From Gammaproteobacteria bacterium (GTDB lineage Bacteria > Pseudomonadota > Gammaproteobacteria > SZUA-152), in NCBI GenBank assembly GCA_022627515.1, contig JAKEGK010000015.1, forward strand, positions 1 to 45,720: a DNA stretch of 45,720 nt. Direction: 5' to 3'. Shown one piece after another: positions 1-45,720 of this stretch (position 1 is the first letter of the stretch; each line of letters opens with the position of its first letter). The notes under the pieces are model-generated. The model ran no database searches, was not told where the DNA came from, and worked only from the letters and a program-made list of their open reading frames with translations. The position numbers and the translations under genes are program-made.

Positions 1-1501
1 ATGCCTGGGCAACCGTCATTATGGCATTATGGTGCCATTCCCAATCGTGAGAAAGCAGCGCTGCTTGTTTTAACCAATTATTATCAAATTTTTGCGTTGC
101 GTCCGACCACTCGTTGCGCGCTTCTTCCATTTGATTTACCAAAAAAAGCTCCCGGGCGCGCTGGATAGCGGGAATCCTGGTGATTTCCTGGATGACTTTC
201 TCATCACGGGGCAAGGGCTCCATATTAAACGAATAACTAATCCCGATACGGTCCGCTGATAAAAATCCATAATAATTGGTTTGGGTTGCTATTTCTTCAA
301 AAAGCTTTTTCGCTTGTTCCTTTTTACCTGATTGTTCCCATGCTCTTGCCAGCCAGTATCGCCATTTGGGTTCCTCTTCTTCTATTTTTGGTAAACGGCC
401 AATATCGTTTTCCAAAGCTTTCCAATCCTGCGCGCGCAGTGCGGTCATGGCGCGCCAGTACAATACATCGTCATCAATCCAATTTTTACCAATTTCATTT
501 AGCCATTTATATGCATTCGGATGTTGTTGATAGGCAGAACGCAGCGCGATATAGCGTTGCATCTCACCCAGTTGTTGTCGGCTGAAACCCCGTTTATGTT
601 GCAGTTTGGCCCATTTTTCTTTCGCCCGTTCCGCATCGCTGCGCGCCATGCGTTGAACACCATGAATAATGATCTTGCGGTTAATCGAAGTCCTTTCATG
701 CAGCTTTTTTGAATCGAGATGATTGGCCGGATTTTTATGCACATCGATCCACAGATCCACCTGTTTGCGATCCCGCTTAACGAGCTTTTTGCTCAACTCT
801 CCCGCCAGCGGGATATTTCCTTTTTCCATGGCGTTATCGATACGTTCCCAAATCAGCTGTTGCGTTAGCAACTTGCTTTTCTCAAACCGGCCGAAAATAT
901 TTTCACACTCTTTGGGTTGTTCAGTTCCTGCTTTCCACAAATCTTTGGCTTCGTTCATGACTGCCTGGTAGGTTTTACTGGAATTGTCTGTCGCGAGCCG
1001 GGCGTGCAGATACGCGCAGCGCAATTTTGTCCCTTCCTGTGCTTTGTATATTTTCAGGTATTGTTCCCAACGCTGGTCTTCCGCCAGTCTGTATAACCAC
1101 TGAGTGCGTATTTTGTAACTCAAAGGTGTATCGTTATAGTTTTCAATGAACGCCGTCAATTCATCATCGCTGGCCGACGACAATCGATTGCGCAATCCAT
1201 AGTACTCAAGGTAGGGATATAAAATATAATCCTTGCTTTGTGTTTTTAATGTCTCAAAATTTTCCAGGTTGCCGTTTTCCAGTGCATCAACCGCATCACG
1301 GAACAAGGCGCGTTTTAATTCAGTAAGATTAGATTCCAGCAAGGCGATCGGCGCGCTGGAGTTGAGGCTCACGGCCGTGGTTGCAGAGACGGCCGCTGCG
1401 CCCGGCGGTTCCGCAGGGAGGGTGTTATCCGCTTGCGCATTATTTATCACAAGCGGCAAATATACCGCCTGCGAAAAAATCAAAAACGAGATACGTTTCA
1501 T
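1..1501 (-). CDS. slt: Soluble lytic murein transglycosylase, Slt70-like (3' end missing)
   Basis: The minus strand is open from ATG at 1501 to the window edge, giving 500 codons with no stop. The protein begins with a signal peptide (MKRISF..., hydrophobic to about residue 22, likely cleaved after NAQA). It continues as an alpha-helical, Trp/Tyr/Arg-rich repeat region (for example YPYLEYYGLRNRLSS and WRYWLARAWEQSGKKEQA). This is the U- and linker-domain pattern of Slt70, a periplasmic enzyme that cleaves peptidoglycan to 1,6-anhydromuropeptides. The C-terminal lysozyme-like catalytic domain should lie beyond position 1, so the catalytic Glu cannot be checked. The family is usually about 640 residues. 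The gene is divergent from the aminotransferase at 1778. Family assignment is by recognition of the N-terminal pattern only. Confidence 0.8.
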   Translation of the reverse strand, partial: MKRISFLIFSQAVYLPLVINNAQADNTLPAEPPGAAAVSATTAVSLNSSAPIALLESNLTELKRALFRDAVDALENGNLENFETLKTQSKDYILYPYLEYYGLRNRLSSASDDELTAFIENYNDTPLSYKIRTQWLYRLAEDQRWEQYLKIYKAQEGTKLRCAYLHARLATDNSSKTYQAVMNEAKDLWKAGTEQPKECENIFGRFEKSKLLTQQLIWERIDNAMEKGNIPLAGELSKKLVKRDRKQVDLWIDVHKNPANHLDSKKLHERTSINRKIIIHGVQRMARSDAERAKEKWAKLQHKRGFSRQQLGEMQRYIALRSAYQQHPNAYKWLNEIGKNWIDDDVLYWRAMTALRAQDWKALENDIGRLPKIEEEEPKWRYWLARAWEQSGKKEQAKKLFEEIATQTNYYGFLSADRIGISYSFNMEPLPRDEKVIQEITRIPAIQRARELFLVNQMEEARNEWSDATQKFDNNWLKQAALLSHDWEWHHNAIMTVAQA

Positions 1502-1777
1502 GCTGTTATAAAAATAACGCATAGCGCAACATTAACTTTTAGATAATTACTTAAGTAGTTAGTTTATAAATAATATTTGACCGCGTCCATGCCTAAAACC
1601 GGAATAATTTCTTAGAATGAATATCGGCTGATTGGCAGGGTTAATATAGCAAAATCAGAAAATAAAAGGCAGGTGATTTCTATATTATCCTAATACATTC
1701 AATATATTAGATCATGGTACTGGAAATTGTCGCTACGATGGTGAAATTAATAATTAAGGCAGAAAAACGGATTATAT

Positions 1778-2914
1778 ATGAAATATAAAGCTGAATTCGC
1801 ACTTGATAAAAACATCATATACCTCAATCATGCCGCAGTATCACCCTGGCCGCTTAGAACACGCAATGCGGTAATACATTTTGCCGAGGAAAACTGCCGC
1901 TTAGGTTCACTAAACTATTTGCAGTGGATCGAAACTGAAACCGCATTGCGCAAACAACTGCAAATCCTCATCAATGCCCCATCGCATCAAGACATCGCGC
2001 TCGTAAAAAACACCTCCGAAGCGTTGTCCATAGTGGCTTATGGCATCCATTGGCAAATGGGTGACAATGTTGTCATTACCAATCTGGAATTTCCTTCAAA
2101 TCATATCGTCTGGGAATCACTGTCCACGCAGGGCGTTGAACTGCGCATCGCGGACGTTACAGATTGTACAGATAGTTCGCCTGAACAGACTATTTTTGAC
2201 TGTTGCGATTCGCACACGCGCCTGATATCCGTTAGTTCCGTGCAGTATGCCCGTGGTTTGAAAATGGATCTGCCGCGGATCGGAGAGTTTTGCAAATCGC
2301 AAAATATATTGTTTTGCGTGGATGCCATTCAAAGCGTTGGCGCGCTTAAGTTTGATATTCAGCAATGTCAGGCGGACTTCGCGATGGCTGATGGTCATAA
2401 GTGGATGCTGGGGCCGGAAGGATTGGGTTTTTTTTATTGCGCCAGCCATCTTCGCGACCAGCTTGAATTGACTCAGTATGGCTGGCATATGGTCGAAGAT
2501 CATGGAAACTACGAAGCACAACATTGGCGCGCTGCGTCATCCGCCCGGCGTTTTGAATGCGGCAGCCCCAATATGCTGGGCATTCATGCGTTAAATGCCA
2601 GCCTGTCACTGATTCTGGAAGCGGGCTTAACGGAAATAGAGCAAAGGGTACTGCGTAATACACGCTTTATGCTGGATGAGATCGATGCCCGGGAAAATCT
2701 TAAGTTGTTGTCGCCGTCTAACCTGGATCGATTAGGGGGAATCGTAACGTTCAAACACAAACACCATTCCGCTAACGGAATTTATAAAAAGCTCAGGCAA
2801 CAAAACATCATGTGCGCCGAGCGAGGTGGAGGTATCCGGTTTTCACCGCATTTTTACACGGACCAGGAACAAATCCGCGCGGCCATTGATCTCGCGAATA
2901 CAGTTACAGAATGA
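1778..2914 (+). CDS. Class V aminotransferase (PLP-dependent, cysteine desulfurase/epimerase-like)
   Basis: 378 residues with a fold-type I PLP enzyme pattern: N-terminal YLNHAAVSP, a phosphate-binding KNTSEALS near 77-84, the PLP-ring Asp182 in VDAIQSVGA, and Schiff-base Lys208 preceded by His207 in DGHKWMLGPEG. The C-terminus has the RGGGIRFSPHFY motif of the isopenicillin N epimerase/EgtE-like branch. I do not see the RxGHHCA-type catalytic Cys loop of SufS cysteine desulfurases, so sulfur transfer is not supported. The substrate is unknown. The start ATG has an AGGCAG-like ribosome site upstream. The gene stands alone, divergent from slt and convergent with sppA, with 19 bp between the stop codons. 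Confidence 0.82.
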   Translation: MKYKAEFALDKNIIYLNHAAVSPWPLRTRNAVIHFAEENCRLGSLNYLQWIETETALRKQLQILINAPSHQDIALVKNTSEALSIVAYGIHWQMGDNVVITNLEFPSNHIVWESLSTQGVELRIADVTDCTDSSPEQTIFDCCDSHTRLISVSSVQYARGLKMDLPRIGEFCKSQNILFCVDAIQSVGALKFDIQQCQADFAMADGHKWMLGPEGLGFFYCASHLRDQLELTQYGWHMVEDHGNYEAQHWRAASSARRFECGSPNMLGIHALNASLSLILEAGLTEIEQRVLRNTRFMLDEIDARENLKLLSPSNLDRLGGIVTFKHKHHSANGIYKKLRQQNIMCAERGGGIRFSPHFYTDQEQIRAAIDLANTVTE

Positions 2915-2933
2915 AGGATCTGTCAGACCGGAA

Positions 2934-4139
2934 TTATTGAATCGCTGCCGGATTCACACCCAGCGTTGTTGCCATCATCTTGGCGAATCCTGCGCCGAGG
3001 CGTTCCGCGAACCGGTCGAAATAATTCGCGCGTACCGTAAAATCCACCAGGTTTTCAGCGCCAACGATCTCCCGCGCGACATAACTGGAGCTGCCCAGGC
3101 CATCCACCAGCCCAAGCTTTACACCCTCTTCCCCGTTCCAGAACAGGCCACTAAACAATTTCGGGGACTCTTTCAGGCGGTCGCCGCGCCCTTCTTTGAC
3201 AACATTGATAAACTGCCGGTGCACACCATCCAGCAATGATTGCATGTGTTTGAGATCGTCCTGTTTAACCGGAGAAAATGGATCCATTACACCTTTATGT
3301 TCACCGGCGGTGATGAGCCGGCGTTCGATACCCAGTTTTTTCATGGCTTCGACAAAACCAAAGCCATTCATCAATACCCCAATGGAGCCAACGATGCTGG
3401 CTTTGTCAGCGTAAATCTCATCGGCGGCCGCGGCGATGTAATAGCCGCCTGAAGCGCAGATGTCGGTTATGACCGCATAGAGTTTGATACCCGAATATTT
3501 TCCACGCAAGCGCTTAATCTCGTCGTAAACATAACCAGCCTGCACGGGACTGCCACCCGGACTATTGATGCGCAGAATAACCGCCGCGGTATTCTTGTTT
3601 TTAAACGCGGCCCGCAAACCGCTGACTATGTTATCCGCATTGGCTTCGGTATCCGCACCAATCGCTCCGGTCACTTCGATCAGCGCCGTATGCTTGCCGC
3701 CCGCGATGCCTTTTTGACCGAGATCAGATGGTATGTAAAACAGCAGGGCGCCAATATAAATAAATGCCAGCGCTTTGAAAAATACGTTCCAGCGGCGCGC
3801 GCGGCGTTGTTCATTTAACGCGGCAAACGCCAGGCGGTTAAGAATATCGCGGTCCCAATGCTCGCCGGACAAATCTAATTTGCCCTTACCTTTACCGGAA
3901 AAAATACCGGCTGATTTTGGTTGTGCCCGGGTTTCATCAGTGTGCAACGTTGATGTGCCAGCGTGTTTTTCAGCAACCGGCGGCGACTGCGTCCAGGGAT
4001 CCTGTGTCTCGTTATGCTCAGAAGTCAAAGATGCCGCCGGCTTGCCACCCTCGGCAGCATCGGCAGCCGATACTTTACCCTCAGTCTCTTCTTGCTTAGT
4101 TGGGTCAGTGGATGAATCTTTTTTGTCATCGTCAGTCAT
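2934..4139 (-). CDS. sppA: Signal peptide peptidase SppA, short S49 form with long N-terminal tail
   Basis: 401-residue inner-membrane serine protease that degrades cleaved signal peptides. Residues 1-118 are hydrophilic and low-complexity (rich in D, E, K, T, S). One membrane segment lies at about 119-136, followed by the S49 domain: VILRINSPGGSP at 187-198, nucleophile Ser230 in ICASGGYYIA, GSIGV at 251-255, and the probable general base Lys282 in GEHKGVMDPFSP. This matches the Ser/Lys dyad of the single-domain SppA type rather than the double-length E. coli enzyme. The cytoplasmic tail is longer than usual for the type. Transcription probably continues from rluC and the HAD gene upstream, with a gap of about 96 nt. 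Confidence 0.9.
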   Translation of the reverse strand: MTDDDKKDSSTDPTKQEETEGKVSAADAAEGGKPAASLTSEHNETQDPWTQSPPVAEKHAGTSTLHTDETRAQPKSAGIFSGKGKGKLDLSGEHWDRDILNRLAFAALNEQRRARRWNVFFKALAFIYIGALLFYIPSDLGQKGIAGGKHTALIEVTGAIGADTEANADNIVSGLRAAFKNKNTAAVILRINSPGGSPVQAGYVYDEIKRLRGKYSGIKLYAVITDICASGGYYIAAAADEIYADKASIVGSIGVLMNGFGFVEAMKKLGIERRLITAGEHKGVMDPFSPVKQDDLKHMQSLLDGVHRQFINVVKEGRGDRLKESPKLFSGLFWNGEEGVKLGLVDGLGSSSYVAREIVGAENLVDFTVRANYFDRFAERLGAGFAKMMATTLGVNPAAIQ

Positions 4140-4235
4140 TAGGTCAGAATCCTTTGCTGGGGGTGCAATATATTATTATAACTTCTGGCATGAAAATGTT
4201 TTGGGATACAATGTTTGCTATCGGCTAATAGCCTG

Positions 4236-4895
4236 TCAAATTGCAATTTTCTCGCCACCTAGCCAATTAAGTAAAGCACGAATCTCGTCAATAACAGCCA
4301 CTGGTTCGCATTGTTGCAATCGTTCAGTATCGTGGACACCATAACTCACGCCGATCGCATGTACACCGGCGTTTTTGGCCATTTGTAAATCATATTCAGT
4401 ATCACCAATCATAACGGCCTTTTGTGGTTCGACACCAAGTTCTTCGAGGATTTCTTCCAGCATCTGGGGATGCGGCTTGGAGCGGGTTTCATCGGCGCAT
4501 CGGGTCGCATGAAACCATTGGCGGAAACCCGTGCTATCCAGCGCTTTGTCCAGACCTCGGCGTCCTTTACCGGTGGCGACAGCCAACAGGTAATCATTGC
4601 CCGCCAAATGAGATAAGACAGATTCAGCGCCCGGAAATGGCTGTGATGGATCGCTGCTTAAAAAATGATAACGGTAACGATCCACCATTTGCTCGTATGC
4701 TCGCACATCATGATCCGGGAAAAGATCGTTCAGCGCTTCATAGAGGCCAAGGCCGATAATGTTACTCAATTGATTTTCGGTCCGGTGCGGCAAATTGAGA
4801 TCATTTATCATCCATTGAAGACATTGAACGATATTAGCCTGTGAATCGATCAACGTACCATCCCAATCAAAAATAACGAGCTCGATTTGTTGCAC
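4236..4895 (-). CDS. HAD-family phosphatase, Gph-like
   Basis: 219 residues. The HAD nucleophile motif is FDWDGTLID, with Asp10 as nucleophile and Asp12 as acid/base. A cap region follows (YEQMVDRYRYHF), then AVATGKGRRG (motif II Thr), the KPHPQML Lys, and GDTEYDLQMAKNAG (motif IV). This is the phosphoglycolate phosphatase/pyrophosphatase subgroup; the substrate cannot be told from sequence. The start is GTG at 4893-4895, sharing one base with the rluC stop (TAGTG), which implies translational coupling. The trio rluC-HAD-sppA is a conserved gammaproteobacterial arrangement, so a housekeeping role such as metabolite repair is likely, but this is inferred. Confidence 0.87.
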   Translation of the reverse strand: MQQIELVIFDWDGTLIDSQANIVQCLQWMINDLNLPHRTENQLSNIIGLGLYEALNDLFPDHDVRAYEQMVDRYRYHFLSSDPSQPFPGAESVLSHLAGNDYLLAVATGKGRRGLDKALDSTGFRQWFHATRCADETRSKPHPQMLEEILEELGVEPQKAVMIGDTEYDLQMAKNAGVHAIGVSYGVHDTERLQQCEPVAVIDEIRALLNWLGGEKIAI

Positions 4896-5875
4896 TACAA
4901 ATTACCTTTGGCTGATAAGTTAAATTCATTCTCGCATTTTTCCAGTACTTGTTCTAATTCCGGTCCCAATGGCGCCACGATGGTGATATTGCCATTAGCA
5001 CCTGGCGCGAAAAAAGTGATGGATTTGGCGTGTAAAAACAGCCGGTCCAACCCTAGCGCTTTCATGGACAAGTTAAATCCTCTATGACCGTATTTCTCAT
5101 CACCGGCTATTGGGTAGCCCGCGTGGGCGGCGTGCACCCGTATTTGATGAGTACGGCCCGTTATGAGTTCCACTTCCATCAATGTAGCTTGCGCATAGAT
5201 TTTGATGGGTTTAAAAATGCTTTGCGCCGGTTTACCTTCGGGATCAACACGCACAATCCGTTCTCCGGACTTCAAGGTGTTTTTCCGTAATGGGACTTCA
5301 ATGCTTTGTTTTCCACCTTTCCAACAACCCTTCACCAACGTCACATAATTTTTTCGAATATTATTATTACGAAGTTGTTCATGAAGCTGCGTGAGCGTGC
5401 TGCGTTTTTTAGCGATCAAAAGACAGCCCGAGGTGTCACGATCCAACCGGTGCACCAGTTCCAGGTGATGCTCTTCAGGACATAACGCCCTCAACGCTTC
5501 TATCACACCATATTGGATGCCGCTTCCCCCGTGCACCGCCAGCCCGGCGGGTTTATTGAGTACGAGCAGATTGTGGTCATCATAAATGATGGCCGATTGC
5601 ACATCCGCCAGTATTCCCGCCGCCGGCGCGTGAGTTGATGGCCCTTCTTTCGTAGTTACGCGAACCGGCGGGATTCTCACGTGATCTCCGGTTTTCAGGC
5701 GGTAGTCTGGTTTGATTCGGCCCTTATTGACGCGAACTTCACCTTTGCGCAATAGTCTATATATTCGGCTTTTCGGCACGCCTTTTAGTTGGGTTAGTAA
5801 AAAGTTGTCTATCCTCTGACCAGAGCGCTCTTCACTAATCTCCAGAATAAAAGGTTTTTCAGTCGATTTTTCCAT
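4895..5875 (-). CDS. rluC: 23S rRNA pseudouridine synthase RluC
   Basis: 326 residues. An N-terminal S4 RNA-binding domain covers about residues 18-70 (RIDNFLLTQLKGVPKSRIYRLLRKGEV is its core). The RluA-type catalytic domain carries HRLDRDTSGCLLIAKK, with catalytic Asp145, and ends with GRTHQIRVHAAHAGYPIAGDEKYG. RluC isomerises specific uridines in 23S rRNA domains II and V. The gene is divergent from rne, as in E. coli and Pseudomonas, which is what favours RluC over the related RluD. ATG start at 5873-5875. The stop overlaps the GTG of the HAD gene. Confidence 0.93.
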   Translation of the reverse strand: MEKSTEKPFILEISEERSGQRIDNFLLTQLKGVPKSRIYRLLRKGEVRVNKGRIKPDYRLKTGDHVRIPPVRVTTKEGPSTHAPAAGILADVQSAIIYDDHNLLVLNKPAGLAVHGGSGIQYGVIEALRALCPEEHHLELVHRLDRDTSGCLLIAKKRSTLTQLHEQLRNNNIRKNYVTLVKGCWKGGKQSIEVPLRKNTLKSGERIVRVDPEGKPAQSIFKPIKIYAQATLMEVELITGRTHQIRVHAAHAGYPIAGDEKYGHRGFNLSMKALGLDRLFLHAKSITFFAPGANGNITIVAPLGPELEQVLEKCENEFNLSAKGNL

Positions 5876-5927
5876 AACATAAATGGTTTATATTGAAGGT
5901 TTAGCACTGATATCTAATTTGTTGACA

Positions 5928-5956
5928 TTGTCGAAGGCTGATATAACTGCTATAGT
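5928..5956 (+). promoter_or_regulatory. Candidate rne promoter (extended -10)
   Basis: TTGTCG at 5928-5933, a 17-bp spacer, then TATAGT at 5951-5956 preceded by TG at 5948-5949 (extended -10). Transcription would begin near 5963. A consensus TTGACA at 5922-5927 lies just upstream but has no -10 at proper spacing. Prediction only. Confidence 0.5.
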
Positions 5957-5962
5957 CAACAA

Positions 5963-6278
5963 ATACAAGCGGGATAGCTTTGAAGTTACGTAAGAAAGTG
6001 AATTCCAATAGGATTTCAGGTATCCGTTTCAGCGCGGGTACAAATTATACAGTAATCAAACAGTTGTTAAAAATTTAATATAACGTAAAAACTTAACAGA
6101 GTGCGCTCCCTTGCGGATCAACCATCATGCTTGTGAACTTGCTGAGTGGATAAACCTTAGCTTCCACACGCCTAAGACGGCATAAAGAAGAAATATAAGT
6201 AACAGGCGGACAACTCTCAGCAAGAGCTATCCCGGAAGGAAGGGATGCAAGGTATGAGCGCCGAGAGAGAATAATACA
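5963..6278 (+). promoter_or_regulatory. Long rne 5' leader, probable RNase E autoregulation region
   Basis: No gene fits between the rluC start and rne, a gap of about 400 bases. From the predicted start site the rne leader would be about 316 nt. In E. coli a leader of similar length lets RNase E cleave its own mRNA. Here the last 80 nt hold a small hairpin, ATCCC (6229-6233) pairing with GGGAT (6242-6246). CTCTC at 6214-6218 is complementary to the purine tract GAGAG at 6263-6267 just before the start codon. No strong Shine-Dalgarno is free. The autoregulatory role is inferred from family precedent and not shown by homology. Confidence 0.45.
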
Positions 6279-8924
6279 ATGAAAAGAATGTTGTTTAACG
6301 CAACTCAACCTGAGGAGTTGCGTGTTGCGCTGGTGGACGGCCAACGCCTTTATGACCTTGATATCGAGTCTGCTGGCCGCGAACAGAAAAAAGCCAATAT
6401 TTACAAAGGCCGTATCACTCGGCTGGAACCCAGCCTCGAAGCGGCCTTTGTTGACTATGGCAGCCAGCGTCATGGTTTCCTCCCTTTAAAAGAAATCTCA
6501 CGCGCATATTTTGACCCATCTGTCGACCTCAGTGGCGGCCGGATTAATATCAAAGAAGTGATCAAGGAAGGTCAGGAGGTCATCGTTCAAATAGAAAAAG
6601 AGGAACGGGGCAATAAAGGAGCGGCATTAACCACCTTTATTAGTCTGGCCGGCCGTTACCTGGTATTGATGCCGAACAATCCCCGGGCTGGTGGTGTGTC
6701 GCGGCGTATCGTCGGCGAGGATCGCCAGGAGATCCGTGACGCACTTATCGATCTGGATATACCACTCGATATGGGCATTATTGTGCGTACCGCCGGGGTT
6801 GGCCGAAACACCGAGGAGCTGCAATGGGATCTAAATTACCTGCTTCAGCTCTGGGAAGCGATCGAAAAAGCCACTAAGGAGCGGTCCGCGCCTTTTCTTA
6901 TTTATCAGGAAAGTAACGTTATTATCCGCGCGCTGCGGGATTACTTGCGCAGCGATATCAGTGAAATCATTATCGATGAGCGTGATACATACAATCACGT
7001 TCGCGAATTCATGCAACTTGTTATGCCTTCCAACCTGGATAAGGTAAAGCTATACCAGGAAAGGGTTCCATTATTTACCCGTTTTCAGATCGAATCCCAG
7101 ATTGAAACCGCATTTCAACGCGAGGTGCGCCTGCCATCCGGCGGCGCCATTGTGATGGATCACACCGAGGCGTTGGTATCAATCGATATCAATTCGTCGC
7201 GAGCCACCAAAGGCGGTGATATTGAGGAAACCGCGCTCAACACCAATTGCGAGGCAGCGGAGGAAATCGCCCGGCAATTACGGTTACGGGATCTGGGCGG
7301 ACTTATCGTCATAGACTTTATTGATATGACATCCACCCGCAATCAGCGGGAGGTCGAGAACACCTTGAGAGAAGCCCTCAAGATGGACCGCGCTCGCGTG
7401 CAGATCGGCAGAATTTCGCGATTCGGACTACTGGAAATGTCGCGCCAACGCTTGCGGCCGTCGCTGGGAGAATCCAGCCAGGTGGTCTGCCCGCGCTGTC
7501 AGGGTCAGGGAACTGTTCGCGGCACGGAATCCCTCGCGCTCTCGATCCTGCGGATCATTGAAGAAGAAGCCATGAAAGAACAAACCGCCAAGATTGTGGT
7601 GCAACTCCCGGTCAATGTGGCAACTTATCTGCTCAATGAAAAACGTCAATCACTGATCGATATCGAAACGCGGCAAAAAATCGCCCTGCTCCTGCTGCCA
7701 AATGAAAGTTTTGAATCACCCCACTACGATATTCAGCGGATTAAAATCAGCGAGGTCAGCCAGGCTGCCAGCCAATCCAGCTACGAATTGACGATCGAGC
7801 GCGAAGAAGCGCCGGAATCCATGGCGGAAACCCAAAAAGCACAGATAGAAGAACCCGCGGTTAAGTCGGTGGTGCCTTCCCAGCCAGCGCCAGTATCGCC
7901 GGTGGCGCCAAGCCGCGCGGAACCCGGTTTTCTAAAACGGTTGTTTAACACTTTATTTGGCGCCACCGAGGAAAAAGCAAAACCAGCCGGCAAAACACCA
8001 GCCACAACCCGCCCATCAGCGCAACGGCCACAACGCGGCGCACCAACCCGCGGCGCCCAACGGCCGGGTCAAGGTTCGAGAAAACAACGGCAGCAGCAAC
8101 GCCGTAGCGAAGGTGGCCGCCGCCAGGAATCCGCAATGCGCGATAAAAAAGGCGGCGCGATCGTACCCGGAAGAGAAACCCGTGCGCCTCAACCAGTTGT
8201 TAGTGACGCACCCGCCGCTGCTGAAGAAGCCGTATCTATAACCGGGACCGCGGCAGAAACTTTCACGGCTAAAGAAACAAAATCCGATACCAGCAGGGAA
8301 AGCAGGAATGTACGGCGCGGACGCCGCGGCGGACGCCGCAGACGCCGCGAGGGTGGCCGCGAGAGCGACAGCGACAAAACAAAAGCTGCGGTGCCTGAAT
8401 ATGAAACACAGAATCAGCCGGAAGCCGGGGCGTCTCCAGCAAATACCGCCGTTGAAACCAGCGCATCGAACCCGGCACACGACGGCGGTGGAATCAAGGG
8501 TGAAAGCAGCAATTCCCCCAATCAAGCGCACGCGGCAAACACTGCGATCTCCGGCTTTGGCGGCGCCCATCCATATGGCAAAGATGCGCAATCAGCGTCA
8601 ACTGAACGGTACTCCGGCGGACTTACCCGGGAGTTTGTGGAACAACCAAGGCAAATAGTAACAGACGCGCCATCCAAACCGGACGCAGATTACCAACGCA
8701 GTCCCGTGTTTAATGACGGCGCCGGTGATCAATCGCATCCACGGTCTGAATCGTTTAACCGTCCGGCAACAGGTTCCAGTTCCAGCGAACCAGAACCGCG
8801 CGATCAAACGGTTTATACAGCAGATGTGAGGGAACAGCCGCACATCAGTACGGAGCAAAACAGTTCCTCACCGTCTGATGATACCGATAACAATGCCTAT
8901 AAGGTCAAGAATTCCAACAACTGA
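6279..8924 (+). CDS. rne: Ribonuclease E
   Basis: 881-residue endoribonuclease and degradosome scaffold. The catalytic half is complete: an S1 domain at about 38-120, the 5'-sensor/RNase H-like region, Mg-binding Asp303 (SIDINS) and Asp346 (VIDFIDM), and the Zn-link CPRCQGQG with Cys404 and Cys407. These positions coincide with the E. coli numbering. The C-terminal half is low-complexity. A short amphipathic stretch near residue 549 ([11 protein letters not shown]) resembles a membrane-anchoring segment. It is followed by Arg/Gln-rich tracts and a strongly basic [15 protein letters not shown] block typical of RNA-binding segments. The last 180 residues are disordered and rich in S, N and P. 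The gene stands alone on its strand and ends at a probable bidirectional terminator. Confidence 0.97.
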
Positions 8925-8941
8925 TCAGAAACTGTAAACAT

Positions 8942-8976
8942 AGCTGCACGTGATTGTATGGCAAGCGCGTGCAGCT
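8942..8976. terminator. Bidirectional hairpin between rne and ptp
   Basis: Perfect 9-bp inverted repeat AGCTGCACG (8942-8950) and CGTGCAGCT (8968-8976) with a 17-nt loop. It lies between the convergent stops of rne (8924) and the phosphatase gene (8977). T-tracts are poor on both sides, so termination may be weak or Rho-assisted, or the stem may protect 3' ends. Confidence 0.5.
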
Positions 8977-9459
8977 TCATTTCAGGCCGGTGTGTTTTTC
9001 CAGAATGCTTTGCAGTAAACCGCTGGCGGCATCTTCTATGAGATCCAGCACCCGTTCAAATCCCAACGGTCCGCCGTAGTAAGGATCCGGTACTTCCTTG
9101 ATATCGTGATGACTGCCATAGTCCAGAAACAATTGTAGCTTGGAACTATATTGCGGCGCGCACAAAGACTGCAAAATCTGCAAATTGTCATAATCCATCG
9201 CCAGCACATAGTCAAAGCGTTCAAAATCTTCCGCTACGGCTCTCCTTGCGCGCAAATGACTGATCTCGACGCCGCGCGCCCGCGCTGATTTCTGCGCTCT
9301 TGGATCAGGCGGTTCTCCCACGTGATAAGCATGGGTGCCCGCGGAATCAATGCCAATTTTATCCAGCAAACCGGCCTCTTCCACCCGGCGCGTAAATACA
9401 CCCTCCGCCGTCGGTGAACGGCAGATATTGCCCATGCAGACGAACAGCACATTAACCAT
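8977..9459 (-). CDS. Low-molecular-weight protein-tyrosine phosphatase
   Basis: 160 residues from ATG at 9457-9459, which follows a clear AAGGAG seven bases upstream; reading the frame further upstream adds an implausible 15-residue tail. The P-loop is at the N-terminus: FVCMGNICRSP, with nucleophile Cys8 and Arg14. The general-acid Asp sits in VPDPYYGG. The family removes phosphate from tyrosine residues, and bacterial members often act on capsule/exopolysaccharide tyrosine kinases. No such kinase is in the window. The position beside kdsB is the conserved gammaproteobacterial context, so the substrate remains open. Confidence 0.92.
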   Translation of the reverse strand: MVNVLFVCMGNICRSPTAEGVFTRRVEEAGLLDKIGIDSAGTHAYHVGEPPDPRAQKSARARGVEISHLRARRAVAEDFERFDYVLAMDYDNLQILQSLCAPQYSSKLQLFLDYGSHHDIKEVPDPYYGGPLGFERVLDLIEDAASGLLQSILEKHTGLK

Positions 9460-9540
9460 GAACAACTCCTTGGGACGGGATCTTCTAAACAATTGGGGTA
9501 TCATCGAAAAACTCTACGCAAGACATTGCACCATCGGCAG

Positions 9541-10323
9541 TCAACAACGCGCCATCATTTTCTTTATTCTTTGGTAATCATCCATGGTGTCAATGCCGAT
9601 TGATTTGTCATGATGAGTCACACCGACATGAATTTTACAACCATTACTTAGCGCACGCAGCTGCTCTAACGCTTCAGCTTTTTCCAGTGAGCTTTGCGGC
9701 ATGCTCACATAGGATTTTAAAAAACCAGCCCGATAGGCGTAGATACCCATATGACAATAGTAAGAGCCTCGAAGTTGCGCCCTATTCATGACCTTTACGC
9801 CTTCCCGGTACAATCCGCCGAAACACTCACGATCCCAGGGGATGGGCGCCCTGCTGAAATACAGCGCATAACCTTGCTCATCCATAACCACTTTTACCAT
9901 ATTCGGATTCAGCACATCTTCGGGGTTATCCATCGCAGTGCATAGTGTTGCAATACTGGCATCACTGTGATGCTCGAGATTTTGCGCCACTTGATTGATG
10001 TTTTCCGGCGCAATCAATGGCTCATCACCCTGTACATTGACAATTAAAGTCTCATCCAGCAACTGGAATTTTTCCACGACTTCCGCGATGCGATCGGTGC
10101 CTGAATGATGTGTTTCCGACGTCAGCAGGGTTTCCGCGCCAAATTTTATTGTTGCAGCCATGATTTCCGGACTGTCGGTTGCAATAATGATACGCTCTGC
10201 CCTGCTCTGTTTCGCCCGTTCATAGACGTGTTGCAAAACCGGTTTGCCCGCCAGCTCCAGTAATAATTTGCCGGGTAATCGCGTGGAAGCGTAGCGCGCG
10301 GGTATCACTGCAATAAATGACAC
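9541..10323 (-). CDS. kdsB: 3-deoxy-manno-octulosonate cytidylyltransferase (CMP-Kdo synthetase)
   Basis: 260 residues. It activates Kdo with CTP to CMP-Kdo for the inner core of lipopolysaccharide, in the cytosol. Diagnostic motifs are the N-terminal nucleotide loop FIAVIPARYASTRLPGKLL, IIATDSPEI, VNVQGDEPLI and the central PIPWDRE region. The start is GTG at 10321-10323, and the stop of the upstream ycaR gene shares one base with it (TAGTG), so translation is probably coupled. The length is slightly above the usual 245-255. Neighbours lpxK and msbA are in the same lipid A route. Confidence 0.95.
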   Translation of the reverse strand: MSFIAVIPARYASTRLPGKLLLELAGKPVLQHVYERAKQSRAERIIIATDSPEIMAATIKFGAETLLTSETHHSGTDRIAEVVEKFQLLDETLIVNVQGDEPLIAPENINQVAQNLEHHSDASIATLCTAMDNPEDVLNPNMVKVVMDEQGYALYFSRAPIPWDRECFGGLYREGVKVMNRAQLRGSYYCHMGIYAYRAGFLKSYVSMPQSSLEKAEALEQLRALSNGCKIHVGVTHHDKSIGIDTMDDYQRIKKMMARC

Positions 10324-10505
10324 TAGGTAACTTCCTCTTCCGGCGCCAGTTCCCTGGCTTCTTCTTCCAGCATGATGGGAATATCGTCTTTTACAGGATA
10401 CGCCAGACGATCGCCCTTGCAGATCAGCTCATTGGCGTCTTTCTTATAAACCAACGGACCCTTACATACCGGGCACACCAGAACGTCCAATAATTTTCTA
10501 TCCAT
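10323..10505 (-). CDS. ycaR: Trm112-like small zinc-ribbon protein YcaR (UPF0434)
   Basis: 60 residues: [18 protein letters not shown], then a central [20 protein letters not shown], then an acidic tail. The CPVC pair and a later Cys are the remnants of a zinc ribbon of the Trm112 fold. In E. coli the gene also sits between lpxK and kdsB. Its role there is not established to my knowledge. It overlaps the lpxK stop by 8 nt and the kdsB start by 1 nt, so the three genes are translated as a unit. Confidence 0.93.
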
Positions 10506-11499
10506 CGCGTTTTCCTAATAGGTCTGTGAGTTGTGCATTCAGCAGTTCATAAAATCGGTTTTCCAGCAGCGCATCCACGCGAAGATACCACGCATCCGGT
10601 AACGCATACTTTTTACATTTTACCGCATCTTTTTCCGTCATTAGAACCGGGTTTTCATTCTTAAATATTAAATCCTTTTGCCGGAAACGGTGATGATCGG
10701 CAAATGGATGTTTATTGATGTGAATCCCCAATGCCTCCAATTGCTGAAAAAAACGTTCGTTGTTACCTATGCCTGCTATCGCTTCAACCGGCTTCCCCTC
10801 AAATTCATGCAGGGATTTAAGCTTCGCCGCATCCGTTACACTTTGGAAGGCGTACGATTTGAGTTCCATCGCATATTCGTGGTTTCGCGCCTTGCCATTG
10901 GCAACGATCAAATCAACGCTTTTCAATCGCGAAGGCAGTTCCCGCAATGGTCCCGCAGGAATACACAGGTTATTGCCGAAACGCCTGCCGCCATCGATCA
11001 CGGCGATCTCAATGTCCCGCGCCAAGGCGTAATGCTGCATGCCGTCATCGGAAATGATAACATCGCAGGGATGCGATGATAGCAGCGCGCGCGCCGCGGC
11101 CACCCGATCCGGTCCGGCACTCACCGGGCAACGGCAACGGTTCGCAATCAGCACCGTTTCATCGCCTACCAGGTCCGGGTCTGATGCTGCGGTCACCGGC
11201 TGCGGCCAATGAGTGGCCTTCCCGCCGTAACCACGGCTGACGACTCCCGGATTGTAGCCATTGGCTTTCAAGTATTGGGTTATGGCAATGACCAATGGGG
11301 TTTTTCCGGTCCCACCTGCGGTAATGTTACCAACCACGATCACCGGCACCGGCAACCTGGTTGATTGAAGAACATTGATTCTGTAGAGATTACGCCGCAG
11401 CAGAGAAACCGCACAGTAAATGATGCTCAGTGGCAATAGCAGCAATGTGACAAAACCAAAATTCCGGTACCAACTGTGCTGTAAAATCCGGGCTAGCAT
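10498..11499 (-). CDS. lpxK: Tetraacyldisaccharide 4'-kinase
   Basis: 333 residues. LpxK phosphorylates the 4' position of the lipid A disaccharide precursor at the inner membrane. An N-terminal hydrophobic helix (about residues 15-35, [19 protein letters not shown]) anchors it. The P-loop is [14 protein letters not shown] at about 58-71, followed by VVSRGYGGK and the [12 protein letters not shown] motif typical of the family. It lies 15 nt downstream of msbA, the usual msbA-lpxK pair that makes and then flips lipid A. Confidence 0.95.
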
Positions 11500-11514
11500 C
11501 TATTTACTATGACG

Positions 11515-13293
11515 TTACACTGGCGCGGGTTGCCCATTCACGGCATCACGGAACTGCATTTTATGCAGCGCAGCATAGTAGCCGTCACTTTCAAGCAGTC
11601 CACTGTGATTGCCTTCTTCCACGATCCTTCCGTCATGCATCACAATTATTTTGTCAGCATTTTCTATTGTTGATAACCGGTGAGCGATAACCAGGGTGGT
11701 GCGTCCTTTCATGAGTTTCTCCAGCGCATCCTGAATATACCGCTCAGACTGGGTATCCAGCGCCGACGTTGCTTCATCAAGAATCAGTATTGGAGCGTCT
11801 TTTAGAATGGCGCGGGCGATGGCAAGCCGTTGACGTTGCCCGCCGGAAATCAGCATGCCCTTGTCACCGATCATGGTATGGATGCCGTCCGGCAACTCAT
11901 TGATAAATTCCATAGCGTGAGCGGCTTCGGCGGCGTGCACAATCTCTTCGACCGGCGCGTTTTTGCAGATCCCGTAAGCGATATTGTTGGCCACAGTATC
12001 GTTAAACAATGTTACTTCCTGGCTTACCAGCGCGATTTGCTGCCGCAGGTCAGACAGGGTGATATCATTGATAGGTATGCCATCAATATATATCACTCCT
12101 TTTTGCAAGTCGTAAAACCGCGGCAACAGGTTAACCAGTGTGGATTTGCCGCTGCCGGAACGGCCGACGATAGCCACCGTTTCTCCTGCATGCGCTTTAA
12201 AACTGATGTGACTAAGCGCAGGATTTCGTTCATCGCTGTAATTGAAACTTACATCACGGTATTCAATTTCTCCTTTGACGCGTTTAACCCGTGTCGTGCC
12301 TTCATCAAGCTCCGGCGCCTCATCCAGCAGTTCGAAGACACTTTGCGCCGCCGCCATTCCGCGCTGCCAGTTGACAACCACTTCGTTTAACCGTTTCAGC
12401 GGCGGCAGCAACAACATGGCCGCGGTTATAAACGACGCAAACTCACCCACGGATGGCGCATTGATCAAGGCTTCACTGGTGGCTACATAAATTATAAACG
12501 CCAGTGCCATTGCCGCCAGAAACTGGTTAATCGGAACATTGGCAGCCGATGTGGCGGCCATTTTAAGATGCTGCTTGCGGTTGTGTTCGTTGATTTGTTT
12601 GAACGATTCAACTTCCTGTTGTTTGCCGTTGAAAATTTTGATAACACGCTGTCCGTGGACAACCTGTTGCGCCGAATGCGTCACACTGCCCATGGAATGC
12701 TGGATGCGGCGGCTAAGCTTGCGGAACCGCTTGCTGACAAAAGTAACCAGGAATGTGATTACCGGGGCAACCGCTATAAATACCATGGTCAGTTTCCAGT
12801 TCAGGTAAAGCATCCAGCCGATAAGTCCAATCAGAGTCAGCGTATCGCGTACTATGGTTGTAATGGCGCTGACGGATGCCGCGGCCACCTGCTCAACATC
12901 GTAAATCAGTTTTGATGTCAAATGACCTGAGGAATTGGTATCGTAAAATCGCGCTGGCAGATCTATCAAATGCGCAAAAATTTGCTGCCGCATGTCACGC
13001 ACGATATTGCGTGATACCCACGTCATGTAATAATTTGAAGTAAATCCTCCAATACCACGCAGTAAAGCAATACCCAACAGGGCAAACGGTAGCCAGCGGA
13101 TGGTATTGGGATCTTTCTCGACAAAACTGCCATCCAGGAGCGGTTTCAGAATCGCCGCCAGACTGGTTTCGGTGGCGGCTGTCATTGCCATGCCGACGAC
13201 CGCAATGACAAATCCCCACGTATACGGCAACATGTAACGAAGAAACCGTTTAACGACTTCAGGGTTGGTTTCTTTAGGTTTGGAATCAGGCAT
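11515..13293 (-). CDS. msbA: Lipid A export ATP-binding/permease protein MsbA
   Basis: A half-transporter of about 592 residues that flips core-lipid A across the inner membrane. The N-terminal 300 residues form the six-helix ABC exporter membrane domain. The ATPase domain has Walker A GRSGSGKST (about 375-385), signature ISGGQRQR, Walker B ILILDEATSALD, and the switch His in IAHRLST. I place the start at ATG 13291-13293. The frame can be extended to a GTG at 13332, but a TATAAT box at 13335-13340 would start transcription at about that codon, so the longer form is unlikely. No clear Shine-Dalgarno is visible before the ATG. Confidence 0.93.
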   Translation of the reverse strand: MPDSKPKETNPEVVKRFLRYMLPYTWGFVIAVVGMAMTAATETSLAAILKPLLDGSFVEKDPNTIRWLPFALLGIALLRGIGGFTSNYYMTWVSRNIVRDMRQQIFAHLIDLPARFYDTNSSGHLTSKLIYDVEQVAAASVSAITTIVRDTLTLIGLIGWMLYLNWKLTMVFIAVAPVITFLVTFVSKRFRKLSRRIQHSMGSVTHSAQQVVHGQRVIKIFNGKQQEVESFKQINEHNRKQHLKMAATSAANVPINQFLAAMALAFIIYVATSEALINAPSVGEFASFITAAMLLLPPLKRLNEVVVNWQRGMAAAQSVFELLDEAPELDEGTTRVKRVKGEIEYRDVSFNYSDERNPALSHISFKAHAGETVAIVGRSGSGKSTLVNLLPRFYDLQKGVIYIDGIPINDITLSDLRQQIALVSQEVTLFNDTVANNIAYGICKNAPVEEIVHAAEAAHAMEFINELPDGIHTMIGDKGMLISGGQRQRLAIARAILKDAPILILDEATSALDTQSERYIQDALEKLMKGRTTLVIAHRLSTIENADKIIVMHDGRIVEEGNHSGLLESDGYYAALHKMQFRDAVNGQPAPV

Positions 13294-13334
13294 ATGTGAA
13301 TAAAGTGAATCGCTCGTGCGCTTGTAAGGCACGC

Positions 13335-13361
13335 ATTATAGCGCGTGCCACGGCATAACAA
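13335..13361 (-). promoter_or_regulatory. Candidate msbA-lpxK promoter
   Basis: On the minus strand, a perfect TATAAT occupies 13340-13335. A TTGTTA at 13361-13356 lies 15 bp upstream (or TTTGTT at 16 bp). Initiation near 13328 would give a leader of about 35 nt to ATG 13293. The -35 match is modest. Confidence 0.45.
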
Positions 13362-13441
13362 AAATGTATTGTAAGAATTATGAAATTAACTGCACCGCGA
13401 GTAGCGGCAACGCCTTCACGCTGCCGCCGGTTCAAACAGTC

Positions 13442-13864
13442 TTATTGTGACTCGCTGATTTGAGAGGTCGCAAAGCTTAAATGCACAAAACCAAGTTGGC
13501 GCGCGGCGTCCATTACAGTCACGACTGACTGGTGAGTTGCTTTCGCATCCGCACTGATGATGATAGGGGGATCTTCACGGCCGTTTGCCACTTTCAGCAA
13601 AGCTTGTTTTAAAGTGGAAACCTGTTTATTAACGACGCGTTTGCCGTTTACATAAAACATTCCGTCGGAACTGATGGTAATCTCGATAATGTCATTTAGT
13701 TCCTTGGGCGCATCAATTGACGCTTGCGGTAACGTCACATCAATATCGGATTCTCTTTCAAATGTCGTGGACACCATGAAAAAAATCAACAGCAGGAATA
13801 CGACATCAATCAACGGTGTGATGTTGACATCAAGCTCTTCCCTTTTATTTTGCTGCAAATTCAC
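13442..13864 (-). CDS. exbD: ExbD/TolR-type biopolymer transport protein
   Basis: 140 residues. A short cytoplasmic N-terminus is followed by one membrane helix starting at NITPLIDVVFLLLIFFM. It contains Asp20, the proton-pathway Asp conserved in ExbD and TolR. A periplasmic domain follows. With ExbB it forms a proton-driven motor that usually energises TonB. GTG start overlapping the exbB stop (GTGA). No tonB or tol gene is nearby. In the comparable Pseudomonas cluster the pair also sits between comEC and the lpxK/msbA genes, so a link to envelope export is possible but unproven. Confidence 0.9.
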   Translation of the reverse strand: MNLQQNKREELDVNITPLIDVVFLLLIFFMVSTTFERESDIDVTLPQASIDAPKELNDIIEITISSDGMFYVNGKRVVNKQVSTLKQALLKVANGREDPPIIISADAKATHQSVVTVMDAARQLGFVHLSFATSQISESQ

Positions 13865-14571
13865 TTGGCACCTCCAGCTTTCACGCCGGCGCCCGCGCCA
13901 CCCGGCCGCAAGCTGGGTTTGGCGGCGGCGGGTCTCTGGGTTTGCTTCGTGGCGGGATCATCGCTCTCCCGTTCCCCATGTATCACTTCAACCAGTTTGA
14001 TGGCCTCACCTTCCATGATGACAACCAGTTCTTCGACACGCCCCCGCAGGTAACGATAGAACATTAAGCTGGGAATCGCGACCGACAATCCTGCAGCGGT
14101 GGTAATCAGCGCTTCTGATATGCCGCCGGACAGGACGGTTGGATTACCAACACCTTGCGTAGTAATCACGCTGAATACCTTGATCATACCAATAACCGTA
14201 CCGAACAAGCCAAGCAACGGGGTAATCGCCGCGATAGTGCCAAGGCTATTGAGGTAGCGCTCCAACTCATGGACTTCATGACGCCCGATTTCTTCAATAC
14301 TTTCTTTCATCACATCACGGTTATGGCCCATGTTGCTCAACCCGGCAGCGAGTACGCGCCCCAATGGTGAACTTTTCCGGATCTGGGTGATTTGCTCCTC
14401 CTTAAGTTGCCCTGTGCTATACCAGTGCCAGATCTGCGCCACCAAATGTTTTGGAATTACCTTTTTGCGTTGTAATGCCCAGAGCCGTTCTCCAATAATG
14501 GCCACCGCCACAATTGAGCACAGGATAATGGGGATCATTACCCATCCACCAGCTTTCACGATTTCAAACAC
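13861..14571 (-). CDS. exbB: ExbB/TolQ/MotA-type proton channel protein
   Basis: 236 residues with three predicted membrane helices: about 9-31, about 106-130 (GTIAAITPLLGLFGTVIGMIKVF), and about 148-172. The second and third helices carry the conserved Gly/Pro/Thr pattern of the ExbB channel. The C-terminus is a Pro/Ala/Gly-rich tail (about 195-236) that looks disordered. GTG start with AGGAAGGA seven bases upstream. First gene of the exbBD pair, about 100 nt downstream of comEC. Confidence 0.9.
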   Translation of the reverse strand: MFEIVKAGGWVMIPIILCSIVAVAIIGERLWALQRKKVIPKHLVAQIWHWYSTGQLKEEQITQIRKSSPLGRVLAAGLSNMGHNRDVMKESIEEIGRHEVHELERYLNSLGTIAAITPLLGLFGTVIGMIKVFSVITTQGVGNPTVLSGGISEALITTAAGLSVAIPSLMFYRYLRGRVEELVVIMEGEAIKLVEVIHGERESDDPATKQTQRPAAAKPSLRPGGAGAGVKAGGAK

Positions 14572-14673
14572 TGCTTTATCCTTCCTATGTGAACTGAAAA
14601 GTTAGATAACTGTATCAAAGTACTGAACACGCTGATAGTGTGTTAGCTACTAGCCATGCTCAATAGTTCCTAG

Positions 14674-17031
14674 TTAATGGTTTATTTTCGACCAGAAGCG
14701 TTGGCCCTCCACACGGTATAAAGCCGGGGGCACTAGTTCTCCAGCCCCCAGAACAAAAGTGATCGCGCCTGTCGTATCCGTATTCAATACCGTTGCACCC
14801 GCCCGCTGATAACGTTCTACCACATCACCCTTAGGCAAACCAAAATGGTTTCTGTAGCCTACCGAAAATAAAGCATATTTAGGTGTGACCGCCCGCACAA
14901 ACTGTTCGCTGGAGGAACTTCGGCTGCCGTGATGGGGCACAACCAAAATATCCGCTCTCAAATTGTCGTCACTATGAGAAAAATATTTAACTAATCGTGC
15001 CTCAACCGGGCGCTCCATATCGCCTGTCAGCAATAATTTATCGGTTTGGGTTATTATTTGAACAACGCAAGACATATTATTATCCCGTTCATCCTGGTAG
15101 TCCGTTGATGGATGAATTACTTTAAAAACCACGCCATCCCAATTCCATTCTGTACCGGCTGTACAAAATTCCGCATCCGGACGAACAAGCGGCATGTTCG
15201 AAGACTGCGTCACTGTGCGCACCGGCACTTGCCGGTTTATTGCCTCGAAACCGCCAGTATGGTCGATATCGTTATGACTCAATATTATCCGGTCGACCAA
15301 CGCAATACCCCGGTGCCGTAAAAAAGGAACGATGACAGCGCTGCCTGCGTCAAATTGTTCACTAAAGCGTGGTCCACTATCGTAGATCAGGACATGATTG
15401 GCGGTCTGCACTACAGCCGCCAATCCTTGTCCCACATCCAGCAAGGTAAAACGGGCCATGCCCTGTTCAAGTGATGGCGATGAGAAAAACACCAGGGGCA
15501 GCATCCAAAATCCACCGGCCCAGCGGGCCGGTATGCCTCTCGGAGCCATCAACCATAACAAGCCAATCCCAGCAGGCAGTAGTGTCCAGCCAGGTGGTTG
15601 CGGCGCCATCCATAGTAGTTGATCCAGTTGGCTCAATCCCTCAAGCAGCGGCCAGAGCGTCTCCAGGGTCAGCGCCGCCGCAACCAATGCCCAATGCGCC
15701 AGATCCGGCCACAGCATAAGCAAGCCCCCACCAACGAGACTGAGTGGTATGGTTATAAAGCTTACCAGGGGAACTGCGATGAGGTTCGCGACAGGCGAAA
15801 CCAGCGGCACCTGCTGGAACCAGAACAGTAATATCGGCGCCAGGCCAATGCCAATCATCCATTGTATGCGGCCCCACTTCCACCACCAATTGGAGGGAGC
15901 CAAACGACCTGTCATAGTGTAGAAAATTATCGCGACCGCGCCGAAGGACAACCAGAAACTGCCATTGATCACAGCCGAGGGATCGTAAAGTAATACAGCG
16001 AACAAAGCGATTGCCAGTATTTGACTGGGAATCATTGGCCGTTGTAACCAAATCGCCAGCATGGCGACGCTTACCATAACCAGTGCACGTTGGGTGGGTA
16101 ACGCAAAGCCCGCTAAAGCCGCATAACCCAGCGCAGCCAGGACCGCACCGGACGCCGCGGCTTTTGGCGCCGATAGGTAAAGTGCGGCATTGGGCAGGCG
16201 GCGCCACACCTGGCTTATCAATAGAAACACCAGACCGGCAACCAGCCCGATATGCAATCCCGAAATAGCCATTAAGTGGTTGGTCCCGGTACCGGTCAAT
16301 ACCCGCCATTGTTCATTATCGATATCCTGCCGATCTCCCACCACCAATGCCGCGATCATTCCCGCCATGGGATTTTCCGGCAGTTGGGAGTTAATTTCTT
16401 CACTTAACCGGCTACGCAATTGATTAAGCTTTGTATGAAAACTGTCATCAACACCCAATAAGATATTATGCGCTTGCGTTTGGGAATTATTCTTAACATA
16501 ACCGGTGGCATGGATATCCTGCTGATACAACCAGGACTCGTAGTCAAAACCGCCGGGATTGCTGAAACCATGCGGGCGCTTTAAACGAACCACTAACTGC
16601 CATTGTTGTCCTACAACGAGAGCCGGTGCGCCAGCATACCAGCTTAACTGGATTTGCCGCGGTGGATGGCCGGTTAGTGATTCAGTAGAGAGATTTGTTT
16701 CTGTGCCGGATAATTCGCTTAATTCCACCACTTGGAATAGAAAGCGCGTACGCTCCGGCGTTATGTTTGGCAAGGCGGCGACCATTCCCGTGACGAGGAG
16801 GTCCCGGGTCTCAAGATCCGGTGAAATTTTTTCCGCGATCTTGTCATTCGCGATTAAAAGAGAGTATAAAAGGCCGATAATTATAAAGAAAAACGGCCGG
16901 AGTGTTTTAAAACCAACAGCAAGCGGTATTAGCAGCAGCAGTAACCAACCCCATTCCTTCGAGGGCAAATCTGCAAGCGTGTGAAAGATCAGGATTCCTG
17001 CGAGAAATCCAATACTTGCTAGCTGCATCAT
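14674..17031 (-). CDS. comEC: DNA internalization protein ComEC/Rec2
   Basis: 785 residues. It forms the inner-membrane channel for single-stranded DNA during natural transformation. N-terminal membrane helices are followed by a soluble OB-like region. The competence domain (about 215-510, starting near AALVVGDRQDI and GLHIGLVAGLVF) comes next. The C-terminal metallo-beta-lactamase domain has LDVGQG, SHNDIDHTGG (metal-binding His/Asp), LLTGDME and VPHHGSRSSSS. All three parts are intact and full length, so this is not a decayed gene. Two consecutive ATGs at 17031-17026 make the exact start uncertain by one codon. Confidence 0.94.
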   Translation of the reverse strand: MMQLASIGFLAGILIFHTLADLPSKEWGWLLLLLIPLAVGFKTLRPFFFIIIGLLYSLLIANDKIAEKISPDLETRDLLVTGMVAALPNITPERTRFLFQVVELSELSGTETNLSTESLTGHPPRQIQLSWYAGAPALVVGQQWQLVVRLKRPHGFSNPGGFDYESWLYQQDIHATGYVKNNSQTQAHNILLGVDDSFHTKLNQLRSRLSEEINSQLPENPMAGMIAALVVGDRQDIDNEQWRVLTGTGTNHLMAISGLHIGLVAGLVFLLISQVWRRLPNAALYLSAPKAAASGAVLAALGYAALAGFALPTQRALVMVSVAMLAIWLQRPMIPSQILAIALFAVLLYDPSAVINGSFWLSFGAVAIIFYTMTGRLAPSNWWWKWGRIQWMIGIGLAPILLFWFQQVPLVSPVANLIAVPLVSFITIPLSLVGGGLLMLWPDLAHWALVAAALTLETLWPLLEGLSQLDQLLWMAPQPPGWTLLPAGIGLLWLMAPRGIPARWAGGFWMLPLVFFSSPSLEQGMARFTLLDVGQGLAAVVQTANHVLIYDSGPRFSEQFDAGSAVIVPFLRHRGIALVDRIILSHNDIDHTGGFEAINRQVPVRTVTQSSNMPLVRPDAEFCTAGTEWNWDGVVFKVIHPSTDYQDERDNNMSCVVQIITQTDKLLLTGDMERPVEARLVKYFSHSDDNLRADILVVPHHGSRSSSSEQFVRAVTPKYALFSVGYRNHFGLPKGDVVERYQRAGATVLNTDTTGAITFVLGAGELVPPALYRVEGQRFWSKINH

Positions 17032-17104
17032 AAGTAATTATTGGTTTTAAGACGCATTACGAAGGCCGAAACAGTTTTTATATTTATTATAAAAGTAACA
17101 TCAT

Positions 17105-17665
17105 ATGCCAAAACGGATTATAAAGCGCTTTCTGCCCCACCACGATAAAATTCGTGAACATAAGAATCTAAAAATACTCGGTACTTTATTGCATGATCCC
17201 AATCTGCTGCACCTAAATCGCCGTTCTGTATCAGGCGCATTTGCCGTTGGGTTGTTCATTGCGTGGATACCGGTTCCATTTCAAATGCTGCTCAGCGCAA
17301 TTACCGCCATTGTTGTCCGTGTCAATTTGCCGATATCCGTCGCACTGGTATGGATTACCAATCCCATCACCATGCCACCCTTGTTTTATTTTTCTTACAA
17401 GCTTGGCAGTTGGGTACTGGGGGAAAAACCGAAAAATATCCAGTTTGAAGCCAGTATGGAATGGTTAAACCAAAGCCTGCATATGGTATGGCAACCATTT
17501 TTACTGGGTAGCCTGATTCTTGGCATTGTGAGTTCGGTTTTAGGATTGGTCGCAGTCCGCGCGTTCTGGCGTTTAAAAGTGGCGCAAAGCTGGAAAGACC
17601 GCAGGACGAAGCGGCTGGAAAAACGCTTGCAAGCCGCTTCCAATCAGACTGGCTCGAGCACTTAA
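17105..17665 (+). CDS. DUF2062 membrane protein
   Basis: 186 residues. The basic N-terminus (MPKRIIKRFLPHH) is followed by the family core GAFAVGLFIAWIPVPFQMLLSAITAIVVRVNLPISVALVWITNPITMPPLF with two membrane helices. A third helix lies near 137-158, and the basic C-terminal tail is RRTKRLEKRL. The family is common beside comEC and lol genes in gammaproteobacteria. Its function is not established. It is the only plus-strand gene in this block, divergent from comEC and convergent with lolD, and it ends before an inverted repeat. Confidence 0.88.
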   Translation: MPKRIIKRFLPHHDKIREHKNLKILGTLLHDPNLLHLNRRSVSGAFAVGLFIAWIPVPFQMLLSAITAIVVRVNLPISVALVWITNPITMPPLFYFSYKLGSWVLGEKPKNIQFEASMEWLNQSLHMVWQPFLLGSLILGIVSSVLGLVAVRAFWRLKVAQSWKDRRTKRLEKRLQAASNQTGSST

Positions 17666-17677
17666 GCTATTTCGTTT

Positions 17678-17736
17678 CTAGAACCTGTCTCAAAACGCCG
17701 CATCGCCAAGCGCAGCAATTTTGAGATAGATTCTAG
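17678..17736. repeat. Inverted repeat with the CTAGAACCTGTCTCAAAA motif
   Basis: Arms 17678-17695 and 17719-17736 are inverted copies matching at 16 of 18 positions with a 23-nt loop. They lie between the convergent DUF2062 and lolD stops, ending 4 bp before the lolD stop codon. The same motif (GAACCTATCTCAAAATT type) bounds a larger element at 19723-19905. It could serve as a bidirectional terminator and also be a small member of a dispersed repeat family. Confidence 0.7.
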
Positions 17737-17739
17737 TAA

Positions 17740-18420
17740 TCACTCCGCACTCAGCACCCCATCTTCCAGCACCAGAATGCGTTCCATATGCTTTGCCAGA
17801 TCACTGTCGTGAGTAACCATCACGAGGCTGGTATTGAATTCCTTATTCAGTGACAACATTAACTCATACACGATATGGGCTGTCTTGTTATCCAGATTGC
17901 CCGTTGGTTCATCCGCCAGGACGCAAAGCGGATCCGTTACCAATGCCCGGGCAATTGCGGTGCGCTGGCGCTCCCCGCCGGAAAGTTCGCCTGGCTTATG
18001 CTGCAAGCGCTTGCCCAATCCAACCTTGGTCAATATGTCACTGGCTTTTTCCTTCACTGCTTTTACCGGCTCACCACGAATCAATAATGGCATACCCACA
18101 TTTTCCAGCGCCGTAAACTCCGGCAGCAAATGATGGAACTGGTAAACAAATCCCAGATAACGGTTGCGCAACTGACCGCGGCTGGATTCATCCAGTTTGG
18201 AAATCACCTGGCCATTGATAAGAATAGTGCCGCTGGTGCAGCTATCCAGACCGCCTAGTAAATGCAGCAAGGTGCTTTTTCCGGAACCCGAACTCCCCAT
18301 GATGGCGAGCTGCTCGCCCGGATTCACCGTAAGGTTCACTCCTTTTAACACCTCTACGGACAGGTTGCCCTCGGTAAATGTTTTACGCACATCCCGGCAT
18401 TCGACGACAGCATTACTCAT
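17740..18420 (-). CDS. lolD: Lipoprotein-releasing system ATPase LolD
   Basis: 226-residue ABC ATPase of the MacB/LolD type: Walker [35 protein letters not shown] (the Q-loop and typical LolD block), signature [16 protein letters not shown], Walker [13 protein letters not shown] and the switch THDSDLA. It drives release of outer-membrane lipoproteins from the inner membrane to LolA. ATG at 18418-18420 overlaps the stop of the permease gene by 8 nt. No second permease gene follows it. Confidence 0.95.
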
Positions 18421-19663
18421 AGCGCAATGCCTCCGCCGGCTGGGTACGCGCGCCCCGCCATGCCGGGTAAATGGTGAATAACAGGCTTAACAAAAATGCC
18501 ACCACGGTGATTTGAATAACATCATCCCCGTGCAGCTCCGAAGGGAAATCGCTGATGTAATACACGTCGGCCGGCATAAAGTCCACGCCGAAAAGATTTT
18601 CGATAAATGGCACGACGATATCGACATTTAATGCCAATGCTACTCCCCCTATCGCGCCCAGCACATTGCCGATCACGCCAATCACCGCGCCCTGAATCAG
18701 GAATATCAACATGATGCTGCGGGGCTTGGCGCCCAGGGTTCTCAAAATGGCAATGTCGGCCTGCTTGTCCGTGACCACCATGACCAATGACGCCATGATG
18801 TTAAAAGCCGCTACGGCAACTATCAGCATTAAAATAAAAAACATCATGCGCTTTTCAATATTCACCGCCCGGAAAAAATTGGCGTGCTGCAAGGTCCAGT
18901 CGCTAAGCCAATACAAACCGGGCAAGGTTCTGGAAAGATCCTGCCGCACCCACGGCGCCTGAAACAGATCATCCAGTTTCAGGCGTATCCCGGTGACATT
19001 ATCGTTCATGCGGAAAAGTTTGGCGGCATCGTCGATATGTATAAAAGACATTGCCGTATCGTAGTCGTTATGACCTACTTCAAACACCCCCACAACAGTG
19101 AACCGTTTCAAGCGGGGCAATATGCCGGCGGGCGTGGTCATGGCCTGGGGAGTCACGAGGGTGACTTTTTCCCCCATTACGACACCCAGCGCCCTTGCCA
19201 GACCTTTGCCCAGAATAATATTGTATGCCCCGGGTTGCAGGTCCGATAATTGTCCCTGCAGCATTTTTTCCCACACATTGGAAACCTGCGTCTCATCACT
19301 GGGCAGCACACCTCGAATAATGGTGCCACTGACTTCCTGGCCAAAGGTCAACATGCCTTCCGCCTTGATGTATGGCGCTATTCCCACGATACGGGGATGC
19401 AATTTCAATATTTGTCCCGCAACGTTGCGCCAGTCTTTAAGCTCTCCCTCATAACCGCTCACCGTGATATGAGACGCCATGCCCAAAATCCGCTCTCTCA
19501 ATTCGGTAATAAAACCATTCATCACTGACAGTACAGTGATTAATGCCGTGACGCCAAGCGCAATACCCGCCATGGACGAAAAGGATATAAAGGAAATGAA
19601 TTGATTGCGGCGTTTGGCGCGGATGTAGCGCAAGCCGACAAACAGTTCCAGAGGTTTAAACAT
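18413..19663 (-). CDS. lolC: Lipoprotein-releasing system permease LolC/LolF-like
   Basis: 416 residues with the LolC family architecture. The N-terminus is [24 protein letters not shown], with a first helix at about 28-50. A large periplasmic MacB-type domain follows, then three C-terminal helices (about 270-300, 315-345 and 375-400). Residues 172-186 ([15 protein letters not shown]) fit the Pro-bounded Hook that binds LolA in LolC. As only one permease gene accompanies lolD, it may act as a homodimer (LolF type) instead of a LolC/LolE pair, unless lolE is elsewhere. ATG start without an evident Shine-Dalgarno. Confidence 0.9.
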
Positions 19664-19722
19664 GCTAATTTATACCGCTAATTTTTATGAATTTGCCTTT
19701 GGCGACACCGGTTTGATTGGGG

Positions 19723-19905
19723 CCTATCTCAAAATTACAATTCAGCAAAAGTAGCCGCGGCGCCCAGGTTGTCGACATCGGTGGGGTATTTCAAAACACG
19801 CTGTAAATACATCCATGTAAACTCGGCGGTGGCATCCATGCCGCCGGCGGTTTTGAAATACACCCCCTGAAATCGCTAACTAACCAATTTTGAGATAGGT
19901 TCTAG
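19723..19905. repeat. Composite inverted-repeat element (MITE-like)
   Basis: The 431-base gap between lolC (19663) and the haem-protein gene (20095) has no convincing ORF but is highly structured. Outer arms CCTATCTCAAAATT (19723-19736) and AATTTTGAGATAGG (19886-19899) are perfect 14-bp inverted copies. The right arm extends to TCTAG, as in the repeat at 17678. Inside, GTATTTCAAAAC (19786-19797) and GTTTTGAAATAC (19850-19861) form a second perfect 12-bp pair. At the centre, CGGCGGTGGCAT and ATGCCGCCGG (19823-19850) form a third stem around a CC loop. No transposase is present. It could be a mobile miniature element or a nested insertion of one repeat within another. Confidence 0.7.
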
Positions 19906-20002
19906 TTAACAGTCCGCGCCGATACTAGCATGGCTGTGAATCGATGTCATACGCTCTTCTTGTCCCATGCAAATGGTTGCATTTTACTCAGTAGTCACCT
20001 GT

Positions 20003-20035
20003 AAAAATGCCGTGGCTGGATAACGCGAACGGCAT
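20003..20035 (-). terminator. Possible terminator of the haem-protein gene
   Basis: On the minus strand, ATGCCG pairs with CGGCAT (20030-20035 with 20007-20012) around a 17-nt loop and is followed by a run of five T (20007-20003). It lies about 60 nt past the stop at 20095. The stem is short for the loop size. Confidence 0.35.
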
Positions 20036-20094
20036 GCGGGTGGGTTTTGTAATGTAACAGTTTATCAACTTAAGCGAAGTTCATACGGAAGATA

Positions 20095-20850
20095 CTACAC
20101 ATCGTACATGAGATTTTCATCCGGTTTGAAAAACCACATCTGGTACAACGAAATCAACGCTTGCGCACCGAAACTCACACCCATTACTCCACCGCTGATA
20201 AGTACAACATAAGCAAAAGGTGGAAAAATCTTGGTGAGATACCAGGAGGCAATGTCAAATAAAATTGATAAAAATGGCAAAGCGATAATCAGGCATTTCA
20301 GCCATTTCAGTTTCAAATAGGCATGGCAAAAAATCGTTCCCATTATAAAAAATATAAACGTCAAACCGAACAGGTGAATGTGTGAAACGCGAACCAGGGT
20401 GAAGATATCCATACCGGTATCCATTTCCGCGGTCTTTGCCACGTTCGCGTGGCCTTTCAGATTTGGAATATGGGGATTGCTGCCGTCGTGACAGATATTA
20501 CAGCGTTGGTCTATGATGCTTTCCACTGTCGCAAAATCCTCGTTCTTTGCGCCGCGCCGCACCCAGGCAATAATTTCATCCTTTTCCTTGGCCGGCAGCA
20601 TGTTGGCCATCGGCCCCTTTAACGCCGCTTCGATACGGGTATCACTCTTACTACCGCTATAAGCGATTATCAGGTCATTTACTGACAACATTGGATTGCC
20701 ATCCCGGCCAGCATGCGATTCAAAAATATAAATCATCGCGAACATGTAACCCGTGCTCAATACGATGATTGCCGAGCTGAACAAGGTCCGTTGCCCCAAT
20801 GGTAAAAAAGAAAAATGCACACAGCGAGGAGCAGGCTGATTGGTAGACAC
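20095..20850 (-). CDS. Membrane-bound c-type haem protein of unknown function
   Basis: 251 residues from GTG at 20848-20850, which has AAGGAG six bases upstream; a GTG 26 codons earlier has no ribosome site. The first membrane helix is at about 24-44. A periplasmic domain follows with a single CxxCH haem site, CNICH at 117-121. Then come three helices beginning at VRVSHIHLFGLTFIFFIMG, with conserved-looking His residues that could ligate haem or metal. The layout suggests an electron-transfer or gas-sensing subunit. I recognise the pattern as a conserved proteobacterial type but cannot assign a reaction. An FNR-type box lies 102 nt upstream. No oxidase genes are adjacent. Confidence 0.75.
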   Translation of the reverse strand: MSTNQPAPRCVHFSFLPLGQRTLFSSAIIVLSTGYMFAMIYIFESHAGRDGNPMLSVNDLIIAYSGSKSDTRIEAALKGPMANMLPAKEKDEIIAWVRRGAKNEDFATVESIIDQRCNICHDGSNPHIPNLKGHANVAKTAEMDTGMDIFTLVRVSHIHLFGLTFIFFIMGTIFCHAYLKLKWLKCLIIALPFLSILFDIASWYLTKIFPPFAYVVLISGGVMGVSFGAQALISLYQMWFFKPDENLMYDV

Positions 20851-21197
20851 GATTAACTCCTTTTTTGATTCGTGTAGTTGTTTCTTGTTTCGTATTATCG
20901 GGGATGTTACCTGCCGGAAGATTAACACAGCGCAGGCGATATTTCTTGATATATATCAGCACCACAACATTTACAAACTTACAGTGAATGGCCGCCAGAT
21001 ATTATCATTTTTCGCCTGGAAATTTGATGAATATTTTTGTCATGCAAGGGAGACTTCCGGCCGATTTTTGCCGATTACCGGTTTGTTTGTTGCACTGCCG
21101 GCACGATCAGGCGCTGTCAAGCAAGGCAAAATATTCCTTTAAGCGCTATCGTTGTACTGCGGTTAATGCAATATCAGCGGCCCAGGCAATATGCCGG
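20851..21197. other. Intergenic region upstream of the haem-protein gene
   Basis: This gap of about 350 bases holds no supported gene. Short open frames lack ribosome sites and family resemblance. The one clear element is the FNR-like dyad at 20946-20959. The rest has no strong hairpin or long repeat that I can see. Transcription into the haem-protein gene probably begins here rather than in the secreted-protein gene upstream. Confidence 0.6.
20946..20959 (-). promoter_or_regulatory. FNR/ANR/DNR-type binding site
   Basis: TTGAT-ATAT-ATCAG matches the FNR-family consensus TTGAT-N4-ATCAA at 9 of 10 positions. If it acts as a class II site (centre at -41.5), transcription toward the haem-protein gene would start near 20911, with TAATCT at 20924-20919 as a poor -10, leaving a leader of about 60 nt. 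A site of this quality in a gap that leads only into a c-type haem gene is plausible regulation by oxygen or nitric oxide. Confidence 0.55.
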
Positions 21198-21725
21198 TCA
21201 CTCACACTTGCCGGTGCATTTAATTAACAGTTGAGCGCAACTGATTTGCGCAAAGTCATCCTTGATTTCCGCCACCACTCCAGAGCCTGAATGCACCATC
21301 CAGGCGTTGTTACACTGTTTTTTATGGGAAATGTAGTAGGGTTCGCCTATCCAGGAAACATTGGCGCAGGCGGGACCGCCGATACCGAAATGTATGCCAA
21401 CCTCATAATCACCGCATAACAATCCGCTATGTTTAATTTCCGCTTCCACACTAAACTCGCCGTTTTCCTTTAACCAGGCTACCGCATTGTCAAACTTAAA
21501 ATCCAGTTTCTGCGGCAGGCCACCATCTACAATATCCATCGACTTGCGCGCCACCGCGGAATATTTTTTCACGACGGTTTTTTTCTCAGCGGTTTTTTTC
21601 TCAGCGAATGTGGACGTTGACCAGAGCATTCCGGCGCCCGCAATGAGGCAAAGCAAAAGCTTGATTGATGAATTGCAGCTATCAACGATGCCGCCGGTAT
21701 TTTGTCTGCCTTGAAGTCCGATCAT
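21198..21725 (-). CDS. Small secreted cysteine-containing protein, unknown family
   Basis: 175 residues. The ATG follows an AGGGTGAGG tract. An N-terminal extension precedes a hydrophobic signal core (LLLCLIAGAGMLWSTSTFA), and cleavage before EKK is likely. A Lys-rich linker contains a 15-bp tandem duplication encoding AEKKT twice. The mature part ends in a cluster of Cys residues (CGDYEVG, PACANVSW, KKQCNNAW, ISCAQLLIKCTGKCE) that could form disulfides in the periplasm. No enzymatic motif is recognised. I cannot assign a function. Confidence 0.68.
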   Translation of the reverse strand: MIGLQGRQNTGGIVDSCNSSIKLLLCLIAGAGMLWSTSTFAEKKTAEKKTVVKKYSAVARKSMDIVDGGLPQKLDFKFDNAVAWLKENGEFSVEAEIKHSGLLCGDYEVGIHFGIGGPACANVSWIGEPYYISHKKQCNNAWMVHSGSGVVAEIKDDFAQISCAQLLIKCTGKCE

Positions 21726-21872
21726 GCCTCACCCTCTTTACTACTTGTAAATTCTTGTAAATTATTTCAGCGCACATTTCACTGCAATCAATCATAAACA
21801 AAAACTTCATATACTAACAGTGCTTCACCGCAAACAGCGGTTCAACGCGAATGACTGATGTTCACTGCTTCG

Positions 21873-22349
21873 TTATTTTTTTATCGCAATATAAATTTCA
21901 ATCCTGGCCGGATTGTCATCGCTATAAAGTTCAAAATCCGTGGTAAATGCCCGGGCATAATCCGCGGTGCTGGAAAAATATTCCCATATTGTTTGCCACG
22001 TTGAATAAATAACCGCTGGCATATCTCCTTCGCTGGCAAAAACCAGGTAAAGAGCCTCGGGGACATTAACTGCCGCGAAACCTTCTGGCAACGCAACAAT
22101 GTCCGATACCTCCCGGCCTGCAATAAGTGAATAATGGCCGCGCTGTTCGTTATCGTAGTCAGTATATACGCCAAATAGCGTACCTTCATCCACCCTGTTT
22201 GGAATTTGTTCTTCAATGTTTTCAGTAAAAAACCGTTGCCACAAAGCCGGAATGCAGGCGGTTTCCGGATTTGATTCCACCGTGTTGGAGGTCGAGGTTT
22301 TTATACCGGCAATTTTCTTGCCGCCGACAAATTTTTCGTATATTTCCAT
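21873..22349 (-). CDS. GyrI-like/AraC effector-binding domain protein
   Basis: 158 residues comprising a stand-alone effector-binding domain of the Rob/SbmC (GyrI) type: N-terminal EKFVGGKKIAGIKTSTSN, central LFGVYTDYDNEQRGHYSLIAGREV, WQTIWEYFSSTADYARAFTTDFELY, and the closing ARIEIYIAIKK. The family binds small hydrophobic or cationic compounds, either fused to regulators or alone (as in SbmC, or as hydrolases of toxic compounds). There is no DNA-binding domain here. It is preceded by a reasonable promoter and separated from the amidase gene by about 96 nt. Confidence 0.82.
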   Translation of the reverse strand: MEIYEKFVGGKKIAGIKTSTSNTVESNPETACIPALWQRFFTENIEEQIPNRVDEGTLFGVYTDYDNEQRGHYSLIAGREVSDIVALPEGFAAVNVPEALYLVFASEGDMPAVIYSTWQTIWEYFSSTADYARAFTTDFELYSDDNPARIEIYIAIKK

Positions 22350-22390
22350 AGCTAGATTATCCTGTCGTTACTACCTGAGCTTCGCGTGGA

Positions 22391-22420
22391 CTTATATCGG
22401 GATAAACCATTCACTCACAA
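22391..22420 (-). promoter_or_regulatory. Candidate promoter of the GyrI-like gene
   Basis: On the minus strand, TTGTGA (22420-22415), an 18-bp spacer, then TATAAG (22396-22391). Predicted start near 22384, about 35 nt before the ATG at 22349. Confidence 0.4.
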
Positions 22421-22445
22421 ACCTGTGCCCGGATCAAAATGACTC

Positions 22446-24029
22446 TCAGGGAAATCGCGGCGGTGGTTTGCGGTGATGGGTTGCCTGTTCATAAGCATAC
22501 GCAAATGTAAAAAGGTTCGCCTCACTAAACGGCCTTGCCAAAAATTGCAGGCCGGCAGGCAACCCTTGTCCGGTAAATCCCATGGGCACTGTAATCGCCG
22601 GTTGCCCACTGTGCGGCGCGATAATGGGGCTGTTATTTCCGTGCGGCGAATCGAGGTCACCGATCAAACGCGGCGGATTATTCCATGTGGGATAAACAAT
22701 CGCGTCAATGTTATGCTCGTCCATGGCCTTTACTACAGCATCCCGCAATGCTTTGCGCCTTGGATCGCCTTCGACATCCACACAGGGTATTTCCTGTTGT
22801 TCCGGCGGGACGTTCTGCGACATGGCCCATTCCATACCGCCTTTGCTTGATTCATGAAACTGTCTGGCATCCACAATATCCTCAAGCTTTTTCACCGGCG
22901 CGGACGGACCCAGCGATGTGAAATAATTATTTATATCGTAGCGAAACCGGCTGCAAAATCCTGTCGCTTTGGTTAACTGTTCCAGATTTTCTATACCAAA
23001 CGGATCGATAATTTCCGCTCCCAATGCCCGCATATCATTTAACGCGCGCTCGAATAAAGCAATTATTTCCTGATCCGCGTCCGGCGCGTCACTGATGTCC
23101 CTTAACACGCCAATACGCGCGCCTTGCAAACCGTCTTTTTTCAGATAGACAAGGTAATCGTCCGGCAGTTTTCCATTACTCTGATGCGTTTCGGGATCAG
23201 CGGGATCATAGCCGTCAATGACATTAAATATCCGGGCCGCATCCTCGACAGTGCGTGACATAGGTCCTGCTATATCACGATTAAATAACAAAGGTATTAC
23301 ACCATCGCGGCTGGTGGCGCCGATCGTGGAACGAATACCTACGAGCGCCAGATGCGAGGCCGGTCCCCGGATGGAATTACCGGTATCGGTGCCCATTCCC
23401 ACAAGCCCGAAATTCGCAGCCACCGCGGATGCGGTGCCGCCACTGGACCCGGCGGGCACCCGTTCCAGATCATAGGCGTTGCGTGTTTCCCCCAGTGTTG
23501 AACTGATGGTGAAATAAGGACTGAACGCCCACTCGGCCATATTGGATTTTGCAATAATAACCGCACCAGCCTCGCGCAGCTTCCGCACCATAAAGGCGTC
23601 ATCCGGCGGCAGTGAATTTTTCAGAACCATGGAACCGCCGGCGGTCGGCATATCCGCCGTATCAAAGTTGTCTTTTAAAATGACCGGCACACAATGCAAC
23701 TCCCTCAATTGACCTGTTTCTTCGAATTCCTTATCCAGCATAGCCGCGCGTTTACCGGCATTGGGATTTATCATCACAATCGCATTCAAACCTGACGGCC
23801 TGTCGTACTGTTTGATACGTTCCAAATAAATTCCCACCAGGCGCGCACAGGTAAGCGTTCCCGCGCGGAACGCCGCGTGCACATTGGCAATCGTGGTTTC
23901 CTGTACATTGTAGTTTGACGATATTTCTTTACTGGCAGAGGGTTTTTCATCGGGAGAAACCGTGCAGCCAATCAGAATACTCAGACAAGCTGCTAGAGAA
24001 AGTAGCTTGACGTTCAATTGAGATTTCAT
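22446..24029 (-). CDS. Amidase-signature family lipoprotein
   Basis: 527 residues. A lipoprotein signal ends in LSILIGC with lipid-bearing Cys22, so the enzyme is likely anchored in the envelope. The amidase-signature triad is complete: Lys119 (VILKDNFD), cis-Ser195 (AGSSGGTASA) and nucleophile Ser219 (GTDTGNSIRGPA), with the 24-residue Ser-Ser spacing seen in peptide amidase and FAAH. It hydrolyses an amide, but the substrate is unknown. The position outside the cytosol argues against GatA or the indoleacetamide hydrolases. Its ATG overlaps the mazG stop (ATGA). Confidence 0.9.
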   Translation of the reverse strand: MKSQLNVKLLSLAACLSILIGCTVSPDEKPSASKEISSNYNVQETTIANVHAAFRAGTLTCARLVGIYLERIKQYDRPSGLNAIVMINPNAGKRAAMLDKEFEETGQLRELHCVPVILKDNFDTADMPTAGGSMVLKNSLPPDDAFMVRKLREAGAVIIAKSNMAEWAFSPYFTISSTLGETRNAYDLERVPAGSSGGTASAVAANFGLVGMGTDTGNSIRGPASHLALVGIRSTIGATSRDGVIPLLFNRDIAGPMSRTVEDAARIFNVIDGYDPADPETHQSNGKLPDDYLVYLKKDGLQGARIGVLRDISDAPDADQEIIALFERALNDMRALGAEIIDPFGIENLEQLTKATGFCSRFRYDINNYFTSLGPSAPVKKLEDIVDARQFHESSKGGMEWAMSQNVPPEQQEIPCVDVEGDPRRKALRDAVVKAMDEHNIDAIVYPTWNNPPRLIGDLDSPHGNNSPIIAPHSGQPAITVPMGFTGQGLPAGLQFLARPFSEANLFTFAYAYEQATHHRKPPPRFP

Positions 24030-24853
24030 TCCCCGTCCTTCTCAATATCCGGTTTTTCCGCCTGCTTTATCTGCTGGTAAAGCTTTTCCATCTCATCAAG
24101 CGTCATACCGTCCAGCCGCCGGTTCTGTTCCCCCGCAAGTGTTTCAATGGCCCGGAAACGCCTTTCGAATTTTGTGTTGGAACTTCTTAACGCTGTTTCA
24201 GGATCAATTTCCAGATGCCGCGCCAGATTGGTTACGGCAAAAAACAGATCGCCAATTTCAGCTTCGATTTGCTGACGATCCGCCTGTTGGCGGATTTCCG
24301 TTTTGACTTCCTCGAGTTCTTCCGCGATTTTTTCGAAGACGGGCGGTAGCGATGTCCAGTCAAATCCAATCCGCGCCGCGCGCCGCTGTAATTTAACCGC
24401 GCGAGTCAGAGCCGGTAGCGCGATCGGGATACCATCGAGTATACCCGGTTTTTCCGTGCCCGCCTTACCGTGTAACTTTTGTTGCCTTTCCGCGTGTTTG
24501 TGTTTTTCCCAGGCATGAGTTTGTGACTTGGCGTCTTTGATTTTCGCACCGCCAAATACATGCGGATGACGCCGGAGCATTTTTTCCACAATGCTGGTCA
24601 CCACCCCGTCAAAATCAAAACAACTCTGCTCGGCGGCCATCTGGGTATGAAATACCACCTGAAATAAGAGATCTCCCAACTCCTCTTTTAAGTCGTCCAT
24701 ATCATGGCGCTGTATAGCGTCAGCCACTTCATAAGCTTCTTCTATGGTGTACGGTGCGATACTGTTAAAAGTTTGTTCGATATCCCAGGGGCAACCATGC
24801 TCAGGATGACGCAACTCTTTCATTATTCTCAATAATTTGTCGATTTTGCTCAA
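24026..24853 (-). CDS. mazG: Nucleoside triphosphate pyrophosphohydrolase MazG
   Basis: 275 residues. It hydrolyses (d)NTPs to monophosphates, cleaning the nucleotide pool. Two tandem MazG folds are visible. The N-terminal one carries the metal-binding pattern EEAYEVADAI...DDLKEELGDLLFQVVFH, and the C-terminal one EIRQQADRQQIEAEIGDLFFAVTNLARH. The N-terminus aligned by eye with the E. coli start (IDxLLxIMxxLRxPExGCPWD) points to TTG at 24851-24853, preceded by AAGGGA. An internal ATG at codon 11 would remove conserved residues. It is coupled to the amidase downstream. Confidence 0.93.
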   Translation of the reverse strand: MSKIDKLLRIMKELRHPEHGCPWDIEQTFNSIAPYTIEEAYEVADAIQRHDMDDLKEELGDLLFQVVFHTQMAAEQSCFDFDGVVTSIVEKMLRRHPHVFGGAKIKDAKSQTHAWEKHKHAERQQKLHGKAGTEKPGILDGIPIALPALTRAVKLQRRAARIGFDWTSLPPVFEKIAEELEEVKTEIRQQADRQQIEAEIGDLFFAVTNLARHLEIDPETALRSSNTKFERRFRAIETLAGEQNRRLDGMTLDEMEKLYQQIKQAEKPDIEKDGE

Positions 24854-25018
24854 TTTTCGTCCCTTAAGTTTTTGATAACAAATGAATTACGTCACAGAAA
24901 AGAATTCAATGAAGCGGGGCTTGTAGCCGACTTAAGTACTGTGATTTAATTCACTGTATAACTTTTCAACGTGTATGACACTGTTGCGCTATAAGCCTCG
25001 ATTCCGGTGCCGTAAAGT

Positions 25019-25582
25019 ATGCATAACTTATTGAAGTTAGCAAAATTATCAATTGCTGCTGCAACTTTGTTGGTTGCCGTGCCAATGGCTTATGCAGATA
25101 CACTCGAACCCTTGACCGAAGGCCAGGAAGCGTTTAATCGCGGTGATTACGCCAAAGCGTTGCAGCTATGGCAGCAATTGGCTGATAGCGGTCAACCCGA
25201 GGCACAGGTTTTTGTCGGTCTGGCCTACGCCAATGGCTGGGGCGTAAAGAAAAATCTTGAAGAAGCCTCCAATTGGTATATGCGCGCTGCCGAGAAAAAT
25301 AATCCTTCCGGACAATTTCTTTTAGGCTTGCATTATGTCACAACCGGCGTAAATCAATATGACGTGCGTGTTGGCATCAAATGGTTGAAACGCGCGGCGG
25401 ACAATGGCGACAAACAGGCAATTCAGTTCCTGAAGAAAGCCAAGAACCGCAACTGGTTCACTGATTTGAAAGGTGATTCCCAGATCGATCGTTATAAACT
25501 TGAACGGGAAGGCAAAAAAGCACTGGAAAGCTTTTCTATCACCGCCAACAACATGCCTAACCTGCCGGCACCCACACTCTAA
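25019..25582 (+). CDS. Secreted Sel1-repeat protein
   Basis: 187 residues. A signal peptide (MHNLLKLAKLSIAAATLLVAVPMAYA) is likely cleaved before DTLEP. Then come two to three Sel1-like helical repeats: GDYAKALQLWQQLADSGQPEAQVFVGLAYANGWGVKKN, LEEASNWYMRAAEKNNPSGQFLLGLHY and VGIKWLKRAADNGDKQAIQFLKKA. Such proteins are periplasmic adaptors in protein-protein contacts. The C-terminal 40 residues are unassigned. The gene is divergent from mazG and convergent with the lipocalin-like lipoprotein gene. A smaller related protein lies at 30498, on the far side of the transporter operon. Confidence 0.85.
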   Translation: MHNLLKLAKLSIAAATLLVAVPMAYADTLEPLTEGQEAFNRGDYAKALQLWQQLADSGQPEAQVFVGLAYANGWGVKKNLEEASNWYMRAAEKNNPSGQFLLGLHYVTTGVNQYDVRVGIKWLKRAADNGDKQAIQFLKKAKNRNWFTDLKGDSQIDRYKLEREGKKALESFSITANNMPNLPAPTL

Positions 25583-25681
25583 ATTGCCGGTCAATTCATC
25601 CACTGAAGACCACTTCCTGAAGCGTCCGCATTTTAAAGTCTAGCGACAGTAAATTCTTCTCCCAAAGTTATCAGGCAAAAA

Positions 25682-26923
25682 TCAGCGCACGTCATAACCC
25701 GCAAGCTCCACGTAGCCTTTGCCTGCCACGATAACGTTATTGTTCTTGTATTTGCCGGATACCTTGACCGCTCCTTCCCAATAACGAAAGGTGGTGTTCA
25801 GCTCCTGGTCTTCCACGGCAGGCGTAACCTGCAATTCCAGTGATTCTGAAGGAATGCTGATCTTCCATCCCGCTGGATAGGTAATATTGGAATGGGGGCT
25901 GCGCCATTGCCGGAGTACCTCAATGTTGAATTGATTTGCAGCAAGCTTGCGCGATTTACCGTCCTTTTCAACAATAGTGCCGGCGTTGTTCAAATCCAGA
26001 CTTCCGTCTTCCCGCCGCAATAAATAAATCACAATATCGCGATCATCATCCAACTGCAAAGCGAACCAGTCCCAACCTTCCTGACCTGGCTCCAGCTGGC
26101 TTGTTGACCATTCCCGGTCAAACCAACTGAGTCCGGACACCGATTCCTTCTGATCGTCAATAATAATACTGCCTGCAGTTGCCATCCTGGTAATTGAGTA
26201 ATAATAGGAGGCATTGCCGGCTTTCTCACCTTTGACACTTAAACCGTTGTCACCCTGCAGCACTACCGGTTTCGTCTGGTTCAAAACAAAAGCAATCGAG
26301 AATCCATCAGCTGCTGCCGATAATTGTATGGGGAACACCGCATCCCCTATAGATTCTACGGACCAGTCATTCAACCAGACTTTTAACTGTGTTGAATCAC
26401 CTTCCAGGCGATCCTTGAAATAAATACCCGCGCCCGCCAGCCCTTTTGCATCACGGTTAAACTGTTCGGCATAATAAAATTTATTATTATCAACATCAGT
26501 AACCGCAAAATGCGCCATGTATATATGGTTGGCGCGCCAGGCCGAAGTCTTGGCCGGCAAGCCTGATCCGCCACTCATGGTAAAGTTGGATGGCGCAATT
26601 TCCTGCCTGGAAGGATTCAGGGCAAAGCGAAAAAATGTCAACTCATAGCCAAAGCGATGGCCTTCGGCTGACTGCACATTGCCGGTAAAATACCACCACT
26701 CCTGACGATACTCCGGGTGAGCCGCGTGATCGCGCGGGAAGTCGAAGGCATACTCACGGAAAGCGCGCGCAAAATTTCCCGACGTATTATTGGTAAAAGC
26801 TTCAGCAAGGCTTACTGCATCACGTGATGACGGCTCACCTGATTTGCCACATCCCGCCGGCAATATCGCCAGCATCAGCGATACGCAAATCACTCGCAAG
26901 CAATCCAGCCTGTTATGCGTCAC
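25682..26923 (-). CDS. Lipocalin-like lipoprotein of the AttH/CrtC family
   Basis: 413 residues. A lipoprotein signal ends in LPAGC, then the AttH/CrtC pattern: HPEYRQEWWYFTGNVQSAEGHRFGYELTFFR, LSWFDREWSTSQL, and GWDWFALQLDDDRDIVIYLLRRED. The family includes hydroxyneurosporene synthase-like proteins and the AttH component encoded with ABC transporters. No carotenoid genes are near, so a carotenoid role is not supported. The GTG start abuts the permease stop (TAAGTG) with a GGGAGGAATAA ribosome site inside the permease end. It is the last gene of the three-gene operon and probably acts in the periplasm on whatever the transporter handles. Confidence 0.86.
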   Translation of the reverse strand: MTHNRLDCLRVICVSLMLAILPAGCGKSGEPSSRDAVSLAEAFTNNTSGNFARAFREYAFDFPRDHAAHPEYRQEWWYFTGNVQSAEGHRFGYELTFFRFALNPSRQEIAPSNFTMSGGSGLPAKTSAWRANHIYMAHFAVTDVDNNKFYYAEQFNRDAKGLAGAGIYFKDRLEGDSTQLKVWLNDWSVESIGDAVFPIQLSAAADGFSIAFVLNQTKPVVLQGDNGLSVKGEKAGNASYYYSITRMATAGSIIIDDQKESVSGLSWFDREWSTSQLEPGQEGWDWFALQLDDDRDIVIYLLRREDGSLDLNNAGTIVEKDGKSRKLAANQFNIEVLRQWRSPHSNITYPAGWKISIPSESLELQVTPAVEDQELNTTFRYWEGAVKVSGKYKNNNVIVAGKGYVELAGYDVR

Positions 26924-29512
26924 TTATTCCTCCCGCAATGCATTAACCGGATTGCTTTTGGACATTCTGAATGCCGGGATCATGCCGGCAATCATCGCTG
27001 CCGTAATAGCCAGCAACAGCGATTGCACAAACAGCATGGGATCGAGCGTTATATCCATCGACCAGCCAAACGACCGGCGATTTATCACAAAGATTAATAC
27101 CAAAGCCAGAATCAGCCCCAGTGGTATCGCCAGAATACCCGCGATTGCGCCGATCAGGCCGGTTTCACCAGTGACCACCAGCCACACCTCCTGCGGAGTC
27201 AGTCCCAGCACGCGGAATAACGCGATCTCCGCGCGGCGTTCAAACTGAATGGACATTAGCGCACTGACGATTCCGACAAACGCGACAAATATCGCCAGCA
27301 GCCGCAATACCTCCGTCACAACAAAAGTCCGGTCGAAAACACGAATCGAGGCTTCCTTGATGGCGAGATTTGATTTGATTATCAAGTCCTGTTCTTTTTC
27401 GCCGCTCAACGGTTTAGCCTGATAATCACGCACTGCAGCCGTTAATTTATCAAAAAAATGATTCACATTGACGCTGGGTTGCATATGCAGTCCCAGCGAT
27501 GTGATCGTACGGTCGTCCCAGTAACGCTCATAAGTATCGCGGTTGATAGTCACAATGCCCTGGTCTGAACCATAATCCACGTATACTCCAACAACTTTAA
27601 AACTGCGCAATCCCTTGTCAGTCGGCAATACCAGCATTTCGCCAACATCAATTTCGTACTTATATGCGTACGGTTCTGACACCAACAGGCCATCTTCTTC
27701 GAAAAATCCCTGGCTGGCTTGCGCATACTCGCCTTGCTTCAGATCAAACATGGAAAACATGTTGTCCGGAACCTTCAGTACGTGTAATTCAGTGATGCCT
27801 TTGGGCGCCTGCAATTGCACATTCCTCACTGTACTCACCGCCCGGATTTCCGGCATGGCTCTGAATCTTTCCACCCATACTGGCGACAGATTTCCCTTGG
27901 CCCGGCTTGAATTCACGCCAGGCGTGGTTACAAACAGTTCGGCGCGAAGCGTATTGTCCAGCCATGCCACGACCGAGCCTCTGAAACTGTCTATCATGAC
28001 TGCCACCCCAATGGTAGTTGCAATAGCCACGGTCAGGGACGCCACCGCGACACTGGTGCGGCTGAGGGATGAACTTACGCTGCGCGCCGAGATATTACCT
28101 AAAGTGCCCAATATTTTGTTGTGCACGGGAACAGCCATATTGACCAGGATTAAAGTGAGTTGCGGCACATACAAGGTAAATCCGCCGATAACACAAAATA
28201 AGCCGGCAAAACTCAGCCACAGGAAATTGTGCGGGATTATCAGCACCAGCGCGCCAATTAACATCAAACCGCCGCCAATATATTTCGACCATAAAAAAGC
28301 CTCACGGTACTTGGCTTCCAATGCCGAACGGGCCAAAGACGCGCGCGGCGTAGATTTTGTTGCTTCGTAAGCGGGTATAAAACCGGTTAATGCCGTGGCA
28401 ACAACTCCGATAAGTGTGCCCTTGACGAGAGACAGGAAAGAAATATCCAACGAATGGATATTCAGAACAAAATACAAATCATTGATGGTGCGGGTTACCA
28501 GACTCAATAATCCATCCGCCAGCAAAATGCCGAAAAAGATGCCTAACCAGGTGGACCATATTCCTATAAAAATGGATTCCGCAAAAATCATTTTGAAAAT
28601 CTCACCACGGGTAACGCCCAATGCCCGCAGCGAACCGATAATTTGCCTGCGCAAGACCACCGCGAAAGTCATCGTATTATAAATAAGAAACATGCCGACT
28701 ATTAGTGCCAACAGGCTCAACGCCGTCAGGTTGGTTTCAAATGCCTTGGTCATTTGTGACAACGCATAATTGCGCGCATTGGAACTGACGATATCCACAT
28801 TTGAAGGCAGCGAAACCTTAAGTTCCTGCAACAATCGCTTGCCCGCGCTGTCATCCGGCAAAATTATATCGATACGTGACAAGACTCCATATGCTTCGAG
28901 CACTTCCTGCGCGGTCGCAATATCAACAAACAACATGGAAGCCAGCGCCAGCGCATCCAGCTCGTCATCATCATCGATCAAACCCACCAGTGTGAATGTT
29001 GTTTCCGTACCGGAGATAAGAAAATTCACCGGTTCATTTAGCTTGATTCCCAAACGCGCCGCTGCTGAACGGGCCATAATCATTGCTCCCGGTTCACCAA
29101 GAAACCGGGCTATATCGAGTCGTTTCACTGTATTATCGAGATGGCGCCGAAACTCACGCTCCGCAAACGGTTCGATGCCGACAACCTGAAATACTGCGCC
29201 TTCCTCCGGCTTGGCGTTTTTACCCTGGAATTTAGCGTATCCTTCCAGGACAGGCGCAATGGATGAAACCCCTTCATTTTTACGCAGTTCAAAATAGAGT
29301 TCTTCCGGAACGCCATTGGAAGCGCCGATGATTTGATGTGTGGCTTTTCCTGTCAGTGCGCCCGTCGACAAATCAAAAGCTTTCCGCGCGCTGCTATTGG
29401 TAAGATCAATCGCGACTACAACGGCCACGCCAAGGGTTATACCTACCGTCGAAAGCAGGATTTGCCACGGGTGTTTAATGTAGTGACGTACTGTCGCTTT
29501 CCATAAAGTCAC
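26924..29512 (-). CDS. ABC transporter permease, double FtsX-domain (AttF/AttG-like)
   Basis: 862 residues with the topology of large MacB-like permeases. There is one N-terminal helix (about 18-36), a periplasmic domain, and a group of three helices (about 250-400) with an FtsX domain, including MTFAVVLRRQIIGSLRALGVTRGEIF. Further helices and a second periplasmic domain follow. The C-terminal FtsX domain has FERRAEIALFRVLGLTPQEVW and closes with PVNALREE. These act with an ATPase in outward extraction or mechanotransmission rather than import. GTG start with 4-nt overlap (GTGA) with the ATPase gene. The fused layout could replace two separate permeases (AttF plus AttG). Confidence 0.88.
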   Translation of the reverse strand: MTLWKATVRHYIKHPWQILLSTVGITLGVAVVVAIDLTNSSARKAFDLSTGALTGKATHQIIGASNGVPEELYFELRKNEGVSSIAPVLEGYAKFQGKNAKPEEGAVFQVVGIEPFAEREFRRHLDNTVKRLDIARFLGEPGAMIMARSAAARLGIKLNEPVNFLISGTETTFTLVGLIDDDDELDALALASMLFVDIATAQEVLEAYGVLSRIDIILPDDSAGKRLLQELKVSLPSNVDIVSSNARNYALSQMTKAFETNLTALSLLALIVGMFLIYNTMTFAVVLRRQIIGSLRALGVTRGEIFKMIFAESIFIGIWSTWLGIFFGILLADGLLSLVTRTINDLYFVLNIHSLDISFLSLVKGTLIGVVATALTGFIPAYEATKSTPRASLARSALEAKYREAFLWSKYIGGGLMLIGALVLIIPHNFLWLSFAGLFCVIGGFTLYVPQLTLILVNMAVPVHNKILGTLGNISARSVSSSLSRTSVAVASLTVAIATTIGVAVMIDSFRGSVVAWLDNTLRAELFVTTPGVNSSRAKGNLSPVWVERFRAMPEIRAVSTVRNVQLQAPKGITELHVLKVPDNMFSMFDLKQGEYAQASQGFFEEDGLLVSEPYAYKYEIDVGEMLVLPTDKGLRSFKVVGVYVDYGSDQGIVTINRDTYERYWDDRTITSLGLHMQPSVNVNHFFDKLTAAVRDYQAKPLSGEKEQDLIIKSNLAIKEASIRVFDRTFVVTEVLRLLAIFVAFVGIVSALMSIQFERRAEIALFRVLGLTPQEVWLVVTGETGLIGAIAGILAIPLGLILALVLIFVINRRSFGWSMDITLDPMLFVQSLLLAITAAMIAGMIPAFRMSKSNPVNALREE

Positions 29513-30213
29513 ACCGATCCACCTTTGGAATGTTGTTCTATCAATTGCCCTTTGCGAAACACAAAAATACGGTCAGCCAATTGCGCAACCTCCTGACTAT
29601 GCGTCACCAGCACCAGCGTCTTGCCTTCCTTGCGGACCAGCGTGGTCATAAGGTTCAACACCTGACGGCTGGTATCAGAATCAAGATTTCCGGTGGGTTC
29701 GTCGGCTAACAGCAATATCGGTTTATGAATCAGCGCGCGCAGAATCGCGACCCGTTGCTGCTCGCCGCCCGACAACTTGTCAGGAAAGCTGTTAATACGG
29801 TCGGTAAGACGCACGGCGCTTAACAGCCGCGCGACGTGCTCATGGTGGGCTTTTTTAAGTTTGCCGGTCAGTTCCAGTGGCAACAACACGTTTTCCAGAA
29901 CCGTCAGGGTGGGTATCAGATTAAGCAACTGAAATACAAAGCCGATGTTCTGGCGGCGGAACAAAGTTCGATCCTGTTCTGATAAATTGGTGAGATCAAT
30001 ATCATTGATAATCACCTGACCGGAACTAGGTTCATCAATACCACTCAGGATATTCAGCAAAGAGGATTTACCGGAACCACTGCGGCCCAGCAACACCACA
30101 AATTCACCGGGTTGAATTTCGAGGTCAACGTCCTTGAAAACCAATCGCTGCTGGTCGCCTTCGGTATAGTATTTACTGATATTTCTTAAAATTATATGCG
30201 CCGAATTAGACAT
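29509..30213 (-). CDS. ABC transporter ATP-binding protein (LolD/MacB type, AttE-like)
   Basis: 234 residues: Walker A GRSGSGKSSLLNILSGID, FQLLNLIPTLTVLENVLLPLEL, signature LSGGEQQRVAILRALI, Walker [13 protein letters not shown] and switch THSQEVA. It powers the large permease encoded next (overlap 4 nt). It is distinct from the LolD at 17740, sharing the same subfamily layout. First gene of the operon; ATG start at 30211-30213. Confidence 0.92.
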   Translation of the reverse strand: MSNSAHIILRNISKYYTEGDQQRLVFKDVDLEIQPGEFVVLLGRSGSGKSSLLNILSGIDEPSSGQVIINDIDLTNLSEQDRTLFRRQNIGFVFQLLNLIPTLTVLENVLLPLELTGKLKKAHHEHVARLLSAVRLTDRINSFPDKLSGGEQQRVAILRALIHKPILLLADEPTGNLDSDTSRQVLNLMTTLVRKEGKTLVLVTHSQEVAQLADRIFVFRKGQLIEQHSKGGSV

Positions 30214-30230
30214 TGGATTTAACCGTTATT

Positions 30231-30260
30231 TTTATAGTATTCCACTGATTCACACTACAA
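30231..30260 (-). promoter_or_regulatory. Candidate promoter of the ABC/lipocalin operon
   Basis: On the minus strand, TTGTAG (30260-30255), an 18-bp spacer, then TATAAA (30236-30231). Predicted start near 30224, giving a very short leader to ATG 30213. Tandem 21-bp repeats lie upstream. Confidence 0.4.
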
Positions 30261-30288
30261 ATTCGATTGCCGGCGTGAGCCATTATTA

Positions 30289-30330
30289 TTTATATAAACA
30301 ATATGAGCATTTATATAAACTACATGAGCA
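30289..30330. repeat. Two tandem 21-bp direct repeats
   Basis: Copies at 30289-30309 and 30310-30330 share 18 of 21 positions; each begins TTTATATAAAC and ends ATGAGCA. The phase of 21 bp is two helical turns. They lie upstream of the predicted promoter of the ABC/lipocalin operon, around -65 to -106, where an activator could bind. Each copy also contains the near-palindrome TTTATATAAA. Confidence 0.75.
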
Positions 30331-30497
30331 CAACGCTCTTCCCGGCGAACAGAGGTTTTCCGCTTTCGCGCATTTCTCTGCCATGACAATTCTTGTGGCT
30401 CAGTTTAAACAAGCCTCGCCACCGAGGTAAGCTTTTTAACGCCAATAAAAAAGCTAAGGGAGATTATCGAATGAGCTGGATATTAAGCTAACTGTTT

Positions 30498-30794
30498 TTA
30501 CTGTTCTGCTGTCCGCGCCGCATTTGGCGAGTTTAGCACTAACATCAAATCGCTCAGCGGCTTGCCCGCATCCCTGTTTGCGAATTGATCCTTGTTTCGC
30601 TGATACGATGCAAGAAAGCGCACGGCGCGTTGGTCCCCATCCCTGGCCGCCATGTTCATTAACGCCTGACCCCGAACCAGGTTTCCGCTATTAAACGCCA
30701 GCACCGCTTCATTGTACGTACATGCAGCGCGCACATTTGACGCCAACACCATGGTAATCAAGACTGCAAAACCGGCATTGATAGGTTTAAACAT
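30498..30794 (-). CDS. Small secreted Sel1/TPR-like protein
   Basis: 98 residues. The signal peptide is MFKPINAGFAVLITMVLASNVRA, cleaved before ACTYN. It is followed by one degenerate helical repeat (EAVLAFNSGNLVRGQALMNMAARDGDQRAVRFLASYQR) that resembles the repeats of the protein at 25019. The remaining 35 residues are polar. No Shine-Dalgarno is clear, which lowers confidence, but the signal peptide and repeat argue for a real gene. It could be a divergent fragment of a larger Sel1 protein. Function unknown. Confidence 0.65.
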   Translation of the reverse strand: MFKPINAGFAVLITMVLASNVRAACTYNEAVLAFNSGNLVRGQALMNMAARDGDQRAVRFLASYQRNKDQFANRDAGKPLSDLMLVLNSPNAARTAEQ

Positions 30795-31045
30795 GTTTGA
30801 TTCGTCTATCGTTTATACAACTTAAGTTCCTAATTACGCAGCATTTTGTGTCAAGATTATGAACATATTGAATCATGAACAGTTCTACTTAACACTGTGG
30901 TAAGTTATGGCACTTGTCGTTAATTATGTCAATCAGGGATAGTGGTAACGCTTTGCTCAGCTTTCAATAACTGCGGCATAACTAATTGATAATTTTACTA
31001 TTAATAAAATGTGATATTTTTAGAATTATTTTAAATCAGGAATTT

Positions 31046-31624
31046 ATGCACACCCTCGTCTTAGCGTCCACATCGCCCTTCCGAAGGCAAATTTTAAGCA
31101 AACTTCACTTGGACTTTATCGTCGATGCGTCCGAGGTTGAAGAGCGGATTTTAGAAAATGAAACACCGGCGGAAGCGGTAAAGCGCTTGTCGAAAGCAAA
31201 AGCAATGACCGTTGCGCCACGTCATCCCGATGCGTTAATCATTGGATCCGACCAGGTGGCGGTATTCAATAACCAAATTCTCGGCAAACCTCACACTCAT
31301 GAAAATGCTGTTCAGCAATTAAAAGCGGCTTCCGGACACCGTGTGGATTTTTTTACCGGTTTGTGCCTCTATAATAGCGCCACGCAGCATGCACAAGTAA
31401 GTTGCGTACCGTTTGCGGTCTACTTCCGTCATCTCAGCGATGAACAGATTGATCGCTATTTATGGAAAGAACAACCCTATAACTGCGCTGGCAGTTTCAA
31501 GTCCGAGGGACTGGGTATTACCTTGTTTGAAAAACTTCAAGGTGACGATCCCAATACCTTGATCGGATTGCCGCTCATTGAACTGGTGCGCATGCTGCAC
31601 AACGAGGGTATCGAACTACCCTGA
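31046..31624 (+). CDS. yceF: Maf-like nucleotide pyrophosphatase, YceF type (m7GTP)
   Basis: 192 residues from ATG 31046, preceded by AGGAATTT; the open frame extends 20 codons upstream without resemblance to the family. Motifs are LASTSPFRRQILSKL (substrate loop), EERILENETPAEAVKRLSKAKA, IIGSDQVAVF, the GKPHTHENAVQQL region, and CAGSFKSEGLGITLFEKLQGDDPNTLIGLPL. The SEGLGI plus GDDPNT set is that of the YceF subgroup, which hydrolyses 7-methyl-GTP. In Pseudomonas the corresponding maf lies between yceD and sppA. Here it sits at the tatD end of the fab block, convergent with tatD. Confidence 0.93.
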   Translation: MHTLVLASTSPFRRQILSKLHLDFIVDASEVEERILENETPAEAVKRLSKAKAMTVAPRHPDALIIGSDQVAVFNNQILGKPHTHENAVQQLKAASGHRVDFFTGLCLYNSATQHAQVSCVPFAVYFRHLSDEQIDRYLWKEQPYNCAGSFKSEGLGITLFEKLQGDDPNTLIGLPLIELVRMLHNEGIELP

Positions 31625-31632
31625 TATACAAA

Positions 31633-32457
31633 TTACGAGGCCAGTGGCGCAATCGTGACATCATGCTCCGGGCGTTTGGCCCGGGTAAACAGGGAGTAGA
31701 AATTACTGGTGGTTTGCCCGGCGAAGTCTGCCAGCGATTCACCACGCAGTTGCGCAATGCTCTCTGCCACATGGCGCACATAAGCCGGATAATTTGATTT
31801 GCCCCGGTGAGGAACGGGCGCCAAATACGGTGAGTCAGTCTCTATCAGAATCCGGTCCTTCGGCATGCGCTTCGCGACTTCTTGCAATTCCTGTGCTGAT
31901 TTAAATGTGACAATACCTGAAAACGAGATGTAAAAGCCAAGATCCATAGCCCGTTTGGCGATTTCCCAGTTTTCAACGAAACAATGCATGACGCCCCCCA
32001 CTTCCTGTGCGCGCTCTTCCGCCAGTATTCTCAGGCAGTCTTCCGTGGATTCCCGGTTATGGATAATCAGCGGTTTGCCGCATTGTTTCGCCGCCGCAAT
32101 ATGCCGGCGAAACCGTTCGCGTTGCCACTTGAGGTCACCTGCGCTTCTAAAATAGTCCAGACCGGTTTCGCCAATCGCAACGATATTGGGATCATCGGCC
32201 AATGCGAGCAGTTCATCAACGCCGGGATCTTTACCTTCGCGCACATTGGGGTGCACTCCAACGGATGCCGACACAAAACTACATTGTTGCGCAATATTTA
32301 ATATGCCGGGAAATGCTTCCAGATCGATAGCAACACACAGCATATGACCAACGCCAAACTGCCGCGCCTGATCCAGGGCGCCCTGCAAACCGTTGTCCCA
32401 AGCCTGAACGTCGAGACAATCGAGGTGACAATGAGAATCAACCAGATATTGCGGCAT
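31633..32457 (-). CDS. TatD family metal-dependent deoxyribonuclease
   Basis: 274 residues of the TIM-barrel TatD family: DSHCHLDCLD (metal-binding His pair), GVHPN, GETGLDYFR (metal Glu), QRERFRRHIAAAKQCGKPLIIHNRES, MHCFVENWEIAKRAMDLGFYISFSG and LIETDSPYLAPVPHRGKSNYP. Members are 3'-5' exonucleases in DNA repair or quality control. Position at the end of the tmk-holB-pilZ run matches the conserved YcfH arrangement. ATG start preceded by GTCAGG. The gene ends 8 bp from the yceF stop. Confidence 0.93.
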   Translation of the reverse strand: MPQYLVDSHCHLDCLDVQAWDNGLQGALDQARQFGVGHMLCVAIDLEAFPGILNIAQQCSFVSASVGVHPNVREGKDPGVDELLALADDPNIVAIGETGLDYFRSAGDLKWQRERFRRHIAAAKQCGKPLIIHNRESTEDCLRILAEERAQEVGGVMHCFVENWEIAKRAMDLGFYISFSGIVTFKSAQELQEVAKRMPKDRILIETDSPYLAPVPHRGKSNYPAYVRHVAESIAQLRGESLADFAGQTTSNFYSLFTRAKRPEHDVTIAPLAS

Positions 32458-32551
32458 AACCTGACCGGGAAGTTTTGGAAATTGTCTTAGTATAAAAAGA
32501 TTAGCGGCACTATGCTATCAATCAACACAATGCCATCCAGCGCCTGGTGCG

Positions 32552-32908
32552 TTACATGGTGTGCGTTTGGCGGTCTGACTTCAATGCGCCCGCCAGGTAT
32601 CCCTCGATTTTATTGCGGATTTGGCCATTATCCTGATCACTGAATTGAACACCGATCCCGGCAAGACGGTTGCCCTGAGATCCGGTGGGGGTAATCCAGA
32701 CGATTTTTCCCGCAACAGGTAATTTTTCTTTCTCGTCCATCAGGGTTAACAGCATAAACACTTCGTCACCCAGTTTGTATTTCTTGTTGGTCGGGATAAA
32801 CAATCCGCCGTTTTTTATAAATGGCATATACGCGGTGTATAACGAACTTTTATCCTTGATCGCCAGGGAAAGAATTCCACCTTGTTTAAACGCGCCGGGG
32901 CCTGCCAT
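32552..32908 (-). CDS. pilZ: PilZ-domain protein (type IV pilus assembly type)
   Basis: 118 residues forming a single PilZ beta-barrel: GGILSLAIKDKSSLYTAYMPFIKNGGLFIPTNKKYKLGDEVFMLLTLMDEKEKLPVAGKIVWITP, then NRLAGIGVQF. The N-terminal RxxxR motif needed for cyclic-di-GMP binding is absent, as in the original PilZ protein, which is needed for pilus assembly without binding the nucleotide. The gene follows holB by 23 nt, its conserved place. No pilus genes occur in the window, but comEC is intact. Confidence 0.9.
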   Translation of the reverse strand: MAGPGAFKQGGILSLAIKDKSSLYTAYMPFIKNGGLFIPTNKKYKLGDEVFMLLTLMDEKEKLPVAGKIVWITPTGSQGNRLAGIGVQFSDQDNGQIRNKIEGYLAGALKSDRQTHTM

Positions 32909-32931
32909 TTTTTAAATGTCCTTTAGTCTGT

Positions 32932-33969
32932 TTAATCTGATTTGATTGTTCGGCGATGAAGTTTTTGCCAATTTATCAATAAATCTTCCAGCGTCAATTG
33001 TATATTAACCTGTGAATTTACCAACCGTGCGCTGCCGGTCAACTGGTCCAGGTATTGAAACAGCGATCGATTGTCCAATCCTGGCGCCAACCGCTCCAAC
33101 ACGGGTTCCCGCCATTCTGATTGGTTATCGACCTCCCCCATACCGGACTTAAGACGAATCATCGCGGTAATCCACAAATACATCCATTTCACCGATTCGG
33201 ATAATCCTACTGATTCCCAGAGCTTGGCTTCTGTCACAGGATCCGCTTGATTCCGGGCCAATTTTTCAAGACTTGCCAGGAGCTGGTCATAGCTTTTCAA
33301 CGCATTCTGTTGTGCATACTCAAGCGCCGCCAAGGGCGCGTCACCCGTCAATACCAGCAACCGCGCCATATCAGCTTCTGAAACACCGGCGATATTCTTC
33401 AAATGTGCAGCAAGCCAGCGCAACGCGACACTCCGTTCGGGAGGAGCAAACTCCATCGTCTGGCAACGGCTGCGAATGGTCGGCAGCAGCCGGGAAAGTT
33501 GACTGGTCACCAATATGAGTAGCGTCCCGGGTGTAGGCTCCTCCAGTGTTTTTAATAGACTGTTGGCGGCATATTTATTCATAGCTTCCGCCGGTGCGAT
33601 AACAACAACCTGCAAGGGCGCAAACTGGCTCTTAAGTGACAGATAGCTGCTGACATCGCGAATGGAATCAATGGGTATTTGTTTGCCGTCAGTTTCCGGC
33701 AGCACCTCAAGAAAATCCGGATGCGATCCCGCTTTCATCAGCAAACAACCCTGACATCGACCGCAGGGTTCGCTGTCATCCCGGACAGCGGCGGGATTAT
33801 GGTTTTGCGAACATAGCAGCCAACGGGCAAAATTTCGTGCAAGATGTAATTTTCCCAATCCTGCCGCGCCGCTCAATAATAATGCATGGGCTAATTGCCC
33901 TTTTTGCCAGCGCTGCACCAGATGCTGCCAGGCCGGTTGGTGCCAGGGCAATATGAAATCGATGTTCAC
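32932..33969 (-). CDS. holB: DNA polymerase III subunit delta'
   Basis: 345 residues of the clamp-loader AAA+ fold. The degenerate P-loop region [22 protein letters not shown] is at about 31-52. The zinc module is [24 protein letters not shown]. The delta' motif [42 protein letters not shown] supplies the sensor SRC arginine finger. It is part of the complex that loads the beta clamp. GTG start overlapping the tmk stop (GTGA). Confidence 0.93.
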
Positions 33970-34601
33970 GCTTTTTGCCGGTCCTTAAATATGTTTAACA
34001 CCTGTTGAATTTGTTGCTGTACGGCTTCGATACTCTGTGAAGCATCAATAATACGAAATTGGTCGGGGAAACGTTTTGCGCGCTCCAGATAAGCCGTCCG
34101 CACGCGTTCAAAAAAAGCGGTTTGTTCCTGTTCAAACCGGTCCAGGTTACCCCTCTGACCTGCACGCGCCAGTCCCTGTTCCACGGGCAGATCCAGTAAT
34201 AGTGTCAGATCCGGCCGCAGCCCGCCTTGTACCCATTGCTCCAGCTGGGCAATGCGCTCTTTGGCAATGCCACGGCCGCCTCCCTGATAGGCGTATGTCG
34301 CATCGGTAAACCGGTCGCAGAGAACCCACTTTCCCGCCGCGATCGCCGGTTTAATTAATTCACTAATATGTTGGGCGCGCGCCGCAAACATCAACAGCAA
34401 CTCGGTGTCATCGGCCATCGAGGTGTGATTTTTATCAAGCAACAAGCCGCGGATTTTTTCCGCCAGTGGTGTACCGCCGGGTTCGCGGGTGGTTACGAAA
34501 TCGATTCCGGATTGCACAGCCCACGCCTGGACAGTCTGCATGGCGGTGCTTTTACCCGCCCCTTCGGAACCTTCCAGGGTAATAAATTTTCCTGCGCTCA
34601 T
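33966..34601 (-). CDS. tmk: Thymidylate kinase
   Basis: 211 residues. It converts dTMP to dTDP. P-loop [16 protein letters not shown] at 9-24, [14 protein letters not shown], and the [16 protein letters not shown] lid/substrate block. ATG at 34599-34601. A TATAAT sequence (34616-34611) sits 10 bp upstream of the start, without a good -35, and could provide an internal promoter for tmk-holB-pilZ-tatD. mltG ends 52 nt upstream. Confidence 0.95.
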
Positions 34602-34653
34602 GGGAGCGGTATTATAAACGGGTATCTGTTTGATTGTTATTGTTTGCTGTTAT

Positions 34654-35718
34654 TTATTGCTTGGTTGTTTTTGTGTTGCGCATGGAGGAGAAAGGCCGCG
34701 CTTTGCCGTTTAACTGATATTTAATTACCGCTTTATTGTGCTGCTCCAAAGTCGCTGAAAATACGTGGCTTCCGTCTCCGCGGGCGACAAAATAGAGCGC
34801 GTTACTGTCATCCGGATTCAAGGCCGCGCGAATGGAATCAAGTCCAGGCATGGCAATGGGAGTGGGTGTTAATCCATGCCGCCGATAGGTATTGTAGGGC
34901 GTATCGTTTACCAGATCGATCCGCCGCAGATTCCCATCAAACTTTTCCCCTATGCCGTAAATCACGGTCGGGTCTGTTTGCAAGCGCATCTTCTTTATCA
35001 GCCGCCTGATAAAAACACCGGCAATCGCATTGCGTTCACTTGGAACAGCGGTTTCCTTCTCGACGATGGATGCCAGAATCAGGGCTTCGTAAGGCGTCTT
35101 AAGCGGTAAATCAGGCTTGCGGTTCTCCCACTCTTTTTCCAGCACTGTTTCCATTGCCTGATAGGCGCGCAAAAGAAACTCGGCATCGGTAGTGCCGCGC
35201 GGAAAGTGATAAGTATCGGGCAGGAACCGGCCTTCCGGATGTTCACCGGGTTTGCCCAGCTTTTCCATTACCTGTTTGGGAGTCAATCCTTTGAGCGTAG
35301 GTTGGAGGTATTCATTTTGCTGTAATGCGGCCATTAATTCCCAAAAATTCCAGCCTTCGACAATGGTCGCCGAATACTGAATCGTATTGCCTTTAACTAT
35401 TTGTTCCAGTAACTGGTCAGTGGTTGTTCCGGGTTTGAAAAGATACTCACCGGTTTTGATACTGTTGGCCGTTCCCGCGAGTTTGCCCAATAAAACCAGA
35501 TAACGTGGATGCTCGATGACGTTGGCCTGATGTAAATTCCTTGACACTCGTGTCAGATTGTCTCCGGTATTGATCTGATAAAGCAATCCATCATCGTCCA
35601 CATTGATAGGTGTATTACGGAAATTATTAATATCCACCAGCAACCAGATGCCGCTAATAACAACCAGCATCGCACACATGGCAGCAATTTTAAAAATCAG
35701 GCGTTTCACGGATAACAA
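34654..35718 (-). CDS. mltG: Endolytic transglycosylase MltG (YceG)
   Basis: 354 residues. One N-terminal membrane helix (about 8-28), a LysM-like subdomain (INTGDNLTRVSRNLHQANVI), and the YceG catalytic region with FLPDTYHFPRGT and ASIVEKETAVPSERNAIAGVF, where Glu220 corresponds to the catalytic Glu218 of E. coli. It cuts nascent glycan strands and so influences chain length. The start is uncertain: TTG at 35718 or GTG three codons later at 35709; neither has a clear ribosome site. It lies 3 nt after pabC and is probably translated by coupling. Confidence 0.93.
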   Translation of the reverse strand: MLSVKRLIFKIAAMCAMLVVISGIWLLVDINNFRNTPINVDDDGLLYQINTGDNLTRVSRNLHQANVIEHPRYLVLLGKLAGTANSIKTGEYLFKPGTTTDQLLEQIVKGNTIQYSATIVEGWNFWELMAALQQNEYLQPTLKGLTPKQVMEKLGKPGEHPEGRFLPDTYHFPRGTTDAEFLLRAYQAMETVLEKEWENRKPDLPLKTPYEALILASIVEKETAVPSERNAIAGVFIRRLIKKMRLQTDPTVIYGIGEKFDGNLRRIDLVNDTPYNTYRRHGLTPTPIAMPGLDSIRAALNPDDSNALYFVARGDGSHVFSATLEQHNKAVIKYQLNGKARPFSSMRNTKTTKQ

Positions 35719-35721
35719 ATA

Positions 35722-36552
35722 TTATTGGATTAGGTCCATCAAATGCTTGGTTACAGGTCCAGGTTTGAAAGTATGTTGATCGATCTGCCGGACAGGCCAG
35801 ATACCATGGATACTGTTTGTGATAAATATTTCGTCAGCTGACAATAAATCTTCAACAAAATAATGGCCATTCACCACCATCAACTGCAACTCTTCTGCCA
35901 ATTTCAATACCAAATGACGCATTATTCCTTCGACACCGCATTGCGTTAAATCGGGTGTATATAGATTACCCTCATACACCCAAAAAAGATTGGACATCGT
36001 GCCTTCGATAACATGCTGATCCATGTCCAACATAATACCATCAACGATCGCGGGATCGTCCCATTCGCTGCTCGCCAAAATTTGTTCTAATCGATTTAGG
36101 TGTTTTATGCGTGCTAAACGCGGATTACCGGCCAGGCGCGTCTTACAGATAGTAACTCTTACGCCATCTTTCCAGTAATTTTCCGGATAGCGCGGGCTGG
36201 GATACAACGCAATGATCCGCGTGGGCTTGGCGGCTGTAGTCGGCTTGTAGCCGCGTTGACCACTGCCACGGGTGACAATGATTTTAAGTATTGCATCGCT
36301 ATTATTGCCATATTCGCTTATCAACCGTTCGGCTTCGGAGCGGAGCAACACGATGTCTGGCAATGGTATACACAGCCGTTCGCAACCTGACAGCAAGCGC
36401 GCCATGTGATGTTCCCAGTATAGAATCGCGCCTTTTTTGATTTTTAGCGTCTCGAAGAGTCCATCACCATAATGAAGTCCCCGATCAGTGACCAGCACTT
36501 CATTCCCGGCTTCACCATTGATTAAAAACAATGACTCTATTTGAGTTGGCAT
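35722..36552 (-). CDS. pabC: Aminodeoxychorismate lyase
   Basis: 276 residues of the fold-type IV PLP family. Motifs are DRGLHYGDGLFETL (25-36), the PLP Lys150 in RIKHLNRLEQ, and EGTMSNLFWVYEGNLYTPDL. It converts 4-amino-4-deoxychorismate to p-aminobenzoate and pyruvate for folate. It directly follows pabB, so the two p-aminobenzoate steps after chorismate are together. The ammonia-supplying PabA subunit is not in the window. The KHLNRLEQ block separates it from branched-chain and D-amino-acid transaminases. Confidence 0.94.
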   Translation of the reverse strand: MPTQIESLFLINGEAGNEVLVTDRGLHYGDGLFETLKIKKGAILYWEHHMARLLSGCERLCIPLPDIVLLRSEAERLISEYGNNSDAILKIIVTRGSGQRGYKPTTAAKPTRIIALYPSPRYPENYWKDGVRVTICKTRLAGNPRLARIKHLNRLEQILASSEWDDPAIVDGIMLDMDQHVIEGTMSNLFWVYEGNLYTPDLTQCGVEGIMRHLVLKLAEELQLMVVNGHYFVEDLLSADEIFITNSIHGIWPVRQIDQHTFKPGPVTKHLMDLIQ

Positions 36553-36624
36553 TCCGAATGACTATTGATAAAAACTTTTATTGTAGAGATCAAGTGACGT
36601 GACAACTTAACTATAGTACCAGCA

Positions 36625-38031
36625 CTATAACGCCATTAACAAACCTTTGGCCTTCGCCCTGGTCTCTTCCAGCTCACAATACGGATCAGAATCCGCTACG
36701 ATACCGGCTCCAGCCCTTAACGTGATTGCATTTCTGTTTTTCACCAGTGTCCGGATCAGAATATTCATATCCATACTGCCATCGTGATTTATATAACCGA
36801 GCGAACCCGTATAGGCTCCCCGCGGCCGGCCTTCCAATTCCGCGATAATTTCCATACAACGCACCTTGGGGCATCCGGTAATGGTTCCGCCGGGAAATAC
36901 CGCGCGAATGACTTCGCCTGGCATACAATCGTCACGTAATATTCCCTGCACATTGGACACAATATGATGCACATGCGCATAAGTTTCCAGCGTCATTAGT
37001 TCATTGACTTTGACGGTGCCGGTTTTGCAGACGCGGCCCAGATCGTTACGCTCAAGATCGATCAGCATGATGTGTTCGGCACGCTCCTTGGGATGGCCAA
37101 TGAGTTCCCGTAATTTTTCCGCATCAAGCAAATCGGTATCACCGCGTGGTCTTGTGCCGGCAATCGGCCGGGTTTCAATCCGCTTGCCTGATACTCTTAC
37201 CAGCCGCTCCGGAGATGAACTGATAATAGCGTGTTGTTGATAATTCGCCAATGCGAAAAACGGCGCGGGATTGGTTTGCATTAACCGGCGGTAAAGCCCG
37301 GCATTGGATATCTCCGGACGTAACTCCGCGGTCCATAAACGGGACAGGTTCACCTGGAATACATCGCCTTCCTTGATGTATTCCAAAATCCGCTTCACGC
37401 TGGAAAGGTATTTCTCGGCAGGTTCTTCCGTTATGGTTTTAATAAGAGATTCGGTTGGCTCCGTACGCGTTGAAGATCCGACCTTGCCAATCGATTCGAT
37501 GTCTTTCTTTATCAGCGCCAATTGATCTTTATAAGCATGTTCGGCAACCAGGAACCATTCGCCATTTCGGCGGTTAATAACCACGGCGGCTGGAATTCGC
37601 GTGGCAAATGCAACCGGTAAATCGCTGCCATGATCCTTGGGTAAATTCAGGGTGGGTTCGATTTGTTGCGCGAGTTCGTAACTCAGGAATACAAACCAAC
37701 CACCGCGAAATGGTATATCGCGAAGCGAATTATTGCCGCTGGCGCACTGCGCCTGCCAATGGTGATCGAACATCGTAAGAAAATCGGAATTTTCAGCAAC
37801 AGCAACTTCTTCACTACTGTCCGTGGATAACGTAAGTTGACCGTGACAATCTAGTGCGAGAGTCTGTTGGGGAAACGCAAACAAAATATCAAAATGGGTT
37901 TGCCCGGCTGTTTGCGCGACTGACTGGAGCAGATAAGGATACCGCTCCGGATTTAATTCATATAGCGCAACCAGATCCGGTTGATCACCGGTGCAGTGAA
38001 CAACAATCGGTATGGACTTAGGCTTGGACAT
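36625..38031 (-). CDS. pabB: Aminodeoxychorismate synthase component I
   Basis: 468 residues of the chorismate-binding family: EGDVFQVNLSRLW, FFALANYQQHAIISSSPERLVRV, ETRPIAGTRPRGD, LIDLERNDLGRVC and the terminal AELEGRPRGAYTGSLGYI. The PIAG motif, not PIKG, lacks the catalytic-Lys form of some PabB enzymes, which I note without drawing a conclusion. It aminates chorismate with PabA. Anthranilate synthase TrpE is the main alternative; the adjacent pabC decides for PabB. Gap of 109 nt from fabF with a small hairpin. Confidence 0.9.
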   Translation of the reverse strand: MSKPKSIPIVVHCTGDQPDLVALYELNPERYPYLLQSVAQTAGQTHFDILFAFPQQTLALDCHGQLTLSTDSSEEVAVAENSDFLTMFDHHWQAQCASGNNSLRDIPFRGGWFVFLSYELAQQIEPTLNLPKDHGSDLPVAFATRIPAAVVINRRNGEWFLVAEHAYKDQLALIKKDIESIGKVGSSTRTEPTESLIKTITEEPAEKYLSSVKRILEYIKEGDVFQVNLSRLWTAELRPEISNAGLYRRLMQTNPAPFFALANYQQHAIISSSPERLVRVSGKRIETRPIAGTRPRGDTDLLDAEKLRELIGHPKERAEHIMLIDLERNDLGRVCKTGTVKVNELMTLETYAHVHHIVSNVQGILRDDCMPGEVIRAVFPGGTITGCPKVRCMEIIAELEGRPRGAYTGSLGYINHDGSMDMNILIRTLVKNRNAITLRAGAGIVADSDPYCELEETRAKAKGLLMAL

Positions 38032-38054
38032 TAGCTGGTGTCAATCAGTGTTGA

Positions 38055-38076
38055 ATTGGTTACTCTGCGAACCAAT
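38055..38076 (-). terminator. Hairpin after fabF
   Basis: ATTGGTT (38055-38061) and AACCAAT (38070-38076) form a 7-bp stem with an 8-nt loop, 65-85 nt past the fabF stop. There is no T-run, so it may be a weak terminator or an mRNA-stabilising stem between fabF and pabB. Confidence 0.3.
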
Positions 38077-38140
38077 GCCCACAGATCATAGCATAATGCA
38101 ACCTGGTTTCTACCTTTTGAGGGTTCCGACTTTACCGTGG

Positions 38141-39379
38141 TCAGATTTTTTTAAACACCAGCGTGCCGTTGGTTCCGCCAAATCCGAATGAATTGGAAAG
38201 CACGGTGTTTATCTTCATCGGCCGGGCTTCTCCGGGAACATAATCCAGGTCGCATTCCGGATCGGGTGTAAATATGTTAATAGTGGGAGGAGCCACCTGA
38301 TCCCTGATCGACAACGCGCAAAAGATGGCTTCAATACCGCCTGCCGCACCCAGCAGATGTCCGGTCATGGACTTGGTGGAACTGATCGCCAGTTTTTTTG
38401 CATGGTTGCCAAATGCCGCTTTGGTCGCGTGGGTTTCGCCTTTATCTCCGGCCGGTGTAGATGTGCCGTGTGCGTTAATATAATCCACTTCGTGGGGATT
38501 TATTTTTGCGTTACGCATTGCCAGTTCCATGCAGCGTTTTGCGCCTTCTCCACCTTCTGACGGCGCTGTCATATGGTAGGCGTCGCCGCTCATACCAAAA
38601 CCGATAAGTTCCGCGTAAATAGTGGCGCCCCGTTTTCTGGCATGTTCATATTCTTCCAGCACTACCACACCGGCGCCATCACTCAATACAAATCCGTCGC
38701 GGTCTTTGTCCCAGGGACGGCTGGCGGTTTCAGGGCTGTCATTGCGTGTCGACAATGCGCGCGCGGAACAGAAGCCTCCCAGCGCGGTGGGTGATGTAGC
38801 CATTTCGGCGCCGCCGGCGATCATGACATCCGCATCACCATATTCAATCATGCGTCCCGCATCACCAATGCAATGAGTTGCCGTGGCGCACGCTGTGGTA
38901 ATTGCATAGTTAGGACCTTTAAATCCATGCATGATAGACACGTTGCCGGAAATCATGTTGATGATATTGGAGGGCACAAAAAACGGTGAAATTTTGCGGG
39001 GTCCGGCATTCAAATAAGCCTCATGCCCTTTTTCGATTCCCGTAATCCCTCCAATACCCGAACCAATTACAACCCCTATGCGCGCTGCGCTCTGTTCGGT
39101 TACTTCTATCCCGGAATCTTTAATGGCCTCCAGGGCTGCGGCGACGCCGTAATGAATGAAGGGATCCATTTTTTTAACGTCTTTGGCCGTAATATAATTG
39201 GCGGGATCAAAACCCTTCACTGATCCGCCTATGCGCGTTGAAAACGCACTCACATCAAAATGCGTAATAGGACCAATTCCACTTTTACCTGCCACTATAT
39301 TTACCCAGGACTCGGAAACGGTTAAACCTACCGGTGACACCATTCCCAACCCGGTAATAACGACGCGCCGCTTGGTCAA
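38141..39379 (-). CDS. fabF: Beta-ketoacyl-ACP synthase II
   Basis: 412-residue condensing enzyme with the Cys-His-His triad: Cys164 (TTACATATH), His304 ([11 protein letters not shown]) and His341 ([12 protein letters not shown]). It elongates acyl-ACP, and in the FabF type also the temperature-responsive C16:1 to C18:1 step. The start is TTG at 39377-39379, the only start that gives the family N-terminus [11 protein letters not shown]. An in-frame ATG is absent; a nearby ATG reads into a stop after two codons. The GAGG ribosome site lies within a small inverted repeat. Confidence 0.96.
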
Positions 39380-39394
39380 ATGAGATTACCTCAT
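39380..39394 (-). promoter_or_regulatory. Hairpin covering the fabF ribosome-binding site
   Basis: On the minus strand, ATGAG-GTAAT-CTCAT directly precedes the TTG start. The stem of 5 bp includes the GAG of the Shine-Dalgarno GAGG. Together with the TTG codon it may limit fabF translation relative to acpP. Prediction from base pairing only. Confidence 0.4.
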
Positions 39395-39452
39395 GAAAAA
39401 TTTTTGATTTTTGATAAAAATGCTTGACGTAAAATAACAACGCCTGATGAAT

Positions 39453-39480
39453 CAGAGCCGCGCTGTATGGCGCGGCTCTG
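39453..39480 (-). terminator. Strong intercistronic hairpin after acpP
   Basis: Perfect 11-bp stem CAGAGCCGCGC (39453-39463) and GCGCGGCTCTG (39470-39480) with a 6-nt loop, 11 nt past the acpP stop. It is followed on the minus strand by ATTCATCAGG and so lacks a T-run. It probably acts as an attenuator or 3'-end stabiliser that raises acpP mRNA over fabF. Confidence 0.6.
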
Positions 39481-39491
39481 AAAATGAAATC

Positions 39492-39737
39492 TTAGCTAGC
39501 AGACTTTAAGTGTTCGTTGATGTAATCAGTTGCTTGTTGAACGGTGGTAATTTTTTCAGCGTCTTCATCAGGTATTTCAGTTTCGAACTCTTCTTCCAGA
39601 GCCATCACCAACTCTACCGTATCCAATGAATCAGCGCCCAAGTCGTCAACAAAGGAGGATTCACTTGTAACTTCCTCTTCTTTTACGCCCAGTTGTTCGA
39701 CAACAATTTTCTTTACACGCTCTTCAACGGTGCTCAT
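39492..39737 (-). CDS. acpP: Acyl carrier protein
   Basis: 81 residues from ATG 39735-39737, giving [22 protein letters not shown] six codons earlier overlaps the GGAGG ribosome site and is not a start. The phosphopantetheine-bearing Ser37 is in [28 protein letters not shown]. Acidic, as usual. It carries growing acyl chains for all fab enzymes encoded around it, and for lipid A and phospholipid synthesis. Own promoter upstream and strong hairpin downstream suggest a high-level, partly separate transcript. Confidence 0.97.
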
Positions 39738-39793
39738 TTCGGATTGATCCTCCAAATTATTAATTTTCTAAGCCTAAACTGGCTGCGGTCGGT

Positions 39794-39822
39794 ATTCTAG
39801 TGAAAACAGCGCCATGACACAA
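39794..39822 (-). promoter_or_regulatory. Candidate acpP promoter
   Basis: On the minus strand, TTGTGT (39822-39817), a 17-bp spacer, then TAGAAT (39799-39794). Predicted start near 39787 and a leader of about 50 nt carrying GGAGG. Fits the 164-nt fabG-acpP gap. Confidence 0.55.
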
Positions 39823-39901
39823 GTTATAAAGAACTATAATTTTCAAGCATATCCTGATGTAATTTATAAAAATAACCGGATATTTGGGAATTAAATATTC
39901 A

Positions 39902-40645
39902 TTACGCCATGTACATTCCACCATTCACATGCAGGGTTTCCCCGGTGATATAAGCAGCGTCTGGTGATGCTAAAAAAGCCACCGCTGCGGCGATTTCTTC
40001 AGGCTGTCCCAGACGATTCAGCGGAATGGACTTCTGCAATGCGTCGCGCTGCGCTTCAGGCAGCGCTTTGGTCATGTCGGTGTCAATAAATCCGGGAGCG
40101 ACCGAATTGACCGTAATGTTTCTGGCTCCCACTTCACGAGCAAGGGATTTGGTAAAACCCAATAAACCGGCTTTCGCCGCGGCGTAATTGGTTTGTCCGG
40201 CGTTGCCCGCCGCGCCCACCACTGAACTGATATTGATAATGCGGCCTTTGCGGACCTTGGTCATGGCGCGCAAACAAGCTTTGGACAAACGATACACCGA
40301 TGTCAGGTTCGTCTGGATGATCTCATCCCACTCGTCGTCCTTCATCCGCATTAACAGGTTATCGCGGGTAATGCCGGCGTTATTCACAAGAATGGAAGGC
40401 GCGCCAAATTCAGCATTAATGGTTTCCAGTGCAGTGTCTATAGAAGATTGATCAGTGACATTCAGCACCAAACCCATTCCCTTGACACCGCTTTCCTGCA
40501 GCCTCTGCGTGATATCTTCCGCGCCGGAAGCAGAAGTTGCCGTCCCGATGACCGTTGCGCCTTCTTTGCCCAGGCGTAAAGCAATAGCTTGGCCGATTCC
40601 CCGGCTGGCGCCGGTTACCAAAGCAATTTCGTTTTCCAGGCTCAT
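39902..40645 (-). CDS. fabG: 3-oxoacyl-ACP reductase
   Basis: 247 residues from ATG 40643-40645 with AAGGGAGGAG just upstream; the frame runs 33 codons further upstream but that part is not family-like. Short-chain dehydrogenase with the NADPH loop TGASRGIGQAIA (11-22), NNAG, and catalytic Ser near 140, Tyr154 and Lys158 (NYAAAKAG). It reduces beta-ketoacyl-ACP. fabD lies 49 nt upstream. Confidence 0.96.
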   Translation of the reverse strand: MSLENEIALVTGASRGIGQAIALRLGKEGATVIGTATSASGAEDITQRLQESGVKGMGLVLNVTDQSSIDTALETINAEFGAPSILVNNAGITRDNLLMRMKDDEWDEIIQTNLTSVYRLSKACLRAMTKVRKGRIINISSVVGAAGNAGQTNYAAAKAGLLGFTKSLAREVGARNITVNSVAPGFIDTDMTKALPEAQRDALQKSIPLNRLGQPEEIAAAVAFLASPDAAYITGETLHVNGGMYMA

Positions 40646-40694
40646 GACTCCTCCCTTATTGTCAATATAAAACGTTGCCGCAATTAAAGCCGCG

Positions 40695-41618
40695 CTACAC
40701 CAATGCTTCTTCAATGGTTTCCGGACTGAATATGGGCAACGCAATCATGGATTTTTCAATACGTTTGTTAAGCCCAACCAGCACTTTGCCCGGACCACAT
40801 TCAATCACCCGGTCAATACCTTGGCCATGCATTTTTTGAATTGTCTCCACCCAGCGCACCGGATTGCATAACTGACGCTTGAGCGCATCGCGAATTTTAT
40901 CCGGCGCGGTTTCACTCGTTACGTCAACGTTATTAAGCACCGGGATAACCGGCGGATGTATTTCAATTGACTGCAGTAGTTTCATCAAGAGTTCCGCCGC
41001 GGATTCCATTAATGGGCAGTGTGACGGCGCGCTCACGGCAAGCTTCACCGCCCGTTTGGCTCCCGCTTCCTTACATAATGCTATTGCGCGGTCCACTGCG
41101 GCTGCATTGCCTGCAATTACGACTTGACCCGGCGAATTAAAATTTACCGCGTTGACCACTTCACCTTGCGCGGCGTCATTGCACGCGGCTTTCACCTGTT
41201 CATCGGATAAACCCAGTATGGCCGCCATGGCGCCTTCAGCGGCTGGAACCGCCTCCTGCATATACTCACCACGTTTGGCCACCAGCATCACGGCATCTTC
41301 AAACCGGACAGATCCGGAACAAACCAGCGCCGAATATTCCCCGAGACTGTGGCCCGCCATGATAACGGGTTTGGGGCCTTGTTTTTCATTCCATACACGC
41401 CAGATTGCCACGCTAGCGCATAACAAGGCGGGCTGGGTATTTTGCGTTTCGTTTAATTTCTCTTCGGGCCCGTTTTGCACTAATTGCCAGAGATCAAAAC
41501 CCAGCACGTCGGATGCGGTTGCGAAAGTGCGTTGCACAACGGGGTGCGCTTGCGCCAATGGCGCCAGCATACCGAGTGATTGCGAACCTTGACCTGGAAA
41601 AATAAATCCTAACGGCAT
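40695..41618 (-). CDS. fabD: Malonyl-CoA:ACP transacylase
   Basis: 307 residues. FPGQGSQ at 7-13, nucleophile Ser91 in GHSLGEYSAL, Arg near 116 (AKRGEYMQ), and His200 in VSAPSHCPLM. It loads malonate onto AcpP. ATG at 41616-41618 with GAGG. A 20-bp AT-rich palindrome lies immediately upstream of the ribosome site, in an unusually long 169-nt gap after fabH. Confidence 0.96.
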   Translation of the reverse strand: MPLGFIFPGQGSQSLGMLAPLAQAHPVVQRTFATASDVLGFDLWQLVQNGPEEKLNETQNTQPALLCASVAIWRVWNEKQGPKPVIMAGHSLGEYSALVCSGSVRFEDAVMLVAKRGEYMQEAVPAAEGAMAAILGLSDEQVKAACNDAAQGEVVNAVNFNSPGQVVIAGNAAAVDRAIALCKEAGAKRAVKLAVSAPSHCPLMESAAELLMKLLQSIEIHPPVIPVLNNVDVTSETAPDKIRDALKRQLCNPVRWVETIQKMHGQGIDRVIECGPGKVLVGLNKRIEKSMIALPIFSPETIEEALV

Positions 41619-41632
41619 GACTAATCCTCAGA

Positions 41633-41652
41633 ATAACAATATTTATTGTTAT
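41633..41652. promoter_or_regulatory. AT-rich palindrome upstream of fabD
   Basis: ATAACAATA-TT-TATTGTTAT, two perfect 9-bp arms around a TT centre, ending 14 bp before the fabD ATG and adjoining its GAGG site. It could be an operator for a dimeric regulator or an mRNA stem controlling fabD translation. No close match to a regulator motif comes to mind. Confidence 0.55.
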
Positions 41653-41787
41653 ATTTAATTAGAGTTGAAACTAATTATTGTCTTATTGTCGTAAAAGTTG
41701 TCGTAATGGAAATTGCTATAACGGTAAATACAGCAATGGCAGATAAAAATAAATCAGCTGTTCAGCGATCACGGAAAACAACCGGCA

Positions 41788-42756
41788 CTAATATTTAATC
41801 AGTGTCGATCCCCAGGTAAAACCACCGCCAAATGCTTCACAGAGTAATATATCGCCGCGTTTGATCCGGCCATCCCTCACCGCCACATCAAGCGCCAGGG
41901 GAACCGACGCGGCTGACGTGTTGCCATGCTCCTCTACGGTAACCACCACCTGGTCCATGGACATTTTCAGTTTCTTGGCCGTTGCCGCAATGATACGTAT
42001 ATTCGCCTGATGCGGCACCAGCCAGTTGATATCGGACTTTTGCAGACTGTTGGCAGCCAGTGTTTCATCGACAATTCTCCCCAGGGTTTTCACCGCAATT
42101 TTAAAAACCTCATTGCCTTGCATACTGATGTAGGCGCTACCCTCTTTGACACGGTCATAGCCGTTGGATATGCCATAGGGAACAGTGAGCAATTGTTCAT
42201 AGCTGCCATCGGCATGTAAATGGGATGACATGATGCCAGGTTCGTTACTGGCCTGCAGAATGACCGCGCCCGCGCCATCACCGAACAACACACAGGTGCT
42301 GCGATCCTTCCAGTCCACGATACGTGACATGGTTTCAGAGCCCACCACCAACGCAGTTTTGGAAATACCTCCCCGGATAAACTGGTCAGCTACCGCCATG
42401 GCGTATACAAATCCCGTGCAGACGGCCTGAATATCAAATGCCGGACAACCGTGTATGTCCAAACGCGCCTGCAATAAACAGGCGGTGCTGGGAAAAACCT
42501 GGTCAGGCGTGGTCGTTGCGACAATGATCAGATCAATATCTCCGGTTTCAATACCCGCCGCTTCGATTGCAAGACGCGCGGATTTTTCCGCGAGGTCGCA
42601 GGTGGTTTCATTATCCCCGGCGATATGACGTTTCTTGATTCCTGTTCTCTCGGTTATCCACGCATCCGAGGTATCAACCATTTTTTCCAGATCGTGGTTG
42701 GTCAATACTTTTTCCGGCAAATACCCGCCGGTGCCGGCAATCCTCGAATAAATCAA
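41788..42756 (-). CDS. fabH: Beta-ketoacyl-ACP synthase III
   Basis: 322 residues starting at TTG 42754-42756 ([14 protein letters not shown]), preceded by GAGAGG and overlapping the plsX stop as TTGA. The frame extends 32 codons further into plsX, but that part is unlike the family and lies inside plsX. Triad: Cys113 ([10 protein letters not shown]), His249 (VPHQANIRI) and Asn279 (EHGNTSAAS). It starts fatty-acid synthesis by condensing acetyl-CoA with malonyl-ACP. Confidence 0.95.
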
Positions 42757-43781
42757 ACGGCTTGCCTCTCTGCCAGATAGCTTTCCAGCTGTTGACGAAT
42801 TTTTTGTGGCACGTTTTTCTGTACCTCGAGCCTGGCTTCCCGTATTGCGCACGTCAGGCCAAGCTGATCCGCGCCGCCATGACTTTTTATCACAATACCC
42901 TGCAAACCTAGCAGGCTGGCGCCGTTATAGCGCCGGGGATCAATTTTTCTGCGGAACGACTTAAGCACCGGCAACGCCACAATACCCGCCAGTTTGGTAA
43001 ATATGTTGCGCTTGAATTCCTGCGTCATGTAATGCCGGATCAATTGCGCGACACCTTCAGTGGTCTTAAGCGCCACGTTACCGACAAAACCATCGCACAC
43101 GATGACATCCGCCGTCCCCTTATAAATATCGTCGCCTTCAACAAAACCGATATAATTCAGGCCGCTGTTTTCCAGTAACCGCGCCGCTTCCTTTACACGC
43201 TCGTTACCCTTTATCTCTTCCTCTCCGATATTCAGAAGTCCGACTGTTGGGGAAGGTATGTTTTCCACCGCATTGACCAACACCGAACCCATCACGGCGA
43301 ATTCCAGCAGATTTTCGGCGCTGGTATCGACATTCGCGCCCATATCCAGCACGTGAGTATGCCCCTTGATAGTTGGCAGAGTCACCACAATCGCCGGCCT
43401 GTCCACACCGCTTATCATTTTCAGGACAAACCTTCCCGTCGCCATCAGTGCGCCTGTGTTCCCGGCGCTGACACAGGCGTGGGCCGTGCCGTCCTTCACC
43501 AGATTTATGGCAACGCGCATGGAGGAATCTTTTTTATTGCGCAACGCAAATGACGGCAGGTCATGCATCTCGACTTTTTGTGAAGCATGCTGAATAACGA
43601 TGCGGTCGCCGGCTGTGGCATTGGCGTTAACTAATTCCTGGGCAATGATGTCCTGATCGCCAACTAAAATAATGTTTATTTCGGGATCTTCTTTTAACGC
43701 CGCTAATGCCGCAGGCACGGTAACATGCGGACCGTGATCACCACCCATGGCATCAAGCGCAATTATGATTGGTTTTTCCAT
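42753..43781 (-). CDS. plsX: Phosphate acyltransferase PlsX
   Basis: 342 residues from ATG 43779-43781 ([18 protein letters not shown]); a GTG five codons upstream (43796) is possible. Family motifs are [31 protein letters not shown], and [31 protein letters not shown]. It makes acyl-phosphate from acyl-ACP for phospholipid synthesis. Neither start has a clear ribosome site. It follows rpmF after a terminator-like stem, so it may have its own promoter or rely on read-through. Confidence 0.94.
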
Positions 43782-43875
43782 AATAAATGGGGGCACACTT
43801 AATCAGCGTTGCAGGCAACAACGTTCTTCGGAATAAATAGTACTGGATACAAAGATTCGAAAACCGGTTAATAGT

Positions 43876-43902
43876 AAAAACGCCGGGATATCAGACCCGG
43901 CG
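43876..43902 (-). terminator. Rho-independent terminator after rpmF
   Basis: On the minus strand, CGCCGGG (43902-43896) pairs with CCCGGCG (43887-43881) around an 8-nt loop and is followed by a run of five T (43880-43876). It lies 30-56 nt past the rpmF stop and separates yceD-rpmF from plsX-fab, at least partly. Confidence 0.75.
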
Positions 43903-43931
43903 CGCAGGATTTTATAGAAATCAACTTCTGG

Positions 43932-44114
43932 TTATTCTTCATCTTTACTGGCAATAACCTTACGGCCACGATAATACCCATCCGGGCTGATATGATGACG
44001 GAGGTGTGTTTCACCCGTGGTTGGTTCAACGGATAATGCCGGCGCCCTTAATCCATCATGCGAACGGCGCATTCCACGGCATGAAGGTGACTTTCTGTTT
44101 TGCTGTACTGCCAT
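43932..44114 (-). CDS. rpmF: Ribosomal protein L32
   Basis: 60 residues from ATG 44112-44114 with AGGA seven bases upstream: [20 protein letters not shown], then the [27 protein letters not shown] core typical of L32. It lacks the four-Cys zinc form and is therefore the Cys-poor type, apart from one Cys at position 12. A longer frame starting at 44141 is excluded by a TATAAT box at 44149-44144. Downstream of yceD as in most bacteria. Confidence 0.97.
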
Positions 44115-44143
44115 AATTATTTCCTCGCTTTTAACTAACACTA

Positions 44144-44149
44144 ATTATA
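44144..44149 (-). promoter_or_regulatory. Candidate internal rpmF promoter (-10)
   Basis: Perfect TATAAT on the minus strand at 44149-44144, about 30 nt upstream of the rpmF ATG, with no good -35 at 16-18 bp. Initiation near 44137 would leave a normal leader with AGGA. Confidence 0.35.
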
Positions 44150-44213
44150 CTAGATATCGAACTTTAACCTTATGAACCACCGATTTCAGAATCCGCCTGA
44201 CCAGAGACGTCAG

Positions 44214-44747
44214 TCATTTCTTTTTGCGCAATGTTTCGAGTATTGCAAACGGGTTTTGCCGTTGCGTTGCACCCGCCGGCTCCACATCAGCGGAAACTGG
44301 CGTGCTGCTGCGGTACTGATCCTTCACTGAGCATTGATCCGGTTCATGCAGCGGAACCGCTGGCAATGCCAGTATAATTTCATCTTCCACTAAATCTGAT
44401 AGTGACGCTTCTTCGTCTACGATGAAGGGCTCGTAGTGTGAAGGCAAATTCTGCGCCTGGTTTTCCATTTTGACGAAAGCCAGCGATACTTTGGTGTTAA
44501 TGCTGACCTGCATCGTTTCCATACAGCGCTGACATTGCATAACGACACATGTATGCACTTCACCGGTTGCATAGGCCTGCCCGGTTTCATCAACGCCAAA
44601 AACCAGGTTGATGTACACTTCGCCAGTATCACCCGCCAACATCGGCGCCAGGCGCTTCATTCGCTTGACAGGCAATGCGCCCGTCAGAATGCGTTGGGTT
44701 TCCGCCAGGCGATAAGGCTCTATAAAATCAGGCAGCCGCTGCGACAT
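44214..44747 (-). CDS. yceD: YceD/DUF177 23S rRNA accumulation protein
   Basis: 177 residues. The family core is present: a Cys pair in CVVMQCQRCMETM, the acidic EDEIILALPAVPLHEPDQC block, and the terminal NPFAILETLRKKK. The family is linked to 23S rRNA accumulation and is nearly always upstream of rpmF. ATG at 44745-44747. There is no Shine-Dalgarno, and the predicted promoter would start transcription only about 3 nt upstream, so the mRNA may be leaderless. Confidence 0.92.
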   Translation of the reverse strand: MSQRLPDFIEPYRLAETQRILTGALPVKRMKRLAPMLAGDTGEVYINLVFGVDETGQAYATGEVHTCVVMQCQRCMETMQVSINTKVSLAFVKMENQAQNLPSHYEPFIVDEEASLSDLVEDEIILALPAVPLHEPDQCSVKDQYRSSTPVSADVEPAGATQRQNPFAILETLRKKK

Positions 44748-44756
44748 AAACGCGCA

Positions 44757-44785
44757 ATAGTATAAGTAATTACCATTGATGTCAA
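44757..44785 (-). promoter_or_regulatory. Strong yceD-rpmF promoter
   Basis: On the minus strand, TTGACA (44785-44780), a 17-bp spacer, then TACTAT (44762-44757): a near-consensus sigma-70 promoter. Expected start at about 44749-44751, almost at the yceD ATG (44747). Confidence 0.7.
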
Positions 44786-44849
44786 AATATCTGTTTGGAA
44801 ATGCTTTTGCACCAGAGACTTACAGTGTTATGCTTTACTTTAATACGGC

Positions 44850-44878
44850 TTGACACCTAAAGAAAGTTACCGTAATAG
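44850..44878 (+). promoter_or_regulatory. Candidate promoter of the biotin carboxylase gene
   Basis: TTGACA (44850-44855), a 17-bp spacer, then TAATAG (44873-44878). The -35 is consensus and the -10 is weak. Predicted start near 44885, about 30 nt before the TTG start. Confidence 0.45.
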
Positions 44879-44915
44879 TCGAAACAGAATATAACTTTTC
44901 CCATCAGGTTAACCA

Positions 44916-45720
44916 TTGATCAAAAAAGTCCTTATCGCCAATCGGGGAGAAATCGCGGTGCGCATTGTGCGCGCCTGCGCGGAACTCGATATCAAATCGG
45001 TGGCAGTCTATACCGACGCTGACCGTTATTCCCTGCATATCAAAAAAGCCGATCAGGCCTTTAGCCTGGGGCCGGATTCCGTCTCGGGTTATCTCAATGC
45101 CCATCGCATTGTAAACCTCGCAGTGGCAACCCACTGTGACGCGTTGCACCCCGGATACGGATTTCTCTCGGAGAATCCATTACTGGCGGAAATTTGCGCC
45201 AAACGCGGCATTAAGTTTATTGGGCCTGATCCAATGGTAATCCACCGGATGGGTAACAAGATCGAGGCCCGCAATGCCATGATCGCTGCGGGCGTACCCG
45301 TGGTGCCGGGTAGCGAAGGCAATGTCAATAACGCGGAAGAAGCCCTGCAGATCGCGGAAAAAATCGGTTATCCCGTCATGCTCAAAGCGACTGCGGGCGG
45401 CGGCGGGCGTGGCATACGGCGCTGCGAGAGCGCCAAAGACCTCCCCAAGCTGTATGAGCGGGTAATCTCGGAAGCCAGCAAGGCATTTGGCAGTACTGAC
45501 ATCTTTATTGAAAAATACGTCGATAATCCACGCCATATTGAAGCGCAGATTCTGGCGGATACTCACGGCAATACCGTGCACCTGTTTGAGCGCGATTGTT
45601 CGATCCAGCGGCGCCACCAAAAGCTGGTGGAAATTGCGCCATCCCCTCAACTGAGCGATGAGCAACGGCGGCTGGTCGGCACTCTCGCGATAAAAGCGGC
45701 GCAAGCTGTGGGTTATACCA
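44916..45720 (+). CDS. Biotin carboxylase subunit, pyruvate carboxylase subunit A-like (3' end missing)
   Basis: 268 codons, open to the right edge. Starts at TTG 44916-44918 with AGG seven bases upstream, giving MIKKVLIANRGEIAVRIVRAC. Biotin carboxylase domain: LHPGYGFLSEN (near 77-87), ATP-grasp Lys115 (MGNK) and Lys157 with the Gly-rich loop ATAGGGGRGIRR, EKYVDNPRHIEAQIL (near 199-213) and ERDCSIQRRHQKLVEIAPSP. The RIRR-type loop and HLFERDCSIQRR wording resemble Pseudomonas pyruvate carboxylase subunit A more than AccC. If so, it fixes bicarbonate onto biotin to make oxaloacetate with a partner subunit beyond the window. AccC cannot be fully excluded. Confidence 0.85.
   Translation, partial: MIKKVLIANRGEIAVRIVRACAELDIKSVAVYTDADRYSLHIKKADQAFSLGPDSVSGYLNAHRIVNLAVATHCDALHPGYGFLSENPLLAEICAKRGIKFIGPDPMVIHRMGNKIEARNAMIAAGVPVVPGSEGNVNNAEEALQIAEKIGYPVMLKATAGGGGRGIRRCESAKDLPKLYERVISEASKAFGSTDIFIEKYVDNPRHIEAQILADTHGNTVHLFERDCSIQRRHQKLVEIAPSPQLSDEQRRLVGTLAIKAAQAVGYT

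Follow-up and report, generated by a model that had tools for sequence, protein, structure and literature searches.

A putative monohaem membrane cytochrome c from a widespread family of proteobacterial proteins, and the FNR-type box upstream of its gene

A gene on the gammaproteobacterial contig analysed here (the window, meaning the whole stretch of 45,720 nucleotides) belongs to a large, widespread family of proteobacterial proteins. It may encode a membrane haem-c module of a periplasmic electron chain, possibly tuned by an FNR/ANR-type regulator in the lineage of the window; taken as a whole, we give this reading an even chance of being right. The product would be a monohaem cytochrome c anchored in the membrane: helix 1 together with helices 2 to 4 would fix its haem-c domain to the periplasmic side of the inner membrane, and the haem would exchange electrons with soluble c553/c4-like periplasmic cytochromes. 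Conserved polar residues (H157, H159, D199, W203 and K207), grouped close to the periplasmic end of the membrane part, would be the likely point of contact with a donor or acceptor in the membrane, most simply the quinone pool, and in this lineage expression may be adjusted to oxygen by an FNR/ANR-type regulator acting at the box (20946-20959). The analysis shows the sequence features themselves, the conservation within the family, the association with cytochrome genes in the genomes of relatives, and the existence of FNR-like regulators. We infer the attachment of haem, the membrane topology, the identity of the redox partners, the contact with quinones and the regulation. The window protein reaches no curated family, though its relatives number at least 577 and often lie beside genes for periplasmic cytochromes. 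Should it prove to connect the membrane with these cytochromes, a missing piece would be supplied to the models of respiration and extracellular electron transfer in many uncultured proteobacteria.

The protein and its conserved residues

The window protein comprises 250 amino acids and has a single CxxCH site (CNICH). An AlphaFold2 model built on an alignment of 68 family members (A2; mean pLDDT 91.4, pTM 0.81) places long helices at 18-46, 149-174, 182-208 and 210-239, in agreement with the original prediction of a four-helix membrane protein bearing one CNICH site, which lies in a small helical region between predicted helices 1 and 2. Since the attachment of haem c requires the periplasm, helix 2 should begin in that compartment, with H157 and H159 near its periplasmic end in the model. 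The same prediction spoke of histidine-rich helices, and this wording overstated the case: membrane histidines do exist, but H157 and H159 both belong to helix 2, and H176 lies just beyond the far end of that helix. Nor can the two universal membrane histidines face one another across helices, since one helix carries both, with two residues' distance between them. A bis-histidine haem b held between helices was considered for the same residues and found to be unsupported, both universal membrane histidines being on helix 2.

Conservation was assessed over 113 sequences, 92 from group A and 21 from the paralogous group B, a set that includes near-identical rows from two collections. Twelve residues (M81, C117, C120, H121, H157, H159, G162, P192, D199, W203, G220 and W239) are identical in all 113. 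The CxxCH site is therefore invariant, as is the HxH motif with which helix 2 opens, and helix 2 is the most conserved region of the protein. K207 is present in 92 of 92 group A sequences and in 95% of the 21 from group B; for H176 and H127, conservation is confined to group A. H121 is the expected haem ligand, and M81, H157 or H159 may supply the sixth. That the membrane partner is a quinone is our guess, prompted by the invariant polar residues near the periplasmic edge of the membrane, and it stays a guess from conserved residues because no clearly related solved structure was found by a profile search of the PDB, by Foldseek or by VIA-align. In its most ambitious form the idea would make the protein a new type of minimal quinone-cytochrome c oxidoreductase, controlled by oxygen in some lineages. 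Built of four membrane helices, it would use its invariant HxH/Asp/Trp/Lys cluster and a single periplasmic haem c to pass electrons between quinones and tandem-domain c553-like cytochromes; this version we hold to be improbable.

Searches of family and structure collections placed the protein nowhere in particular, and its description as uncharacterised holds: no Pfam or NCBIfam model was matched at or above its cut-off, and the sole Pfam hit, PF13442, scored 12.6 bits against a cut-off of 27 (E 0.17). The 68 members of A2 touched 14 Pfam families at E values up to 0.1, the best being S_100 (7.2e-05) and PccH (0.0016), and their best NCBIfam hit was the alpha subunit of hydrazine synthase (E 0.0006); these weak hits were set aside as resemblances due to the haem site or to chance. 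Against the PDB, the sequence profile matched hydrazine synthase alpha over a short segment at a haem site (E 0.0097) and gave two weaker hits. Foldseek returned no match at E <= 0.001, while VIA-align returned chiefly helical bundles, with Z up to 8.3, which possibly reflect a mere common arrangement. The window protein had no match in plasmid records. A word search of the literature, which is not searchable by protein, returned no paper recognised as dealing with the family, and no characterised member was found.

Helix X of the haem-copper oxidases bears a motif that resembles the HxH of helix 2, and the protein could be pictured as a distant, minimal relative of the oxidase helices in which HxH ligates one or two haems. 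The resemblance is one of motif only (VSHIHLFG in the window protein, AHTHINLLG in a small COX1-family protein of its own genome). The hhalign probabilities against two single oxidase-family sequences were 0.5 and 0.8%, PF00115 was not among the hits of the window protein or of the 68 A2 members, and no second universal membrane histidine lies on another helix; we consider such a descent extremely improbable.

Gene neighbourhoods and candidate redox partners

At least 577 relatives were confirmed in public genome contigs. In a sample of 370 genomes of the class, 62 carry a family member, paralogues included. Neighbourhoods were read at 80 named loci drawn from these relatives. A cluster of c553/c4-like cytochromes, formed by single linkage, mixing several small cytochromes and checked in Pfam through one member, is represented in 61 of the 80 loci and within 1.5 kb of the gene in 57. 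An adjacent open reading frame (ORF) with CxxCH occurs in 59 of 80, an approximate count, as are all those of adjacency, because neighbouring ORFs were called mechanically and antisense frames replace real genes in some loci. Of the 175 ORFs that lie no more than 1.5 kb from the gene, 88 carry the motif, against 29 of 250 beyond 4 kb. MtrA- or MtrB-like genes, which belong to outer-membrane electron conduits, appear in 7 of 80 loci, NrfD-like genes in 8 and a nonahaem-b561 protein in 12, with one representative of each kind checked in Pfam. Within the 26 group A loci, a spoT-like gene (as read) is present in 12 and a recG-like gene (as read) in 12, often with small c-type cytochromes on one or both sides. 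The possible role of accessory electron carrier, one of two suggested at the outset, fits the cytochrome neighbours of the relatives and has good backing from gene context.

The window itself presents a solitary gene, as originally predicted. Apart from the cytochrome gene, the 38 window ORFs checked hold no CxxCH; no c553/c4-like, other cytochrome or regulator gene lies near it; and the genome's five COX1-family matches are all on other contigs. Relatives of the partner cytochromes are nevertheless encoded elsewhere in the same genome (contigs C42 and C59). One has 574 aa and six haem sites and is 41% identical to a neighbour of the gene at locus L117; the other, cut off at a contig end with 263 aa and three haem sites, is about 60% identical to a protein near the gene at L107. 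Across the 370 genomes, co-occurrence was at the level of chance for the nonahaem-b561 protein (6 shared genomes, against 62 x 27 / 370 = 4.5 expected) and for NapC-type cytochromes (21 shared, against 19.1 expected), in a test that is blunt, since the shared genomes come from a manual count and the 62 comprise paralogues as well as orthologues. These chance-level results count against the preferred reading, as does the lack of cytochrome genes near the window gene.

The same surroundings would suit a simpler arrangement, in which the helices are a plain anchor that makes no contact with quinones and the protein is a tethered one-electron shuttle, carrying electrons to or from oxidases on one side and the bc1 complex or soluble cytochromes on the other. 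A single haem site and the frequency of soluble c-type cytochromes among the neighbours agree with this, and the genome encodes three long COX1-family proteins that such a shuttle could serve. The pattern of conservation argues otherwise, since the prominence of helix 2 and the presence of H157, H159, D199 and W203 in every aligned sequence go beyond what a simple anchor should require. We therefore regard the shuttle as somewhat unlikely.

The other suggested role, that of an oxygen or NO sensor in which the haem or HxH binds the gas and signals, found no positive evidence. The FNR-type box and the NorCB-like genes of the genome could be cited for it, as could two-component genes at some related loci (as read, LuxR-type response regulators and NtrC-type regulators at 7 loci each of the 80, and histidine kinases at 4). 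Against it, the window protein has no Pfam signalling domain, c-type cytochromes are far commoner neighbours than regulators, and the latter are missing from the vicinity of the window gene. A sensor is very unlikely on this showing.

The preferred reading, a membrane haem-c module, finds parallels in known systems. CymA, NapC and NrfH (PF03264) are likewise inner-membrane c-type cytochromes tied to periplasmic cytochromes, the role proposed here; they possess several haems and one helix, whereas the window protein has one haem site and four long helices, and PF03264 was not among the hits of the window protein or the 14 families of the A2 members (E up to 0.1). The soluble c553/c4-like cytochromes (PF00034, PF13442) share the CxxCH haem site and are the likely redox partners; the window protein differs from them in scoring below the PF13442 cut-off and in its four long helices. 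In those portions of the article by He et al. (2017, PMC5566968) that bear on it, the inner membrane protein of the PCC3 and PCC4 clusters of iron oxidisers is given five helices and two WX3HX13H motifs; like the window protein, it is an inner-membrane redox candidate beside c-type cytochromes, and the related loci with MtrA- or MtrB-like genes add to the likeness of setting. As far as that account goes, the window protein departs from it in having four long helices, one CxxCH and an HxH but no WX3HX13H, there being no tryptophan with a histidine at +4.

Several loci have a character of their own. On contig C59 of the window genome (positions 1-9000, L206), a cytochrome cluster holds a partial c553-like protein with three haem sites in the contig, a nonahaem-b561 fusion, monohaem and dihaem cytochromes, a sulfide dehydrogenase-like flavoprotein (as read) and a NapC-type tetrahaem protein; relatives of its c553-like and nonahaem-b561 proteins lie near the studied gene at L107. 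Contig C225 of the same genome (L209) carries haem-copper oxidase-like genes together with cytochromes, a Sco-like protein and a small member of the COX1 family that contains AHTHINLLGW. At L158, L161, L164 and L176, a histidine kinase and a response regulator (as read) are encoded ahead of a tetrahaem cytochrome and the orthologue, with a frame on the other strand occupying the place of the orthologue at L161. The paralogues of group B (L057-L077) are 36-41% identical and often lie beside methyltransferase or P-type ATPase genes (as read); two of them, L076 and L077, presumably resemble proteins annotated 'elongation factor-1 alpha'.

The upstream box and its possible regulator

The box consensus of FNR, ANR and DNR is TTGAT-N4-ATCAA. 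As predicted from the sequence, a dyad that matches nine of its ten specified bases (TTGATATATATCAG on the forward strand) occupies the 347-nt gap upstream of the cytochrome gene (GC 0.435), 96-109 nt before the GTG start at 20850; the genes on both sides of the gap are on the minus strand (Table 1). Further upstream lie the gene of a Cass2/GyrI-like small-molecule binding protein (21873-22349, minus strand) and, next to it, an amidase-like gene (22446-24029, as read).

Table 1. Features in and around the upstream region of the putative cytochrome gene
Feature	Position	Strand	Remarks
Putative membrane monohaem c-type cytochrome gene	20098-20850	-	251 codons; CNICH 117-121, HIH 157-159, four long helices
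Upstream gap holding the dyad	20851-21197		Between cytochrome gene and preceding gene
Ribosome-binding region AAAAAAGGAG	20857-20866	-	6 nt before GTG; read from sequence
Possible -10 element GTTAAT (TGT before it)	20921-20926	-	Read from sequence; weak
FNR/ANR-type dyad (CTGAT-ATAT-ATCAA on the strand of the gene)	20946-20959	-	9/10 match to consensus
Preceding gene	21198-21725	-	175 aa; N-terminus looks signal-like by eye; matches nothing in Pfam or NCBIfam

The start codon is backed by the ribosome-binding region and by the N-termini of orthologues, which begin at nearly the same point; a longer frame from a GTG at 20928 is unsupported by the aligned orthologues. The best -10-like hexamer here is GTTAAT, 19 nt after the box with a distance between centres of 29. 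In a class II FNR promoter the centre of the box lies about 32 nt from that of the -10 element, so the spacing here is about 3 nt short of that value, and a promoter scan listed no site at the hexamer. The dyad is real as sequence and improbable only mildly. A match of at least 9/10 arose in 2.3% of 5000 dinucleotide shuffles of the gap (P about 0.023; a perfect match in 0.1%), and sites of this quality are not uncommon: the window contains nine matches with at most one mismatch, two of them (20946 and 43911) outside ORFs of at least 120 aa. The genome as a whole (4.45 Mb) has 432 matches of at least 9/10, or about one per 10 kb, of which 22 are exact. The pattern read backwards (79 genome matches, against the 432) was tried as a control and set aside, since reversal yields another sequence, for which a different number of matches is to be expected.

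The dyad is missing before most of the orthologues examined, which goes most of the way to the refutation named at the outset. In relatives' genomes, the 300 nt upstream of each match contained a box of at least 9/10 at one of 26 group A loci (L043) and at three of 21 loci of group B (L067, L069 and L070, with TTGAGCGG(T/C)ATCAA). Among the 80 named loci, a box of at least 9/10 preceded the related gene at four (L107, L122, L124 and L129); where a full upstream stretch of 320 nt was available the count was 4 of 79, against 34 of 544 neighbouring ORFs of at least 120 aa in the same loci; L043 and L107 appear to be one contig, with an identical box, and L122 and L124 have one box in common. On these counts the box was rejected as a family trait: taken together, the related genes do not resemble an FNR regulon.

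The relative at L107/L043 is of the same family, and its box (TTGATTAATATCAC) is similarly positioned, 105-118 nt before ATG, with TATAAT 21 nt further on (centre distance 31), a spacing near the class II layout; at L047, in a genome of the same genus as this relative (G004), the best upstream match is 8/10. The search for relatives' genomes yielded no second genome from the genus of the window organism. The genome of the window organism has seven HTH_Crp_2 matches. In two of these (L094 and L096) CxxCx5C stands close to the N-terminus and the recognition helix contains ETVSR, features that we take to be marks of FNR/ANR, so that both are presumably FNR/ANR-like. The gene of the first (contig C39) has its own 9/10 box, TTGACATATATCAA, 86-99 nt before ATG, which resembles that of the window in sequence and distance and suggests autoregulation of the FNR-like gene; no box of at least 9/10 was present in the 350 nt upstream of the second. 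Expected FNR targets lend no added support: of the three long COX1-family proteins, read as CcoN, NorB (for which COX1 was also found in Pfam) and one of undecided type, the CcoN-like and NorB-like genes, the latter belonging with genes read as NorCB, have no box of at least 9/10 within 350 nt upstream, and the third has none of even 8/10 within 400 nt.

The predicted FNR-type control therefore stands in part: the box is good and two FNR/ANR-like regulators are at hand, but it is missing before most of the orthologues examined, and in this, as in its unclear -10 spacing, it differs from an established FNR/ANR/DNR site. FNR/ANR control specific to the window lineage remains plausible in view of the similarly placed box at L043/L107 and the similar one before the FNR-like gene. 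That the box is instead a chance match, the gene being expressed without FNR/ANR control, is a prospect falling just short of even. The related genes are no richer in boxes than their neighbours, matches recur throughout the window and the genome, and the spacing to the -10-like hexamer is non-canonical; the shuffles of the gap, together with a position like that at L107 and like that before the FNR-like gene, weigh on the other side. As a regulatory site the box is ordinary, and it is of little import beyond the window lineage. Among the more distant relatives, a Rhodospirillales chromosome (L129) has two perfect FNR boxes, starting 272 and 233 nt before the match, ahead of the orthologue and then a tetrahaem cytochrome gene.
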